Assembly (NCBI GenBank): GCA_900197625.1
Contig: FZLS01000001.1
Coordinates: forward strand, 1 to 64,000
Reading direction: 5' to 3'
DNA length: 64,000 bases
DNA from: Rhodobacteraceae bacterium Water-Bin34
GTDB taxonomy: Bacteria; Pseudomonadota; Alphaproteobacteria; Rhodobacterales; Rhodobacteraceae
Shown in pieces: positions 1 to 64,000 of the stretch. The notes beneath the pieces are model-generated. The model was not told the DNA's origin. It saw nothing but the letters and a program-made list of their open reading frames with translations, and did not search any database. Numbering within the stretch: the stretch's first letter is position 1; every line of letters begins with the position of its first letter. The translations under genes were made by a program, and so were the position numbers.

Positions 1-26
1 CAGCCTTCTGAATTCTTGAGTTTATT

Positions 27-1361
27 TTAGTTTTGTAAGTAAACTTCTAAACTATCATCCATTGCATCTTTCCATGGAGTATGATGCTTGGGAGCCATTG
101 TTCCTGTAATTACAGATTTGTAGGCATTATCTCGGAAAGTCATTATGTTAATTTTCTTATGACCTTTCCATTCTTTAAATGCGTTACATGCGCCTTCGAC
201 ATCGAAAGTAGGATAATCAGTTTCTGCAACTAATTCTTTGATGTAATCACCTTGATACCAAATAGCATCATAATCATCTTTCCCAGAATCTTCAGCTTTT
301 ACACGAGCAATAACATCTGCTTCCATGTCTGATTTATCTGGACATGAAATTTTGCCCATAATTACATCCCTTGCCCACCAAGCCTGTGCATCAAACATGT
401 TAAATGTAAACCACTGATCTTGCATACCAATATACATCAGTGCTGGATTATGTACGTAAGCTACGCCTTTATAAAGGTCGGCTGTTGCTAATCTATTGGC
501 AGTCTTTAATCGTAATTCATCGTTCAGATATGGGAAATGGTGTTGGTATCCTGTGCAAAGGATAACTGCATCAATTTCTTTTGATGTGCCGTCTTTGAAA
601 TGTGCAGTTTTTCCTTCCATTCTAGTTAGAAGGGGGACTTCTTCCCAATTTTCTGGCCATTTATGACCCATTGGAGCAGTGCGATGACTTACAGTAATTG
701 TTTTTGCACCATATTTCCAACATTGTGATCCAATATCTTCTGCGGAGTAACTTGTTCCAACTATCAGGATATTTTTATTTTCAAATTCTAATGCGTCCCT
801 AAAATCATGTGCATGTAAAACGCGACCTGGAAAACTTTCAAAACCATCAAAATGTGGAACATTTGGAGTGCTAAAATGCCCTGAGGCAACTATGACGTTA
901 TCAAATTCCTCTGTATAAATTTTATCATTTGGTAAGTCGTGGACTTTTACTGTGAATTTACCGTTGTCAAAAGTGACATCTCTTACTGCAGTATTGAACC
1001 TAATCCAGTCTCTTACGCCTGCTTTGTTAACGCGGCCTTGAATATAATCAAATAATACAGCTCTTGGTGGATAAGAAGCAATTTGTTTGCCAAAATGTTC
1101 TTCAAAAGAATAATCAGCAAACTCTAAACCTTCTTTTGGTCCATTTGACCATAAATACCTATACATTGATCCATGAACTGGTTCACCATATTCATCTAGT
1201 CCAGTACGCCAAGAATAATTCCATAAACCACCCCAATTTGATTGCTTTTCAAAACAAACTATTTCTGGAATTTCTTCACCATTTTCTCTTGCTGATTGAA
1301 ATGCTCTAAGTTGGGCTAAACCAGATGGTCCGGCACCAATAATAGCAACTTTTTTTGTCAT
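27..1361 (-). CDS. tmm: Trimethylamine monooxygenase (flavin-containing)
   Basis: Cytosolic FAD/NADPH enzyme that oxidises trimethylamine to TMAO, the entry step of TMA use in marine bacteria. The 444 residues carry an FAD-binding GAGPSG at 9-14, the FMO fingerprint [11 protein letters not shown] at about 177-187 and the NADPH-site GTSYSAED at about 202-209. The stretch [12 protein letters not shown] is typical of bacterial Tmm rather than other FMOs. ATG start with GGAG about 8 bases upstream. It is the last gene of the minus-strand methylamine group, but a strong terminator at 1524-1560 separates it from gmaS, so it probably also has its own promoter in the 160-base AT-rich gap. The family also oxidises other methylated amines and sulfides, so substrate range is inferred. 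Confidence 0.93.
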
Positions 1362-1523
1362 TTAATTCTCCACCGATGATAACGTTTATATTATTTAATA
1401 TTCACAATGATGAATGAATTTAAAAAAAGCAAGATTGATATTAAAAAAATATTCCTTAGAGGCAATTAATATTTATCATTTTATATTTTTAATGTGGGTT
1501 TCATAGATAAACTTCATTTTATG

Positions 1524-1560
1524 AAAAAAAGCCTTCATAACTTTCGTTATAAAGGCTTTT
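1524..1560 (-). terminator. Rho-independent terminator after gmaS
   Basis: On the minus strand an 11-bp stem (1531-1541 with 1546-1556, one G-U pair) is capped by a GAAA tetraloop and followed by seven U. It lies directly downstream of the gmaS stop codon and upstream of tmm. Confidence 0.85.
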
Positions 1561-1582
1561 CTGTAATTTATATTTTTTAGAA

Positions 1583-2911
1583 TTAGATATCTAAGGTATT
1601 TGCTTTTTCCCAGGATGAAAAATGAGAGCAAAAGTCATTCCACTCTTGATGCTTCATTTTAAGATATGCTGAAGAAAATTCTTCGCCCATTGCAGCCTTA
1701 AGCTCTGTATCATCATCGTAAGCACGAAGCGCATCAAGCATATTTAATGGTAATTTTGGTGCATCAGTGATTTTGTATCCCTCGGCATACATATCAATGT
1801 CATGGCGTTTGCCAGGATCTGCTTTTGTTCGTACGCCAGAAAGACCCGCAGCAATTATAATAGCTTGCAATAAGTAAGGGTTTACTGCTCCATCTGGTAA
1901 GCGCAATTCAAATCTTCCAGGACCTGGGACGCGAACCATATGTGTTCGATTGTTGCCAGTCCATGTAACAGTGTTAGGAGCCCAAGTTGCGCCTGATGTT
2001 GTTCTAGGAGCATTGATACGTTTGTAACTGTTAACTGTTGGATTTGTTATCGCAGCTAATGCAGATGCATGTTTCATTATGCCACCTAAGAAGTTTTTAC
2101 CTCTTTCAGAAAGACCCACTTCTCCAGTTTGTCCTTCACCTTCTCCGGCAAATACATTGACTTTTGAGTCTGCACCAGGTGCATCCCAGACAGAGATGTG
2201 TGCATGGCATCCATTGCCAGTTAAACCTTCGATGGGCTTAGGCATGAAGGTTGCTTTATAGCCATGTTTCTCAGCTACACATTTAGCCATAAATTTGAAG
2301 AAACTATGCTTGTCTGCAGTTTTCAATGCATCATCATAATCCCAGTTCATTTCCCACTGGCCATTAGCATCTTCATGATCATTTTGATATGCACCCCAGC
2401 CCATTTCAAGCATATAATCAGAAATTTCACGGATCACATCTAATCTGCGCATAAATGCTTGCTGATCATAACAAGGCTTTTCTGCAGTATCAAATTTATC
2501 TGATATTTCTTGTCCATCAGGTGTTAAAAGAAAAAACTCTGCTTCAATTCCTGTTTTAACATGCATGCCCTCGTCAGCGGCTTCAGAAATTAACTTTCTA
2601 AGAACATTGCGAGGAGCCTGTGCAACATCCTGCCCCTCCATAACACAATTACCAGGAACCCAAGCGATTGTTTTATCCCAAGGTAAAATGATCGCAGCTT
2701 CTGGATCTGGAACGGCAAGCATATCTGGGTGAGCAGGGGTTAAATCTAACCATGTAGCAAAACCTGCAAAACCAGCTCCATCTTCTTGCATATCAGCGAT
2801 TGCACGTGCAGGAACTAATTTTGCACGTTGACCACCAAAAAGATCAGTGAACGAAATCATAAAATATTCTATGCCATTATCTTTGGCGAATTTGGTAAGA
2901 TCTGTTGTCAT
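1583..2911 (-). CDS. gmaS: Gamma-glutamylmethylamide synthetase (glutamine synthetase family)
   Basis: ATP-dependent ligation of methylamine to glutamate, giving gamma-glutamylmethylamide, the first step of the N-methylglutamate route for monomethylamine. The 442-residue protein has the glutamine-synthetase fold: a beta-grasp N-terminus and a catalytic domain with the EAEFF metal-site segment near 128-132 and NGCHAHISVWD near 238. Length and the immediate link to mgsABC separate it from GlnA proper. It follows mgsC after 66 bases that hold a terminator-like hairpin, so its level may be set by read-through. The identity call rests on both family look and context. Confidence 0.9.
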   Translation of the reverse strand: MTTDLTKFAKDNGIEYFMISFTDLFGGQRAKLVPARAIADMQEDGAGFAGFATWLDLTPAHPDMLAVPDPEAAIILPWDKTIAWVPGNCVMEGQDVAQAPRNVLRKLISEAADEGMHVKTGIEAEFFLLTPDGQEISDKFDTAEKPCYDQQAFMRRLDVIREISDYMLEMGWGAYQNDHEDANGQWEMNWDYDDALKTADKHSFFKFMAKCVAEKHGYKATFMPKPIEGLTGNGCHAHISVWDAPGADSKVNVFAGEGEGQTGEVGLSERGKNFLGGIMKHASALAAITNPTVNSYKRINAPRTTSGATWAPNTVTWTGNNRTHMVRVPGPGRFELRLPDGAVNPYLLQAIIIAAGLSGVRTKADPGKRHDIDMYAEGYKITDAPKLPLNMLDALRAYDDDTELKAAMGEEFSSAYLKMKHQEWNDFCSHFSSWEKANTLDI

Positions 2912-2940
2912 TGGTTATCTCTATTCTGTTATCGTTTAAT

Positions 2941-2972
2941 AAAAAAACATGACCATATTTTGATCATGTTTT
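2941..2972 (-). terminator. Intercistronic terminator-like hairpin between mgsC and gmaS
   Basis: On the minus strand a 9-bp stem AAAACATGA/TCATGTTTT (plus-strand arms 2964-2972 and 2944-2952) is followed by a seven-U run. It sits inside an otherwise co-directional operon, which suggests partial termination ahead of gmaS rather than a true operon end. Confidence 0.6.
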
Positions 2973-2977
2973 AAAGT

Positions 2978-4324
2978 TTAAAAATTACTGCCTGATTTTC
3001 CTGGCCACCAGTTTGTACCAGATAATGGAACCTGTGCCATCGCAGCTGCTTCCATTGTTAATGCAACCAGATCTTCTGGCTCCAAGTTATGCATGTGATT
3101 TTTCCCACATGCCCGGGCAATTGTTTGTGCCTCTAGTGTCATTACTTTTAAATAATTACGTAATCGTCGACCGCCTTCGATTGGGTCAAATCTTTTCATC
3201 AAGTCAGGATCTTGTGTAGTAATACCTGCAGGATCTTTACCTTCATGCCAGTCATCGTATGCACCAGCGGTTGATCCAAGTTTATTGTATTCCGATTCCC
3301 ATTTTGGATCATTATCACCCAATGCAATTAAAGCTGCTGAGCCTATTGCAACTGCATCTGCACCGAGCGCCATGGCTTTGGCAACATCAGCACCAGATCT
3401 AATGCCACCAGATAAAATTAATTGAACTTTTCTGTGCATTCCTAAATCTTGTAATGCTTGAACAGCAGGGCGGATAATGGCGAGAGTTGGTTGCCCAACA
3501 TGCTCAATAAATACATCTTGAGTGGCTGCTGTACCACCTTGCATACCATCTAAAACAACTGCATCTGCTCCAGCTTTAACCGCCAAGGTTACGTCATAAT
3601 ATGGTCTAGCTCCAGCGACTTTAACATAAATGGGTACTCTCCACCCAGTAATTTCACGTAATTCAAGAATTTTTATTTCTAAATCATCAGGCCCAGTCCA
3701 ATCTGGATGACGGCATGCAGAACGTTGGTCAATACCTTTTGGTAGATTTCGCATTTCTGCAACTCTATCAGAAATTTTCTGTCCCAACAGCATGCCACCA
3801 CCACCTGGTTTAGCACCTTGTCCTACAACAATTTCAATAGCATCTGCTTTGCGAATATCATCTGGGTTCATACCATATCTAGATGGTAAGTATTGGTATA
3901 CAAGTTTAGTTGAATGTCCGCGCTCTTCTGGTGTCATACCTCCATCGCCAGTTGTAGTAGATGTCCCAGCAGCTGATGCACCGCGCCCTAGAGCTTCCTT
4001 GGCTGGGCCAGACAAAGCACCAAATGACATACCAGCAATTGTAATTGGAATATCTAGCTCAATTGGATTTGATGCATGTAAACCACCAATTGTAACAGAA
4101 GTTTCACATTTCTCACGATACCCCTCTAACGGGTATCTAGAAATAGATGCTCCCATAAATAACAAGTCATCAAAATTTGGAACTTTTCGTTTTGCTCCAC
4201 CACCTCGAATATCATAAATTCCAGTTGCAGCTGCTCTTCGAATGTCACTATTTATGTCTGCAGTAAAAGTTGCTGACTGGCGGGGCGTTGTAAATGGTAT
4301 GCCATTTTCATCATGTGAACTCAT
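2978..4324 (-). CDS. mgsC: N-methylglutamate synthase subunit C (glutamate-synthase-like FMN domain)
   Basis: FMN-dependent synthase subunit that makes N-methylglutamate with MgsA and MgsB. The 448 residues match the central/FMN part of glutamate synthase large subunit: KPGGGGMLLGQKI near 172-184, then a TIM barrel with the phosphate-binding segments VVLDGMQGGTAAT and ILSGGIRSGADVAKAMALGADAV. The cysteine-rich 3Fe-4S motif of true GltB is not apparent; only isolated cysteines such as the one in ARACGKNH are seen. ATG start with AAGGAA upstream. Eleven bases separate it from mgsB, so the two are co-transcribed. Confidence 0.9.
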   Translation of the reverse strand: MSSHDENGIPFTTPRQSATFTADINSDIRRAAATGIYDIRGGGAKRKVPNFDDLLFMGASISRYPLEGYREKCETSVTIGGLHASNPIELDIPITIAGMSFGALSGPAKEALGRGASAAGTSTTTGDGGMTPEERGHSTKLVYQYLPSRYGMNPDDIRKADAIEIVVGQGAKPGGGGMLLGQKISDRVAEMRNLPKGIDQRSACRHPDWTGPDDLEIKILELREITGWRVPIYVKVAGARPYYDVTLAVKAGADAVVLDGMQGGTAATQDVFIEHVGQPTLAIIRPAVQALQDLGMHRKVQLILSGGIRSGADVAKAMALGADAVAIGSAALIALGDNDPKWESEYNKLGSTAGAYDDWHEGKDPAGITTQDPDLMKRFDPIEGGRRLRNYLKVMTLEAQTIARACGKNHMHNLEPEDLVALTMEAAAMAQVPLSGTNWWPGKSGSNF

Positions 4325-4335
4325 TTTAAAATTCC

Positions 4336-5019
4336 TTAATAAGCTGCCGCATTATCGACATCAAAGTTATATAAATTGCGTGCTGAACCGTATCTTTTGA
4401 ATTCTTCAGGCTTTGCATCGCTATCAGCTTCAGCTAATAATTCTTTTAATATTTCTATATGCTCTGGGCGCATTTCTTTTTCTTCACAATCTGCTCCAAG
4501 GCTCTTAACAGAACCCCGCACAAACAATCGTGCTTCATAACAGCTGTCACCTAATGCATCGCCCGCATCTCCACACACAACCAGATTTCCAGATTGAGCC
4601 ATGAATGCTGACATATGTCCGATATTTCCATGAACAACAATATTAATGCCTTTCATCGAAATGCCACATCGAGAGGATGCGTTACCTTTAATTACAAGTA
4701 ATCCTCCATGGCCAGTCGCACCAGCATATTGACTTGCATCACCATCAATCACAACTTTTCCGGACATCATATTCTCTGCAGTGCCTGGGCCAGCTGAACC
4801 TAAAACGTTTATTGTGGCTTGCTTATTCATTCCACCACAATAATACCCAGTAGATCCTTTTATATTCACTTCTATTGGGGCATCTAAGCCAACAGCAATA
4901 GCATGAGATCCTTTAGGGTTTATAACTTCCCATGATGTCTGATTTGTTTCTTTAACCTGCGCATGCAGGGTAGAGTTCAGTTCGCGCAATCCTTGCGCTT
5001 CTAAATCGAATGTTTGCAT
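4336..5019 (-). CDS. mgsB: N-methylglutamate synthase subunit B (GXGXG beta-helix)
   Basis: The 227-residue subunit corresponds to the C-terminal GXGXG domain of glutamate synthase, a right-handed beta-helix that gives a structural scaffold. Repeating turns such as GSAGPGTAEN, GDASQYAGATGHGG and GDAGDALGDSCYEARLFVRG are visible. The ATG at 5019 overlaps the mgsA stop codon (TAATG). A longer frame starting at a TTG 12 bases upstream is less likely. Translational coupling with mgsA fits an equimolar complex. Confidence 0.88.
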   Translation of the reverse strand: MQTFDLEAQGLRELNSTLHAQVKETNQTSWEVINPKGSHAIAVGLDAPIEVNIKGSTGYYCGGMNKQATINVLGSAGPGTAENMMSGKVVIDGDASQYAGATGHGGLLVIKGNASSRCGISMKGINIVVHGNIGHMSAFMAQSGNLVVCGDAGDALGDSCYEARLFVRGSVKSLGADCEEKEMRPEHIEILKELLAEADSDAKPEEFKRYGSARNLYNFDVDNAAAY

Positions 5020-5915
5020 TAGTGTGTCCAAAAATAAACGGTTGCGGGTTCAGGCTCCCAAACGCGAGCCTCTTCAATGCCTGGAAGGTTTACCAGAGCA
5101 CGATATTCAGAGCCGAATGCTACATATTGGTCTGTCTCGGCCATAACAGCTGGTTTGCAAGCTATTGGATCTCTTACAACACCAAATCCATCTTTTGTTC
5201 CAACTAGAAATGTGAAGAAACCATCTAGGTCATCCAGACTACTTTCCAGCGCTTCGCCAAGCGTGCTTCCTTGCTGCATTTTATATGTTAAGTATGCTGC
5301 ACCTACTTCGGTATCATTTTCAGTTTCGATATGAACACCTTCACGCCGAAGTTTGCGTCGAAGTGAGTTGTGATTCGAAAGTGAACCATTATGTACTAAA
5401 CATTGGTCGTTTCCTGTCGAGAAGGGATGCGCTCCCATCGTTGTAACTGCAGATTCTGTAGCCATGCGTGTATGGCCTATTCCATGCGTACCTGACATTT
5501 TTGAAACATCGAATCTAGCTGCAACATCTTTGGGCAAGCCAACTTCCTTATAGATCTCGATAGTGTCACCTGCGCTCATAATTCTTACATTTGGGCGGAC
5601 TTCTTTTATAGCTCTGCGCACTGCTGGAATAGAGGAGGTTTCAACATTTAATACTGCATGCGTACTTTTAATTTTTAATGAAACAGATGATCCAGTTATA
5701 GCACTGATTTCTTTATCTAAATTCTTGAAGTTTTCATCTGGATTGTCAGATTGAATAGTGATTTTTCCATCACTTTTTTCATCATTTCCATAAATAGCAA
5801 TACCTGCACTATCGGGTCCGCGATCAGTCATTGTCACAAGCATATCACTTAACATCATGCCTAGCTCAGGCTCTAAATTTTTATCTTTCAGGAATAATCC
5901 AACTATACCGCACAT
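5019..5915 (-). CDS. mgsA: N-methylglutamate synthase subunit A (class II glutamine-amidotransferase-like)
   Basis: Amidotransferase-type subunit that processes gamma-glutamylmethylamide and hands methylamine nitrogen to the synthase. I placed the start at the internal ATG that gives MCGIVGLF, because class II amidotransferases need Cys2 as N-terminal nucleophile; a longer frame reaches 5969. The start has AGGAT about 9 bases upstream. Other class II landmarks are DRGPDSAG near 44, GIGHTRMATES near 155 and HNGSLSNHNSLR near 179. The protein has 298 residues. First gene of the mgsABC-gmaS operon, divergent from amt across 213 bases that hold a perfect inverted repeat. Confidence 0.88.
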   Translation of the reverse strand: MCGIVGLFLKDKNLEPELGMMLSDMLVTMTDRGPDSAGIAIYGNDEKSDGKITIQSDNPDENFKNLDKEISAITGSSVSLKIKSTHAVLNVETSSIPAVRRAIKEVRPNVRIMSAGDTIEIYKEVGLPKDVAARFDVSKMSGTHGIGHTRMATESAVTTMGAHPFSTGNDQCLVHNGSLSNHNSLRRKLRREGVHIETENDTEVGAAYLTYKMQQGSTLGEALESSLDDLDGFFTFLVGTKDGFGVVRDPIACKPAVMAETDQYVAFGSEYRALVNLPGIEEARVWEPEPATVYFWTH

Positions 5916-5977
5916 TTGCTGTGATCCTCTATTAAACTGAATCAATGTGTAGGCTATATTTTTTAACAAAACAATAC

Positions 5978-6000
5978 CTCATGAAACTTTTTTTCATGAG
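5978..6000. promoter_or_regulatory. Perfect inverted repeat in the mgsA/amt divergent promoter region
   Basis: CTCATGAAA and TTTCATGAG (9 bp, 5-base spacer) lie between the divergent mgsA and amt genes. The centre is about 63 bases upstream of the expected amt start point (putative -10 TATAAT at 6040-6045) and 74 bases from the mgsA start codon. This position suits an activator or shared operator; it could also fold as RNA in the mgsA leader. No U-run follows it. Confidence 0.45.
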
Positions 6001-6128
6001 AGGCAAAAAAATGTAGCAAAAAAAAACTTTATGTGTATGTATAATGTCAGCATGCATAAAAAATGATTGAAATTATCAATTAAGTGGATGCAGATAAAAA
6101 TGTTTTAATACTTTAGGGAGGAAATAAA

Positions 6129-7517
6129 GTGGAAGACAAAATTGCAGAGTTGATGGCGAAAGTTGCCGAACTCGAGGCAAGCTCAGGTGTGACTAACACC
6201 ATGTTTGCTGAAACATATTACTATTTAACAATTCCGTTAATGATTATCATCCATGCTGGATTTTTAGCATATGAAATGGGCTCGTCACGAGCAAAGAACG
6301 TTTTATCGTCTGGCGTGAAAAATATTTTAGCATTTGCTTTTATGATTCCAACATTTTGGTTTTTCGGATGGTGGGTTTACTGGGGATTCCCAACAGGACT
6401 GACATTTAGCGAAGGTGCAATGGGCATATCTGGCGCAGAATATGCTAGCGCAATAGCTTGGGGCTGGGGAGATTCTGCCCAATACATGGGTCCAAATATT
6501 GCTGATAACGCCTCTGGTGTCTTTTTTGGAGCATTTGCTTTGTTTGCTGCAACCACAGCTTCTATTATGTCAGGTGCTGTCATTGAGCGCATTCAAACAG
6601 TTGGCTTCGTAATACTTGCGATTGTCTTAGGTTCATTTGCTTGGGTTGTTGCGGCTGCATGGGGTTGGCACGCAGACGGATGGCTTGTAACAAAATTTGG
6701 TGCACACGACTTTGGTGCTGCCGGACTTGTTCATGCTGTTGCAGGTTTCTTTGCTCTTGGTGTTTTGATAAACCTTGGCCCACGTATCGGTAAATTTAAT
6801 GCAGATGGTTCTGCAAACCATATAGCCGGTCATAACATGCCATTAACTGTCACAGGCCTTATGCTTATTATTGTTGGTTTCTGGGGTTTCTTAATGGCGT
6901 GTGTCATTGTTCCTGGAGAAGCTTGGTCATGGTATGGTGATAAGATGTCTACCATTTATGGTACCCCAATTACATTATCAGCACTGTCATTCAATATCCT
7001 AATGGGTGTAGCTGGTGGCATAATTGGTGCATGGATATGGACAAAAGATCCATTCTGGATGATGTCTGGTGCTCTTGCTGGTATTATTTCGACAGCATCT
7101 GGTTTGGATATTTATTATCCAGCATTAGCCTTTATCATTGCATTTAGTGCAGGTGTGATTTTGCAACCTTGTGCAAATTGGCTTGAACGACGTGGTATTG
7201 ATGATGCTGTTGGCGCTGTAACTGTTCACGGTACAATCGGTCTATACGGTTTGATCTTACTTGGTGTATTTGGTGCAGGTTATCCAGCTTTAGATATTCC
7301 TGATGCTCCTACAGTAAGTCTATTCGGGCAAATTGTTGCGGCGGTTGTATTTTTCTTACTTGGTTTTGTTCCGGGCTATGTGGTGTCATTCATTTTGAAA
7401 CAAATGAATATGCTTCGTGTACCTGAGCATGCTGAAGTTGCAGGAATGGATACAACAAAAGTTCCAGCGCAAGGTTATCCAGAAGGTATCGTAGCATCAC
7501 CTGCTGCGTCTGATTAA
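6129..7517 (+). CDS. amt: Ammonium/methylammonium transporter
   Basis: Inner-membrane channel of the Amt/Mep/Rh family, 462 residues. The twin pore histidines are in GAAGLVHAVAGFFAL near 196-210 and GAVTVHGTIGLYG near 362-374; family segments such as GGIIGAWIW are present. The start is GTG with GGAG 8 bases upstream. Unusually, the first 20 or so residues are a charged helical stretch (KIAELMAKVAELEASS) instead of the usual cleaved signal. Placed between the mgs and dmm genes and followed by a microprotein, it most likely brings in methylammonium or recaptures ammonium released from methylamines. No sigma-54 promoter is visible upstream. Confidence 0.92.
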   Translation: MEDKIAELMAKVAELEASSGVTNTMFAETYYYLTIPLMIIIHAGFLAYEMGSSRAKNVLSSGVKNILAFAFMIPTFWFFGWWVYWGFPTGLTFSEGAMGISGAEYASAIAWGWGDSAQYMGPNIADNASGVFFGAFALFAATTASIMSGAVIERIQTVGFVILAIVLGSFAWVVAAAWGWHADGWLVTKFGAHDFGAAGLVHAVAGFFALGVLINLGPRIGKFNADGSANHIAGHNMPLTVTGLMLIIVGFWGFLMACVIVPGEAWSWYGDKMSTIYGTPITLSALSFNILMGVAGGIIGAWIWTKDPFWMMSGALAGIISTASGLDIYYPALAFIIAFSAGVILQPCANWLERRGIDDAVGAVTVHGTIGLYGLILLGVFGAGYPALDIPDAPTVSLFGQIVAAVVFFLLGFVPGYVVSFILKQMNMLRVPEHAEVAGMDTTKVPAQGYPEGIVASPAASD

Positions 7518-7539
7518 TATAATATGAAAGGAGAAAGCC

Positions 7540-7710
7540 ATGGGTTTTCCATATGATGAGGCCGCTTGGTCTGTAGTTGACGGCGCAATGTTTATGGGGT
7601 GGGGTACGGCAATGCCAGGTGTATATACCGCTATCGCTGCTGCAGTTTGTGCTTATGTACTATGGGCAGGCAATAAGTCTGAACATAAACAATTTGATAA
7701 GAAAAAATAA
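7540..7710 (+). CDS. Small single-span membrane protein linked to Amt (56 aa)
   Basis: Short frame starting ATG 22 bases after amt, behind an excellent Shine-Dalgarno (AAAGGAGAAAGCC) and ending just before a strong terminator. The product begins MGFPYDEAAWSVVDGAMFMG, has one hydrophobic span (VYTAIAAAVCAYVLWAG) and a lysine-rich tail (HKQFDKKK), which predicts a cytoplasmic C-terminus. I do not recognise a family. Position, ribosome site and terminator make it the second gene of an amt transcript; a role as an Amt accessory or regulatory peptide is inference only. Confidence 0.72.
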   Translation: MGFPYDEAAWSVVDGAMFMGWGTAMPGVYTAIAAAVCAYVLWAGNKSEHKQFDKKK

Positions 7711-7730
7711 ATTAAAAAATATTGATATTA

Positions 7731-7760
7731 AAGGGCTACAGTTATGTAGCCCTTTTTTTA
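7731..7760 (+). terminator. Rho-independent terminator of the amt transcript
   Basis: Stem AAGGGCTACA (7731-7740) with TGTAGCCCTT (7745-7754), loop GTTA, followed by a U-rich run. It ends the amt-microprotein unit 20 bases after the microprotein stop codon. Confidence 0.88.
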
Positions 7761-7809
7761 TTTATTGCCTGATAGGAATATTTTTTTAATATCAGTCTTG
7801 CTTTTTCTT

Positions 7810-7839
7810 GCGTTTTGAGTCTCTATGTTTACAAAACGC
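7810..7839 (+). promoter_or_regulatory. Inverted repeat upstream of dmmD
   Basis: GCGTTTTG (7810-7817) and CAAAACGC (7832-7839) form a perfect 8-bp inverted repeat with a 14-base spacer, 41-70 bases before the dmmD start codon. It may be an operator or a leader hairpin. No U-run follows. Confidence 0.3.
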
Positions 7840-7879
7840 GCAAAAATATAAAATTAAAAAAATTACAAAGGAGAAATAC

Positions 7880-9025
7880 ATGGCAATCATATGGAGACAT
7901 TCCGCACTTGCTCAAAGGCACGCTGAAATAGGGGGTGAATTAGAGGATTGGAATGGAATGGGCACAGCATGGTTTTATGATGATACATCAGAACGTGCAC
8001 AAGCTGATTATGAAGCAATAAGAACAAAAGCAGGCTTAATGGATGTATCTGGCTTGAAAAAAGTTCATTTGGTTGGGCCTGATGCTGCTTATGTAATTGA
8101 TAGAGTTACAACAAGAAATGTTGATAAAATTGGTGTTGGTAGATGTACCTATGCAGCTATTTTGAACGATGAAGGAAAATTCATCGATGATTGTGTTATT
8201 TATCATTTAAACGTTAATCAGTGGATGGTTGTACACGGAACCGGAACTGGTATGGAGCAACTCACATCTGTTGCAGCAGCAAAAAATTGTGCGGTGCTTT
8301 TTGATGATGATTTACATGATATGTCTCTCCAAGGCCCGGTTGCAGTAGATTTCTTAGCAAAGCATATTAAAGGGATCAGAGATCTAGCGTACTTCGGTGT
8401 AATGCATACTAAACTATTTGGGAAAAATGTTATGATCTCACGAACTGGTTATACTGGTGAGCGTGGATATGAGATTTATGTTGCAGCCAAAGATGCAGTT
8501 CATGTTTGGGATAACATTTTATCAGATGGTGCAGATATGGGCATCACTCCGGTTCAATTCTCCACATTGGATCTCCTAAGAACAGAAAGCTATTTATTAT
8601 TCTATCCAGGTGATAATTCTGAAACATATCCTTTTGATGATGAAGTATGTGGGGATACACTTTGGGAGCTAGGTCTAGAATTTGTAGTATCACCAGGTAA
8701 AACTGGATTTGTAGGTGCTGAGAACCATTACGCTGCAAAAGGTAAAGAGCGCTTTAAGATTTATGGTGTATTATTAGATGGAACTACTCCAGCTGATGAA
8801 GGTGCTGAGTTGCTTCAAAATGGAGTAAAAGTAGGTGATGTAACGTTTGGAATGTATTCCAATGTAAATAATCACAACGTTGGAATTGCGCGTATGCCGG
8901 TTGCAGCTGCATCTCCAGGTACAGCATTAACTGTTCGTAATAACGATGGGACAGAAATTGCATGTACCGCTCAAGAAATGCCGTTCTATGACAAAGATAA
9001 ATCAATCCGCGAAGCAAAGGGTTAA
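7880..9025 (+). CDS. dmmD: GcvT-like tetrahydrofolate-binding protein of dimethylamine oxidation
   Basis: The 381 residues match the aminomethyltransferase (GcvT) fold: GLMDVSGLKKVHLVGPDA near 46, the TRTGYTGERGYEIY-like segment SRTGYTGERGYEIYVAA near 194 and a C-terminal GcvT beta-barrel. DmmD is required for growth on methylated amines in Ruegeria pomeroyi, and the gene order D-A-B-C is the same here. It likely captures formaldehyde released by the monooxygenase on tetrahydrofolate (inference). The ATG at 7880 has AAAGGAG upstream; a longer frame from 7808 lacks such a site. The DUF1989 half found in TMAO demethylase (Tdm) is absent, so this is not Tdm. Confidence 0.85.
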   Translation: MAIIWRHSALAQRHAEIGGELEDWNGMGTAWFYDDTSERAQADYEAIRTKAGLMDVSGLKKVHLVGPDAAYVIDRVTTRNVDKIGVGRCTYAAILNDEGKFIDDCVIYHLNVNQWMVVHGTGTGMEQLTSVAAAKNCAVLFDDDLHDMSLQGPVAVDFLAKHIKGIRDLAYFGVMHTKLFGKNVMISRTGYTGERGYEIYVAAKDAVHVWDNILSDGADMGITPVQFSTLDLLRTESYLLFYPGDNSETYPFDDEVCGDTLWELGLEFVVSPGKTGFVGAENHYAAKGKERFKIYGVLLDGTTPADEGAELLQNGVKVGDVTFGMYSNVNNHNVGIARMPVAAASPGTALTVRNNDGTEIACTAQEMPFYDKDKSIREAKG

Positions 9026-9031
9026 GATAAA

Positions 9032-9059
9032 ATTTGGTGCGGGGCGACTCGCACCAAAT
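9032..9059 (+). other. Stem-loop between dmmD and dmmA without a U-run
   Basis: Perfect 10-bp stem ATTTGGTGCG (9032-9041) with CGCACCAAAT (9050-9059) and an 8-base loop, seven bases after dmmD. What follows is A-rich, so it is a poor terminator. An RNA-processing or 3'-end stabilising role that uncouples dmmD from dmmABC is plausible. The gap to dmmA is 159 bases. Confidence 0.55.
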
Positions 9060-9184
9060 AAAATATTACAAATAAAATTTTTGACTTGAAAATTATATTT
9101 GGTTCTTAATATTTATATAAATGAAAATTAAAAAGAATTGAAGGCTACCAAATCAGCTAGTTATATGAGGGGTAAATAAATTAT

Positions 9185-9793
9185 ATGTCGACCTTTGAAT
9201 TCCCAGAGTCCATAAAAAGTCGTCCTACTTACGGCAAACTTGAGAAGCGGGCCGGAAAATCATATCTTTTTATCGCTGATGCAGAAGGTGCAGAAGCCAT
9301 TATTGATTTGGCTTCAACAGACCAAGACTTAATGACAAAATCACATGTTATTTATATACCCAAAGATACTGGTGAAAAGTATCAAAAAAAACTTAATGAT
9401 TTGAATATAAAACAACTTTATATCGGGCCGTCATATTCAGCAGCTCAGTCCCGAATATTGCAAACATTTGAACAAGCTCATATGGGTTTACAAGTATGTT
9501 TAACCGGAACTGAAGGTCTAATTGGTCAAGCACTTCGAGATGCTATTGCAGCTGGAATACCTCATACTTCAATACAAACTGAACACAGGGGGTCTTTAGG
9601 TAGAAGGATGCAGTGTGTTCACTGTAAAGGTATAACAGAAGATGTAATTCTTGACCCATTTGTATGTTCGCATTGTGGATTAAACCTATTTGTACGCGAT
9701 CACTATTCACGTAGATTGGCAGCTTTCCAGGGAGTATGCATAGATGCGGAAGATCCAGGAAATATACCAGAGTCAGTGGAGCTTTATAAATGA
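9185..9793 (+). CDS. dmmA: Dimethylamine monooxygenase subunit with C-terminal zinc-ribbon-like domain
   Basis: Subunit of the three-component enzyme that oxidatively demethylates dimethylamine to methylamine and formaldehyde. The 202 residues have no obvious cofactor fold at the N-terminus. The C-terminus carries CVHC and CSHC pairs (about residues 143-146 and 160-163) before the conserved-looking VRDHYSRRLAAF, suggesting a metal ribbon. Its stop codon overlaps the next gene by 4 bases (ATGA). The subunit letter is assigned from the dmmDABC order, not from a comparison I could run. The Shine-Dalgarno (GAGGGG) is rather far, about 13 bases. Confidence 0.8.
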   Translation: MSTFEFPESIKSRPTYGKLEKRAGKSYLFIADAEGAEAIIDLASTDQDLMTKSHVIYIPKDTGEKYQKKLNDLNIKQLYIGPSYSAAQSRILQTFEQAHMGLQVCLTGTEGLIGQALRDAIAAGIPHTSIQTEHRGSLGRRMQCVHCKGITEDVILDPFVCSHCGLNLFVRDHYSRRLAAFQGVCIDAEDPGNIPESVELYK

Positions 9794-10752
9794 GTGGTGC
9801 AGAAAAAATAAACGTTAAGGTAACAAACATCGTAAAATTGAATGATTTAGTTACAAGATTTGAATTTAAGAGAACTGATGGTGGGCTGTTTCCAACTTTT
9901 TCTGGTGGAGCACATACTGTTATAGAACTTAAAGATGGTGATTTAACACGGCGAAATCCATATTCACTCATGTCTGATCCCATGGATCAAGATGGATATT
10001 CTATTTCAGTTAGGCGAGACGATGAAGGGCGAGGTGGCTCTCTTTTCCTGCATAATAATATCAAAATTGGTGATGATGTGGTCTTAAGTCATCCAGTTAA
10101 TCTTTTCTCTTTAGATTTAAGAGCGAAAAAACATCTGATGATCGCTGGTGGAATTGGAATTACCCCATTTTTGGCTCAAATTAAACAGCTAGACCGAAGT
10201 CATGGTAACTGGGAGCTACATTATAGTGTTCGTAACCAAAGTTTAGGAACCTATGTAAATGACTTAAAGTCAATGCACCCTAATGATGTAAATATATATT
10301 ATGATGATGAGAAAAATTTTATAGATATAGTAAATCTTTTAGACGGACAGCCTTTAGGAACGCATCTTTATATATGCGGCCCAAAAGGAATGATCGATTG
10401 GGTCGTTGGAGAAGCATCTAATCTTGGCTGGCCAGTTGAGGCTATACACTACGAAGAATTTTTAGCACCCCAGCCAGGAAAGCCATTCCAGGTTAAACTC
10501 TCCGCCTCAGACAAAGTTGTAAATGTAGGGGAAAGTGAGAGTTTGCTTGAAGCTATAGAGAGAGAAGGCGTCGATGCTCCATATCTATGTAGAGGGGGTG
10601 CATGTGGGCAATGTGAAACATCTGTTATTGAAGCTGATGGCGAATTTATTCATAGAGACCACTGGTTGGAAGATGAAGATAAAATATCCGGTAAAAAAAT
10701 AATGCCATGTGTATCACGATTTGATGGTAAAACTCTTGTATTAGATAGGTAA
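9790..10752 (+). CDS. dmmB: Dimethylamine monooxygenase reductase subunit (FMN/NAD(P)H, 2Fe-2S)
   Basis: Phthalate-dioxygenase-reductase type electron-transfer subunit, 320 residues. It has a flavin domain with RRNPYSLMSDP near 54-64, an NAD(P)H domain with MIAGGIGITPF near 117-127 and YICGPKGM near 196, then a plant-type ferredoxin domain with C-x4-C-x2-C in YLCRGGACGQCE and a fourth Cys in MPCVSR. It passes electrons from NAD(P)H to the heme subunit. Translationally coupled to dmmA and five bases before dmmC. Confidence 0.88.
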   Translation: MSGAEKINVKVTNIVKLNDLVTRFEFKRTDGGLFPTFSGGAHTVIELKDGDLTRRNPYSLMSDPMDQDGYSISVRRDDEGRGGSLFLHNNIKIGDDVVLSHPVNLFSLDLRAKKHLMIAGGIGITPFLAQIKQLDRSHGNWELHYSVRNQSLGTYVNDLKSMHPNDVNIYYDDEKNFIDIVNLLDGQPLGTHLYICGPKGMIDWVVGEASNLGWPVEAIHYEEFLAPQPGKPFQVKLSASDKVVNVGESESLLEAIEREGVDAPYLCRGGACGQCETSVIEADGEFIHRDHWLEDEDKISGKKIMPCVSRFDGKTLVLDR

Positions 10753-10757
10753 AGCTC

Positions 10758-11822
10758 ATGACAATTCAATTTAAAGATGAAACATTTAGAAATGATTACA
10801 CATTCAAGAATTCTGAGTGGGCAATAAAAAGATTTCCATTTCCTTTTCATGAAGATAGCTACATGTATTCAGTGAATATGGAGCAACACAAGGGTGGCCC
10901 AGAAGGTTCTATTTATGAAAAACGATTTGATGTTGATGAGCATTATCTAGGTGAAATGCGCGATCGTGCAGAAGTACTCATTGAAGACCCATTGAGGTGC
11001 CAATCATTACCACATATGACACTTGCCGGTTGGGATTTGCTTGAATTGATCATGGTATCAAAATCAGAAGATTATCCTGATCTATTTGAATTACACCGTG
11101 AGGGTAATAATTGGCGCTGGGTAAATAAACCCATGCAAATTGATGATAGCTTTACCTTCTTAGATGATGCGACCCTTCCATATGGGCCAATGGAATACAT
11201 AACACGACAAACGCAAGGTGATTTTGTTATTTTAGATCAAAGGGAAAATAACCTTTGGATGGACGCTGGCATGGTTACAACACAGGCAGACTGGTCATTA
11301 GATTTTGATATTGGAATGAATTTCTTTGAGTGGCATGCACCTGTACCTAAGGCACATGAAATGGGGATTTTTACTCGGGCATTAAAGTTTTTATTGAATA
11401 TTCAACAGGGTGCTCCCGCACGTAGGTTAAATTGGACTATGACCGTAAATCCTTTATTGGATACGAGCCCAGAAAATTATCATAAATGGGGAGTCCAAAA
11501 AGCTAGTCTTAAGCCAAACAATATTGGTGATAAACAACACCTCCGTGTAGAGCTACAAACCTTTTTCAGGTTGCCAAGATCAAACGCATTAGTTTTCCCA
11601 ATTAGATGTTATCTAGCATCATTTAATGATTTGATGACTGTCCCTAAATGGGGTCGCAGACTACATAGAGTTATTCGTGATTTACCAGAAGAGTTAGCAA
11701 CTTATAAAGGTTTTATAGATAATCGCCCTATGATGTTAGACTTCTTAAAAAAATACGATGATGGCAAACCCACATCTGACGGGATTTGGCCAGATCTAGA
11801 TACAGAACCACCACGTGGTTAG
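10758..11822 (+). CDS. dmmC: Heme-dependent oxidative N-demethylase catalytic subunit (DUF3445)
   Basis: The 354-residue protein looks like the DUF3445/HODM alpha family, where a PAS-like fold holds heme and oxidises dimethylamine to methylamine plus formaldehyde. Recognisable segments are YLGEMRDRAEVL near 67, DQRENNLWMDAGMVTTQADWSLDFDIG near 154-180 (cited in part) and FFRLPRSNALVFPIRCYL near 268. It is the last gene of dmmDABC and overlaps the convergent regulator gene by 4 bases. The Shine-Dalgarno is weak, consistent with coupling to dmmB. Confidence 0.85.
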   Translation: MTIQFKDETFRNDYTFKNSEWAIKRFPFPFHEDSYMYSVNMEQHKGGPEGSIYEKRFDVDEHYLGEMRDRAEVLIEDPLRCQSLPHMTLAGWDLLELIMVSKSEDYPDLFELHREGNNWRWVNKPMQIDDSFTFLDDATLPYGPMEYITRQTQGDFVILDQRENNLWMDAGMVTTQADWSLDFDIGMNFFEWHAPVPKAHEMGIFTRALKFLLNIQQGAPARRLNWTMTVNPLLDTSPENYHKWGVQKASLKPNNIGDKQHLRVELQTFFRLPRSNALVFPIRCYLASFNDLMTVPKWGRRLHRVIRDLPEELATYKGFIDNRPMMLDFLKKYDDGKPTSDGIWPDLDTEPPRG

Positions 11823-12439
11823 GTAACCTGGGGATAAGATATAATTGACAGGTATTTAGCTGGAAGATTTGTTAATTTTCCAGGCCCATGTGGTGCATCT
11901 GCGTCAAAAAACAATGTGTCACCTGGCTCAAGAGTGTAGGTATTATCACCGTGACGGTAATCAATTTCACCTTCAAGCATATAAATTGTTTCAATACCAT
12001 CATGTTGGAATGTTTCAAACGTATCTGACTCGCTTGTTAATGATATAAGATAGGGCTCAACAATTACACCGCTTGAATTGCCGCCAATATGACCAAGAAG
12101 TTTATACTGATGTCCCGCACGTGTTCCGGCGCGTTCAAGTTCGACACCCTCTCCAGACTTTGTATGTTCCGCAGTTCGAGAACTTTCGTAGCCTCTAAAC
12201 AAAGCAGTAATTGGGATCATTAATGCATCTGCTAATGTTTGCAGTGTATTAAGAGATGCAGATGTATTACCATTTTCAATTTTTGATAACATACCAATTG
12301 ATAATCCAGTTGATGCAGCTAAATCCGCAACAGTCATCGACCGTTGTCGGCGGTGGGATTTAACTTCCCTGCCGATTGCAAGCTCGAGAATTTTTTCACG
12401 AGGCTCTCTGATTCGATGTGGGTTTTGTTCAAGGTTCAC
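11819..12439 (-). CDS. XRE-family transcriptional regulator with C-terminal cupin
   Basis: DNA-binding regulator of 206 residues: a helix-turn-helix at about 30-85 (MTVADLAASTGLSIGMLSKI) and a cupin sensor at about 130-200 (EIDYRHGDNTYTLEPGDTLFF, cited as key segment, and DADAPHG). XRE-cupin proteins usually sense small metabolites and control adjacent catabolic genes. It lies between dmmC and tmoX, so methylamine or TMAO control is the natural guess. The start is a GTG; the only in-frame alternatives upstream before a stop are non-standard codons. The ribosome site is weak, which suggests low expression. Confidence 0.85.
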   Translation of the reverse strand: MNLEQNPHRIREPREKILELAIGREVKSHRRQRSMTVADLAASTGLSIGMLSKIENGNTSASLNTLQTLADALMIPITALFRGYESSRTAEHTKSGEGVELERAGTRAGHQYKLLGHIGGNSSGVIVEPYLISLTSESDTFETFQHDGIETIYMLEGEIDYRHGDNTYTLEPGDTLFFDADAPHGPGKLTNLPAKYLSIISYPQVT

Positions 12440-12808
12440 AATTTTAGTTTCTTTGTTAATAGCTTCGCACTCCTATGCGTAAAATCTAATCAAAAATCTA
12501 GCTTTATTAGTATGTTAAGTCCATTTAAGCACAAAAATGTCAAAAAATATACTTTTTTATTCCTAAAGTTAAAAAAATATAACTTTTATGAAACGATTCC
12601 TTGAATTAGCTCAATATTATGTCAAAACAAGACGAAAAGTGCCTATTTTTTATGATTTTTATGAAAATAATCGCCCCTATCAATAAAAAAACTTGATTGT
12701 TAGGAATAATCTGACAGTATGTAATAACTAATATTCAAAAAGATTATAGTATGATGCCTAGGCATCTAACATTTGCGGCAACGTCCGCCTCATAACTCGG
12801 AGGAATAA
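12440..12808. promoter_or_regulatory. Divergent promoter region, XRE-cupin regulator / tmoX
   Basis: 369 bases without a gene and strongly AT-rich. Toward tmoX there is a -10-like TATAGT at 12745-12750 with no good -35, a 14-bp perfect palindrome just after it, a short GCGG/CCGC hairpin at 12775-12788 and the tmoX Shine-Dalgarno CGGAGG at 12798-12803. The half near the regulator holds no motif I can name. Confidence 0.5.
12753..12766. promoter_or_regulatory. Palindromic operator candidate at the tmoX promoter
   Basis: GATGCCTAGGCATC is a perfect 14-bp palindrome beginning three bases after the putative -10 and so covering the expected start point. That is a repressor-type position. The nearby XRE-cupin regulator is the obvious candidate to bind it, but this is not shown. 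Confidence 0.5.
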
Positions 12809-13750
<942 letters not shown>

Positions 13751-13777
13751 TATCAGTATAGTTTATTAAAAAGTCTT

Positions 13778-13810
13778 AACCCTGCCCACGGATTTGGGCA
13801 GGGTTTTATT
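13778..13810 (+). terminator. Leaky terminator between tmoX and tmoV
   Basis: A 10-bp GC-rich stem AACCCTGCCC/GGGCAGGGTT (13778-13787 with 13796-13805) is followed by a short U run. It lies between the binding-protein gene and the ATPase gene of one transporter, the usual arrangement for making more binding protein than membrane complex. Confidence 0.75.
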
Positions 13811-13828
13811 TAAAGTGAGTGATAAAAT

Positions 13829-14857
13829 ATGACAAATTCAAAACCGGTTATATCTTGTAAAAATGTTTGGAAACTTTTTGGATTTGCTCCAGAAAAATAC
13901 TACAAAAGTCTTTCAGAAAATAAAAGTTATGAAGATATTCAAGCGGATGGATACATTGCAGGAGTTAAAGACGTTTCCGTAGACGTATTTAAGGGTGAGA
14001 TGCTTGTTATCATGGGTTTGTCTGGCTCGGGAAAATCAACACTCTTGAGATGCATGTCCAGGCTTCACGATATTACTGGTGGTACAATAGCTATTGATGA
14101 CCAAGATATCATGTCGCTTGAAGAAAAAGAACTAATAGATTTACGCAGAAATAAAATGGGTATGGTCTTTCAGAGTTTCGGACTTTTGCCACATAGGTCT
14201 GTTTTAGAAAACGTAGCATTTCCCCTCGAAATGCGTGGGCAGAGCAAACACGATAGAAGAGATCGTGCATTAGAAGTTATCAAATTAGTTGGCTTAGAAG
14301 GGCGTGAAGATTATTTCCCACGAGAACTTTCTGGTGGTCAGCAGCAGCGTGTGGGAATTGCGAGATCATTGGCCATCGAGCCAGATATTTGGTTTCTTGA
14401 TGAGCCTTTCTCGGCTTTGGACCCATTGATACGTAGAGAAATGCAGGATGAATTTCTGCGTTTGCAAGATATGTTAGGTAAAACTATTATTTTTGTGACA
14501 CATGATTTTGATGAAGCACTCAGACTTGCTGATAGAATAGCTATTATGAAAGATGGTGCAATTGAACAGTGTGATACGCCAGATGAAATTGTTTTAAACC
14601 CTGCAACTGAATATGTTGCTAAATTTACTCAAGAGATTGATACAGCACGTGTTGTGAGAGCTAAAACCTTAATGAAGCAAGGAGCTAAAAAATCACTTTC
14701 GGGAGATGCTTTATCCGCGAATGCAACCATTCAAGAATTAGCTAGAACAATTGTAAATGATGCCCGTAAAGAGTTTCCAGTTGAAGATGAAAAGGGAAAA
14801 ATCATTGGATCAATGAATAGGCAAGCAGCTTTGGATGTCTTGTTGGGAGATAAATAA
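13829..14857 (+). CDS. tmoV: TMAO ABC transporter, ATP-binding protein
   Basis: Cytosolic ATPase of 342 residues that drives TMAO import. It has Walker A GLSGSGKST at about 63-71, the signature LSGGQQQR, Walker B IWFLDEP and an H-loop in FVTHD. The 40-residue insertion before Walker A and the C-terminal extension of about 70 residues resemble glycine-betaine type ProV/OpuAA ATPases. Its stop codon overlaps the next ATG (TAATG), so synthesis is coupled to the permease. Confidence 0.88.
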   Translation: MTNSKPVISCKNVWKLFGFAPEKYYKSLSENKSYEDIQADGYIAGVKDVSVDVFKGEMLVIMGLSGSGKSTLLRCMSRLHDITGGTIAIDDQDIMSLEEKELIDLRRNKMGMVFQSFGLLPHRSVLENVAFPLEMRGQSKHDRRDRALEVIKLVGLEGREDYFPRELSGGQQQRVGIARSLAIEPDIWFLDEPFSALDPLIRREMQDEFLRLQDMLGKTIIFVTHDFDEALRLADRIAIMKDGAIEQCDTPDEIVLNPATEYVAKFTQEIDTARVVRAKTLMKQGAKKSLSGDALSANATIQELARTIVNDARKEFPVEDEKGKIIGSMNRQAALDVLLGDK

Positions 14858-17097
14858 TGCAGAATTCAATTTTTGCTAATCAAAAAGTGTTTAATGATAA
14901 GACAATCCTGCTAAGTCTTCTTGGATTGAGCATATTGTTTATTCTAGCAAAAATTATTGGCATCCTACCTGAATTTTTAAACCGAGTTCCTGAATATATG
15001 ATTCCTCAATATGCTGAGACTTTAGATCAAAAATTCAACAATAATCGAGATTGGATGACATCAATTACAAGATTTTTCTCGCAAAGGTTAGAATTCCAAC
15101 TCAAAGTGATGGCTCATTTATTTTATGGAGCAAGGGTTCATTTCTTCAATCCAATTGATTGGCTTTCACTATTACTACCAGCAACTGCATTGGTTTATTT
15201 CATAGATGGGCGTAAAGTCGCTTTTGTAACTGCAGCAATAATTTCTGCTACCGCTATTATATTTACGTTTCTCATGAATGAAGACGCACAATTAATGTAT
15301 ATGTGGTTATTCCTAGGCCTTTCGGCGATTGGGTGTACTTACGCTTTTATAAAATATAGTTTTATATCACCATTCTTTATTTTTGGTGCGGTGAGTATTT
15401 ATGCGCTTATATTAAATGGATATAAATTAGGTCCTTTGCCATGGTCTTCAGTGGCTGCAACAGCAGCAGTAATTGGGTATTATCTTGGTGGATGGAGGTT
15501 GGCTCTTTTAGGGGGTGGGACATTTATATGGACAGCACTTATCGGTCAATGGAAATTAGCAATGGAAACTCTTTCTGTTTTGGTCGTTGCAGCGCCTGTA
15601 GCATTCGTTGTTGGTCTGTTACTTGGCATTATGGCTTGGAAATTTTCAAAATTTGATAAATTTTTGAGACCATTACTTTCGGTTTTACAAACATTACCGT
15701 TTTTTACATATCTCCTTCCTGCTGTAATATTTTTTAAAGTGGGTCCCACAGCGGGTGCTATGGCCACAATCATTTATGCCATACCGCCAATGATATTAAT
15801 GACTACATTGGGTTTGAAAAAAGTCAGTCCTGAAATAGTTGAAGCTGGAAAGATGGCAGGCTGCTCACGATGGCAAATGTTAAGTAAAGTTTACATTCCT
15901 GCTGCACGAACAGAACTTCTAGTAGGACTAAACCAAGTTATAATGTTATGCCTCGCTATGGTGGTTTTAACAGCATTTATTGGTATGCCTGGATTAGGGG
16001 CAAAACTTTTAGCCATGATGAATTCTTTCAAATTGGGAAGATCTTTTGAAATTGGTGTAACAATCGTACTTGTAGCTGTTATGTTAGATCGCCTTTCAAA
16101 AGCATGGGTGGTTAAACAACCAGTACATTTTGAGCGTGAAGCCCCATGGTGGGAGCGTCATTTCTTCTTATTGGCTGCAGTTGTCGCATTCTTTGGCTTT
16201 TTAATATTTAGCATGGAAGTCCAATTTGCTGATCAAATTGGACGTAAGCAACATTTCTCAAAAGGTAAAGAAATTGATAAATTAATAAAAGGGTTTTTAG
16301 ACATTGATGGTGTGCAAGCCGTAACGGGTTGGTTGAGATGGTTCTTGATAACTAAAGTCTTAATTCCGTTCCGTGATTTTTTATTATGGATTCCAACGAG
16401 TGCGTTCATCCTGACAATTACAACTTTCTCATTTTGGTTGGGTGGAAAAAAACCTGCTATATATGCATTCTTATTCTTTTCGTTTGTTGCATCAACTGGA
16501 TGGTGGGATCGGTCTGTGATTACATTATACACAGTGATATCTGCTGTTGCATTAGCAATGATAATTGGATTGCCGATGGCTATCTGGGCAGCGAGAAGTG
16601 AAAAATGGTCCAAGCGAATACTACTATTTTGTGATACTGCTCAAACCTTTCCAAGCTTTATCTATTTGTTACCTGCAATTATGTTATTTGGCATTAATGA
16701 TGTGGCCGTTGTTTTTTCTATACTAATTTTTACACTAGTTCCATTGGTCAGATATACCGTAGAAGGTCTTCGAGGTGTTCCGCCAGAAATGACAGAAGCT
16801 GCAGATATGGCAGGTGCTACACGCTTCCAAAAGCTAGTGAATGTGCAATTGCCACTTGCGCTACCGACTATGGCAGTTGGCTTTAATCAAGCAATAATGT
16901 TTGCATTCTTTATGGTTATAATTGCAGCATTTATTGGTACACAAGACTTAGGTCAAGAATTGCAGAGAACATTGGCTGGTACTGATTTGGGGAAAAACTT
17001 TGTTCTAGGTTTGTGTGTTTCACTTATGGCTTTAACTTTTGACCAAACTATAATGAGTTGGACTGAAAAGAGGAAAAAAGCTCTAGGATTAAAATAA
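14857..17097 (+). CDS. tmoW: TMAO ABC transporter, fused double permease
   Basis: Inner-membrane permease of 746 residues with two complete transport domains in one chain. The two coupling motifs are visible as EAGKMAGCSRWQ near 327 and EAADMAGATRFQ near 644, each within a cluster of membrane spans, and many further hydrophobic segments precede the first. Fused permeases of this size are typical for TmoW, whereas OpuAB/ProW have one domain per chain. It ends ten bases before the convergent lysR gene. Confidence 0.87.
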   Translation: MQNSIFANQKVFNDKTILLSLLGLSILFILAKIIGILPEFLNRVPEYMIPQYAETLDQKFNNNRDWMTSITRFFSQRLEFQLKVMAHLFYGARVHFFNPIDWLSLLLPATALVYFIDGRKVAFVTAAIISATAIIFTFLMNEDAQLMYMWLFLGLSAIGCTYAFIKYSFISPFFIFGAVSIYALILNGYKLGPLPWSSVAATAAVIGYYLGGWRLALLGGGTFIWTALIGQWKLAMETLSVLVVAAPVAFVVGLLLGIMAWKFSKFDKFLRPLLSVLQTLPFFTYLLPAVIFFKVGPTAGAMATIIYAIPPMILMTTLGLKKVSPEIVEAGKMAGCSRWQMLSKVYIPAARTELLVGLNQVIMLCLAMVVLTAFIGMPGLGAKLLAMMNSFKLGRSFEIGVTIVLVAVMLDRLSKAWVVKQPVHFEREAPWWERHFFLLAAVVAFFGFLIFSMEVQFADQIGRKQHFSKGKEIDKLIKGFLDIDGVQAVTGWLRWFLITKVLIPFRDFLLWIPTSAFILTITTFSFWLGGKKPAIYAFLFFSFVASTGWWDRSVITLYTVISAVALAMIIGLPMAIWAARSEKWSKRILLFCDTAQTFPSFIYLLPAIMLFGINDVAVVFSILIFTLVPLVRYTVEGLRGVPPEMTEAADMAGATRFQKLVNVQLPLALPTMAVGFNQAIMFAFFMVIIAAFIGTQDLGQELQRTLAGTDLGKNFVLGLCVSLMALTFDQTIMSWTEKRKKALGLK

Positions 17098-17109
17098 ATA
17101 TTAATCCTA
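17084..17109. terminator. Shared hairpin at the convergent tmoW/lysR ends
   Basis: TAGGATTAA (17084-17092) and TTAATCCTA (17101-17109) form a 9-bp stem that includes the end of tmoW and the stop codon region of lysR. U-runs are weak on both strands, so it is a modest bidirectional terminator at best. Confidence 0.45.
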
Positions 17110-18012
17110 TGACTTAATTAAAGCACTACAGTTTTTTATTATATAATCCATAAAATATATCATCTTGGGATCTTGTAATTTCTTATGTGGATAGAGACAG
17201 CCAATAATCGACGCGATTGGTGGAGTGCTGGGTAAAATTTCTATTAATTTTCCATTTTGTAAATAATCTTTAACCTCAAAATGTGGTCTATTTATTATCC
17301 CATACCCAGATAATGCCCATTCTGTTAAGACATCATTATCATCCGCATCAAATTTTCCTGATACATTTAATTTTTGAGAGCCATTTCTAGTTTTTACAGT
17401 CCAAAAGTATTCAGGAGATCTGGGGTACCGTAACAATAAACAATTATGTATACCATTTATCAATTCATTTGCTGTAGTTGGTGTCCCCATTTTCTCTAAA
17501 TATTTGGGGGCGGCACATAATGTTCTTTTGCAGTCAGCAATTTTTCTAAGTTTTAGATTTGAATCTGGTGGAGAGCCAATAAAGAATGCCATATCTAATT
17601 CTTCAGCTAAAATATCAACCTTCCGATCAGATAAGCGCATTCTGATTTCAGTATTTGGAAATTTATCAATAAATCTTGGAACTAAGGGAGCAATGACGCG
17701 CCTTCCAAAGCCTAAAGGAGCAGTAATACGTATAACACCTCTAGGCGTATCTGAAAATTTTGATATTGCATTTTCAGCATTATCTATTGATGTTAAAACC
17801 TTTTTTGCTTCTTTGTAAAATACTTTACCAACGCCAGTTGGAGTAAGTGACCTTGTTGTTCTATTAAACAGTCTAACGCCTAGATGTTTTTCTAATTCTT
17901 TAATTCGTTTACTGGCGACAGCTGGAGTCATTCGTAAATCACGACCACCTGAAGTGATGCTGCCCAGCTCAATAATCCTAGCAAATACTCGTAAACTTTC
18001 AACATATGCCAT
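17107..18012 (-). CDS. LysR-family regulator, divergent from xdhABC
   Basis: 301-residue activator-type protein: N-terminal winged helix (residues 1-60, SLRVFARIIELGSITSGGRD then MTPAVASKRIKELE) and a LysR substrate domain from about 90. The start at 18012 is preferred over a frame reaching 18096 because it begins at the HTH and has AGGAATTAAG upstream. It is transcribed away from xdhA; its own promoter (TTGTTG, 17 bases, TATAAT on the minus strand) overlaps the shared dyad, which suggests autoregulation. Purine or a purine breakdown product is the likely effector (inference). Confidence 0.85.
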   Translation of the reverse strand: MAYVESLRVFARIIELGSITSGGRDLRMTPAVASKRIKELEKHLGVRLFNRTTRSLTPTGVGKVFYKEAKKVLTSIDNAENAISKFSDTPRGVIRITAPLGFGRRVIAPLVPRFIDKFPNTEIRMRLSDRKVDILAEELDMAFFIGSPPDSNLKLRKIADCKRTLCAAPKYLEKMGTPTTANELINGIHNCLLLRYPRSPEYFWTVKTRNGSQKLNVSGKFDADDNDVLTEWALSGYGIINRPHFEVKDYLQNGKLIEILPSTPPIASIIGCLYPHKKLQDPKMIYFMDYIIKNCSALIKS

Positions 18013-18040
18013 CTTAATTCCTGTATCGGTTAAATAATTT

Positions 18041-18069
18041 ATTATATTTTTTAATATCATTTTCAACAA
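18041..18069 (-). promoter_or_regulatory. lysR promoter overlapping the operator
   Basis: On the minus strand TTGTTG (18069-18064) is followed after 17 bases by a perfect TATAAT (18046-18041). The -35 lies inside the dyad at 18061-18079. Confidence 0.55.
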
Positions 18070-18079
18070 ATTGTTGAAA
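18061..18079. promoter_or_regulatory. LysR operator dyad for xdhABC
   Basis: TTTCAACAA-A-TTGTTGAAA is a perfect 19-bp dyad. Its centre is about 65 bases upstream of the start point expected from the xdhA -10 TATAAT (18123-18128), the standard place for a LysR recognition site. The xdhA -35 is poor, which fits activator dependence. Confidence 0.6.
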
Positions 18080-18169
18080 GTATTTTTATAATGCAACGCT
18101 TTTAAGTGGTATTCAGTTAGGGTATAATTCTAATATTATTTAGCCATTAGTGTGTTTGAAGGAATGTAA

Positions 18170-19636
18170 ATGAAAATTCGCGATGAAATAAAATTTATAT
18201 TGAATGGCCGTGATATTACATTAAACGCATTTAGAGCTGAACAAACTCTCTTGGAATTTCTTCGCATAGACCAACAGTTGATAGGAACCAAAGAGGGTTG
18301 TGCTGAAGGTGATTGTGGTGCCTGTACAGTTTTAGTTGGAAGATTGGTTAACGGTGGGTTGAAATATGAAATTGTAAATGCATGCATAAGATTTTTAGCA
18401 TCGTTGGATGGATGTCATGTTGTAACAATTGAATATTTATCTGGGTCTAATGGCGATTTGCACCCTGTTCAAAAAGCAATGGTTGAATGCCATGCAAGTC
18501 AATGTGGATTCTGCACACCTGGTTTTGTAATGTCGCTATATTCATTATGGATGGAAAACCCAAACCCATCAAAACGTGATGTAGAAATTTCAGTTCAAGG
18601 TAATTTATGTCGATGCACAGGCTATGAACCAATCATTAATGCTGCATTATCTGTAAATAAATACGGTAACCCCACATTCGATCAATTAAATACAGAGCGT
18701 GAAAATATAATAAATAAACTTTCTAGATTACAAGATGACGCGAGAGTAGAAATTGGTGATGACAATAATAAAGCAATTTTACCTGCTAACATCGATGATT
18801 TAGCTCAAATACTACAAGATCGACCAAATTCAACAATTGTGGCAGGTGCAACTGATGTTGGGTTGTGGGTTACAAAATTTTTAAAGCCGATATCACCAGT
18901 TTTATTTATTGGGCAATTAACAGACCTCAAGAAAATAGAAGTGAATGATGATATGTTAACTTTTGGTGCTGGAGTTACTTATACAGAAATTCAAGATTAT
19001 CTTTCTAAATTCTTTCCATTTTTAGAAAATTATTGGGATAGAATAGCTGGATGGCAAGTAAGAAATATGGGAACTATTGGTGGTAATATTGCGAATGGGT
19101 CACCAATTGGTGATACACCGCCTATATTAATTGCTTTGAATTCAGACATTATATTGCGTAAAGGCAATCAAATTCGCATATTACCAATAGAAAAATATTT
19201 TATAGAATATGGAAAACAAGATCTTCAAAAATCTGAGTTTATCTTAGGCATTAGGGTTCCTCTGCAAAGCAACAACCAATTAAACTCCGCCTATAAAATA
19301 TCAAAACGACGTGAAGATGATATATCTACACTTGCAGTCGGTATAAGCATGAATATTGAAAATGGATTAATAAAAGATTGCCGTATCGCGTTTGGTGGTA
19401 TGGCTGCGACACCTAAGCGAGCTTTAATTACTGAGGGGTCTCTAAAGGGTAAAACATGGTGTTATGAAGCTATTAATGAAGCTTCAAAAATGCTTAATGA
19501 AGATTTTTCACCTCTTTCAGATTGGCGTGCAACAAAAGAATATCGCATGACTGTTGCTCGTAATCTTTTACATAGATTTTTCCTTGAACATGATTTGGAA
19601 ATCATTGAACCAATTCAGTTACATGCAAGATTTTGA
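18170..19636 (+). CDS. xdhA: Xanthine dehydrogenase small subunit (2Fe-2S and FAD)
   Basis: Electron-transfer subunit of molybdenum hydroxylase, 488 residues. The plant-type cluster cysteines are C44, C49, C52 and C72; the second cluster cysteines are C112, C115, C147 and C149 (CRCTGYEP). An FAD domain follows from about 185 with AGATDVG and GTIGGNIANGSPIGD. Start with AAGGAATG upstream. Together with XdhB it oxidises hypoxanthine and xanthine to urate. First gene of xdhABC, activated from the divergent LysR. Confidence 0.92.
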   Translation: MKIRDEIKFILNGRDITLNAFRAEQTLLEFLRIDQQLIGTKEGCAEGDCGACTVLVGRLVNGGLKYEIVNACIRFLASLDGCHVVTIEYLSGSNGDLHPVQKAMVECHASQCGFCTPGFVMSLYSLWMENPNPSKRDVEISVQGNLCRCTGYEPIINAALSVNKYGNPTFDQLNTERENIINKLSRLQDDARVEIGDDNNKAILPANIDDLAQILQDRPNSTIVAGATDVGLWVTKFLKPISPVLFIGQLTDLKKIEVNDDMLTFGAGVTYTEIQDYLSKFFPFLENYWDRIAGWQVRNMGTIGGNIANGSPIGDTPPILIALNSDIILRKGNQIRILPIEKYFIEYGKQDLQKSEFILGIRVPLQSNNQLNSAYKISKRREDDISTLAVGISMNIENGLIKDCRIAFGGMAATPKRALITEGSLKGKTWCYEAINEASKMLNEDFSPLSDWRATKEYRMTVARNLLHRFFLEHDLEIIEPIQLHARF

Positions 19637-19646
19637 AAGAATATCT

Positions 19647-21971
19647 ATGGAAAACGTAAAAAAAATATCAGGTAGAATTCATTCAAACCATATTCATGAT
19701 AGTGCTACGAAACATGTCACTGGTCTGGCTAAATATTGTGATGACATTACAGAACCTGTAGGAACTCTTCATGCATATCTTGGAGTTTCAGAAGTAGCAC
19801 ATGCTAATATAAAAAATATTGATTTATCAGCAGTTGAAAGTATCCCCGGTGTTATTGGAACAATTACTTCTTCAGATATTCCGGGTAAAAATGATATAAG
19901 TCCAACAGGGCAAAATGATGAGCCTGTTTTTCCAGTTGATAGAGTTCAATTCCATGGCCAACCATTATTTGCTGTCATAGCTAAAACGCGAAACATTGCT
20001 CGCCATGCAGCTAAACAAGCAATTATTGAATATGAAATACTTCCTCATGCATTAAATATATCTAGTGCTCAAGATTCTGATTACCCACACGTGACAGCAC
20101 CATTAAAATTAGAGAGGGGTAATATAAATAATTCCAAATCTAGTGAATTGAACCAGATTAAAAATCAAATTACCATCGGTGGTCAGGATCATATGTATCT
20201 TGAAGGACATATTGCATTTGCAATACCCGGAGAAGATGATGAATTGATTATTCATTGTTCTACACAACACCCAAGTGAGGCGCAGCATATGGTTGCACAC
20301 GTTATGGGCATTCCAAACAATGCTGTTACGGTTAATGTCCGTAGGATGGGTGGTGGATTTGGTGGTAAAGAAAGCCAAATGAATTTATTTTGTGTAGTTG
20401 CTGCACTGGCTGCAAAAAAATGGAACTGTGCAGTCAAACTTCGTCCTGATCGAGATCAAGATATGACATCAACTGGAAAACGTCATGATTTTGTTATTGA
20501 TTATGACGTAAAGTTTGATGACGATGGTCTAATTGATACGGTTGATAGCATTTTTTCTGCTCGATGTGGATATTCTTCTGATTTATCGGGACCTGTAACT
20601 GATCGAGCACTTTTTCACGCTGATAACGCATATTATTACCCAAATGTAAGGTTAAGAAGCCGTCCCATGAAAACAAATACGGTATCCAATACAGCATTTA
20701 GAGGATTTGGAGGACCACAAGGTGTTTTAGCAGCAGAAAGAATAATAGAAGAAATATCATTTGCCACAGGTAAAGATCCATTAGATATACGTAAATTAAA
20801 TTTTTACGGAGAGACAGATAGGAATTTAACGCCATATCATCAAAAAATTAAAGATAACATATTATCAAAGTTAATTGGTGAGTTGGAAAAAAGTTCCAAT
20901 TATCGCATGCGAAGATCAGAAATTAAAAAGTTTAATGAGACTTCCAGAGTGATAAAAAAAGGCATCGCATTAACTCCTGTAAAATTTGGCATTTCTTTTA
21001 CTGCAACTTGGTATAACCAAGCAGGAGCTTTGATACATATCTATAATGATGGTTCAATTCATTTGAATCATGGTGGCACCGAAATGGGGCAAGGTTTAAA
21101 TACCAAAATTGCACAAATAGTTGCAGATGCTTTTCAAGTGGATTTTGAAAGAATTAAAATCACAAAAACTACTACTGAAAAAGTTCCAAATACTTCTGCA
21201 ACTGCCGCTTCATCTGGCACAGATTTAAACGGAATGGCGGCATTAGATGCAGCTAATCAAATCAAAGAAAGATTAATAAAATTTGCAGCAACTAATTGGA
21301 ACGTGAAAGAATCTGAGATTAAATTTTCCTCTAATTTGGTTCATATTAGAGAAAAAACTATTCCTTTTAATGAATTTATTAAGATGGCTTACATGCATCG
21401 CACTCAATTGTCTGCAACTGGCTTTTACAAAACGCCTGATATTCATTGGGATAGGACTGCTGGAAAAGGTAATCCATTTTATTATTATGCATATGGTGCG
21501 GCATGTACTGAAGTATCAATAGATACTTTAACTGGAGAATATCGCATAGAAAGAACTGATATTTTGCATGACGTAGGCCGTTCACTAAATCCAATTTTAG
21601 ATAAGGGGCAAATTGAGGGTGCTTTTATACAAGGAATGGGATGGTTAACTTCTGAAGAATTGTGGTGGAATGAAAGTGGTGAATTAAAAACCCATGCACC
21701 ATCAACATATAAAATTCCTCTTGCTTCAGACATTCCTCGTGAATTTAATGTAAAACTTGCAGATTGGTCAGAAAATAGACAACTTACTATCAAGCGGTCA
21801 AAGGCTGTTGGTGAGCCACCATTTATGTTAGGAATTTCAGTTTTGGAAGCTTTATCAATGGCTGTCGCAAGCATAAATGATTATAGAATATGCCCTAGGC
21901 TTGATACCCCAGCCACGCCAGAAAGAGTTTTGCTTGCTGTGGAAAATATGAAAAAGCAGAAAAATTTATGA
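19647..21971 (+). CDS. xdhB: Xanthine dehydrogenase large subunit (molybdopterin)
   Basis: Catalytic molybdenum subunit of 774 residues. Landmarks include GGQDHMYLEGH near 175 (Q contacts Mo), RRMGGGFGGKES near 232, RGFGGPQG near 351 and the active-site Glu in KAVGEPPFMLG near 719-729. I chose the ATG at 19647 (GAAAGA upstream, 10 bases after xdhA) over ATG 19623, which would overlap xdhA, and over a longer frame from 19554. It overlaps xdhC by four bases. Confidence 0.92.
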   Translation: MENVKKISGRIHSNHIHDSATKHVTGLAKYCDDITEPVGTLHAYLGVSEVAHANIKNIDLSAVESIPGVIGTITSSDIPGKNDISPTGQNDEPVFPVDRVQFHGQPLFAVIAKTRNIARHAAKQAIIEYEILPHALNISSAQDSDYPHVTAPLKLERGNINNSKSSELNQIKNQITIGGQDHMYLEGHIAFAIPGEDDELIIHCSTQHPSEAQHMVAHVMGIPNNAVTVNVRRMGGGFGGKESQMNLFCVVAALAAKKWNCAVKLRPDRDQDMTSTGKRHDFVIDYDVKFDDDGLIDTVDSIFSARCGYSSDLSGPVTDRALFHADNAYYYPNVRLRSRPMKTNTVSNTAFRGFGGPQGVLAAERIIEEISFATGKDPLDIRKLNFYGETDRNLTPYHQKIKDNILSKLIGELEKSSNYRMRRSEIKKFNETSRVIKKGIALTPVKFGISFTATWYNQAGALIHIYNDGSIHLNHGGTEMGQGLNTKIAQIVADAFQVDFERIKITKTTTEKVPNTSATAASSGTDLNGMAALDAANQIKERLIKFAATNWNVKESEIKFSSNLVHIREKTIPFNEFIKMAYMHRTQLSATGFYKTPDIHWDRTAGKGNPFYYYAYGAACTEVSIDTLTGEYRIERTDILHDVGRSLNPILDKGQIEGAFIQGMGWLTSEELWWNESGELKTHAPSTYKIPLASDIPREFNVKLADWSENRQLTIKRSKAVGEPPFMLGISVLEALSMAVASINDYRICPRLDTPATPERVLLAVENMKKQKNL

Positions 21972-22819
21972 CAAAATATTTTAATGGATTCAATAATTTT
22001 TTAAATTATAATAAACGTGTAATTCAAGCATCAATTGTTAGAACTATTGGCTCCTCACCTCGCAATTCAGATACTGAAATGTTTATTAGTGAAACTGATA
22101 CTTTGGGCACCATAGGTGGTGGACAATTAGAATACTTAGTCATTAATCATTCAAAAAAAATGATAGCTGAGAATATAAAAAAAGATATTTTAAAAATCTC
22201 TCTAGGCCCTGAGATTGGTCAATGTTGTGGGGGCAAAGTAGAGGTTTCCCTATTAGAAATGTATGAGAAAGATAAATGTTTGGCTTTAAATCGCTTTGAT
22301 AAAAAAGATAAAAATTTACCTCATGTTTACGTAATGGGCGCTGGTCATGTTGGTCGTGCATTAGCTCTGCAATTACAGCATTTACCAGTAAGATGTGTTC
22401 TAATTGATAGCCGAGTTGATGAACTTGCAAAATGTAGCGCTGATGTTGAAACAAGATTAAGTGCTATTCCTGAAGAAGATATAAAATCAGCCCCAAGAGG
22501 AAGCGCATATGTTATTTTAACACATGACCATGCACTTGATTTTATTTTATGTGGAGCTGCACTTGATCGACATGATGCTAAATATGTTGGTATGATTGGC
22601 TCAAAAACTAAAAGAGTAAAATTTAAAAAGTGGTATCAGGTTAATTATGACAATAACCTTATAAGAGATTTTACATGTCCAATAGGGAATTTAAAAAATC
22701 AAGATAAACGACCAAGCATTATTGCGTCATTCGTCGCTGCAGAGGTCATAGATATGCTTTTCGCAAATGTTAATTTATCTGAAAACTACGATCTAAATTT
22801 AAATAAGGTAGCAGTTTAA
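21968..22819 (+). CDS. xdhC: Xanthine dehydrogenase accessory protein (Mo-cofactor insertion)
   Basis: 283-residue chaperone that loads sulfurated molybdenum cofactor into XdhB. The N-terminal XdhC/CoxI part has GSSPRNSDTEMFIS and GTIGGGQLEY; the C-terminal Rossmann part has VYVMGAGHVGRALALQL near 116-132 and VGMIGSKTKRVKF near 208. ATGA overlap with xdhB indicates coupled translation. A hairpin terminator follows. Confidence 0.9.
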   Translation: MTKYFNGFNNFLNYNKRVIQASIVRTIGSSPRNSDTEMFISETDTLGTIGGGQLEYLVINHSKKMIAENIKKDILKISLGPEIGQCCGGKVEVSLLEMYEKDKCLALNRFDKKDKNLPHVYVMGAGHVGRALALQLQHLPVRCVLIDSRVDELAKCSADVETRLSAIPEEDIKSAPRGSAYVILTHDHALDFILCGAALDRHDAKYVGMIGSKTKRVKFKKWYQVNYDNNLIRDFTCPIGNLKNQDKRPSIIASFVAAEVIDMLFANVNLSENYDLNLNKVAV

Positions 22820-22838
22820 GATAAGAATTAAATTTAAG

Positions 22839-22880
22839 TGGTAGTAAAATTTTTAGATTATTTTAACTACCATTTATTTA
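22839..22880 (+). terminator. Terminator after xdhC
   Basis: TGGTAGT (22839-22845) pairs with ACTACCA (22866-22872), and the stem can extend inward through AAAAT/ATTTT. A short, imperfect U-rich stretch follows. It also faces the end of the convergent DUF1127 gene. Confidence 0.5.
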
Positions 22881-22892
22881 ACATTAAATTTC

Positions 22893-23165
22893 TTAGATTT
22901 TGTTTAATTTAAAGTACTCTTTATTTATGTTAACGCCACGTTTGATAAGATGTTCAACACTACCTTTAGCAACTGCATTAATATCACCTCGGCAAAGGCC
23001 AATATCCGCTAAATCTTTATCTGTTAATTGCTTTAATTCATTTATTGTCTGACGATATTTTTTTTGGGTTTGTAATGATTTATTTAAATTTCCCCAAATT
23101 ACCGATAAACTTTCCAATGATGGAATTAACTGATTTAAATTTATTGTGCTTGATGCAAATGCCAT
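22893..23165 (-). CDS. DUF1127 (YjiS-like) small basic protein
   Basis: 90-residue protein whose C-terminal half carries the DUF1127 pattern ELKQLTDKDLADIGLCRGDI. Members are small, basic, often RNA-related proteins in alphaproteobacteria linked to phosphate, carbon or RNA metabolism; the exact role is unknown here. Start at the ATG 23165 with AAAGGAAAC upstream; a longer frame adds a poly-lysine/isoleucine leader unlikely to be coding. The N-terminal half (about 40 residues) is longer than in the shortest members. Confidence 0.75.
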   Translation of the reverse strand: MAFASSTINLNQLIPSLESLSVIWGNLNKSLQTQKKYRQTINELKQLTDKDLADIGLCRGDINAVAKGSVEHLIKRGVNINKEYFKLNKI

Positions 23166-23343
23166 CTTACCGTTTCCTTTATTATTATCTATTTTTTTTA
23201 TGATTATGATTTTTTTTTGGACCAAACAACAAACACCTTTGCAATTCCGCTATGCAAATTATGCAAACGTGAATTTAAAGTAATTTGAAAAAATTAATTT
23301 TATGATTTTGATTAAGCAATAATAAGTTTTAGTTATATCTTAA

Positions 23344-24111
23344 TTAAGAAAATATTTCAGTGTCATATGAAACCTGATCTAAATATAATCCATGTGGTGG
23401 GCAAACTGGACCACATTTTGATCTGTCTTTTGCAATTAATGCCTCATGAACTCTTTTAGGCTCCCAGGCTCCTGCGCCAACACGTTCTAAAGTTCCAATG
23501 AAGCTTCGGACTTGATTATGTAAGAAACTTCGAGCTCTAATTGTAAATTCGAACTCATTTCCATGCTTTAAAGTAATTTGTTTTATAATAATTTCATCTA
23601 AAGTCTTTATAGGACTTTGAGCTTGGCAAATAGATGAACGAAATGTTGTGAAGTCATGTTTGCCTATAAGATATTTTGCACTCTCCTTCATTAATTCTAA
23701 GTCTAAATCATGTTGGATTTGCCAAACCCATCCCGCATCTACAATTGCAGGTGGACGTCTAGTTAAAAGTCTAAATACATAACGGCGTTCTTTTGCTGAA
23801 AACCTTGCATGGAAATCATCTTCAACAATGGAACACTTAGTTATCGAAATAGGAGCTGGTCTTAAATGATAATTTATTGCTTCGGATAAGCGGAAACTAT
23901 CCCAAAACTTATTTAAATCAACATGTGCAATCTGGCCTGTTGCATGCACCCCCGCATCTGTTCGTCCCGCACCCTGTATTTCAGGTTTTTCAGGTGCAAC
24001 TTTTGAAATTGCTATTTCAATAGTTTCTTGCACAGATGGTAAATCACGCTGACGTTGCCAGCCATGATATGGTTTCCCATCGTATTCAATCTGAAGTGCA
24101 TATCGGGGCAT
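23344..24111 (-). CDS. truA: tRNA pseudouridine(38-40) synthase
   Basis: 255-residue enzyme that makes pseudouridine at positions 38-40 of the tRNA anticodon arm. The catalytic motif [14 protein letters not shown] is at about 47-60 with the nucleophilic Asp; the family segments [12 protein letters not shown] near 10 and [13 protein letters not shown] near 199 are present. Divergent from ileS across 282 bases. Confidence 0.95.
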
Positions 24112-24215
24112 AAATTCTCGATAACTCTTAAATTACTTTTTGCCAAGTTATATTCTTTTATCTATTTATCAGAATTTAAACTGTAAGCTTTTTATTATTT
24201 AAAAAAATCAAATGA

Positions 24216-24224
24216 TGTTATGCT
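24216..24224 (+). promoter_or_regulatory. Extended -10 promoter for the ileS leader
   Basis: TG-T-TATGCT at 24216-24224 is an extended -10 element with no strong -35. It would start the transcript near 24231, about 29 bases before the isoleucine-rich leader frame. Confidence 0.5.
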
Positions 24225-24259
24225 AGACCTTTGCTTGCGTGCACATTATAAGCAATTTT

Positions 24260-24310
24260 ATGGAGCATATATTTAAAATAATTATTCGAATTATTAGCCC
24301 GGTGATCTGA
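24260..24310 (+). CDS. Isoleucine-rich leader peptide of ileS (16 aa)
   Basis: Reading frame ATG...TGA encoding MEHIFKIIIRIISPVI: seven of sixteen residues are isoleucine, read from ATA, ATT and ATC codons. It lies 84 bases upstream of isoleucyl-tRNA synthetase. Its last codons and stop form the 5' arm of a strong hairpin (24298-24327), the usual design of amino-acid attenuators in which ribosome stalling on cognate codons changes RNA folding. The ribosome site is weak; a GTG at 24239 in the same frame would add seven residues including two more Ile. PheM of the pheST operon is the classic synthetase precedent. Confidence 0.65.
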   Translation: MEHIFKIIIRIISPVI

Positions 24311-24387
24311 AAAAAAGATCTGCCGGGAGAAGTCGTTTGAGTATTCGCGCCGAACAAACCCCTACTGTAAATTTTCCATGACTGGAA
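24298..24387 (+). promoter_or_regulatory. Putative ileS attenuator: three stem-loops, last one over the Shine-Dalgarno
   Basis: Hairpin 1 (24298-24327): CCCGG/CCGGG and GATCT/AGATC around a GAAAAAA loop, overlapping the leader stop codon. Hairpin 2 (24335-24359): GTTTG/CAAAC plus TTCG/CGAA. Hairpin 3 (24374-24387): TTCCA/TGGAA, which buries the GGAA that serves the ileS ATG at 24394. The GGG of hairpin 1 could instead pair with the CCC after hairpin 2. No U-run follows any stem, so control would be at translation rather than by intrinsic termination. Confidence 0.55.
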
Positions 24388-24393
24388 CATGAT

Positions 24394-27282
24394 ATGAGTG
24401 CTGACACGCCTGATTATAAAGATACAATAAACTTACCAGTAACTGATTTCCCTATGAGGGCGGGTCTACCAGGACGTGAACCTATCTGGTTAGATCGTTG
24501 GGCGAAGATAGGTGTATATGAAAAGTTAAGAGAAAAAAAAGGTCGTGAATCATTTGTGTTACACGATGGTCCACCTTATGCGAATGGGCATCTCCATATT
24601 GGACACGCTTTAAATAAAATTTTGAAAGACATGGTTGTTAGATCACAACAAATGTTGGGAAAAGATGCTCGATACATACCTGGATGGGATTGTCATGGAT
24701 TGCCTATTGAATGGAAAATTGAAGAACAATACCGAAAAAAAGGAAAGAATAAAGATGATGTTCCTGTAGTTGAACTACGGCAAGAATGCAGAAAATTTGC
24801 AGAAGGTTGGGTCGATATTCAAAGAGAGGAATTTAAAAGATTAGGTATTACGGGCAAATGGGATAACCCATATTTAACAATGAATTTTCATGCAGAAGCA
24901 GTTATCGCTGACGAATTTATGAAATTTGCAATGAATGGTTCTCTATACCAAGGCTCAAAACCAGTTATGTGGTCACCAGTTGAGAAAACTGCACTCGCAG
25001 AAGCTGAAATAGAATATCACAATCACAAGTCGCATACAATTTGGGTTCCATTTAATTTTAAATCTGCATCAGATAAAATAAAAAATGCCAGAGTGGTAAT
25101 ATGGACAACAACTCCATGGACAATTCCCTCAAACAAGGCGGTCGCGTTTAATCCAAAAATTTCTTATGGCTTATATGAGGTCATAGAAACTGAAGAAGAA
25201 AGTTGGACAGCTCCTGGGCAACAATACATTTTTGCGGATGTTCTAGCTGAAGATACATTAACAAAATCTCGGGTACTTAAATTTAAGCGTGTTTCAGATG
25301 TGCTAGCTTCTGATTTAGAGAATGCTATTTGTTCACATCCACTTTCAGAAATGGACGAATATTGGTCTTATGATGTTCCAATGATTGATGGAGATCATGT
25401 TACAGATGAAGCTGGAACAGGATTTGTACATACAGCGCCTAGTCACGGTGCAGATGACTATGAATGTTTTGTCAAACGAAATTGGTTAGACAGAATGACA
25501 CATAATGTTGGTGAAGCATCACAGTTTTTAGATCATGTTCCTTTTTTTGCAGGATTAGAAGTATTCGATAGAAAAGGAAAAGAAGGAAAAGCAAATAATG
25601 CAGTAATTGCCAAACTAGTTGAAGCTGGCGGTATAATTGCAAGAGGGCGAGTTGAGCATAGTTATCCCCATTCATGGCGCTCTAAAGCCCCAATTATATT
25701 TAGAAATACACCACAGTGGTTTACTTCCATAGATAAAGAAATTGGTGGAAATAATCAGCATGGTAAGACTATCCGTGAACGTGCATTAACAGAAATTGAT
25801 AATGTAAAATGGACGCCTCAAACTGGTAGAAACCGTTTACACTCAATGATTGAAGCTCGGCCTGATTGGGTAATGTCTCGTCAACGTGCTTGGGGTGTTC
25901 CTTTAACCTGTTTTACTAGAAAAAACACTCTACCTACTGATCCAAATTTTATTTTGAAAGATGCTGAAGTCAATGATCGGATTGTGGCTGCATTTAAAAA
26001 AGAAAGTGCTGATTGTTGGTTTGAAAATGGGGCAAAAGAACGGTTTTTAGGGTCTAAATATAACTCTGAGGAATGGGACCAAGTTTTTGATGTTCTAGAC
26101 GTTTGGTTCGATAGTGGTTCAACACATGCTTTCGTAATGCGTGATCGAGAGGATGGAGCAGATGATGGTATTGCAGACTTATACTTAGAAGGCACAGATC
26201 AACATAGAGGGTGGTTCCATTCATCCTTGCTACAATCTTGTGGAACAAATGGTCGTGCACCATACAAAGGTGTACTAACCCATGGGTTTACGCTGGATGA
26301 AAAAGGCATGAAAATGTCAAAATCCGTAGGTAATACTATTGCTCCAGAACAAGTGATTAAACAATATGGGGCAGATATTCTGCGTTTATGGGTTGCACAA
26401 GCTGACTATACTGCAGATTTACGTATTGGCCCTGAAATATTAAAAAATGTTGCCGATAGTTATCGAAGACTTAGAAATACAATGAGATTTATTCTTGGGA
26501 ATCTGAACGATTTTAGTGAGTCAGAAAAAATTGAATATGCTGAAATGCCAGAACTTGAGCAATGGGTTTTACACCGACTAGCTGAATTGGATACAGTAGT
26601 TAGAGACGGTTATAGTGCGTATGATTTCCAGGGTGTTTTCAGCCAAGTTTTTCAGTTTGCAACAGTAGATCTTTCAAGTTTCTATTTTGATATAAGGAAA
26701 GATGTTCTTTATTGTGATGATGTAAATGGGACAAAGCGTAAAGCAGCTCGAACTGTTTTAGATATATTATTTTATAGATTAACAGCTTGGTTAGCACCAA
26801 TGCTATGTTTCACAATGGAAGACGTCTGGTTACAACGTAATCATGACAATGAAACTTCTATACATCTTGAAGATATTCCAGAGACACCATCAGATTGGTT
26901 AAATGTGAAATTAGCTTCAAAATGGGAAACTATCCGAAATGTAAGGCGTGTTGTGACCGGTGCAATTGAAGTAGAGCGCACAGCAAAGAATATAGGTTCA
27001 TCACTTGAAGCTGCTCCTGAGGTGTATTTCAACTCAAATATGAATTTAAAGAGCTTATCGGAAACTGTGGATTTTGCAGATATTTGTATCACATCGAATA
27101 TTAAATTGATTGATGAAAGCCCATCAGCCCAAGGCTTTAAGCTAGATGATATCCCTGATATTGAAGTAATCTTTAAGAAAGCGGATGGTGAAAAATGCAT
27201 GCGTTGTTGGAAGATTACTTCAGAAGTGGGAAAACAAAAACATGAAGGTTGCTGCCAACGTTGTAGTGATGCATTAGGTTAA
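24394..27282 (+). CDS. ileS: Isoleucyl-tRNA synthetase
   Basis: Class I synthetase of 962 residues that charges tRNA-Ile. The HIGH-type motif is in [15 protein letters not shown] near 60-74, an editing domain with WTTTPWT near 237 and [18 protein letters not shown] near 338, KMSKS in [12 protein letters not shown] near 638, and C-terminal zinc cysteines in CMRCWK and CCQRC. ATG at 24394 with GGAA six bases upstream. Full family length. A long structured leader with an Ile-rich frame precedes it; the DMT transporter gene follows after three bases. Confidence 0.97.
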
Positions 27283-27285
27283 TAT

Positions 27286-28122
27286 ATGACCTTAAGCGTA
27301 TTTATTGCTGTATTATTTGCTGCAATATTACACGCATCATGGAATGCCATAATTAAATTTGGAGATGATAAACTTCAAGGTATGGTATTGCTCTCAATTG
27401 CGCATGGAATAATTGGGCTGTTTATGCTGATATTATCTCCATTACCGAATATTACTGCATGGCCTTGGTTGATAGCTTCAGTAGGTTTTCACTTGTGGTA
27501 TAAATTATTTTTAACCAGTGCCTACGAACGAGGTGATCTTAGCCGAGTTTATCCAATTGCGCGTGGAGCAGCACCTTTATTGGTCTTAGTTATTAGCTCT
27601 ATTCTCATTATAGATAATATTACCAATAAGGATATTTTTGCCGTTATCGCAATTGGGGTTGGAATATTCATTTTGGGAATTGGTGTATTTAAAAATAAAG
27701 AAACAATTGCATTATTACCATTTGCACTTTGTTCAGCGATTGGAACCGCTGGTTATTCTATTACTGATGGACTTGGAGCAAGAGCTTCTGGTGATGTTAC
27801 AAGCTATATTGGCTGGTTGTTCTTCTTAGATGCAGTAGTGTTTATGTTGTATGCTTTTTTTAGAAAAGGTCTGAATATTTTACCAAAAAAATCATCTGTC
27901 TGGGTGCTTGGATTAATTGCAGGGTCTGCGTCAGTTTTAGCTTATTGGATCGCTGTTTGGGCAATGACTATAGCTCCAATAGCCTTAGTCGCTGCATTGA
28001 GAGAAACATCTGTATTATTCGCAGTATTTATAGGCATTTTCTTTTTCAAAGATAGCATGGGAAAAAGTAAAATTATTGCTTCTTTAATAATTGTAATTGG
28101 AATAATTATTAGTCGTCTTTAG
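27286..28122 (+). CDS. DMT-superfamily (EamA) transporter
   Basis: 278 residues with about ten hydrophobic spans arranged as two EamA-like halves (first half to about 135, second from about 145). A positive small loop follows the first span (SWNAIIKFGDDKL). Such proteins export or import metabolites; the substrate cannot be read from sequence. Start three bases after ileS, so likely co-transcribed. The 3' end overlaps the convergent pcs gene by 14 bases. Confidence 0.8.
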   Translation: MTLSVFIAVLFAAILHASWNAIIKFGDDKLQGMVLLSIAHGIIGLFMLILSPLPNITAWPWLIASVGFHLWYKLFLTSAYERGDLSRVYPIARGAAPLLVLVISSILIIDNITNKDIFAVIAIGVGIFILGIGVFKNKETIALLPFALCSAIGTAGYSITDGLGARASGDVTSYIGWLFFLDAVVFMLYAFFRKGLNILPKKSSVWVLGLIAGSASVLAYWIAVWAMTIAPIALVAALRETSVLFAVFIGIFFFKDSMGKSKIIASLIIVIGIIISRL

Positions 28123-28804
28123 CTGGAAAAAGCTGTTGTATAATCCCAACTGTTAAAAGGTAAACTGATGTTATTGCTAATGCTGATGTGACTAATGGTC
28201 CTGCATTGAAGTTTGTCCATGCAGAAAGACCCGCAAGTGCCGTCCATATAATTGCAATTGGTAAACTTATCGAGCGCCATCGCTGTGTTCTGACAGGATG
28301 AATGAATTTCAAGGGTGTAAACATTGATGCGGCAAGTATTATCACTAATGCTAGAATAATATAAAAATTTGGGTGTGTTGCAAAAACAACCACAGCAAAC
28401 ATATTCCAACAACCTGGAAAACCTGAAAAAGAATTATCTTTTGTTTTCATTCGTGTATCTGCAAAATATAGTGCTGAGGTAAAAGTAATAATTATAATTG
28501 TTACCCATCCTGTCCAACCGTCTAATAAGCCAGATTGGAAAAGTGCATATGCCGGAATAAATACATATGTTAAGTAATCAATAATTAAATCTAACAAGAC
28601 ACCGTCATACTCGGATGCATTTTCTTTAACATTGTAATATCTTGCTAATGGTCCATCTATTCCATCAACAAAAAATGCTATAACTAACCATAAAAACATC
28701 ATATCCCATTTACTACCCACGGCAGCAAGCATGGCTAACATTGCAAAAACTGCACCTGTAGCGGTTAAATAATGAACAAAGAGTGCTTTAATATGTGATG
28801 TCAT
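28109..28804 (-). CDS. pcs: Phosphatidylcholine synthase (CDP-alcohol phosphatidyltransferase)
   Basis: Membrane enzyme of 231 residues that joins CDP-diacylglycerol and choline to make phosphatidylcholine. The signature DG-x2-AR-x12-G-x3-D-x3-D is fully present (DGPLAR near 49, then GVLLDLIID near 67); the 12-residue gap is characteristic of Pcs, while other CDP-alcohol transferases have 8. Several membrane spans follow. It shows that this organism can use exogenous choline for lipid synthesis. Possibly in one transcript with xerC, 46 bases upstream. Confidence 0.85.
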   Translation of the reverse strand: MTSHIKALFVHYLTATGAVFAMLAMLAAVGSKWDMMFLWLVIAFFVDGIDGPLARYYNVKENASEYDGVLLDLIIDYLTYVFIPAYALFQSGLLDGWTGWVTIIIITFTSALYFADTRMKTKDNSFSGFPGCWNMFAVVVFATHPNFYIILALVIILAASMFTPLKFIHPVRTQRWRSISLPIAIIWTALAGLSAWTNFNAGPLVTSALAITSVYLLTVGIIQQLFPAKDD

Positions 28805-28850
28805 TATGGCTTCATATAGTAGTTTTAGAAAAACTCAACTATTAGATTAG

Positions 28851-29768
28851 TTATGCTTTAGGGTGTGCTTTTTTATAAACAGACATCAAACTAGCTTGAT
28901 CAACAGCAGTATATGCTTGTGTAGAAGAAAGTGAGGCATGTCCTAGTAATTCTTGAATTACCCTTAAATCACCACCTGCTTCTAATAGGTGTGTCGCAAA
29001 TGAATGCCGTAAAGAGTGAGGTGTTGCGGTTGAAGGCAAGCCTAATTGGATTCTAGTTTGTTCCATTACTTTTCTTATAATCCGTTGGTTTAATGGGCCA
29101 CCCCTTGCGCCTTTGAATAAATAATCTCCTGGTAAAAAAGAATATGGACATTCCTTCAAATATTTTTTTACTGCTGACTGAGCGATTGGTAAAACTGGAA
29201 TTATTCTTTCTTTATTACCCTTGCCGATTATATTCAAAATATCAGGCAAAGGAGTTTGATCAAATGTAAGAGATAATGCTTCAGATATTCTTAATCCACA
29301 GCCATATAATAATGTAATGACTGCAACGTTACGTGCATTTATCCATTCTTTTTCAGATTGTATGTCGATCTGGTTGATGAGATTTTTTGCATCTGATTTT
29401 TTTACTGGTCGCGGCAGTGGTTTTTCAAATTTTGGTGTCCTCGTAGAAAGCACTGCTGTTGTTGAAATTCCATATGTTTGTCCTAACCAGCGATAAAAAC
29501 TTTTGATTGCAGATAAAGCTCGAGCAAGTGAACGAGGTGATAACCCCGAACTTCGAGCATGTGATATCCACGACCGCATATCCTTGACATTAACTTTTGA
29601 TAAAACAGCCTTTGATGATCTTTTTCCATAATGATTAGAGATAAAATGTATGAAATGTGAAACATCGTGACGGTATGCTTCAATGGTTTTTTTTGCCATG
29701 CCACCTACAGCAGACAGGCTAGATAGCCAATTTTCCATTAAATCAAACCCGCCATCAATGTTAACCAT
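28851..29768 (-). CDS. xerC: Tyrosine recombinase XerC
   Basis: Site-specific recombinase that resolves chromosome dimers at dif with XerD. 305 residues: an N-terminal SAM-like core-binding domain (10-105) and a catalytic domain with Arg in GCGLRISEALSL, Lys in GKGNKERIIPV, HSLRHSFATHLL, GHASLSSTQAYTAVD (His and the Tyr nucleophile). Starts within the end of the DUF484 gene (8-base overlap); an internal ATG 10 codons later is an alternative. The DUF484-xerC pair is common in proteobacteria. Confidence 0.92.
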   Translation of the reverse strand: MVNIDGGFDLMENWLSSLSAVGGMAKKTIEAYRHDVSHFIHFISNHYGKRSSKAVLSKVNVKDMRSWISHARSSGLSPRSLARALSAIKSFYRWLGQTYGISTTAVLSTRTPKFEKPLPRPVKKSDAKNLINQIDIQSEKEWINARNVAVITLLYGCGLRISEALSLTFDQTPLPDILNIIGKGNKERIIPVLPIAQSAVKKYLKECPYSFLPGDYLFKGARGGPLNQRIIRKVMEQTRIQLGLPSTATPHSLRHSFATHLLEAGGDLRVIQELLGHASLSSTQAYTAVDQASLMSVYKKAHPKA

Positions 29769-30480
29769 TAAAAAACCATCTTTGCATTACTTTTTCAAAA
29801 ATTGACCCATAAAATACAAATAAATCCGTTCCCATATTTGGTAGAAATTGGTCTGGATTAATGGATCCTAATAAAAGTAATCCAGGACTATTACCTTGAC
29901 CTAGATCCAATTTCATTAATGCTTCAGATCTAAGTTCAGGTGCAATATTACTATAAATATTTGAAGCTCCTTTTCTTATCTGGCGTAATGTAACAGAACG
30001 TGGATCATTATCTTGTCCTAAAGTTATGTAGTGATCGATTTCACCTTCTTGAAGAAAAATTACACTTGGTCCAAATTCTGTTTGTAGTTGAGGTATGTCA
30101 TCCTTACTAATAGATGGTGCTTCTAGGCATAACCTGGCTACATCAATGCCTAAAGAATTAGCCCAATCTGTTTTTAAAAAATTTAAAAATTCTGTAAAAG
30201 TTTTAGGTTCAAGAGCTTCTAATATTGCAGAATGCACTCTGAATGTCGTAGATATATTTTTATATGCTGCCGATATAATATTACTATTTTGTCCTTCAAT
30301 CTCGTCTACACGCCCTTCTAATCGTTTTAAAACCACACTTTTCAAGTCTATTACATTTGTTGGAGCATTGTTTGAACTTGCAGAAATTAATGCACGCATA
30401 ACTTCTCTATCATTCAATAGTGCTTCCGGGTCTTGTAGAATTCGTTTCCGAAAATCACTAATTTGAGTTGTATCATCCAT
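29761..30480 (-). CDS. DUF484 family protein
   Basis: 239-residue cytosolic protein matching DUF484 by its opening (FRKRILQDPEALLNDREVMRALI, cited in part), a central helix (LKSVVLKRLEGRVDEIEGQN, heptad-like) and a GAF-like C-terminus. Function unknown; habitually encoded just upstream of xerC, as here with overlapping codons. Divergent from priA with 116 bases between. Confidence 0.8.
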   Translation of the reverse strand: MDDTTQISDFRKRILQDPEALLNDREVMRALISASSNNAPTNVIDLKSVVLKRLEGRVDEIEGQNSNIISAAYKNISTTFRVHSAILEALEPKTFTEFLNFLKTDWANSLGIDVARLCLEAPSISKDDIPQLQTEFGPSVIFLQEGEIDHYITLGQDNDPRSVTLRQIRKGASNIYSNIAPELRSEALMKLDLGQGNSPGLLLLGSINPDQFLPNMGTDLFVFYGSIFEKVMQRWFFNG

Positions 30481-30596
30481 ATATGTTTCTCATTATATTT
30501 ATAAATTCTAAATTTTATTCCATCTATTGGGCTTGTTAATTATAACTTAAGCTCATTAATATATAAACAAATATTAGCGCTTGAGGAAACAAGAGA

Positions 30597-32810
30597 TTGA
30601 GTAATCAAATTAAACATACCTCATCTCAAAATTTTACTGATGGCGAGTTAGTATCAGTATTAACAACCCAACCTATTGACAGGCTTTTAGATTATAAAGC
30701 TCCTAAAGAAGGAGTAAAATTGGGTTCTTATGTAGAAGTTCCGCTGGGTCCAAGAAAAGTTATAGGTGTTGTTTGGTGCGAAGGAAAAGGTGATTATGAT
30801 AAAAATAAAATTCGCACAATTTCAAACAGATTAGATGTCCCCGAGATGCAACCTGAAATGATGGAATTTCTTTCTCGCGCTGGGCGATATACTTTAACTC
30901 CTATAAATGGAATGCTCAAACTAGCCACACGTGCACCAGGCTTGGCAAATCCACCTAGTATGAAAACAGTTTACATAAAAGGGGATGCAGAAGTCGATAG
31001 AATGACACCAGCACGTGAAAGAGTTTTAAACACTTTAAGAGATACTACTGATATGCAATTTACTGCTAAAGAATTAACAGAATCTGCAAAAGTATCAATT
31101 TCAGTAATTAAAGGACTAGTTTCACAAGGAGTCATTCTCGAGTTGGAAAGTCCGCGTGATTTACCGTATGCTCAACTTGACCCATTTTTCCCCTCCCAAA
31201 AACTTACGTTTGATCAAAAGAGTGCAGGAGAAATTTTAAGGAAAAATATCCGATTAAATGAATATAATACAACTCTTTTACGTGGTGTTACAGGTTCTGG
31301 AAAAACTGAGGTTTATTTAGAAGCCGTTTCTGAGTGTTTGTTATTAGGCAAACAGGCATTAATTTTAATTCCAGAAATAGCTTTAACAGTTGAGTTTTTA
31401 GATAGGCTAAAAAAACGATTTGGTGAAAAGCCAGCTCAATGGCACTCAGGCGTTACTATGACAGAGAAAAGGCGTTGTTGGCGAATGGTAGCCGAAGCTA
31501 AGGCGCAAGTAGTTGTTGGTGCAAGATCATCTCTATATCTTCCATTTAAGAATTTAGGTTTGATAGTTGTAGATGAAGAACATGATATATCATATAAGCA
31601 AGAAGATGGTGTGCTATATTCAGCTCGTGATATGGCTGTTATGAGAGCCTCTATTGAACAAGCTTCTGTGGTTTTGGCGTCTGCAACGCCTTCTTTGGAG
31701 ACCTGGGCAAATGCTGATATAGGTAAATATAATCGAGTGGATCTTACTGAAAGATTTGGAGATGCAAGAATCCCTGAAATTTTAGCTATAGATATGCGTG
31801 ATCAACCAATGGAGAGAAATTCATGGATTTCGCCCCATTTGAAAAATGAAGTTGAATTAAGACTTGAACGTGGTGAACAATCTTTATTGTTTTTAAACAG
31901 AAGGGGATATGCACCGATTACAGTTTGTCGAAAATGTGGTGATCAAGTTGGATGTGAACAATGTGATGCGCGCATGGTGGAGCATAGATTTCAAGGTTAT
32001 CTTATGTGTCATCAATGTGGTGAAACAAAACAAATGCCAAATGTATGCCCTTCATGTGGCGAAGTTGATTGCTTAACTGCTGTGGGCCCAGGTGTAGAGC
32101 GTTTAGCTGAAGAGGCTCAGGAAAATTTTCCAAAAGCAAAAATCTCTGTTTTATCTTCAGATATGTTAATATCTGCACAAGCATTAAAAACAAGAATTAA
32201 AGAAATTGCATTAGGTGACGCTGATATAATAATTGGTACACAGTTGGTTGCAAAAGGGCATAATTTTCCATTGCTGACATTAGTTGGCGTGATTGATTCT
32301 GATTTAGCGCTAATGGGCGGAGATTTACGAGCAGCAGAACGTACTTTCCAATTAATGCGACAAGTAGCGGGTAGGGCAGGCCGTGCAGATAAGAAAGGAA
32401 TTGCTTTTTTGCAAACCCATCAGCCTGAGCACTCAGTCATTAAAGCTATTCTGAAAGGTGATGAAGAAGAGTTTTGGAAATCTGAAGCTCAACAAAGACG
32501 TCTTAATAATATGCCACCATTTGGGAAATTAGCTGGAGTAATCTTGAAAGGCCCAAATTTAAATGATGTTTTTAATTTAGCAAATAATATGGTAAAAAAT
32601 GCTCACATATTAAATTCAATAAATGCTCAAATTTATGGCCCTGCTCCAGCGCCTATTGCGCGAGTTCGGGGCAATCATCGTGTCCGGATTTTAGTAAAAG
32701 CTTCAAAAGAAACAATGCTCCAAAATTCTTTGATGAAGTGGAAAAACTCTTTTAAGATCCCCAAGGATATACAAGTTACTATAGATATTGACCCACAGTC
32801 GTTTTATTGA
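30597..32810 (+). CDS. priA: Primosomal protein N' (replication restart helicase)
   Basis: 737-residue DEXH helicase that reloads the replisome at stalled forks. Walker A GVTGSGKTEVY near 228-238, DEEH in LIVVDEEHDISYKQ near 325, and a zinc-binding insertion with paired cysteines CRKCGDQVGCEQCDA, CHQCGE, CPSCGE near 443-485. Start is a TTG with GAGGAAAC upstream; no ATG lies near the N-terminus of the 3'BD domain (DRLLDYKAP). Confidence 0.94.
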   Translation: MSNQIKHTSSQNFTDGELVSVLTTQPIDRLLDYKAPKEGVKLGSYVEVPLGPRKVIGVVWCEGKGDYDKNKIRTISNRLDVPEMQPEMMEFLSRAGRYTLTPINGMLKLATRAPGLANPPSMKTVYIKGDAEVDRMTPARERVLNTLRDTTDMQFTAKELTESAKVSISVIKGLVSQGVILELESPRDLPYAQLDPFFPSQKLTFDQKSAGEILRKNIRLNEYNTTLLRGVTGSGKTEVYLEAVSECLLLGKQALILIPEIALTVEFLDRLKKRFGEKPAQWHSGVTMTEKRRCWRMVAEAKAQVVVGARSSLYLPFKNLGLIVVDEEHDISYKQEDGVLYSARDMAVMRASIEQASVVLASATPSLETWANADIGKYNRVDLTERFGDARIPEILAIDMRDQPMERNSWISPHLKNEVELRLERGEQSLLFLNRRGYAPITVCRKCGDQVGCEQCDARMVEHRFQGYLMCHQCGETKQMPNVCPSCGEVDCLTAVGPGVERLAEEAQENFPKAKISVLSSDMLISAQALKTRIKEIALGDADIIIGTQLVAKGHNFPLLTLVGVIDSDLALMGGDLRAAERTFQLMRQVAGRAGRADKKGIAFLQTHQPEHSVIKAILKGDEEEFWKSEAQQRRLNNMPPFGKLAGVILKGPNLNDVFNLANNMVKNAHILNSINAQIYGPAPAPIARVRGNHRVRILVKASKETMLQNSLMKWKNSFKIPKDIQVTIDIDPQSFY

Positions 32811-32878
32811 CAGCTAAAGACTAGAAATAGTCACTTCAAATATGTATGAGGAGGGTAGAAACAGTAAGAGACATCAAA

Positions 32879-33967
32879 ATGACAAAAATCATTAAACCAA
32901 AGCCAGGTATTATGGATATAAAACTATATGTTGGTGGAAAATCTCACGCTGATGGTGTTGAAAACACTGTAAAATTAAGTTCAAATGAAAACCCTTTCGG
33001 ACCAAGCCTCAAGGCAAAAGATGCATACATCAAGCAATCGGATTCTTTAGCTGTATACCCGTCTTCAGATCATTCTGCTTTGAGGAAAGCTATAGCACAA
33101 AATAATGGACTAAACCCTGAACAAATTATCTGTGGAAATGGATCAGACGAAATAATTACATTTTTATGTCAGGCTTTTGCGACTGTTGGTGATGAGGTTT
33201 TATTCACTGAACATGGTTTTGGTATGTACCGTATCTGTGCCTTGGGTGTTGGAGCAACTCCTGTAGAAGCAGCTGAAAAAGATCGAGTTACAAATGTTGA
33301 TGCATTAATTGATAACTGCACTCTAAATACAAAGTTAATTTTTGTTGCAAACCCAAATAACCCAACTGGAACTTTTATTCCATTAACAGAAATTGAACGC
33401 TTAATAGATGGAATCCCCAAAAATACAATTGTAGTTCTAGATGGTGCTTATGCAGAATATATTGAAGGTTATGACGGTGGGGCAAAACTGGTTGAAAAAT
33501 ATGAAAATGTCGTAATGACCAGAACTTTTTCTAAAATCTATGGTCTTGGTGGTTTGAGGGTTGGATGGGGTTATGCTTCTCCTATGATAATTGATATCCT
33601 ATCTCGCTTAAGGGGACCATTTAATATTAATCGTGCAGCATTATCAGCGGCTATTGCTGCTGTTAATGATGAGGAGTATGTAAAAGAATGCTTACTGCAA
33701 AATAAAATTTCGGGTGATTTCTTAATAAAAGAAATAAGAAATTTGGGATTTGACTGTGACGACACATTCGCAAACTTTATACTCCCAAGATTTGCTGATG
33801 AAAGTCAAGCTGATGCAGCCAATGATATATTAGAAAAAGATGGATTAATTGTTAGGCAAGTAAAGGGATATAATTTACATAATTGCCTTCGTATAACTAT
33901 TGGTAAAGAGGCTGACTGTTTTAGAATAATAGCTTCATTAAAAAAATTCAAAGGAAGCCAATTATGA
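32879..33967 (+). CDS. hisC: Histidinol-phosphate / aromatic aminotransferase
   Basis: PLP-dependent class I/II aminotransferase of 362 residues. The cofactor lysine is in RTFSKIYGLGGLRVGW; SSNENPFGPS near 38 and NPNNPTG near 162 are typical of HisC. It is coupled to tyrA (ATGA overlap), which suggests that it also transaminates aromatic keto acids, as known for HisC-type enzymes in such pairs. I chose the ATG at 32879 (MTKIIKPKPGI) over a frame from 32846; the good GGAGG at 32850 is too far from it, so the start is moderately certain. Confidence 0.88.
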   Translation: MTKIIKPKPGIMDIKLYVGGKSHADGVENTVKLSSNENPFGPSLKAKDAYIKQSDSLAVYPSSDHSALRKAIAQNNGLNPEQIICGNGSDEIITFLCQAFATVGDEVLFTEHGFGMYRICALGVGATPVEAAEKDRVTNVDALIDNCTLNTKLIFVANPNNPTGTFIPLTEIERLIDGIPKNTIVVLDGAYAEYIEGYDGGAKLVEKYENVVMTRTFSKIYGLGGLRVGWGYASPMIIDILSRLRGPFNINRAALSAAIAAVNDEEYVKECLLQNKISGDFLIKEIRNLGFDCDDTFANFILPRFADESQADAANDILEKDGLIVRQVKGYNLHNCLRITIGKEADCFRIIASLKKFKGSQL

Positions 33968-34884
33968 ATGCTATGTATGACAAAGTAACCCTCATAGGCC
34001 TTGGATTAATTGCATCATCTATGGGTCATGCAATGAAAAAAGCTGGATTAGCAAATACAATAGTGGGATATTCTCAGACTAAGAAAACTCGTGATATATC
34101 ATTGGATATTGGATTTGTTGATTCTGTTGCTGAGACTATAGAAGATGCTGTCGCTGACTCAGACTTAATTGTATTATCAGTACCAGTTGGAGCCATGTCT
34201 GAAGTCGCAAAAAAAATTGGCTCTAAATTAAAGCCTGGTGCAACAATTACTGATGTTGGGTCTGTTAAAAAATCTGTGATAGATATGGTAAATCCTCATA
34301 TACCATTGGGTGTACATTTTATTCCGGGCCACCCTTTGGCTGGTACTGAGCAGTCAGGTCCAAAATCAGGATTTCCAGATTTATTCAAAAACCGTTGGTG
34401 CATATTGACACCACTTGAAAATTGTAACGAAGAGGCAACTAATAAGCTGAAAAAATATTGGGAAGCTTTAGGTGCTAATGTTGAATTTATGGATGCCGAA
34501 CATCATGATTTAGTACTTGCAGTTACAAGCCATGCACCACATCTCATAGCGTACACTATGGTTGGCGTAGCAGATGACTTGGGTCGGGTGACTGACAAAG
34601 AAGTTATAAATTTTTCAGCTGCTGGGTTTCGTGATTTTACTAGAATTGCAGCAAGTGATCCCACAATGTGGCGTGATGTTTTCTTAAACAATAAAGAAGC
34701 AACATTAGAAATACTTGGACGATTTACAGAAGAATTATTTGATTTGCAAAGAGCCATTCGAAGAGGTGATGGTGATCAACTGTTTGAATATTTTAACCGT
34801 ACGCGTTCAATAAGACGAAGTATTATTGATGCTGGCCAAGATACTGAAGCTGCTAATTTCGGACGAGAAAATGTTAACGAATGA
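33964..34884 (+). CDS. tyrA: Prephenate/arogenate dehydrogenase
   Basis: NAD(P)-dependent oxidative decarboxylation in tyrosine synthesis. 306 residues with a Rossmann start LIGLGLIASSMGHAMKKAG, the catalytic-site stretch FIPGHPLAGTEQSGP near 119 and LAVTSHAPHLIAY near 182. No chorismate mutase or ACT domain is fused. Overlaps hisC by four bases; convergent DUF2125 gene begins five bases after its stop. Confidence 0.9.
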   Translation: MNAMYDKVTLIGLGLIASSMGHAMKKAGLANTIVGYSQTKKTRDISLDIGFVDSVAETIEDAVADSDLIVLSVPVGAMSEVAKKIGSKLKPGATITDVGSVKKSVIDMVNPHIPLGVHFIPGHPLAGTEQSGPKSGFPDLFKNRWCILTPLENCNEEATNKLKKYWEALGANVEFMDAEHHDLVLAVTSHAPHLIAYTMVGVADDLGRVTDKEVINFSAAGFRDFTRIAASDPTMWRDVFLNNKEATLEILGRFTEELFDLQRAIRRGDGDQLFEYFNRTRSIRRSIIDAGQDTEAANFGRENVNE

Positions 34885-34889
34885 TTTTA

Positions 34890-35888
34890 TTAATAGAGAT
34901 TTATTTTTGGTGAATTTGCAATTGGAATTATACCTATAAATATTTTTTTGTTAGAAAACTTCAAAGGTATCTCAAGCTCTTGATTGTTTTGAGATATGTT
35001 ACCGAACAATTTAAACAATGTTCTTATTGCATTTTTTGTTTCTTTATTGGCCACACGATTTTCTATTACTAAATTAAATACTTGTTCCCAGTTAGTTGCT
35101 CTAATCGTGATATTTCCATTTGGATATCCATCTGGATCTAAACTAAGGTTTCCAACTGCTTTTAATTTAAAACTACCCCATTCAAGCTCCGTTTTATTAA
35201 TTTTGAAATTTGATATATTATATAATTTTTGTTCGAATGATTTTTGATTTAGAGGCTCATCAAAATCTGCTGATGCGTCCAATGTAAGTATCTCAAATTC
35301 ATTTGGCATTGTTCCATCAGGATCATAATTTTTGAAATTTAATTTATTAGAAAAAACTTCTTTTAAATCTAGCGCTATATCATATTTATTTTCAGTATTA
35401 TTTTTTCTTCGCAATGCTAGTATTATTTTTTCAGCAGCAAAAAACGTATCCGTGGAAGTATTTATTATGAGTTTTTCACTTGAGATAGTTGAACGATCCA
35501 ATTCATGCTCAGAATCTGTTTGAAAAACTAAAGAACCCCTCAACTTTTTTGATGTAATAAATAATTTCTGATCGAATATTTGCAGTTTTTGCTCCAATGG
35601 CCCTAAAACAATAAAGTGATTAGGTTTGTAGGATAACTGCAATATTTCCAATCGATCTGCAGACCATTTTAATCCTGATTTAGGATTATTGAGATTTATA
35701 TCTTCAATAATGGCATCAAATCTATTTGGGAAACCTCTTAAATGTAGAGTGTTTTGTACATCCCACCCATTCTCGGATTTTTCATTAAACCAATTATTTA
35801 GTGCAGCTTGTCTAATAGATTTTCCTACAAACCAGTATGCGCTCCATCCTGAAGATGCTATTAAAATAACTATTACTAATAACCGCAT
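34890..35888 (-). CDS. DUF2125 domain envelope protein
   Basis: 332 residues with an N-terminal membrane anchor or signal (MRLLVIVILIASSGWSAYWF) and a long beta-rich body typical of DUF2125: LRGFPNRFDAIIEDINLNNP near 50, and a C-terminal GNLSLDPDGYPNGNITI segment. Such proteins face the periplasm and may be related to AsmA-like or lipid-associated folds, but the function is unknown. Divergent from the ChaC-like gene. Confidence 0.7.
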   Translation of the reverse strand: MRLLVIVILIASSGWSAYWFVGKSIRQAALNNWFNEKSENGWDVQNTLHLRGFPNRFDAIIEDINLNNPKSGLKWSADRLEILQLSYKPNHFIVLGPLEQKLQIFDQKLFITSKKLRGSLVFQTDSEHELDRSTISSEKLIINTSTDTFFAAEKIILALRRKNNTENKYDIALDLKEVFSNKLNFKNYDPDGTMPNEFEILTLDASADFDEPLNQKSFEQKLYNISNFKINKTELEWGSFKLKAVGNLSLDPDGYPNGNITIRATNWEQVFNLVIENRVANKETKNAIRTLFKLFGNISQNNQELEIPLKFSNKKIFIGIIPIANSPKINLY

Positions 35889-35953
35889 TTTTTAACCTTT
35901 TCTTTTTGGTCTAAGCACTTCTATATTTAAAGCCAAGTCTAAAGGCGAATAAT

Positions 35954-36502
35954 ATGAATGGACAAGACATTTGGATATTTGGGTATGGTTCTCTCGTGTG
36001 GCAACCCGGGTTTAAATATGCACAGCAAGAGATTGGAAGATTGCAAAACTACAAAAGGTCTTTTTGTATGTGGTCAATTCATTATAGAGGAACACCAAAG
36101 AATAAGGGATTAGTCTTGGCTTTAGATAAAGTTCAAGGCGCTGTTTGTGAAGGATTATTATTTAGGGTAAGAGCAAAAAATGTTGATAAAGTATTAGCTT
36201 ATTTGCGTAAAAGAGAGTTGATATCTGAAGCTTATTTAGAAGTTATTATTGATGTTGAGTTAGATTCTGGTGAAATTGTGAAAGCATATACATACATAGT
36301 TAATCGCCAGCATGAACAATATGCAGGCAGTTTAACTATTGAAGATCAGGCAATTATTATAAATTCTGCTAAAGGCTCTATAGGTCCAAACAATGAGTAT
36401 TTATTTAATGTAACAAGATGTTTAAGAGATTTGAATATTAAAGACCTTGAATTAGAAGATTTATCTGCAAGAACACTTTTATTATCAAGTAAAAATATAT
36501 GA
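35954..36502 (+). CDS. Glutathione-specific gamma-glutamylcyclotransferase (ChaC-like)
   Basis: 182 residues, cytosolic; releases 5-oxoproline and Cys-Gly from glutathione. The substrate loop WIFGYGSLVWQPGF is at about 6-19 and the catalytic Glu falls in LRKRELISEAY near 86-96. SIHYRGTP near 41 is also family-typical. It lies beside DUF2125 and the hisC-tyrA pair. Followed by 183 bases with no recognisable feature. Confidence 0.85.
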   Translation: MNGQDIWIFGYGSLVWQPGFKYAQQEIGRLQNYKRSFCMWSIHYRGTPKNKGLVLALDKVQGAVCEGLLFRVRAKNVDKVLAYLRKRELISEAYLEVIIDVELDSGEIVKAYTYIVNRQHEQYAGSLTIEDQAIIINSAKGSIGPNNEYLFNVTRCLRDLNIKDLELEDLSARTLLLSSKNI

Positions 36503-36685
36503 AAATTTGTATTTTTATTAAAATTTTATTTTACTAAGATTGTGCAATTTAATAAATATCATCTATGAGATGTGGAAAATTATAATTTAGATAAATGAGT
36601 AACTTCTTATTTCTAAAACTTAACAATTGGAATGGGCGTCTCAACACGCTAGTATTTATTTAAATAATCCAATAGAGGCTTTTTT

Positions 36686-37828
36686 ATGGCGCAAAAAGAT
36701 TTAGGTTTCCAAAATCAGTTTACCCAACCGGTAAATCAGATAATCACAATGCTTTTAATTGTCATAGCCGTTTTTGTGGGAGGTTATTTTCTCTATCCTG
36801 CTGTATCTCCAATATTTGTGGCCTCACCATATCTTAATGGCTTTATATTTATAGTATTTCTGGGAGGATTAGTTTCTTGCTTTGGCCAAGTGGTTTCGCT
36901 TGTAAAGTCTGTGAGCTGGATTGAAGGTTTTGTAATCGATCGTGTTGGCCATGATTTAATTAAACCCCCTGGATTAATGGCAAGTTTAGCAGCGCTTTTA
37001 TCAGATTCTGGCGCGAGACATGCTTTAACATCAACTTCAACTAGATCTATATTAGACAGTGCTGCAACTAGATTAGATGAAGGAAGAGAGATAACTCGAT
37101 ATATTATTAATCTATTAATATTTTTAGGGTTATTGGGAACATTTTATGGTTTAGCAACAACAGTTCCAGCTGTTGTTGATACAATTAGATCACTAGCCCC
37201 CCAGGAAGGCTCAACAGGTCTAGACGTTTTTGCAAAATTAATGACTGGTCTTGAAGCACAATTAGGTGGCATGGGTACTGCTTTTGGATCTTCTCTACTT
37301 GGCCTAGCCGGTTCGTTGGTTGTTGGAATATTGGATTTATTTGCAGGTCGAGGGCAAAATCGATTTTATCGTGAGCTAGAGGAATGGCTTTCATCAATAA
37401 CAAAAATTACTATTGGTGGAGATAGTGTTGGTGATAGTGATTTGGCTGGAGCAGGGTTATTTCAACACGCCAATGCAAACATGGAAAATATGAATAGTCT
37501 CTTCGCTCAAACAGCGGGGCGCATGGATCAATTGGCTGTTTCAATTGAACATATGGTTCAGCATACGGCTTCATTACATGATGTAAATAATTTAGCCTTT
37601 CAGTCCATTGCCCAAGGTCAACAAAATTTAGTAGACGCTGTTATGAAAATGCAGGAAGACGGAGATGGTATTCTTGATGCTGAAACAAGAATGCGTCTAA
37701 AAAATATAGATACTCAATTATTAAGAATTCTTGAAGAAACATCTACAGGGCGTAATGAATCAACTCAAGAATTACGTCAAAATATAAATGCTTTAACATC
37801 TGCTATTAATAATTTGGCTACGAAATAA
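36686..37828 (+). CDS. MotA/TolQ/ExbB-family proton-channel protein
   Basis: 380-residue inner-membrane protein. Spans are predicted at about 17-37, 48-70, 140-162 and 194-220. The third has LLIFLGLLGTFYGLATTV and the fourth GMGTAFGSSLLGLAGSLV, the ExbB/TolQ pore signatures. The C-terminal 150 residues are cytosolic and helical. It is four bases before a MotB/OmpA-type partner, so the two form a proton-driven stator-like complex. No ExbD, TolR, tonB or flagellar gene is nearby; the process it drives is unknown. Confidence 0.8.
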   Translation: MAQKDLGFQNQFTQPVNQIITMLLIVIAVFVGGYFLYPAVSPIFVASPYLNGFIFIVFLGGLVSCFGQVVSLVKSVSWIEGFVIDRVGHDLIKPPGLMASLAALLSDSGARHALTSTSTRSILDSAATRLDEGREITRYIINLLIFLGLLGTFYGLATTVPAVVDTIRSLAPQEGSTGLDVFAKLMTGLEAQLGGMGTAFGSSLLGLAGSLVVGILDLFAGRGQNRFYRELEEWLSSITKITIGGDSVGDSDLAGAGLFQHANANMENMNSLFAQTAGRMDQLAVSIEHMVQHTASLHDVNNLAFQSIAQGQQNLVDAVMKMQEDGDGILDAETRMRLKNIDTQLLRILEETSTGRNESTQELRQNINALTSAINNLATK

Positions 37829-37831
37829 TCC

Positions 37832-40042
37832 ATGGCTTTAAAACGATCAGGTTCCAGATTTGAAGCAAGTATTTGGCCAGGTTTTGTTGATGCAATGACT
37901 GCATTACTTTTGATACTATTTTTTGTACTTTCGATCTTTATGATTGTTCAGTTTACTTTACGTGAAACAATTACAGATCAAGATTTAGAACTTAGCAATT
38001 TATCTTCTCAAATTGAAGAACAAGATTTAGAATTAAATGATTTATCCACTTTGATAGTTAATAAGGAAGATGAATTAAAAAATTTATCTGCTGAGATTTT
38101 ATCAAAAGAAAAAAGATTAGATAATCTAACTTTAGAAATTTCTGAAAAGGACTCAAAGCTTGATAATCTTTCATCTCGAGTAATAGAACAAGATTTAGAA
38201 TTGGATGATCTATCACTACAATTAAGTGATCTTGCAAGTGCGCTAGGGCTGGAAAGATTGCGTGCAAATGGTATTGAAGAAGATCTTGGAAAAACCAAGA
38301 ATATACTTAATGAAGCTGAAGACCAAATTTCATTACATCTTGCAACGATATCGAATTTAACAAAAAAATCAAATATTCAAACAGAAAAGATTGATGGTTA
38401 TAAGCTTCAGATAGATAATTTATTATCTGATAAGCTCCAGCTAGAAAATTCCAATGAAGATTTAGCTATTAGTAAATCTGCACTTGAACTACAAATTGCT
38501 AGTTTATTATTAGCAAAATCAAAATTAGAAGCAAAAAATATTGACACAATAAATGAGAAAAAAGCAATTGAGTTGGCACTAGTACGTGCTCGAACTGAAA
38601 TAAATGATCAAGAAGAAGTTGCAAGATTGGCAGCAGCTAAACGTGAAGCATTAGAATTGTTAATTGTAAAACTCCGCAATGAAGGAAAATTGCAAGCAGA
38701 AGAAATAACATCAGTGAGAAAAGAATTGTCTGAAACTGAAAAAACACGTCTTGTTGAACAAGCTGCTGCAGAAAATTTGAAAGAAAAATTAAAATCTACA
38801 AATGATGAATTAACTTCTTTATTATTAGCCAAGTCAAAATTAGAAGCTGAAAATATTAATAACTTAAATGAAAGAAACGCTATTGAATTGGCATTAGCAA
38901 GCGCTCGGAATGAAATAAACGAACAACTGGAAAATGCACGATTGGCTGCAGCTAAACGTGAAGCCTTAGAATTATTAATTGAAAAACTTCAAAATGAAGG
39001 CAAACTACAATTAGCAGAAGCATCTTCTATATCTGAAACTTTAACAGAGACAGAAAAAAGACGTTTGGCTGAGGCTGCAGCAGCAGATCTTTTAAGAGAA
39101 AAGTTAAAAAATGCTAACACTGAGTTAACAGCAATGTCACTTGCACTTGAGTCTGAACGTAAAGAAGCTGAAATTACTTTAACAAAAATTGCTGCTGCTA
39201 ATGCCTTAGAAAAATCTCTTAAAATTGATTTAACTAAGAGCTTTACTGAGGTAGAGCGTCAAGCAGCTCTAATTGCTGAAGCTAATTCACTCCTTGAAAA
39301 AGAAAAAGACATATCAACTTCGGCGCAAAGAAAGCTTGCATTATTAAACACACAAACCTCTCAACTTCGAAATCAATTAAACGAATTACAAGGATTACTA
39401 GATGAGTCTAAAGAAGCTGACACAAAAGCGCAGATACAATTAAAGTCATTAGGTACAGACTTGAATTTAGCACTAGCTCGGGTTGCTGCCGAACAAAGAA
39501 AAGTTGCAGCTGAGCAAAAGAAAATTGCTGAATTGGAAGCTAAAGAAAAACTAAGATTTGCTGAAGAAGCAAAAGATTTGAGGAAATTTAGATCTCAGTT
39601 TTTTGGTGAATTGCGAAAAGTAATGGAAGGCCAAGAAGGGGTTCGAATAGTAGGAGATAGATTTGTATTTTCTTCTGAGGTATTGTTCTCTGTAGGGTCA
39701 GCTAATCTTGGATCGTTAGGTAAAACTGAAATAAATAAAGTTGCAAAGATTATAAATCAAATTGCAGGTGAAATTCCTGATGGTATAGATTGGATTTTAC
39801 GTGTCGATGGTCACACTGATCGAATTCCTTTCAGCGGTTTTGGAAAAGACTACAAGGATAATTGGGAGCTTAGTCAAGCTAGGGCTTTATCTGTTGTAAG
39901 ATATTTAATGGATGACTTAAAGATTCCTGCAAATAGATTAGCTGCAAATGGTTTTGGTGAGTTTCAGCCAATTGATGACCGAGATACACCAGAAGCATAT
40001 AAAACAAATAGGCGAATTGAGCTAAAGTTTACAGAAAGATAA
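37832..40042 (+). CDS. MotB-like protein with long coiled coil and OmpA peptidoglycan-binding domain
   Basis: 736 residues. One N-terminal span contains WPGFVDAMTALLLILFF, which aligns with the MotB segment carrying the proton-binding Asp (here D20). Residues 45-140 are built of about 14-residue heptad-like units (EEQDLELNDLS and variants). A 105-residue coiled-coil unit is tandemly duplicated at 224-328 and 329-433. A further coiled coil runs to about 590, and an OmpA/MotB domain follows (VDGHTDRIPF, ELSQARALSVVRYL, NRRIELKF). It should span the periplasm to peptidoglycan. Confidence 0.82.
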   Translation: MALKRSGSRFEASIWPGFVDAMTALLLILFFVLSIFMIVQFTLRETITDQDLELSNLSSQIEEQDLELNDLSTLIVNKEDELKNLSAEILSKEKRLDNLTLEISEKDSKLDNLSSRVIEQDLELDDLSLQLSDLASALGLERLRANGIEEDLGKTKNILNEAEDQISLHLATISNLTKKSNIQTEKIDGYKLQIDNLLSDKLQLENSNEDLAISKSALELQIASLLLAKSKLEAKNIDTINEKKAIELALVRARTEINDQEEVARLAAAKREALELLIVKLRNEGKLQAEEITSVRKELSETEKTRLVEQAAAENLKEKLKSTNDELTSLLLAKSKLEAENINNLNERNAIELALASARNEINEQLENARLAAAKREALELLIEKLQNEGKLQLAEASSISETLTETEKRRLAEAAAADLLREKLKNANTELTAMSLALESERKEAEITLTKIAAANALEKSLKIDLTKSFTEVERQAALIAEANSLLEKEKDISTSAQRKLALLNTQTSQLRNQLNELQGLLDESKEADTKAQIQLKSLGTDLNLALARVAAEQRKVAAEQKKIAELEAKEKLRFAEEAKDLRKFRSQFFGELRKVMEGQEGVRIVGDRFVFSSEVLFSVGSANLGSLGKTEINKVAKIINQIAGEIPDGIDWILRVDGHTDRIPFSGFGKDYKDNWELSQARALSVVRYLMDDLKIPANRLAANGFGEFQPIDDRDTPEAYKTNRRIELKFTER
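38501..39130 (+). repeat. Tandem 315-bp duplication inside the MotB-like gene
   Basis: Two units, 38501-38815 and 38816-39130, encode 105 residues each beginning SLLLAKSKLEA and sharing ARLAAAKREALELLI and NEGKLQ. By eye about 70 percent of residues are identical, while the DNA has drifted, so the duplication is old rather than a recent slippage. A weaker third unit may follow. Confidence 0.85.
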
Positions 40043-40086
40043 ATTCATTCTGTGTAAATACCTTTATTGGAAAAATCCATATTTCT

Positions 40087-42402
40087 CTATTTAGCAGTGA
40101 GTAGTGGAGGCTTTCTTTTTGTAATTCGCCGTGCTTCGGGTGATATTAACTCTAGATCTAGCTTGTCATCTTTTAGATGAACTTTAACTAATCCACCTTT
40201 TGAAAGTTTTCCAAATAATAGCTCTTCTGCCAAAGGTTTTTTAAGATGTTCTTGTATCACTCTTGCTAAAGGTCGAGCCCCCATTTTGTCATCATACCCT
40301 TTATCGGCTAACCAGTTTGCTGCTTTTGTTGAAAGTTCAAAGGTAACGTTTCTGTCCATCAATTGGGCTTCTAGCTGTAATACGAACTTATCAACAACTT
40401 TGATAATTACTTCTTTTGATAAGGGTGCAAAACTTATTGTAGCATCTAATCTGTTTCTAAATTCTGGCGAAAAAGTTCTTTCTATTGCTGCAGTATCTTC
40501 GCCGTCTCTTCTATCACGCCCAAAGCCAATAGCTTCTTTTGCTTGCTCTGAAGCTCCAGCATTTGATGTCATGATAAGGATTACGTTTCTAAAATCAGTA
40601 GAACGACCATTATGATCTGTTAATTTTCCATGGTCCATAACTTGAAGTAAAATATTAAATACATCAGGATGTGCTTTTTCAATTTCGTCTAAAAGTAAGA
40701 CACAATGGGGATTTTGATCTACACCATCAGTCAATAATCCCCCTTGATCAAAGCCCACATATCCAGGAGGAGCACCAATTAGTCTACTAATGGCATGCTT
40801 TTCCATGTATTCTGACATATCAAATCTAATTAATTCCACGCCTAATGTGTCGGCTAATTGTTTTGCAACTTCTGTTTTACCTACACCCGTAGGCCCAGCA
40901 AATAAATAATTACCAATTGGCTTTTCTGGTTCGCGTAGTCCAGCTCTTGCAAGTTTTATTGCAGAAGCTAATGCATCAATTGCTGGATCTTGGCCAAAAA
41001 CAACTCTTTTAAGAGATGCATCAAGTTCTCTAAGTAATTCTGCGTCATCACGTGATATATTTTTTGCAGGTATTCTTGCAATTTTGGCTATAACATCTTC
41101 GATTTCTTTTACGCCTAGGGATTTCCTACGCTTTGATGCAACAACTAGTCTTTGAGATGCTCCAGCTTCATCTATTACATCAATTGCTTTGTCAGGTAAT
41201 TTTCGATCATGTATATATCGAGAAGAAAGTTCTACAGCTGTTTTAATAGCATCCAATGAATACTTCACGTCGTGATGTTCTTCAAATCTTGATTTTAATC
41301 CTTTTAATATATTTATTGTATCTTCAATATTAGGCTCAATTACATCAACTTTTTGAAATCTTCTTGCAAGTGCACGATCTTTTTCAAAATGTTGTCTGTA
41401 TTCTTTATATGTTGTTGACCCCATACAACGTAGTTTTCCACCTTGCAGTGCTGGTTTTAATAAATTTGAAGCATCCATTGCTCCACCTGAAGTAGCTCCA
41501 GCTCCAATAACAGTATGTATCTCATCTATAAATAATACTGCGTCTGGATGTTCTTCTAATTCAGTCATCACTGACTTCAGACGTTCTTCAAAGTCACCGC
41601 GATATTTAGTTCCAGCTAATAAAGATCCCATGTCTAGTGAATATATTGTTGTATCAGTTAATATTTCAGGGGTTTCTCCAGAAATAATTTTTACTGCTAA
41701 TCCCTCGGCAATCGCTGTTTTGCCAACACCTGGATCACCTACTAAAATTGGATTATTTTTTCGTCTGCGACACAAGATTTGTATACATCTCTCAACTTCA
41801 TGACCACGGCCAATTAAAGGATCAATATTTCCCTCATTAGCCTGGTGGTTTAAGTCGACACAATATTTTGATAATGCTGTTTCATCAGCATCTGAAACAC
41901 CATCATCGTGTTCATTAAATTCTTCTGAGCCAGTAACTTCTCTCGGTTCATTCATTGAAGGATCTTTTGCTACACCATGCGCAATAAAATTGACTGCGTC
42001 ATATCGTGTCATTTCTTGCTCCTGAAGAAAATAAGCTGCATGACTTTCTCGTTCTGCAAAAATTGCTACAAGTACGTTTGCACCTGTTACTTCTTGTTTA
42101 CTTGAACTTTGCACGTGTATTACAGATCTTTGTATAACCCTTTGAAACGCTGTAGTAGGTGTTGCGTCAACTCCTTCTTGATTTGTTACTAAACTGTCTA
42201 ATTCGTTTTCTAAAAAATGGTTCAACTTATTACGTAATTCATCTAGAGATACCGCACATGCCCTCATCACACGACTTGCATTTGGTTCGTCAATTAATGC
42301 TAGAAGTAAATGTTCAAGAGTAGCTAATTCATGATTTCTTTGAGTCGCATATGCTAATGAAGCATGGATAGCATTTTCTAAACTACTTGAGAATGTTGGC
42401 AT
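40087..42402 (-). CDS. clpA: ATP-dependent Clp protease ATP-binding subunit ClpA
   Basis: 771-residue AAA+ unfoldase that feeds ClpP. Clp-N domain repeats at 1-140, D1 Walker A GDPGVGKTAIAEG near 218, D2 Walker A GPTGVGKTEVAKQ near 497, and the ClpP-docking loop with IGFG near 620. Length and the lack of a ClpB middle domain identify ClpA. The adaptor gene clpS, often adjacent, is not next to it here. AAGG precedes the ATG. Confidence 0.93.
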   Translation of the reverse strand: MPTFSSSLENAIHASLAYATQRNHELATLEHLLLALIDEPNASRVMRACAVSLDELRNKLNHFLENELDSLVTNQEGVDATPTTAFQRVIQRSVIHVQSSSKQEVTGANVLVAIFAERESHAAYFLQEQEMTRYDAVNFIAHGVAKDPSMNEPREVTGSEEFNEHDDGVSDADETALSKYCVDLNHQANEGNIDPLIGRGHEVERCIQILCRRRKNNPILVGDPGVGKTAIAEGLAVKIISGETPEILTDTTIYSLDMGSLLAGTKYRGDFEERLKSVMTELEEHPDAVLFIDEIHTVIGAGATSGGAMDASNLLKPALQGGKLRCMGSTTYKEYRQHFEKDRALARRFQKVDVIEPNIEDTINILKGLKSRFEEHHDVKYSLDAIKTAVELSSRYIHDRKLPDKAIDVIDEAGASQRLVVASKRRKSLGVKEIEDVIAKIARIPAKNISRDDAELLRELDASLKRVVFGQDPAIDALASAIKLARAGLREPEKPIGNYLFAGPTGVGKTEVAKQLADTLGVELIRFDMSEYMEKHAISRLIGAPPGYVGFDQGGLLTDGVDQNPHCVLLLDEIEKAHPDVFNILLQVMDHGKLTDHNGRSTDFRNVILIMTSNAGASEQAKEAIGFGRDRRDGEDTAAIERTFSPEFRNRLDATISFAPLSKEVIIKVVDKFVLQLEAQLMDRNVTFELSTKAANWLADKGYDDKMGARPLARVIQEHLKKPLAEELLFGKLSKGGLVKVHLKDDKLDLELISPEARRITKRKPPLLTAK

Positions 42403-42569
42403 TAATCTTTACCTTTCAGGCGGATACTGTTTAAAATCTAATTAATCTTATATCTAGTACGTTTTTAATAGATTTCTCTCTATTTTTGGAATCTTCAAGC
42501 CAAAAATGATTTTTTTTTGCTTTATTTGAATATTTTAGGAATAAACAATCACTTAATATCAACCCATTA

Positions 42570-43337
42570 TTAAAAATTATCTTTTTGAGTTCTAAGAAAC
42601 TTGAAAACCTCTTCATCTGTTTTCTGGCCCATATTTAATTTGTTTTTAAATTCTGGCTGCGCTGATCTTAAAAAAGGATTTATTAAAAATTCTAGTTCAA
42701 GGGATGTGGGAACTGTATATTTGCCATTTTTCAGTAAATTTTGAATTTCTTTATAACGTTCTTTTAAGCGTTGATTTGAAGGGTCAACACTTATAGCAAA
42801 TTTTGCATTTGAATTAGAATACTCATGACCTGAATAGACCATTGTGTCGGCGGGTAATTCTAAAAAAGTTTTTAGTGTTTCCCACATAACTTTATGTGTT
42901 CCTTCAAATAATCGCCCACATCCCAATGACATTAAGCTGTCACCTGTAAAAATTTTTTTAGCATTTCTGAAATAATATGAAATATGTCCAATTGTATGGC
43001 CAGGTGTATCTAATATTTCAGAGTGATGACTTCCAATTTTAATAATATCTCCACTAACTACGGGGATATCTAGAGCTGGCAGACGATATGCATCGGATCT
43101 AGCCCCGATAACTTTTGCTCCAGTCAATTTTCGTAATTTATCTACTCCGTCTATATGATCTGAATGGTGATGTGTAATTAGAATTGTATTCAACTTCCAA
43201 CCTAATTTAGTTAACATGTAAGAAATTGGGTCTGCATCTGGCACGTCAACAACAGATGTATGACCAGTTTCCTCACATTTAATTAAATAAGCATAGTTAT
43301 CTGCTAGGCAAGGTACTATTATAACCGAAATAGGCAT
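42570..43337 (-). CDS. gloB: Hydroxyacylglutathione hydrolase (glyoxalase II)
   Basis: 255-residue metallo-beta-lactamase-fold enzyme that hydrolyses S-lactoylglutathione in methylglyoxal detoxification. The metal motif THHHSDHIDG is at about 55-64; further ligands are in DTPGHTIGHISYY near 110 and GHEYSNSN near 168. The C-terminal glutathione-binding half is complete (NPFLRSAQPEF). Upstream of clpA in the same direction. Confidence 0.93.
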   Translation of the reverse strand: MPISVIIVPCLADNYAYLIKCEETGHTSVVDVPDADPISYMLTKLGWKLNTILITHHHSDHIDGVDKLRKLTGAKVIGARSDAYRLPALDIPVVSGDIIKIGSHHSEILDTPGHTIGHISYYFRNAKKIFTGDSLMSLGCGRLFEGTHKVMWETLKTFLELPADTMVYSGHEYSNSNAKFAISVDPSNQRLKERYKEIQNLLKNGKYTVPTSLELEFLINPFLRSAQPEFKNKLNMGQKTDEEVFKFLRTQKDNF

Positions 43338-43426
43338 GGTATTATTTCCATAGATTTATTTTTTATATTTAATAATTGCAGAAATTGAAGTTAACTTGAA
43401 GTCTAGAATTTATTTAAAAGGTAAAG

Positions 43427-44203
43427 ATGCATTTAGATGTCATTGATCTTCGCAAATTTTACTATCGAACTAAACTTGGTCGAATAGTTCAACGTGCATT
43501 ACGAGACAAAGTAGAGCGTTTATTTGGAGATACAAAAGGACAAACGATCCTTGGGTATGGTTTTGCAGCTCCAATGTTAAGACCTTTTTTGAAATCTTCG
43601 AGACGTGTCATTTGTCTAATGCCTGGTCAACAAGGTGTTATGCCATGGCCTGAAGGGCAACTAAATCGATCTGTGTTAACTCCAGAAATAAGCTGGCCAT
43701 TGGCTACGGGTGTTGTTGACAAGATGGTTATTTTGCATGGCCTTGAAACAAGTAATAATCAAAATGGATTATTAGAAGAAATTTGGCGTGTTTTAGGGCC
43801 AGGTGGACGTGTATTAATAATTGTCCCTAATAGGTCAGGGCTATGGGCACGCAGTGAAAAAACCCCATTTGGATATGGTCAACCATACAGTGTAAGCCAA
43901 TTAGAAACTCAACTTCGAATTCATAAATTTTCTGTGGAACGACATATGTCAGCAATGTTTTTCCCTCCAAGTCACAAACCATTTTGGTTGAAGGTGTCAA
44001 AATACTTAGAAGGTGTGGGTTTAAGAGGCGTTATTCCTTTGGCTTCAGGAGTAATTATAATCGAGGCTACAAAGCAGATATATGCTCGCCCAAAGAGTGG
44101 ACTTGGAGCAACAGTTAAAAATCCTCTAGGTGGAGTTTTAAGAGGAATTAAAGCTCCAACGGGTAAACCAATCAAAGGATATAACCCTCAGCGTGAGTCT
44201 TGA
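43427..44203 (+). CDS. Class I SAM-dependent methyltransferase
   Basis: 258 residues with a methyltransferase fold: motif I ILGYGFAAPMLRPFL near 41-55, acidic/hydrophobic strand VDKMVILHGLE near 97 and post-motif RVLGPGGRVLIIVPNRSGLW near 121. It is divergent from gloB, an arrangement common in Rhodobacterales. The substrate is not evident. It overlaps the convergent M16-like gene by 16 bases. Confidence 0.78.
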   Translation: MHLDVIDLRKFYYRTKLGRIVQRALRDKVERLFGDTKGQTILGYGFAAPMLRPFLKSSRRVICLMPGQQGVMPWPEGQLNRSVLTPEISWPLATGVVDKMVILHGLETSNNQNGLLEEIWRVLGPGGRVLIIVPNRSGLWARSEKTPFGYGQPYSVSQLETQLRIHKFSVERHMSAMFFPPSHKPFWLKVSKYLEGVGLRGVIPLASGVIIIEATKQIYARPKSGLGATVKNPLGGVLRGIKAPTGKPIKGYNPQRES

Positions 44204-45546
44204 GCTTTTGTTAGTTTTTCTAAGCAAAAAGCTAATGATTTACCTTTTGGAAGTTGGCAATATGAGGCATCATCTTTTCTAATTTTATTATTTATTTTCC
44301 CACCAATGATTATTGAAATTAAATTTGATGGGTCAGATAATGTTTTAACTGCTTTATTATTTAATAGGTCAGGAGATACGTCAAAACTTGCGTTTATTAA
44401 TTCTAGATTGATTGAAGTTTCAGGTGGCTGATCAGGGTGTAGTTCTAAATAGCGTTTTACTAACCAGTTAGGTTTTTTACGAAGATTTGTTATTAATTCA
44501 TTTATAACTATGTTGTGTGAGTTTTTTAAACCTTGACGTGTATTTAATCCCATTCTTGTATTGTTATAGATATCATACATCAGATTGTGGATTTCATCCC
44601 ATGTCTCTGAAGCAACTGTTGCGGAAAGCCCAGTAAATGCAAGTTTTTCGCTTATTTGATTAAAGTGTGACCGCGGGTCATAAGAAGCACGTTTTTCTTG
44701 CCGAATAATTCGAAACATTTCGGAGCCAGCCCCATAACCCATATATTTAAAGAGAGTGTTAGTCTCAGCTTGGTGTATCAGTGAATTAAAGCTTTGTACG
44801 GTACCAATAAAAATCAAAGTCTCAGTGGCTTCTTCGTCTTCTAAGTGAATAACTCCATGGGGAAGTTGATGAAAAGGCTTGTTAGCTTCATCGTTGAGAA
44901 TTGCATTATATGTTGGCAAGTCTTTTAATAAAATATTTGCGATGCCGTTAAATTCAAAATTTCTTGCATTAAATATTATTTGATTGGGCCTTCGAGATAT
45001 CTCTAAATTAATGCTGTCTTTTGATATTATTTCATCAGAACCTGTGAAAAGAACATAACTAATAAGTTCATTTTCAAGTAGTTCTGGTGTTCGGAGTTTA
45101 GTTGAGGAAATATTTCTGAATGAATAGTTTTTACGCTTGAGCCAAGTCTCATTAATCGCAGTATTTTTGAGTATTTCGTTTGTATGGCTAGCTGCCAAAG
45201 CAAAGCTTTCCTTTTGAGATTGTACAGTGAGAATTAAGTGATTTGGTGTAGCATCGATAGAAAAATTAATATCATTTATTATTCTAAAATCAATTATTTC
45301 ACGCACTGATTTTCTGCCAATAGGTCCATTAATTTTAGCAGCAAGAAAAGCTTGAAGTTTTCTATTTTGTTCTTTTGATTTAGAATTAAGTGTCCAAACT
45401 AAAGATGCGGATGCAATATCATCATCGAGGGTTGCAAACTCAGTAATATAAGAAATATCATCGTCAACTACGGTGTTAGCCAAGACTGAATGAGCTATAA
45501 AAAATACTCCAAAAATGAGAAAGTAAAATTTTTTATAAAAAATCAT
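44188..45546 (-). CDS. M16-like peptidase, inactive-type partner
   Basis: 452-residue exported protein: signal peptide about 1-23 (FGVFFIAHSVLA). The overall M16 architecture is recognisable, for example GYGAGSEMFRIIRQEKRASYDPRSHF (in part) and LSATVASETWDEI, but no HxxEH zinc motif is present. It is coupled by ATGA overlap to the upstream M16 gene, which has the motif, so the pair resembles the catalytic/non-catalytic heterodimers known in this family. Confidence 0.75.
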   Translation of the reverse strand: MIFYKKFYFLIFGVFFIAHSVLANTVVDDDISYITEFATLDDDIASASLVWTLNSKSKEQNRKLQAFLAAKINGPIGRKSVREIIDFRIINDINFSIDATPNHLILTVQSQKESFALAASHTNEILKNTAINETWLKRKNYSFRNISSTKLRTPELLENELISYVLFTGSDEIISKDSINLEISRRPNQIIFNARNFEFNGIANILLKDLPTYNAILNDEANKPFHQLPHGVIHLEDEEATETLIFIGTVQSFNSLIHQAETNTLFKYMGYGAGSEMFRIIRQEKRASYDPRSHFNQISEKLAFTGLSATVASETWDEIHNLMYDIYNNTRMGLNTRQGLKNSHNIVINELITNLRKKPNWLVKRYLELHPDQPPETSINLELINASFDVSPDLLNNKAVKTLSDPSNLISIIIGGKINNKIRKDDASYCQLPKGKSLAFCLEKLTKAQDSR

Positions 45547-46847
45547 AGATTGTTATCTAACTCTGCTAAAATCACTGCACTGGGACTATCCGCTACAAAA
45601 GCTGAAATTATTTTTAATATATCTTCATTAGGTGCATTTGCTATCATTTTAGAAAATTCTTTTGGAGATACAGGTGGCAAGCCGTCTGAACCTAAATTTT
45701 GGAAAAAATCCAAATATGCACGTGGACTTTGAGCTAAAGATTTAGTGTAGGCAACATTTTTACTACGAGCAATTTCTATTTCTTTTTGAGTAATATTATT
45801 AGTATCTAAATTTCTTATACTCATTCTTAAACTTTTATATGCATCTTCAAGCGTAACACCTTCAAAAGGAATTAGGGACGCAGTATATTCAATATCGCCA
45901 TTTATTGCTATGTATGAGCTCTGGGAAAATGATTGAGCAGTGTTCCCATCCAAATACAATAAATTGTTTAGATGCGAATTATAAATATCAGAAGCAATGA
46001 AAAATGAAGCTTGCATACCCAAAATATCTGACAAGTCATCAAATCTAAAAAACTTAGCAAATGATAATTGATTACTTAACAGACGATTTGTTGAAATCTT
46101 TGTTATACTTTCTAGTCCATTTTCCGGTCTTTGATTGAGCCAAGAATCCATCACGCGTTTTGTTTTTTTTGTATCCCCAAAGTATTCAGTTAATTTTTTT
46201 TGTGCTAAACTTTCATTAATATTTCCTGAAATGATTATCATTGAGTTTGATGGAATGTAATGTTTGTTATGAAAGTCTATCGCTGCTTTGACTGTAAGTT
46301 TGTTTAAATCAGCAACAGGTGTTTCTGCTCTACCGTATTTAGAGTTGTAAAGTTTTTGCAACACCAGTCTATTTAACCATCTGGAAGGTGCATTTCGTTC
46401 TTTATAATATACTTCTCTTTTTACTATATCAATTTCACTTTTTTTAAAATCTTCTGATAATTGGGGTGTATCTAAGACAGCTCTAGTTAAGCGCATTAAA
46501 CGATCTAGGTCATCTTGATTGCCCGTATTCGTGTACACAGTAGAAACTTGAGAAGTGAACGCGTTCAAATCTCTCTGACGAGGTTCCTGTAATACAGCAG
46601 CGTCAGACGACAATGCAGCTAAATGTTCTGTGTAATGGGCAATGCCAGAGATCTCATTTTCATCATAACTACCTGAAAGAATCACCAACTGAATATCTAT
46701 TCGAGATTGTTCTCGAATTGGTATTACATAAGCATTGTATAGCCCATGAGTGTTTTTTAATGGGATTACTTCTTGTGCGTTCAAGCCGAATGGGAGTGTT
46801 AGAATAAGAGAGGTTAGAACAAATATGATTTTAATTTTTTGTATCAA
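45543..46847 (-). CDS. M16 zinc peptidase, catalytic-type subunit
   Basis: 434-residue exported protein with a signal peptide (about 1-24, cut near GLNA-Q). The inverted zinc motif HYTEH is at 71-75 and a downstream Glu ligand probably lies in SEIDIVKREVYYKERN near 145-160. The start is TTG: an in-frame stop lies just upstream and the signal peptide requires this N-terminus. Substrate unknown; periplasmic peptide turnover is likely. First gene of a two-gene operon. Confidence 0.8.
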   Translation of the reverse strand: MIQKIKIIFVLTSLILTLPFGLNAQEVIPLKNTHGLYNAYVIPIREQSRIDIQLVILSGSYDENEISGIAHYTEHLAALSSDAAVLQEPRQRDLNAFTSQVSTVYTNTGNQDDLDRLMRLTRAVLDTPQLSEDFKKSEIDIVKREVYYKERNAPSRWLNRLVLQKLYNSKYGRAETPVADLNKLTVKAAIDFHNKHYIPSNSMIIISGNINESLAQKKLTEYFGDTKKTKRVMDSWLNQRPENGLESITKISTNRLLSNQLSFAKFFRFDDLSDILGMQASFFIASDIYNSHLNNLLYLDGNTAQSFSQSSYIAINGDIEYTASLIPFEGVTLEDAYKSLRMSIRNLDTNNITQKEIEIARSKNVAYTKSLAQSPRAYLDFFQNLGSDGLPPVSPKEFSKMIANAPNEDILKIISAFVADSPSAVILAELDNNL

Positions 46848-47210
46848 TTTTTACACCAAAGTATTTGTAATTATTATTTACTACGCAAAATACAATTAAA
46901 TCAGAATTTACTAATATCAAACATTATTTCAATTAAAATTGAGCAAAGATTCGTGATGTTTAGGGATTTTGACACTATTAATTGGATATATTTATATATT
47001 TTATTTAATGTTTTGTGAGCAGATTGTCGCGCTTTTAAGCTATGCTACTGAAAACATTAAATTTTCATAATTAAAAAGTGTTATTATTACAGTTGCATAC
47101 GAGCGTCTGCTTTGCTATCACGCGCAAAGTTAGAGCGAATATATTAATATCATCTAATTTAAAAAAATACGGAACGGGTGAATACCCATAACAATATCGA
47201 AAGGTTCCAC
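46848..47210 (+). promoter_or_regulatory. atp operon promoter and long leader
   Basis: 363 bases between the M16 gene and atpH. TTGACA at 46969-46974 with TATATA about 18 bases later is the best promoter toward atpH. It would give a leader of roughly 205 bases, containing a CTTTGC/GCAAAG hairpin (47110-47115 with 47124-47129). A ten-codon frame at 47042 has no useful ribosome site. Nothing else is recognisable. Confidence 0.5.
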
Positions 47211-47771
47211 GTGTCTGACACAAGTTCGATATCATCAGGCGTTGCCTCGCGTTATGCGACTGCATTGTTTGATCTGGCAAAAGAAGCTGATAAACTGCCT
47301 GTTTTAGAGGCAGACTTAGATACTTTAGATGTTGCATTAAGTAGTAATGAATCACTACGTGATTTGATTAATTCACCAGTCTACTCTCGTGATGACTTGG
47401 CGAATGCTGTAAGTGCTCTTTCAGTTAAAATGAAATTATCTTCAATGGTGTCAAATACACTTGGCTTAATGGCTACTAAGCGCCGTTTGCAAGTAATACC
47501 AATGTTAATCGATGTTGTTCGTGCAAAAATTTCTGATGAAAAAGGTGAAGTTACTGCTGAAGTAACGGCTGCCCAGAAACTATCTGCTGAACAAATCAAA
47601 GAATTGTCGGAGACACTCAAAATGTCTGTTGGCAAGGATATAAATATCAAAGCTACAATAGATGAAAGTCTAATCGGTGGTTTGATCGTAAAAGTGGGTT
47701 CAAAAATGATCGATAGCTCGATCAAATCAAAACTCTCAAATCTTCAAAATGTAATGAAAGAGGTCGGATAA
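47211..47771 (+). CDS. atpH: F1 ATP synthase delta subunit
   Basis: 186-residue stalk subunit (OSCP) joining F1 to the peripheral stalk. [17 protein letters not shown] near 10-26 opens the family domain, and the C-terminal [22 protein letters not shown] is typical. The start is GTG at 47211 with AAGG six bases upstream; an earlier in-frame GTG at 47178 would add eleven residues and has worse spacing. Overlaps atpA (TAATG). Confidence 0.92.
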
Positions 47772-49306
47772 TGTCTATCCAAGCTGCAGAAATATCTGCG
47801 ATCCTCAAAGACCAAATTAAGAATTTTGGTCAAGAGGCTGAAGTTGCCGAAGTAGGCCGTGTATTATCAGTAGGTGATGGTATCGCGCGTGTACATGGTT
47901 TGGACAATGTTCAAGCAGGTGAGATGGTTGAATTTCCAGGTGGTATCCGGGGAATGGCTCTTAACCTAGAAGCCGACAATGTTGGTGTGGTTATTTTTGG
48001 TTCTGACCAGTCTATTAAAGAAGGCGATACAGTAAAACGTACAAATGCCATCGTTGATGTTCCAGTTGGCCCAGAATTGCTTGGCAGAGTAGTTGATGGT
48101 TTAGGCAATCCAATTGATGGTAAAGGTCCGATTAATTCGAAAAAACGATCAACAGCTGATGTTAAAGCTCCTGGAATTATCCCACGTAAATCTGTACACG
48201 AACCAATGGCTACAGGCCTGAAGTCTGTAGATGCATTGATACCTATTGGCCGAGGCCAAAGGGAATTAATTATTGGTGATCGCCAAACAGGTAAAACTGC
48301 TGTTGCTTTAGATACTATATTAAATCAAAAAGCTTATAATGACGCAGCAAAAGGCGACAACGAGAAATTATTTTGTATTTATGTCGCTGTGGGCCAAAAA
48401 CGTTCAACAGTTGCACAGCTAGTAAAGAAATTAGAAGAAACCGGTGCTCTAGAGTATACAATTGTTGTAGCTGCAACAGCATCTGATCCAGCTCCTATGC
48501 AATTTCTCGCACCATATGCAGCAACATCTATGGGTGAATATTTCCGTGATAATGGAATGCATGGATTAATGATATATGACGATCTTACAAAACAAGCAGT
48601 TGCATATCGTCAAATGTCACTATTGCTACGACGTCCACCAGGCCGTGAAGCATATCCAGGAGATGTTTTCTATCTACACTCCAGATTACTAGAAAGATCA
48701 GCGAAGCTTGGTGATAATTCTGGGAACGGTTCTTTAACTGCACTTCCAGTAATCGAGACACAGGGTGGAGATGTTTCTGCGTTTATTCCAACGAATGTGA
48801 TCTCAATCACAGACGGACAGATATTCCTAGAAACTGAACTATTTTATCAAGGTATACGTCCTGCTGTTAACACTGGCTTATCTGTTTCGCGAGTTGGGTC
48901 ATCTGCTCAAACAAACGCAATGAAATCAGTTGCTGGATCAATTAAACTCGAGTTAGCGCAATATCGTGAAATGGCTGCATTTGCTCAGTTTGGTTCAGAC
49001 TTAGATGCTTCTACGCAACAATTACTAGCTCGTGGTGAGCGTTTAACTGAGCTGCTAAAGCAACCTCAATACTCACCATTAACCACTGCAGAACAAGTCT
49101 TAGTGATATATGCAGGTACTAAGGGTTATCTTGATAAAATAGAGGTAAGCCAGGTGCGAGCATTTGAAGATGGTTTGTTGAATTTTGCGCGAACTAGTCA
49201 CGCTGATGTGTTAGAATGGATTAAAACAGATGATCCAAAGATCAAAGGCGAAGCCGAAGATCGCATCAAAGCCGTTGTTGAATCTTTTTCAAAAGATTTT
49301 GCGTAA
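47771..49306 (+). CDS. atpA: F1 ATP synthase alpha subunit
   Basis: 511-residue nucleotide-binding subunit. P-loop GDRQTGKT near 169-176; the family signature [14 protein letters not shown] is near 363. Full length, standard alphaproteobacterial order atpHAGDC. F0 genes are not in the window, as expected when F0 and F1 operons are split. Confidence 0.98.
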
Positions 49307-49339
49307 CTGAAGCATTTTATGGAACAGGAGTTTGGATAG

Positions 49340-50212
49340 ATGCCAAACCTCAAGGACCTGAAAACACGGATCGATAGCGTTAAATCAACGCGTAAGATCA
49401 CTAAGGCGATGCAAATGGTTGCAGCTGCTAAATTGCGCCGTGCGCAAGAAGCAGCTGAAGCAGGTCGTCCTTATGCTGACCGTATGAATGCAGTTATGGC
49501 AAATTTGGCAGGTTCAGCATCAGGTGCTGACAATGCTCCAAAATTGCTGTCTGGTTCGGGTGAAAGTCAAATACATTTGTTGGTTGTCGCCACTGCTGAA
49601 CGTGGATTATGTGGTGGATTTAACTCTTCAATTGCAAAATTGGCTCGCGCTAAAGCTGAAGAGTTAATTGCAGCTGGTAAAACGGTTAAAATATTAACCA
49701 TTGGTAAAAAAGGTCGTGAACAACTAAAGCGCGATCTTGGTGATAAAATGGTTGACCATGTTGATTTGTCAGAAGTAAAAAATATGGGTTATTCCCATGC
49801 ATCACAAATTGCCAGTGATATCGTTTCTAGATTTAATTCTGGCGAATTTGATGTCGCAACCATTTTTTATAACAAATTCCAGTCAGTCATGAGCCAAATA
49901 CCAACTGAACTTCAGCTAATTCCAGCTAAATTTGAGCTAGAAGAGGGACAAGATACTCCCTTTTATGAATACGAGCCAGGTGAAGTAGAAGTCTTAGCTG
50001 ATTTATTACCTCGTGCACTATCTACACAAGTTTTTACAGCCTTGTTAGAAAATGGTGCATCTGAACAGGGTGCACGGATGTCTGCAATGGATAATGCAAC
50101 CCGAAATGCTGGAGACATGATCGACAAACTGACAATTGTATATAACCGTTCACGTCAGGCTGCGATTACAAACGAATTGATCGAGATTATCTCGGGCGCT
50201 GAAGCGCTTTAA
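49340..50212 (+). CDS. atpG: F1 ATP synthase gamma subunit
   Basis: 290-residue central-shaft subunit. The N-terminal helix [20 protein letters not shown] (4-23) and the C-terminal [19 protein letters not shown] with [19 protein letters not shown] are characteristic. It couples rotation to catalysis. Thirty-three bases after atpA. Confidence 0.97.
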
Positions 50213-51664
<1,452 letters not shown>

Positions 51665-51681
51665 TTGAAAGGGTCATTAAC

Positions 51682-52071
51682 ATGGCTACCATACAATTTG
51701 ACTTGGTTTCACCTGAAAAAAAGTTAGCATCTTTAGAGGTATCTGAGATACAAATCCCAGGCTCTGATGGAGATCTTACAGCAATGGCAGAACATGCTCC
51801 GCTGTTGACGACACTTCGACCTGGTTTGCTATCTGTTAAAGCTGGTAGTGATTTAATGGAGTATATTGTAACTGGTGGATTCGTTGAAATTTCTGGTACA
51901 AATGTTTCTGTGCTTGCAGAAGAAGCTTTGCCAAGAAATGAAGTCAACACTTCTATAATTGAAGAACTTATTAATAAAGCGACTGTTGCATTAGAAGATG
52001 TGACTGCAGAAAATAAAGACGATGCTGATAAACGATTAGCCGACACAAAAGCTTTATTGGATTTATTTTAA
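51682..52071 (+). CDS. atpC: F1 ATP synthase epsilon subunit
   Basis: 129-residue subunit with the beta-sandwich start FDLVSPEKKLASLEVSEIQIP and GDLTAMAEHAPLLTTLRPG, then a helical tail (ATVALEDVTAENKDDADKR). Last gene of the F1 operon, followed by a strong terminator. Confidence 0.95.
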   Translation: MATIQFDLVSPEKKLASLEVSEIQIPGSDGDLTAMAEHAPLLTTLRPGLLSVKAGSDLMEYIVTGGFVEISGTNVSVLAEEALPRNEVNTSIIEELINKATVALEDVTAENKDDADKRLADTKALLDLF

Positions 52072-52090
52072 ATATAAATAATTTATTAAA

Positions 52091-52120
52091 AAAAGCCCCA
52101 AAATATTTGGGGCTTTTTTT
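52091..52120. terminator. Bidirectional terminator, atpC / prs
   Basis: AAAAGCCCCAAA (52091-52102) and TTTGGGGCTTTT (52106-52117) form a 12-bp stem with a 3-base loop and U-runs on both strands. It closes the atp operon and the convergent prs gene. Confidence 0.92.
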
Positions 52121-52139
52121 GTTTCACAAAATAACTATT

Positions 52140-53147
52140 TTAATAGGTGCCTTGGTAAAGTGGACCTAATGTATCTTCATCGAACAATGATGATACAGAA
52201 GTACCATTTGCAATATTCAATGTTGCTTGAGCCAACATAGGAGCTAATGGTACAGTCCTAATTCGTTTACATGCAGCAGCTTCAGGACTAATTTCTATAC
52301 TGTCTGTAATGACTAAATGCTTCATTACTGAATTAGATATACGTTCAATAGCTGGCCCTGATAATACGCCATGTGTAATGTAAGAATGTACTTCTGTAGC
52401 GCCCTCATCCATTAAAGTTTCGGCTGCTTTACAGAGTGTTCCAGCTGTATCGCAAATGTCATCAACAATTATACATTTGCGGCCTTTAACATTACCAATA
52501 ACTGTCATTTCTGATACTTCACCAGGTTTGTTTCGACGTTTATCAACTATTGCTAAACCAGCACCAATTCTTTTTGCTAATTCTCTAGCTCGAGCTACAC
52601 CACCTACGTCTGGTGATATGACCGTAACATCTGACATATCCTTAAAATGATGTAGGGCATCTAATGCAAAAACTGGTGCTGCGTATAAATTATCAACGGG
52701 AATATCAAAGAATCCTTGAATTTGTGCAGCATGTAAATCAACTGTGAGTATCCGTTCAATACCAGCTTCAGTTAATAAATTAGCTATAAGTTTTGCTGAA
52801 ATTGGAGTCCGTGCTTTTGTTCTGCGATCTTGGCGAGCATAACCAAAATATGGGATTACTGCTGTTATTCGCGCTGCTGATGATCTTCTAAGTGCATCAG
52901 CCATAATCAAAAGTTCCATTAAATTGTCATTAGCTGGATTTGATGTTGATTGAATTATGAACATATCCTCGCCACGAACATTTTCATATACTTCTACAAA
53001 AATTTCGCCATCATTAAATCTTTCCACTCTTGTATCAATTAAACCAACAGGCTGACCTCGGTGTAAGGACATTCTAGTAGCTATATTCTTCGCCAATTGA
53101 ATATTGGAATTTCCAGTGATTAATTTAGGTTCGATGAGTGTGCTCAT
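52140..53147 (-). CDS. prs: Ribose-phosphate pyrophosphokinase
   Basis: 335-residue enzyme that makes PRPP for purine, pyrimidine, His, Trp and NAD synthesis. [19 protein letters not shown] near 43 and YFGYARQDR near 102 (substrate/ATP sites), the signature [14 protein letters not shown] and the PRPP loop [13 protein letters not shown] near 228. Slightly longer than the usual 310-320 residues because of an extended C-terminus. Confidence 0.95.
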
Positions 53148-53241
53148 ATTACTTTCCTTGGCAAAAACTTCAGGTAATTTGAAAGATTCTATTTTATAAC
53201 TCAGATAACATTACAAATCAGTCTTGCCTAGGTCTTATGCT

Positions 53242-53274
53242 ATGAATAGATATTAAGTTAAAATATCTATTCAT
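53242..53274. promoter_or_regulatory. Perfect 13-bp inverted repeat in front of the HCCA-isomerase-like gene
   Basis: ATGAATAGATATT (53242-53254) and AATATCTATTCAT (53262-53274) are exact inverted copies with a 7-base spacer, 22 bases before the next start codon and just after a -10-like TATGCT (53236-53241). No U-run follows. It may be an operator or a 5' UTR hairpin. Confidence 0.5.
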
Positions 53275-53295
53275 TATATTAAATTGGAGAGCCTA

Positions 53296-53892
53296 ATGGC
53301 GCATATTGATTATTACATGTTTACTCTTTCACCATTTACTTATTTGGCTGGAAGTAGATTAGAAGAAATTGCTGTTCGCAATGGTGCAACAATCAATTAT
53401 AAGCCTTTCAATTTAATGCAAGTATTTGAAAAAACCGGGGGGACACCCCCAAAAGATCGCCATATTTCTAGACAAATATATCGTGCTCAAGAAATACGCC
53501 GAATCGCAGTGCATAACAATATGAAAGTAACGGAAAAGCCAACTTATTGGCCAACCAATCCTGCTCCAAGCTGTTATGCAATTATCGCAGCTCAGCAATC
53601 GGGTGGTGGTAATATTGGGGGTCTATGTCAAAGTATTCTCAAATCTTGTTGGCTGGATAATAAAGATATATCAGATGATAATGTTATCAAAGACGCGTTA
53701 ATTCTAAACGGATTTGATCCATCACTTACAGATAGTGGTTTATTAGAAGGAGCAGAAACATTTTCACGTAATACTGAAGATGCTATAAATGCTAATGTAT
53801 TTGGTTCACCGTCTTATGTTGTTAATGATCAAGTGTTCTTTGGGCAAGATCGCCTAGATTATTTGGAAAAATATTTGTTAACAATTACTTAA
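53296..53892 (+). CDS. DsbA-fold protein, 2-hydroxychromene-2-carboxylate isomerase/GST-kappa type
   Basis: 198 residues with a thioredoxin-like fold: N-terminal DYYMFTLSPFTYLAG with Ser in place of a redox Cys, HISRQIYRAQEIRRIA near 54, and a C-terminal FGSPSYVVNDQVFFGQDRLDYLEK. This matches the HCCA isomerase/kappa GST family, whose members use glutathione; the natural substrate is unknown. ATG at 53296 with GGAGAG upstream. Its end overlaps the convergent aldolase gene by 15 bases. Confidence 0.8.
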   Translation: MAHIDYYMFTLSPFTYLAGSRLEEIAVRNGATINYKPFNLMQVFEKTGGTPPKDRHISRQIYRAQEIRRIAVHNNMKVTEKPTYWPTNPAPSCYAIIAAQQSGGGNIGGLCQSILKSCWLDNKDISDDNVIKDALILNGFDPSLTDSGLLEGAETFSRNTEDAINANVFGSPSYVVNDQVFFGQDRLDYLEKYLLTIT

Positions 53893-54933
53893 TAATTCCA
53901 GTAGATGGTCTATTTCAGATTTGGTAGTAGACCAGCTACAGGCTAACCTTATTTTTATTTTATCTTTAGGCACATCATTTGGAAGCATTTGATTTGTCCA
54001 AAAGTTATATTTTGCACCTTTTGCAGATAATGTTGTATGTAGTTTTTCTGGAATTAAAGCAAAAATGAGATTTGCTTGGGTTGGGTGAAGTATTTCTACA
54101 TCAGGGATTTTTTTGAGTTCAGCTAGAAGATTTTGACATTCTGAATTAGCTTGTTTTGCTAACTTTATCCATAAATCGTTCTTTAAATATCCTTCCATCT
54201 GGGCAGAAAGTGTTCTGTGTTTTGAAATAAGGTGGCCACCACGCTTTCTGCGCAATTCAAATTCCCAAGCCATTCTGGGATCAAAGAAAATAACAGCTTC
54301 TACCGCCAAACATCCATTTTTTGTGCCTCCAAATGAAACAACATCAATGTCTGATTTCCATGTTAACTGAGCAGGAGTGCACTCAAGTGCTACCATTGCA
54401 TTCGAAAACCTTGCTCCATCGAGATGCGTTTTTAAGCCGTTAGATTTAGCAATATTTGTTAACTCTTGTATTTCTTTTAATGAATAAACAGTACCAAACT
54501 CTGTTACATTAGTAATAGATAATGAACCATTTTGAATATTATGAACTTCTTTATTAGAATAAAAATTTATTGCTTCATATAAACTTTTTGGAGAAATCTT
54601 GGCGTCTTGACCATCAACTAATGTAAGTTTTGCGCCGTTCGTATAAAATTCTGGAGCTCCACACTCGTCCTCTTCTATGTGGGAGTGTTTATGGCAAAAA
54701 ATTGTTTCCCAAGGTTTCGTAATTGTTGCCAATGCCAAAGAATTTGCTGCTGTACCAGTTGCTACTAAATATACTGATGCATTAGGTGCTTCGAATAAAT
54801 CCTGTATTTTTTTCGTAACATTATGCATCGCGTCTTCATGTCCATATCCAGATGTATAGCCTTTATTTGCATCTACCAATGCATCTAAGATGGAAGGGTG
54901 GGCTGGTGAGCTGTTATCTGATCCAAAAAACAT
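53878..54933 (-). CDS. ltaE: Low-specificity L-threonine aldolase
   Basis: 351-residue PLP enzyme that cleaves threonine or allo-threonine to glycine and acetaldehyde. The N-terminal FGSDNSSPAHPSILDAL, HLDGARFSNAMVAL near 168 and the cofactor lysine in VVSFGGTKNGCLAVEA near 199 are typical. Its start overlaps the stop codon of the YcgN-like gene by one base, so they share a transcript. Confidence 0.9.
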   Translation of the reverse strand: MFFGSDNSSPAHPSILDALVDANKGYTSGYGHEDAMHNVTKKIQDLFEAPNASVYLVATGTAANSLALATITKPWETIFCHKHSHIEEDECGAPEFYTNGAKLTLVDGQDAKISPKSLYEAINFYSNKEVHNIQNGSLSITNVTEFGTVYSLKEIQELTNIAKSNGLKTHLDGARFSNAMVALECTPAQLTWKSDIDVVSFGGTKNGCLAVEAVIFFDPRMAWEFELRRKRGGHLISKHRTLSAQMEGYLKNDLWIKLAKQANSECQNLLAELKKIPDVEILHPTQANLIFALIPEKLHTTLSAKGAKYNFWTNQMLPNDVPKDKIKIRLACSWSTTKSEIDHLLELLSNC

Positions 54934-55403
54934 TAAGCTAAGTCCTCTATTATATAATTTTCAAGATCTTTTTCTTCCACATCATATTCGGGAATAGTTC
55001 TATTTAAAAATGAATTATTTGTTAAGTGCGCTGAGTCTGGGTTTCCTGAAATTAACGGGTGCCAATCCATAAGTGATTGGCCCTCAAATATTCGTCTATA
55101 TCCACAAGTATTTGGCATCCAATGAGCTATTCTTTCAATATTTTCTGGTGTCAGAACAACACATCCAGACACCATTTGTTTTCGTAATGCATAATTTTGA
55201 CATCGACACGTAGTGTCATCAAATAGTCTACATGCAACATTTGTAAACTTTACTTCATTAGTGTCTTCGTCTTCGAGTTTTAATAGGCAACATTTACCAC
55301 AACCATCACAGAGTGCTTCCCATTCAGGTTGAGTCATTTCTGTCATATCGATATTTTCCCAGAAATTAGGACGAACGGATTGTGTTGCATTTAGATTCTT
55401 CAT
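54933..55403 (-). CDS. YcgN-type cysteine-cluster protein (UPF0260)
   Basis: 156 residues with a Zn/Fe-chelating cysteine pattern: ALCDGCGKCCLLKLEDEDT near 31-49, VACRLFDDTTCRCQNY near 59 and a late Cys in PNTCGYR. The alignment to E. coli YcgN by memory is close along the whole length. Function unproven. I chose ATG 55403; a frame from a GTG at 55442 would add a hydrophobic stub and overlap the upstream spacer. Confidence 0.85.
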   Translation of the reverse strand: MKNLNATQSVRPNFWENIDMTEMTQPEWEALCDGCGKCCLLKLEDEDTNEVKFTNVACRLFDDTTCRCQNYALRKQMVSGCVVLTPENIERIAHWMPNTCGYRRIFEGQSLMDWHPLISGNPDSAHLTNNSFLNRTIPEYDVEEKDLENYIIEDLA

Positions 55404-55445
55404 ACTTTCTAGTGACCACGAACCAAACAAAAAGAAAAGCACGAA

Positions 55446-56117
55446 TTGAAAGAGACAGACTTATACATCCCTATTAAGAGATTTTTTGAATCAAAAGGCT
55501 ATGAAGTTAAGGCTGAAATAAAAGATTGTGATGCTATAGCAATAAAAGAAGATGAAGAGCCTATTATAATTGAATTAAAAACAGGTTTGACGATTGATTT
55601 GTTAATGCAGGGAGTTGATAGGCAATTAATTTCAGACTTTGTTTATTTAGTTGTACCACATCGTGGTGGCCGGATATTTAAAAAGCGTTTGGTTGGTTTT
55701 ATAAAGCTTTGCAAGCGGTTAGGTTTGGGGTTGCTAAGTGTTAGATCGGCCGAAAATTCAATATTAGTGCATTGTGAACCAGAAGAATTTAAAGCTCGAA
55801 AAATTAAGAAGAGAAAAACAGGATTATTAAATGAGTTTATTAATCGTGTTGGAGATCCAAACATAGGTGGGCAATCAAAAAGAAAAATTATTACAGCTTA
55901 CAGACAGGATGTATTACGGATACTTAAATATATGGAACTTAATCATTCCACAAAACCAAAAGACATAAAAAAAGAGCTTGAGATTGATAACGCACCCTCA
56001 ATATTGCAGTTAAATTATTATGGTTGGTTTTATCGGAAAAAACGAGGAATTTATAAAATCTCTAGACTTGGTGAACAGGCTTTAATTGATTACAAAGATT
56101 ATTTTGATAAATTATGA
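55446..56117 (+). CDS. DUF2161 family protein, PD-(D/E)xK nuclease-like
   Basis: 223 residues. The N-terminal domain has D in KDCDAIAIKEDEEPIIIELK, with the ELK forming a PD-(D/E)xK-type site near 22-42. The C-terminal part (NRVGDPNIGGQSKRKIITAY onward) resembles the DUF2161 winged-helix-like tail. The start is TTG, and no suitable ATG is near the conserved N-terminus. Nuclease activity is inferred from the motif; the biological role is unknown. Confidence 0.75.
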   Translation: MKETDLYIPIKRFFESKGYEVKAEIKDCDAIAIKEDEEPIIIELKTGLTIDLLMQGVDRQLISDFVYLVVPHRGGRIFKKRLVGFIKLCKRLGLGLLSVRSAENSILVHCEPEEFKARKIKKRKTGLLNEFINRVGDPNIGGQSKRKIITAYRQDVLRILKYMELNHSTKPKDIKKELEIDNAPSILQLNYYGWFYRKKRGIYKISRLGEQALIDYKDYFDKL

Positions 56118-56119
56118 TA

Positions 56120-57064
56120 TTATGAATATAAATTATTTAGTGTTTCTTTTGCTATCGCACAATCCTTATCCATTTGTGCAATCAACGCGTCTAGATTATC
56201 AAATTTTAATTCAGGACGTTGATAATTTACAAGAGCTACAGAAATATTAGCCCCATAAATATCTGCCTGAAAGTCAAATAAAAATACTTCTAAATTTGGT
56301 TTGTAGACACCAAAAGTTGGTCTTTCACCAATTGAAGCAGCGCCAAAATATCTGCCTTTTGAGGGCCCATCTAAAATATCGACTGTTACAGCATATACAC
56401 CATATTTAGGAGGATGCAGCCCATCTATTGAAAGGTTAGCAGTTGGATAGCCTAATTCTCGACCTCTTTGATCACCTTGAATAACTGTACCTTCGATTCG
56501 ATGTAAATGGCCAAGCATGCGTGCGGCATCTTTTGGTTTGCCATCAGATAAAGCATTACGGATTGCTGTTGATGAAAACACCTGATCATTATCTTTCAAT
56601 AACTCTGCTATTGATACTTTAAATCCAAATTCTTTGCCGAACTTAATTAAATCTGAGACTGTTCCAGTTCTGTCTTTGCCAAAACAAAAGTCTGCACCTA
56701 CTATCACATGAGTTAAACCTAGAGCTTTATGTATAACATCTTGTGCAAATTCACGTGCGCTTAATGCCGACAAGGCAGCATTAAAATTCAGTTGATAAAG
56801 GCGCTCTACACCTAATTTTTCAAGGCGATTTGCTTTTGCTTCGGCACTCATTAAGCGGAATGCTTTAGATTTAGGTGCAAAATATTCACGTGGATGAGGT
56901 TCAAATGTGAGTGTGCCAATTTGTGAACCACTCTCTTTTGCTATCTTGCGAACTAGATTGAGGGCTGCTTGATGGCCTAAATGTACGCCATCAAAATTGC
57001 CTATTGCAGCGACAGCTCCGCGATCTTCGTCTGCTATAAATTGATAATCTCTAATTGTACGCAT
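56120..57064 (-). CDS. ribF: Bifunctional riboflavin kinase / FAD synthetase
   Basis: 314 residues converting riboflavin to FMN and FAD. The N-terminal nucleotidyl-transferase domain has AIGNFDGVHLGHQAAL near 21 and GADFCFGKDRTGT near 122; the C-terminal kinase domain has GRELGYPTANL near 201 and KYGVYAV. Supplies flavins used by Tmm, MgsC, DmmB and XdhA elsewhere in the window. In one direction with the HAD gene, 15 bases apart. Confidence 0.95.
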   Translation of the reverse strand: MRTIRDYQFIADEDRGAVAAIGNFDGVHLGHQAALNLVRKIAKESGSQIGTLTFEPHPREYFAPKSKAFRLMSAEAKANRLEKLGVERLYQLNFNAALSALSAREFAQDVIHKALGLTHVIVGADFCFGKDRTGTVSDLIKFGKEFGFKVSIAELLKDNDQVFSSTAIRNALSDGKPKDAARMLGHLHRIEGTVIQGDQRGRELGYPTANLSIDGLHPPKYGVYAVTVDILDGPSKGRYFGAASIGERPTFGVYKPNLEVFLFDFQADIYGANISVALVNYQRPELKFDNLDALIAQMDKDCAIAKETLNNLYS

Positions 57065-57079
57065 GTGAAATACTCTTCT

Positions 57080-57964
57080 TTATCGCAAATGACCTATTGA
57101 ATAGGTTGGTGTCAATTGGGATGCGGTTAAAAACTTATTTAATTTTGCTTTTTCAGGTTGTTTAAATGTATTTGTTTCTTCTGCTGCGAGGCCTCCAGTT
57201 ACAAATAAGCTATCTAAATTTTCCTTAACAGCACCATTGATATCTGTATGAATTCCATCCCCAACACACAGAATATTCGCATCAGGAATAACTTTTCCTG
57301 CAATATCATTCAATTTAATACGTGCTAATTGATAAATGGGGGAATGAGGTTTTCCATAATTATGTGCAGTCCCTCCCATATCATTAAACGCTTTAGCTAT
57401 TGATCCTGCGCAATAAATTCTGTGTGTTCCTCGATCAACTTGGATATCTGGATTTGCGCACAACATTTTTAGTCCGCGATTTTTGGCTTCTAATAGTTGT
57501 TCGGTATAGTCAGATGGCGTCTCTACTTCATCATCAAACAAGCCTGTACAAACAATGCCTTCGGCCTTGTTAAATGGAACACGATCTATTTGAATATTTT
57601 TTGGAAATACTTCTTCATTTATGCCCTCAAAGAATATTTCATCACGTGCAGGGCCTATATGAAATATTTTTTTTCCATATTTGCCTGAAGCCAAAGCTTC
57701 TCTTGAGGCATCCCCACTAGCTGTGATGCCCTGATAAATATCTCGCGGAACACCAATCTTGTCTAATTGTCTGTACACATCAGAAGAGGGGCGTGGAGAA
57801 TTTGTCAATAAATGTACAATTCCACCAGACTTTGAGAAGTTATTTAATGCACAAACTGCTTCCTCGAATGGCTCAATACCATTATGGAGGCATCCCCATA
57901 GGTCGCAAAATATTGCGTCATATTTGCTGGAAATTTCTGAAAGTTTATTGATGATATTTGTCAT
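57080..57964 (-). CDS. HAD-superfamily class IIA hydrolase (TIGR01459-like)
   Basis: 294 residues with the altered motif I of this subfamily, AIFCDLWGCLHNGIEPF near 17-33, then LLTNSPRPS near 53 (motif II) and CVGDGIHTDINGA near 233 (motif IV). Related to NagD-type phosphatases. The substrate is unknown. It sits between ribF and groESL, a neighbourhood typical of Rhodobacterales. Confidence 0.85.
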   Translation of the reverse strand: MTNIINKLSEISSKYDAIFCDLWGCLHNGIEPFEEAVCALNNFSKSGGIVHLLTNSPRPSSDVYRQLDKIGVPRDIYQGITASGDASREALASGKYGKKIFHIGPARDEIFFEGINEEVFPKNIQIDRVPFNKAEGIVCTGLFDDEVETPSDYTEQLLEAKNRGLKMLCANPDIQVDRGTHRIYCAGSIAKAFNDMGGTAHNYGKPHSPIYQLARIKLNDIAGKVIPDANILCVGDGIHTDINGAVKENLDSLFVTGGLAAEETNTFKQPEKAKLNKFLTASQLTPTYSIGHLR

Positions 57965-58021
57965 GCCGTTCCCATATCAGGTTATATAATAAATAGGAAC
58001 ATCAAACCTTAATGTTAGGTA

Positions 58022-58050
58022 TTGACTAGAGGCAATAGTATGAATAAACA
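58022..58050 (+). promoter_or_regulatory. groESL promoter
   Basis: TTGACT (58022-58027), 17-base spacer, TAAACA (58045-58050). The expected start point is at or just before the CIRCE element, so the repressor would block initiation. Confidence 0.65.
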
Positions 58051-58057
58051 GCCTTCG

Positions 58058-58084
58058 TTAGCACTCTGCGGAGGTGAGTGCTAA
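58058..58084 (+). promoter_or_regulatory. CIRCE operator (HrcA site)
   Basis: TTAGCACTC, nine bases, GAGTGCTAA: a perfect match to the CIRCE consensus, 44 bases before the groES start codon. It predicts HrcA repression of groESL with relief on heat shock. hrcA itself is not in the window. Confidence 0.97.
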
Positions 58085-58127
58085 TGTCGTTAAGCCTCCG
58101 CGTTATATTTTAAATGGAGCAATCTTC

Positions 58128-58412
58128 ATGGCATTTACACCATTGCACGATCGCGTTTTAGTTCGTCGTATTGAAGGCGAAGAGAAAACAGCAGGCGGCT
58201 TGATCATACCAGAATCAGCCAAAGAAAAACCAGCAGAAGGCGAAATTATCTCAGCAGGCGAAGGCGCTCGCAAAGATAACGGTGAATTGATTCCTATGGC
58301 TGTTAAAGCTGGGGATAAAGTTTTGTTTGGCAAATGGTCAGGCACAGAAGTAACGATTGATGGCGAAGAGCTACTCATCATGAAAGAATCAGACATACTT
58401 GGTCTGCTTTAA
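58128..58412 (+). CDS. groES: Co-chaperonin GroES
   Basis: 94-residue lid of the GroEL chamber. [22 protein letters not shown] near 3-24 and the mobile loop region [16 protein letters not shown] are typical; [14 protein letters not shown] near 65. I chose the ATG at 58128 (TGGAGC upstream); a frame from 58074 runs into the CIRCE element. Twenty-eight bases before groEL. Confidence 0.97.
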
Positions 58413-58437
58413 TTATAACAAGAAATTAGGAGCATAA

Positions 58438-60090
<1,653 letters not shown>

Positions 60091-60137
60091 TAATATCGCT
60101 ATGCGAATTATTGCAAATTTAAGCTCATTATAAATTT

Positions 60138-60167
60138 AAAGGGTCACTTATGAGTGACCCTTTTTTT
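60138..60167. terminator. Terminator after groEL
   Basis: GGGTCACT (60141-60148) and AGTGACCC (60153-60160) around TATG, flanked by AAA and seven U. The A/T flanks also make it usable from the convergent purK side. Confidence 0.92.
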
Positions 60168-60209
60168 ATCTAATTTAAAATACTGTTATATTAAATTTAA
60201 GGATTGTAT

Positions 60210-61277
60210 TTAATCTGTAATTTTATTTATGTGGCCCATTTTTCGGCCATCTTTAACATCATTTTTTCCATATAAATGTATTCCAATATTTGAGTCTTTT
60301 GATAATTTATCAACATCTAAGACTTCTGATCCAATTAGATTAGTCATCAGAATATTAGAATGTCTTTTACCATCCCCTAGTGGCCATCCTGCTATGGCTC
60401 GAATATGTTGTTCAAATTGATCAATTACACATCCATTTTGTGTCCAATGACCGGAATTGTGTACACGAGGAGCTATTTCGTTAATTAACAACCCTTTTTC
60501 TGTAACAAACAATTCTACACCCATGACCCCTACATAATTCAGAGAATTTAAAATTTTTCCCGTAAGTAGAACAGCATCTATATTCTGGGATGAAGATATA
60601 TTTGCTGGTAAAGTAGTTGTGTGAAGTATCCCATCACGATGTAAATTTTCCCCTGGGTCAAAACAAACAACTTCACCATCTTGATTTCGAGCACCTATTA
60701 CGGAAATTTCTTTTGTAAAATTTACTAAGGTCTCTAATACACAAGGCAAATTCTGCAATTTGGACCATGAACTTTTTAGTTCGGATATGTTGTTTATTTT
60801 GAACTGTCCTTTACCGTCATATCCAAAACGTCGGGTCTTTAATATAGATGGAAACCCTACAGACTCTATAGATTTTTCTAAGTCTTTTTCTGTTTCAATG
60901 TTGGCGTATGGTGCGACAATTAGATCTAAGTTTGTTAGAAATTCTTTTTCTGTTAATCTATCTTGGCTTATTTTTAGAGAATTTCTAGCTGGTAAAACGC
61001 TACAAAAAGCTTCAACAGTGTCTAGTGCTTCTGTTGGAATATTTTCAAATTCAAAGGTAATTACATCAACAGATTTCGCAAATTTTTCTAATGCTTCATT
61101 ATCATTATATGCTGCTGTGGTTAGTAGATCTGAAACATGACTTGCTGGAGGATTTGCTTCAGGTTCAAATATATGAGTTTTAAACCCCATTCTACTTGCA
61201 GCGACTGATAACATCCTTCCTAATTGACCACCGCCTAATATACCAATGACAGCCCCTTGTTTTAACGGCTTAATCAT
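60210..61277 (-). CDS. purK: N5-carboxyaminoimidazole ribonucleotide synthase
   Basis: 355-residue ATP-grasp enzyme of purine synthesis that makes N5-CAIR from AIR and bicarbonate. [12 protein letters not shown] near 14-25, [13 protein letters not shown] near 150 and [13 protein letters not shown] near 268 are family landmarks. I chose ATG 61277, which overlaps purE by 8 bases and has GGATG upstream; ATG 61289 is possible and a frame reaching 61352 is not. Confidence 0.93.
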
Positions 61278-61758
61278 TTGATGGTTCATCCGGGATAGAA
61301 TTAGAGAGCTTTGAACGCCAGTCATCAAGTTTTTTTGCCAAATTTTGATCATTCAATGATAAAATGGCTGCAGCCATCAAGGCCGCATTAGCTGCGCCTG
61401 TACTTCCAATAGCCATTGTACCAACAGGATATCCTTTTGGCATTTGAACAATCGAATATAAACTATCTACGCCACTTAATATTTTGGTTTGAACTGGAAC
61501 GCCAAGAACAGGAATGCGAGTTTTAGATGCCATCATACCAGGCAAATGTGCGGCACCTCCTGCACCGGCTATAATAACCTGCAATCCTCTATCAACAGCA
61601 GATTTTCCATATTCCCATAATCTATCAGGTGTTCTGTGAGCTGAGACAATTTTTTTTTCATAATTTATGCCTAGATCGTCTAATATATTTGCAGCTTCTT
61701 GCATGGTAGGCCAATCAGATTGTGAGCCCATTATAATTCCAATTTTAATTTGTGGCAT
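61270..61758 (-). CDS. purE: N5-carboxyaminoimidazole ribonucleotide mutase
   Basis: 162-residue class I PurE that rearranges N5-CAIR to [19 protein letters not shown] near 8, [12 protein letters not shown] near 37 and [13 protein letters not shown] near 68. Partner of the overlapping purK. Two copies of AAGTATTGAT spaced 12 bases apart lie just upstream of its start. Confidence 0.96.
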
Positions 61759-61814
61759 GAACTTGTCGCTTTCAAGTATTGATGAAAGTATTGATATAGC
61801 CTGAAATTATAGTC

Positions 61815-62033
61815 TTACGCAATAATATCTGGTGTAAGTTTGTCTTCAATTCTGGCTATTTTATCTTTTAATGCTAATTTGCTTCTTTTTAAACGGGTTA
61901 TAGTGAGTAAATCAGCATTGATAACGTTATGAAGTGCATCAATAGCAGAATCTAAATCTCTATGTTCTTGGCGTAATTGTATTAATTCTATTTTTAAAAC
62001 TTCATTATTGGACATTTCAGATGTAATTTTCAT
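61815..62033 (-). CDS. YdcH-family (DUF465) small helical protein
   Basis: 72 residues, almost entirely helical, with the pattern LRQEHRDLDSAIDALHN near 21-37 and ITRLKRSKLALKDKIARIED near 45-64, which matches DUF465/YdcH. Function unknown. Single gene divergent from hsp20. Confidence 0.8.
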   Translation of the reverse strand: MKITSEMSNNEVLKIELIQLRQEHRDLDSAIDALHNVINADLLTITRLKRSKLALKDKIARIEDKLTPDIIA

Positions 62034-62102
62034 ATTACGCCCACTATTTTGTTCATGTTTATTGTTATTTGTAGTGATTATAATATATTTTATCTCAATT
62101 CA

Positions 62103-62186
62103 CTTGAGATTTTCAATTAAATTCATCATATTAATATCAGGTTGCCAATAAGGGGCCTGACACAGTCGCTTCAAGAGGGCTTAAAT
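62103..62186 (+). promoter_or_regulatory. hsp20 upstream region: possible heat-shock promoter and leader hairpin
   Basis: CTTGAG at 62103-62108 followed about 16 bases later by CATCATAT loosely fits an RpoH promoter. Further down, TCAGG/CCTGA with inner CC/GG pairs (62137-62160) forms a hairpin, and TCGCT lies shortly before the GAGGG Shine-Dalgarno, vaguely as in ROSE thermometers. Both calls are weak. Confidence 0.3.
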
Positions 62187-62600
62187 ATGACAAAAATATC
62201 ATTTGCATCGCATCCATTTCTATTGGGTTTTGAACAATTAGATCGGTTAGTAGAGAGAACTGCTAAAACTGGAAATGAAGGATATCCTCCATACAACATT
62301 GAACAAAGTTCTGATACTGCATATCGTATCACACTTGCAGTTGCAGGTTTTTCAGATGAAGATCTATCAATTACTTTGGAAGACAGCCAACTCGTAATTC
62401 GTGGTCGCCAAGTAGATAACACTGAAGGCAGAGTTTTTCTACACCACGGTATAGCTGCACGCCAATTTCAGAGAAGTTTCGTTCTTGCAGATGGAGTTGA
62501 AGTTGCAGGAGCTAATTTAGAAAATGGGCTGTTGCACGTAGACCTTCAAAGATCAGTGCCAAATGCAATAGTTCAAAATATAGAAATTAATAAGAAATAG
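62187..62600 (+). CDS. Small heat-shock protein (Hsp20/alpha-crystallin)
   Basis: 137-residue ATP-independent holdase. The opening FASHPFLLGFEQLDRLVERT and YPPYNIEQ, the alpha-crystallin core from about 35 to 125 (RITLAVAGFSDEDLSI, LVIRGRQ) and FLHHGIAARQFQRSFVLADG (near 86) are typical of IbpA-type proteins. Start at 62187 with AAGAGGG upstream; a TTG further up would add fifteen residues of leader. Followed by DUF1150, its usual partner in alphaproteobacteria. Confidence 0.93.
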   Translation: MTKISFASHPFLLGFEQLDRLVERTAKTGNEGYPPYNIEQSSDTAYRITLAVAGFSDEDLSITLEDSQLVIRGRQVDNTEGRVFLHHGIAARQFQRSFVLADGVEVAGANLENGLLHVDLQRSVPNAIVQNIEINKK

Positions 62601-62609
62601 GAGGCAAAT

Positions 62610-62834
62610 ATGACACCTTTATATGAAAAAATGGGGCTACCAAGTAATATCGTATACATACGATCTGTCACGCATGAAGAGCTTCCATCAGAAATACTGG
62701 AAAATATTGATCAAACAATACCTCTCTTCGCTGTATATGCCGAAGATGGTCAGCAAATAGCTTTAGTTGAAGATCAACAGGTTGCATTTCAGTTAGCACA
62801 AGAACATAAATTTTCTTTACATTCGGTTCATTAA
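62610..62834 (+). CDS. DUF1150 family protein
   Basis: 74 residues with the DUF1150 pattern: IVYIRSVTHEELP near 14-26 and PLFAVYAEDGQQIALVED near 38-55. Function unknown; nearly always downstream of an hsp20 gene in this class, here nine bases away with an AGGAGG ribosome site. Confidence 0.85.
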   Translation: MTPLYEKMGLPSNIVYIRSVTHEELPSEILENIDQTIPLFAVYAEDGQQIALVEDQQVAFQLAQEHKFSLHSVH

Positions 62835-62844
62835 GTAAAATTTA

Positions 62845-64000
62845 TTATGCTTTTATAAGTCCCATACTTTCCAATTTAAGAATAACTTGGTGTGCGCATT
62901 TATCCACATCAATATCTTCAGTTTCGAGGCTTAATTCAGGACATTGTGGAACATCATAAGGATCAGAAATTCCAGTAAATTCTTTTATTTTACCTTCCCG
63001 TGCTAATTTATATAATCCTTTACGATCTCTACGCTCACATTCCTCGATTGATGTTGCTACATGTATTTCAATAAATGCTCCAAATTTTTCAATATCTTCT
63101 CTAATAGCATCGCGTGTCGAAGCATAAGGAGCAATAGGTGCGCAAATTGCTATACCACCATTTTTAGTTATCTCGGAGGCAACATATCCTATTCTTCTAA
63201 TATTCAAGTCACGGTGTTCTTTAGAAAATCCTAATTCAGAAGATAAATTTTTTCTTACTACATCACCATCCAGTAAAGTTACTGGTCTGCCACCCATCTC
63301 CATTAGTTTTATCAAAAGTGCGTTTGCAATTGTTGATTTGCCTGAGCCGGAGAAACCAGTAAATAATACTGTAAAACCTTGTTTTGATCTTGCTGGTTTA
63401 GTTTTACGTAATTCTTTTACTACTGAAGGAAACGAGAACCATTCTGGTATGTCTAAACCTTCATTTAGACGGCGTCGAAGCTCAGTTCCAGATATATTTA
63501 AAACTGTAATTTTATCTTTATCTTTTATTTCCTCAAAGGGTTCATACTGCGCACGTTCTTGAACATAAACCATATGTTTGAAATCAACCATTTCTATGCC
63601 CATTTCATCTTCATACTCTTTGAAAAGCTTTTGAGCATCGTATGGACCATAAAAACTATCCCCATTACTATCTTTACCTGGTCCAGCATGATCACGCCCT
63701 ATAATTAAATGAGTGCAACCATGGTTCTTTCGAATAAGACCATGCCAAATAGCTTCACGCGGACCTGCCATTCGCATTGCGAGATTTAGCAAAGACATTG
63801 ATGTTGTAGTTGCAGGATATTGGTTGATCACTGCTTCATAACATCGAACTCTTGTGAAGTGGTCAATGTCACCAGGCTTTCCCATGCCAACAACTGGATG
63901 TATTAATAAATTAGCTTGAGCCTCTTTTGCAGCTTTAAAGGTTAACTCTTGATGTGCTCTATGTAGAGGATTTCTTGTCTGAAACGCTACAATACGATCC
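62845..64000 (-). CDS. Bifunctional sulfate adenylyltransferase / APS kinase (partial, runs off right edge)
   Basis: Fusion that activates sulfate to APS and then PAPS. Within the window the ATP-sulfurylase part shows QTRNPLHRAHQEL (near 63925-63975), GRDHAGPGKDSNGDSFYGP and SGTELRRRL; the APS-kinase part shows the P-loop GFSGSGKSTIAN and LDGDVVRKNL, then IEIHVATSIEECERRDRKGLY (in part). The frame is open to base 64000, so the N-terminal domain lies outside; the ATG at 63885 is internal. Single-chain Sat-CysC replaces the CysDN(C) system of enterics. Confidence 0.93.
   Translation of the reverse strand, partial: DRIVAFQTRNPLHRAHQELTFKAAKEAQANLLIHPVVGMGKPGDIDHFTRVRCYEAVINQYPATTTSMSLLNLAMRMAGPREAIWHGLIRKNHGCTHLIIGRDHAGPGKDSNGDSFYGPYDAQKLFKEYEDEMGIEMVDFKHMVYVQERAQYEPFEEIKDKDKITVLNISGTELRRRLNEGLDIPEWFSFPSVVKELRKTKPARSKQGFTVLFTGFSGSGKSTIANALLIKLMEMGGRPVTLLDGDVVRKNLSSELGFSKEHRDLNIRRIGYVASEITKNGGIAICAPIAPYASTRDAIREDIEKFGAFIEIHVATSIEECERRDRKGLYKLAREGKIKEFTGISDPYDVPQCPELSLETEDIDVDKCAHQVILKLESMGLIKA

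Follow-up and report, generated by a model that had tools for sequence, protein, structure and literature searches.

The 64,000-nt stretch analysed here (the window, contig FZLS01000001.1 of Rhodobacteraceae bacterium Water-Bin34) contains the isoleucyl-tRNA synthetase gene ileS (24394..27282, + strand), preceded on the same strand by a predicted leader peptide gene encoding MEHIFKIIIRIISPVI* (24260..24310). An earlier note on this DNA had described a frame of 16 codons here, with an ATG start and seven Ile codons, and both the frame and the Ile count were verified. Three of these codons form an Ile run (24278..24286, +; seen in Rhodobacteraceae) immediately 5′ of CGA-AUU-A (24287..24293, +), an Arg-Ile codon pair plus one base that lies 4 nt 5′ of a hairpin with a CCCGG stem (hairpin 1; 24298..24327, +), which overlaps the leader stop codon. 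A second hairpin follows (hairpin 2; 24332..24351, +), then, between it and the Shine-Dalgarno (SD) sequence of ileS, a G-poor, C-rich stretch (24353..24379, +), and a third hairpin over the SD (24374..24387, +).

The leader ATG is preceded at 7 nt by a -10 element, TATAAG (24247..24252, +), and further upstream by a -35-like element, TAGACC (24224..24229, +), which in relatives is mostly TGGACG or TTTACC. Relatives share the layout TAGACC/TGGACG, 17 nt, TATAAG, then 7 nt to the leader ATG: the -35-like columns are conserved across 102 aligned upstream regions (C94, T101, ... C90), TATA of the -10 element is present in 101/102, and the distance from the -10 element to an in-frame start is 6 or 7 nt in 88/103 sequences and 5-10 nt in 102/103. 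It is this arrangement that relatives keep, instead of the extended -10 that the earlier note had placed at 24216-24224; a generic sigma-70 scan of the window detected neither promoter. We infer a transcription start at or adjoining 24260, and because the start codon usually lies 6-7 nt 3′ of the TATAA box, the leader mRNA is probably leaderless; in several leaders the start was called further upstream than the leaderless one.

Among Rhodobacteraceae, the core R-I-x-x-P frame was found in 103 of 105 complete, distinct ileS upstream regions (one incomplete region, L091, was set aside, and L049 and L111 gave no start); the two complete regions without an intact leader frame were L007 and L013. 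CGAATT was likewise present in 103/105, which is the fair figure, since the 103 sequences were picked by CGAATT and its invariance among them is by construction; the window is one of them, and as relatives they do not count as independent. The three Ile codons 5′ of Arg are kept in about 80/103 with synonymous change (Ile at 78, 84 and 80 of 103), and codons starting with AT at these positions are ATT (124), ATC (87), ATA (31) and ATG (1), or 242 Ile versus 1 Met. Only one Ile occurs in 3/103 leaders. Sequence comparison thus supports selection for Ile on the leader frame ahead of ileS, and indicates that what selection keeps in the Rhodobacteraceae Ile run is the encoded amino acid, not the nucleotides. 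CGA and AUU stay fixed as codons amid neighbouring Ile codons that vary synonymously, and the spacing from CGA-AUU-A to the CCCG stem is 4 nt in 102/103. Sensing of Ile does not by itself explain this nucleotide-level keeping of CGA-AUU-A.

Hairpin 1 is stable in the window (dG -15.9) and in the family (dG <= -10 in 97/103), and overlaps the stop codon in most Rhodobacteraceae. The earlier note had put the stop codon in the 5′ arm of a strong hairpin; the strong hairpin at the stop is there, but in the minimum free energy (MFE) structure its arm holds only the U of UGA, the remaining bases lying in the loop. Hairpin 2, also noticed then, covaries in the chosen sequences described below but is weak in the window's own sequence (dG -2.7), where the MFE pairs 24283-24291 with 24335-24343 rather than forming it. 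It is stronger in many relatives, and when all 103 sequences are taken it lies only modestly above shuffles (median -6.7 versus -5.0; dG <= -5 in 80 sequences, and for the shuffle means in 53). In 63 of the 81 distinct leader stretches, which could be aligned, both-side changes were found at 7/15 pairs of the two hairpins (4/10 in hairpin 1, 3/5 in hairpin 2), a level reached by 0/500 shuffles; this figure and those for alternative pairings are favourable, because the other 18, whose hairpin 2 resisted alignment, were excluded by eye. The earlier note had named relatives lacking the frame or compensatory change as grounds for giving up its reading, which survives on both counts: the frame is missing from only two relatives, and the hairpins carry compensatory changes.

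A covariance model of the element gave one strong match in the window (E 9.8e-16; expected by construction, since L082, the window's own sequence, is among the 63 training rows), a second at E 0.1, and one match in the genome to which the window belongs. The whole window leader folds slightly better than shuffles (z -1.33; 24/200 shuffles fold as well). Pairing of CGAAUUA with a downstream stretch, although it provides the window's MFE helix, was rejected as a general feature; a 5-nt complement is found downstream in 27/103, more than the 9.2 expected, and the pairing is perhaps real in a subset. We also noted a UG about 11 nt after hairpin 1, a candidate polymerase pause that by eye is absent in a few other families. 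Two further ideas, a frame-shift site and complementarity to 16S rRNA, were set aside.

No terminator-like sites (0) were found in the window stretch, in agreement with the earlier note's remark that a U-run is absent, and most relatives lack one too: the 8 nt after hairpin 1 contain 0-1 T in 81/97 Rhodobacteraceae, and after hairpin 2 there are at most 3 T in any of three windows in 73/79. We therefore rejected an attenuator built on an intrinsic terminator, as hairpin plus U-run is found neither in the window nor in most of the family. The stretch 3′ of hairpin 2 is rich in C and poor in G in the 94 relatives covered (C 0.349, G 0.127) compared with 261 control intergenic stretches (0.292, 0.280), a bias of C over G that is weak outside Rhodobacteraceae (mean 0.08; n = 35). 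Outside the family, the 8 nt after hairpin 1 include 5 T in 7/35 copies, some of which may therefore be ordinary terminators.

We found that the core extends across the class. Of 108 alphaproteobacteria sampled, 39 (28 family labels, counted by hand) have CGA-AUU-A upstream of ileS, followed at exactly 4 nt by a CCCGG hairpin, the sample being the best 109 of 170 matching genomes by IleS score less one sequence that was too short (L123). At one of the 39 copies (L233, the same locus as L151) an ACT gene stands between motif and ileS. CGAATTA occurs upstream of ileS in 45/108 genomes, versus 2.5 expected, and is absent in 63/108; CCCGG follows at 4 nt in 39/45, and the other 6 are without CCCGG. 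A reversed-pattern control looked plainly rarer than the motif (not summed). All 39 full-motif copies stand in an open Arg-Ile frame, the other two frames being open in 4 and 6 of 39. The conserved core is AU-rich within GC-rich genomes. Outside Rhodobacteraceae, many leaders carry one or two Ile, which is poor for a charging sensor; the defining feature there is one AUU after CGA, not Ile richness.

The motif also precedes other genes. In 70 inspected loci it lies 5′ of an ACT-domain gene in 29; 40 loci had been picked away from known ileS sites, for which reason the ratio of ACT to IleS is not a census, and 13 of the 29 contributed sequence to the ACT profile and match it by construction. 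The ACT-domain gene is followed by ileS at L150 and L151 and by citramalate synthase at L143, and the motif stands 5′ of threonine ammonia-lyase once (L252). The ACT-like protein is predicted to have an ACT fold, its modelled structure matching ACT domains including IlvN; all of its Pfam and NCBIfam matches fell below cut-off, and a PDB sequence search returned chance-level matches only (a ribosomal protein at E 0.33, the AHAS small subunit at E 0.68). For citramalate synthase and threonine ammonia-lyase, fragments of 160 and 120 residues, respectively, served as queries; both passed the Pfam cut-offs for their broad families and fell below the NCBIfam full-length cut-offs. Further genes behind the motif, NTF2-like (L163-L165, L254) and kinase-like (L283), have no known link to Ile. 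At ACT loci the leader frame can extend past the hairpin. The set of ileS, ACT-domain gene, threonine ammonia-lyase and citramalate synthase suits isoleucine control.

Classical attenuators (trp, his, ilv and E. coli pheST) carry codons for the regulated amino acid in a leader, and hairpins sense the position of the ribosome. The ileS element resembles them in its leader codons for the regulated amino acid and in RNA hairpins placed to sense ribosome position: a short ORF stands ahead of the gene (frame conserved in 103/105 and 39/39), with Ile codons at the control position. It differs in mostly lacking a U-run terminator, in having no supported antiterminator, in its probably leaderless start, and in the single obligatory Ile that holds class-wide. 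Neither of the alternative pairings considered, a 2:3 antiterminator and a long-range 1:4 pairing, showed covariation in the 63 chosen sequences; both could form in about 93% of cells, without both-side changes, and because covariation supports no alternative pairing we found no classical switch.

A close described counterpart is the uORFC-8-2 motif upstream of cysS in Rhodobacterales, the same bacterial order, which likewise combines a conserved uORF, codons for the synthetase's own amino acid and two stems (PMC8632094). It finishes in a U-run (intrinsic terminator) and has tandem Cys codons, whereas the ileS element has a CGA-AUU core and mostly no U-run, and the main text of that paper contains neither 'ileS' nor 'isoleucyl' (PMC8632094). 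With no Cys codon, no U-run and ileS as its gene, the window leader was not assigned to uORFC-8-2. Translational T-boxes upstream of ileS in Actinobacteria (PMC1262725) are also RNA control of ileS through tRNA-Ile charging, but they bind tRNA directly and hide the SD, whereas the element described here has a conserved reading frame and matches no Rfam family. Rfam gave no gathering-level match in the window, and in six loci (five with the motif, and L171 without it) one match up to E 1, which was not a T-box (E 0.28; L119 649-732, minus strand) and lay far below cut-off and away from the leader; these scans thus showed neither a T-box nor another known RNA family. The earlier note knew of no described Ile attenuator for ileS in alphaproteobacteria, and this is nearly right: a ribosome-profiling study of Caulobacter crescentus names an 'ileS leader CDS (CCNA_03934)', which, like the window leader, is a small alphaproteobacterial CDS preceding ileS (Schrader 2014, PMC4117421). 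In the passages of that study that name it, it serves only as negative control and plasmid construct, with no sequence, motif, structure or mechanism given (PMC4117421).

We think it fairly likely that ileS is controlled by this element acting as a ribosome-mediated sensor of Ile-tRNA charging. The comparison shows a short ORF, conserved in its frame and probably leaderless, whose Arg(CGA)-Ile(AUU) core stands at a fixed distance 5′ of a covarying hairpin. In the mechanism that we propose, a good supply of charged tRNA-Ile would let the ribosome pass AUU into the hairpin, which it would open as it terminates; under a shortage, it would wait at an Ile codon and the hairpin ahead would mostly stay folded. 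In Rhodobacteraceae, up to three further upstream Ile codons may strengthen the response. Modelling of 86 of the 103 sequences gave hairpin 1 a median probability of 0.95 while the ribosome occupies the Ile run, falling to 0.84 at CGA, 0.52 at AUU and 0.00 at the stop; hairpin 2 hardly differed between states (medians 0.29-0.43), and the 2:3 pairing stood at a median of 0.00 in all. Ribosome position would then change whether RNA polymerase continues into ileS, the least certain step. Because a U-run is missing from most of the family, and C is abundant and G scarce in the RNA downstream, our first guess for the output is Rho-assisted early termination, with ileS rising on starvation. Several observations weigh against the sensor reading: leaders with a single Ile, the nucleotide-level keeping of CGA-AUU-A, the lack of a supported alternative pairing, the near-constant modelled hairpin 2, the 63/108 class genomes without CGAATTA, the two complete Rhodobacteraceae without an intact frame, the weak C bias and the T-rich copies outside the family, motif-associated genes with no known Ile link, and ACT loci whose frame extends past the hairpin.

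The output proposed by the earlier note was translational: ribosome position on the leader would refold the RNA and free or hide the ileS SD. An SD hairpin is indeed present in the window MFE, its sequence kept by eye only in the nearest relatives, the absence of a U-run from most of the family fits such control, and at some ACT loci the next gene seems to start within the leader frame, which would permit translational coupling there. Against this, the SD, whose region the third hairpin touches in the window, lies inside some local hairpin in only 43/103 sequences; the pairing alternatives do not covary; and modelled SD accessibility across 86 sequences is the same (median 0.44-0.45) whichever of the four positions (Ile run, CGA, AUU, stop) the ribosome takes. 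SD release is not supported on these grounds, and we consider translational control unlikely. Taken together, the earlier observation on the leader is largely right, reaches beyond its own description and stands as partly confirmed, and the interpretation given to it is partly supported.

Another reading, to which we likewise give only a small chance, is arrest on the nascent peptide or codon pair, in which CGA-AUU and a stable hairpin at the mRNA entry would pause the ribosome in all conditions and the signal would not simply be Ile-tRNA. Hairpins that hinder translocation lie at a distance near 4 nt, the spacing seen in 102/103 Rhodobacteraceae and in every one of the 39 CCCGG-bearing class copies, and CGA and AUU are fixed amid synonymous neighbours (in sequences picked by CGAATT, 103/105); pointing the other way, several downstream genes relate to Ile metabolism, and selection on the Rhodobacteraceae Ile run is for the amino acid and not for the nucleotides. 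It is improbable that the element is instead a processing site, at which an RNase E cut at GA|AUU beside the hairpin, shielded or exposed by the translating ribosome, would set the life of ileS mRNA. GA|AUU fits RN|WUU, the sequence preference of RNase E, and an AU-rich core is conserved in GC-rich genomes 4 nt 5′ of a stable stem, but RNase E sites are usually loose in sequence, and seven conserved bases in a fixed frame are not expected of one. A chance Ile-rich frame in AT-rich intergenic DNA, where ATT and ATA are common and the window leader folds barely better than shuffles, has a negligible probability and is already refuted by conservation, with the same core in 103/105 relatives, GC-rich ones included, and covarying hairpins.

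Returning to the sensor of Ile-tRNA charging, we tentatively suggest, at somewhat below even probability, that one module underlies a class-wide alphaproteobacterial isoleucine regulon: a CGA-AUU pair 4 nt plus one base before a hairpin, where a ribosome on the single Ile codon at the stem foot would report Ile-tRNA charging, mostly without terminator or antiterminator. It would serve ileS, the small ACT-domain protein, threonine ammonia-lyase, and citramalate synthase behind the ACT gene, with the Ile run and leaderless start as the Rhodobacteraceae reinforcement. How alphaproteobacteria control their aminoacyl-tRNA synthetase genes is poorly charted. If the reading is true, CGAATTA-N4-CCCGG, in frame as Arg-Ile, would be a short searchable signature by which isoleucine control could be recognised across at least 28 family labels, would point to an Ile-linked family of ACT-domain proteins, and would offer a simple system for asking how one codon and one hairpin can sense tRNA charging without a U-run terminator.

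Comparison of upstream sequences indicates that the leader-peptide element preceding ileS is real and conserved, and that throughout most of Rhodobacteraceae it carries no U-run terminator. The window comes from an Amylibacter-like Rhodobacteraceae genome, whose nearest named relative among those fetched is an uncultured Amylibacter (IleS identity 92%). Here, ileS (24394-27282) is preceded by the leader frame MEHIFKIIIRIISPVI* (24260-24310) and by hairpin 1 (24298-24327), which overlaps the leader stop codon; hairpin 2 is weak, and a further small hairpin covers the ileS Shine-Dalgarno (SD) sequence. In the MFE fold of the window, hairpin 2 is replaced by a helix pairing 24335-24343 with 24283-24291, the latter holding the last codon of the Ile run, CGA and the start of AUU. 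By eye, few sequences besides the nearest relatives have the letters needed for this helix; a 5-nt complement to the core codons was present in 27 of 103 Rhodobacteraceae sequences, compared with 9.2 expected. No terminator-like site was found in the ileS upstream stretch of the window, and an Rfam search of the window gave no match. On the minus strand, a frame of 110 aa lies at 22893-23225, the C-terminal part of which we take to be like small DUF1127-type proteins.

We collected 80 named loci and 30 from a genus-level search, and located the ileS start in 109 of 111, giving 106 distinct upstream sequences; one (L091) was cut short and set aside. A frame containing CGA ATT was present in 103 of the remaining 105. 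By inspection, the first exception (L007) keeps the hairpin without CGAATT, and the second (L013) shows no more than a diverged form. Among the leader peptides, MERLFAIIIRIICPAL*, MQMIFAIIIRIISPAL* and MSHRAVIIIRIISPAL* are typical, and CCG is the fourth codon after CGA ATT in 103/103. The three codons preceding CGA encode Ile in 78, 84 and 80 of the 103 leaders, and AT-starting codons at these positions were ATT (124), ATC (87), ATA (31) and ATG (1). This use of synonymous Ile codons with a single ATG argues for selection on the amino acid, not the bases. As our script read the frames, leaders contained 1-7 Ile codons (one in 3 leaders, two in 9, at least three in 91). A TATA-type -10 box was found in 101 of 102 aligned upstreams, lying 6 or 7 nt from the in-frame leader start in 88/103 and 5-10 nt in 102/103, while an SD-like word preceded only 23/103 leader starts versus 80/103 ileS starts. 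From this spacing and the scarcity of leader SDs, we infer that the leader mRNA is leaderless. Leaderless mRNAs are common in Caulobacter, where one study counts 375 (PMC4117421).

Covariation was assessed in an alignment of 63 chosen Rhodobacteraceae sequences. Across hairpins 1 and 2, both partners had changed at 7 of 15 pairs, and pairing held in 96.1% of cells; shuffled controls matched this in 0/500 cases on four of five measures and in 3/500 on the number of pair types, and sliding the pairing partners reduced pairing to 34-50%. The switch alternatives, in which the 3' arm of hairpin 1 pairs with the 5' arm of hairpin 2 or the 5' arm of hairpin 1 with the 3' arm of hairpin 2, could form in ~93% of cells, and neither showed both-side changes in these sequences. 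Of 299 genomes from the phylum, 24 were matched by a covariance model, each at a single locus. They comprise 21 of the 23 listed genomes from Rhodobacteraceae and 3 alphaproteobacteria from elsewhere; being family-built and run with strict filters, the model under-reports distant forms. A second, weak match in the window (44655-44724, minus strand; E 0.1) is probably chance. In the loop of hairpin 2, ~11 nt past hairpin 1, lies a UG (24338-24339), with T in 86 and G in 92 of 102 Rhodobacteraceae. Such a distance after a hairpin is the spacing of hairpin-type polymerase pauses.

A form of the module extends beyond the family. In ~400-500 nt upstream of ileS from 108 alphaproteobacterial genomes, the 7-mer CGAATTA occurred in 45 (2.5 expected under a first-order Markov control) and was absent in 63. 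In 39 copies, spread over 28 family labels, CCCGG followed, always exactly 4 nt away. An open frame read Arg-Ile in 39/39, by a start codon or by run-in from upstream, and the remaining two frames were open in 4 and 6 of 39. The peptides usually have the core R-I-x-x-P-[A/V], as in MGDFRIPGAARIIGPALG*, MRSRAIRERISRPVR* and MAQRSAFAGMRIIGPAL*. In each of four further loci (L126, L131, L138 and L188), a long open frame enters from upstream and contains CGAATTA in register close to its end, with no CCCGG at 4 nt; by eye this frame resembles the end of ribF, giving the impression that leader and upstream gene have fused.

When genomes across the class were scanned for CGAATTA-N3/4-CCCGG, 123 of 289 had a match. 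Among 70 loci inspected, which were chosen and are not a census, the downstream gene encoded IleS in 18 (in one, L289, not until ~1.1 kb beyond the motif), an ACT-like protein in 27, an ACT-like protein then IleS in 2, and neither in 23. The last group includes threonine ammonia-lyase (L252), an NTF2-like protein (DUF6841-like, below cut-off) behind the motif and a strong hairpin in four loci of one family label (L163-L165, L254), a kinase-like protein judged by eye (L283), and matches within coding genes that appear fortuitous. In L143, the ACT gene is followed by one for citramalate synthase (E 2.7e-50), which begins 418 nt past the motif. This enzyme and threonine ammonia-lyase both act in isoleucine synthesis.

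The ACT-like proteins form a small family (~92-123 aa) directly behind the CGA-AUU leader (L142, L143, L145, L148, L150, L151, L153, L161, L166, L167 and others), with no curated family match above cut-off; the leader frame seems, at certain loci, to extend over the ACT start codon. In the PDB, the best match to the predicted structure (pLDDT 87) was a GTP pyrophosphokinase ACT domain (E 6e-6), followed by IlvN (E 1e-5, 22% identity) and then other ACT-like folds such as NikR. As modelled, the small protein has an ACT fold, and its connection to AHAS is only suggestive.

How the leader might act was modelled by masking the ribosome footprint to +11 from the first base of the A-site and folding the remaining RNA, without kinetics, polymerase or proteins, in the 86 of 103 sequences where a CCCGG-type stem was located. 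Median hairpin 1 probability was 0.95 both in free RNA and when the ribosome occupied the Ile run; it fell to 0.84 with CGA, 0.52 with AUU and 0.00 with the stop codon occupied. These values suggest that a ribosome finishing the leader would open hairpin 1, whereas one waiting at the Ile run would leave it folded; at AUU it would be partly opened. Hairpin 2 shifted little between states (0.29-0.43). The earlier note had proposed that stalling frees the ileS SD, an output step that fails in this model, since SD accessibility was 0.44-0.45 whatever the ribosome state. Ordinary termination may operate in the 7 of 35 sequences outside Rhodobacteraceae that have 5 T in the 8 nt after the hairpin. 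Rho-assisted termination is a guess that we consider somewhat unlikely. The stretch from hairpin 2 to the SD is C-rich and G-poor (C 0.349, G 0.127; 94 sequences) versus 261 control intergenic stretches (0.292, 0.280), which would suit Rho but also an unstructured initiation region; beyond Rhodobacteraceae, C exceeds G only slightly (mean C-G 0.08, n = 35).

No ileS attenuator in alphaproteobacteria was described in the open-access literature searched, which is weak evidence, as most subscription papers and supplements lay outside it. An 'ileS leader CDS' is named in Caulobacter (PMC4117421), a cysS uORF motif is known in Rhodobacterales (PMC8632094), and ileS T-boxes and leader peptides are known in Actinobacteria (PMC1262725). 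Our main reason for interpreting the module as a sensor of isoleucine is that ileS and two isoleucine-synthesis genes, each of the latter seen once, stand behind the motif. The element likely senses Ile-tRNA, and, as Arg-Ile with a hairpin is found class-wide, the Ile run is most plausibly an elaboration of that module within Rhodobacteraceae.
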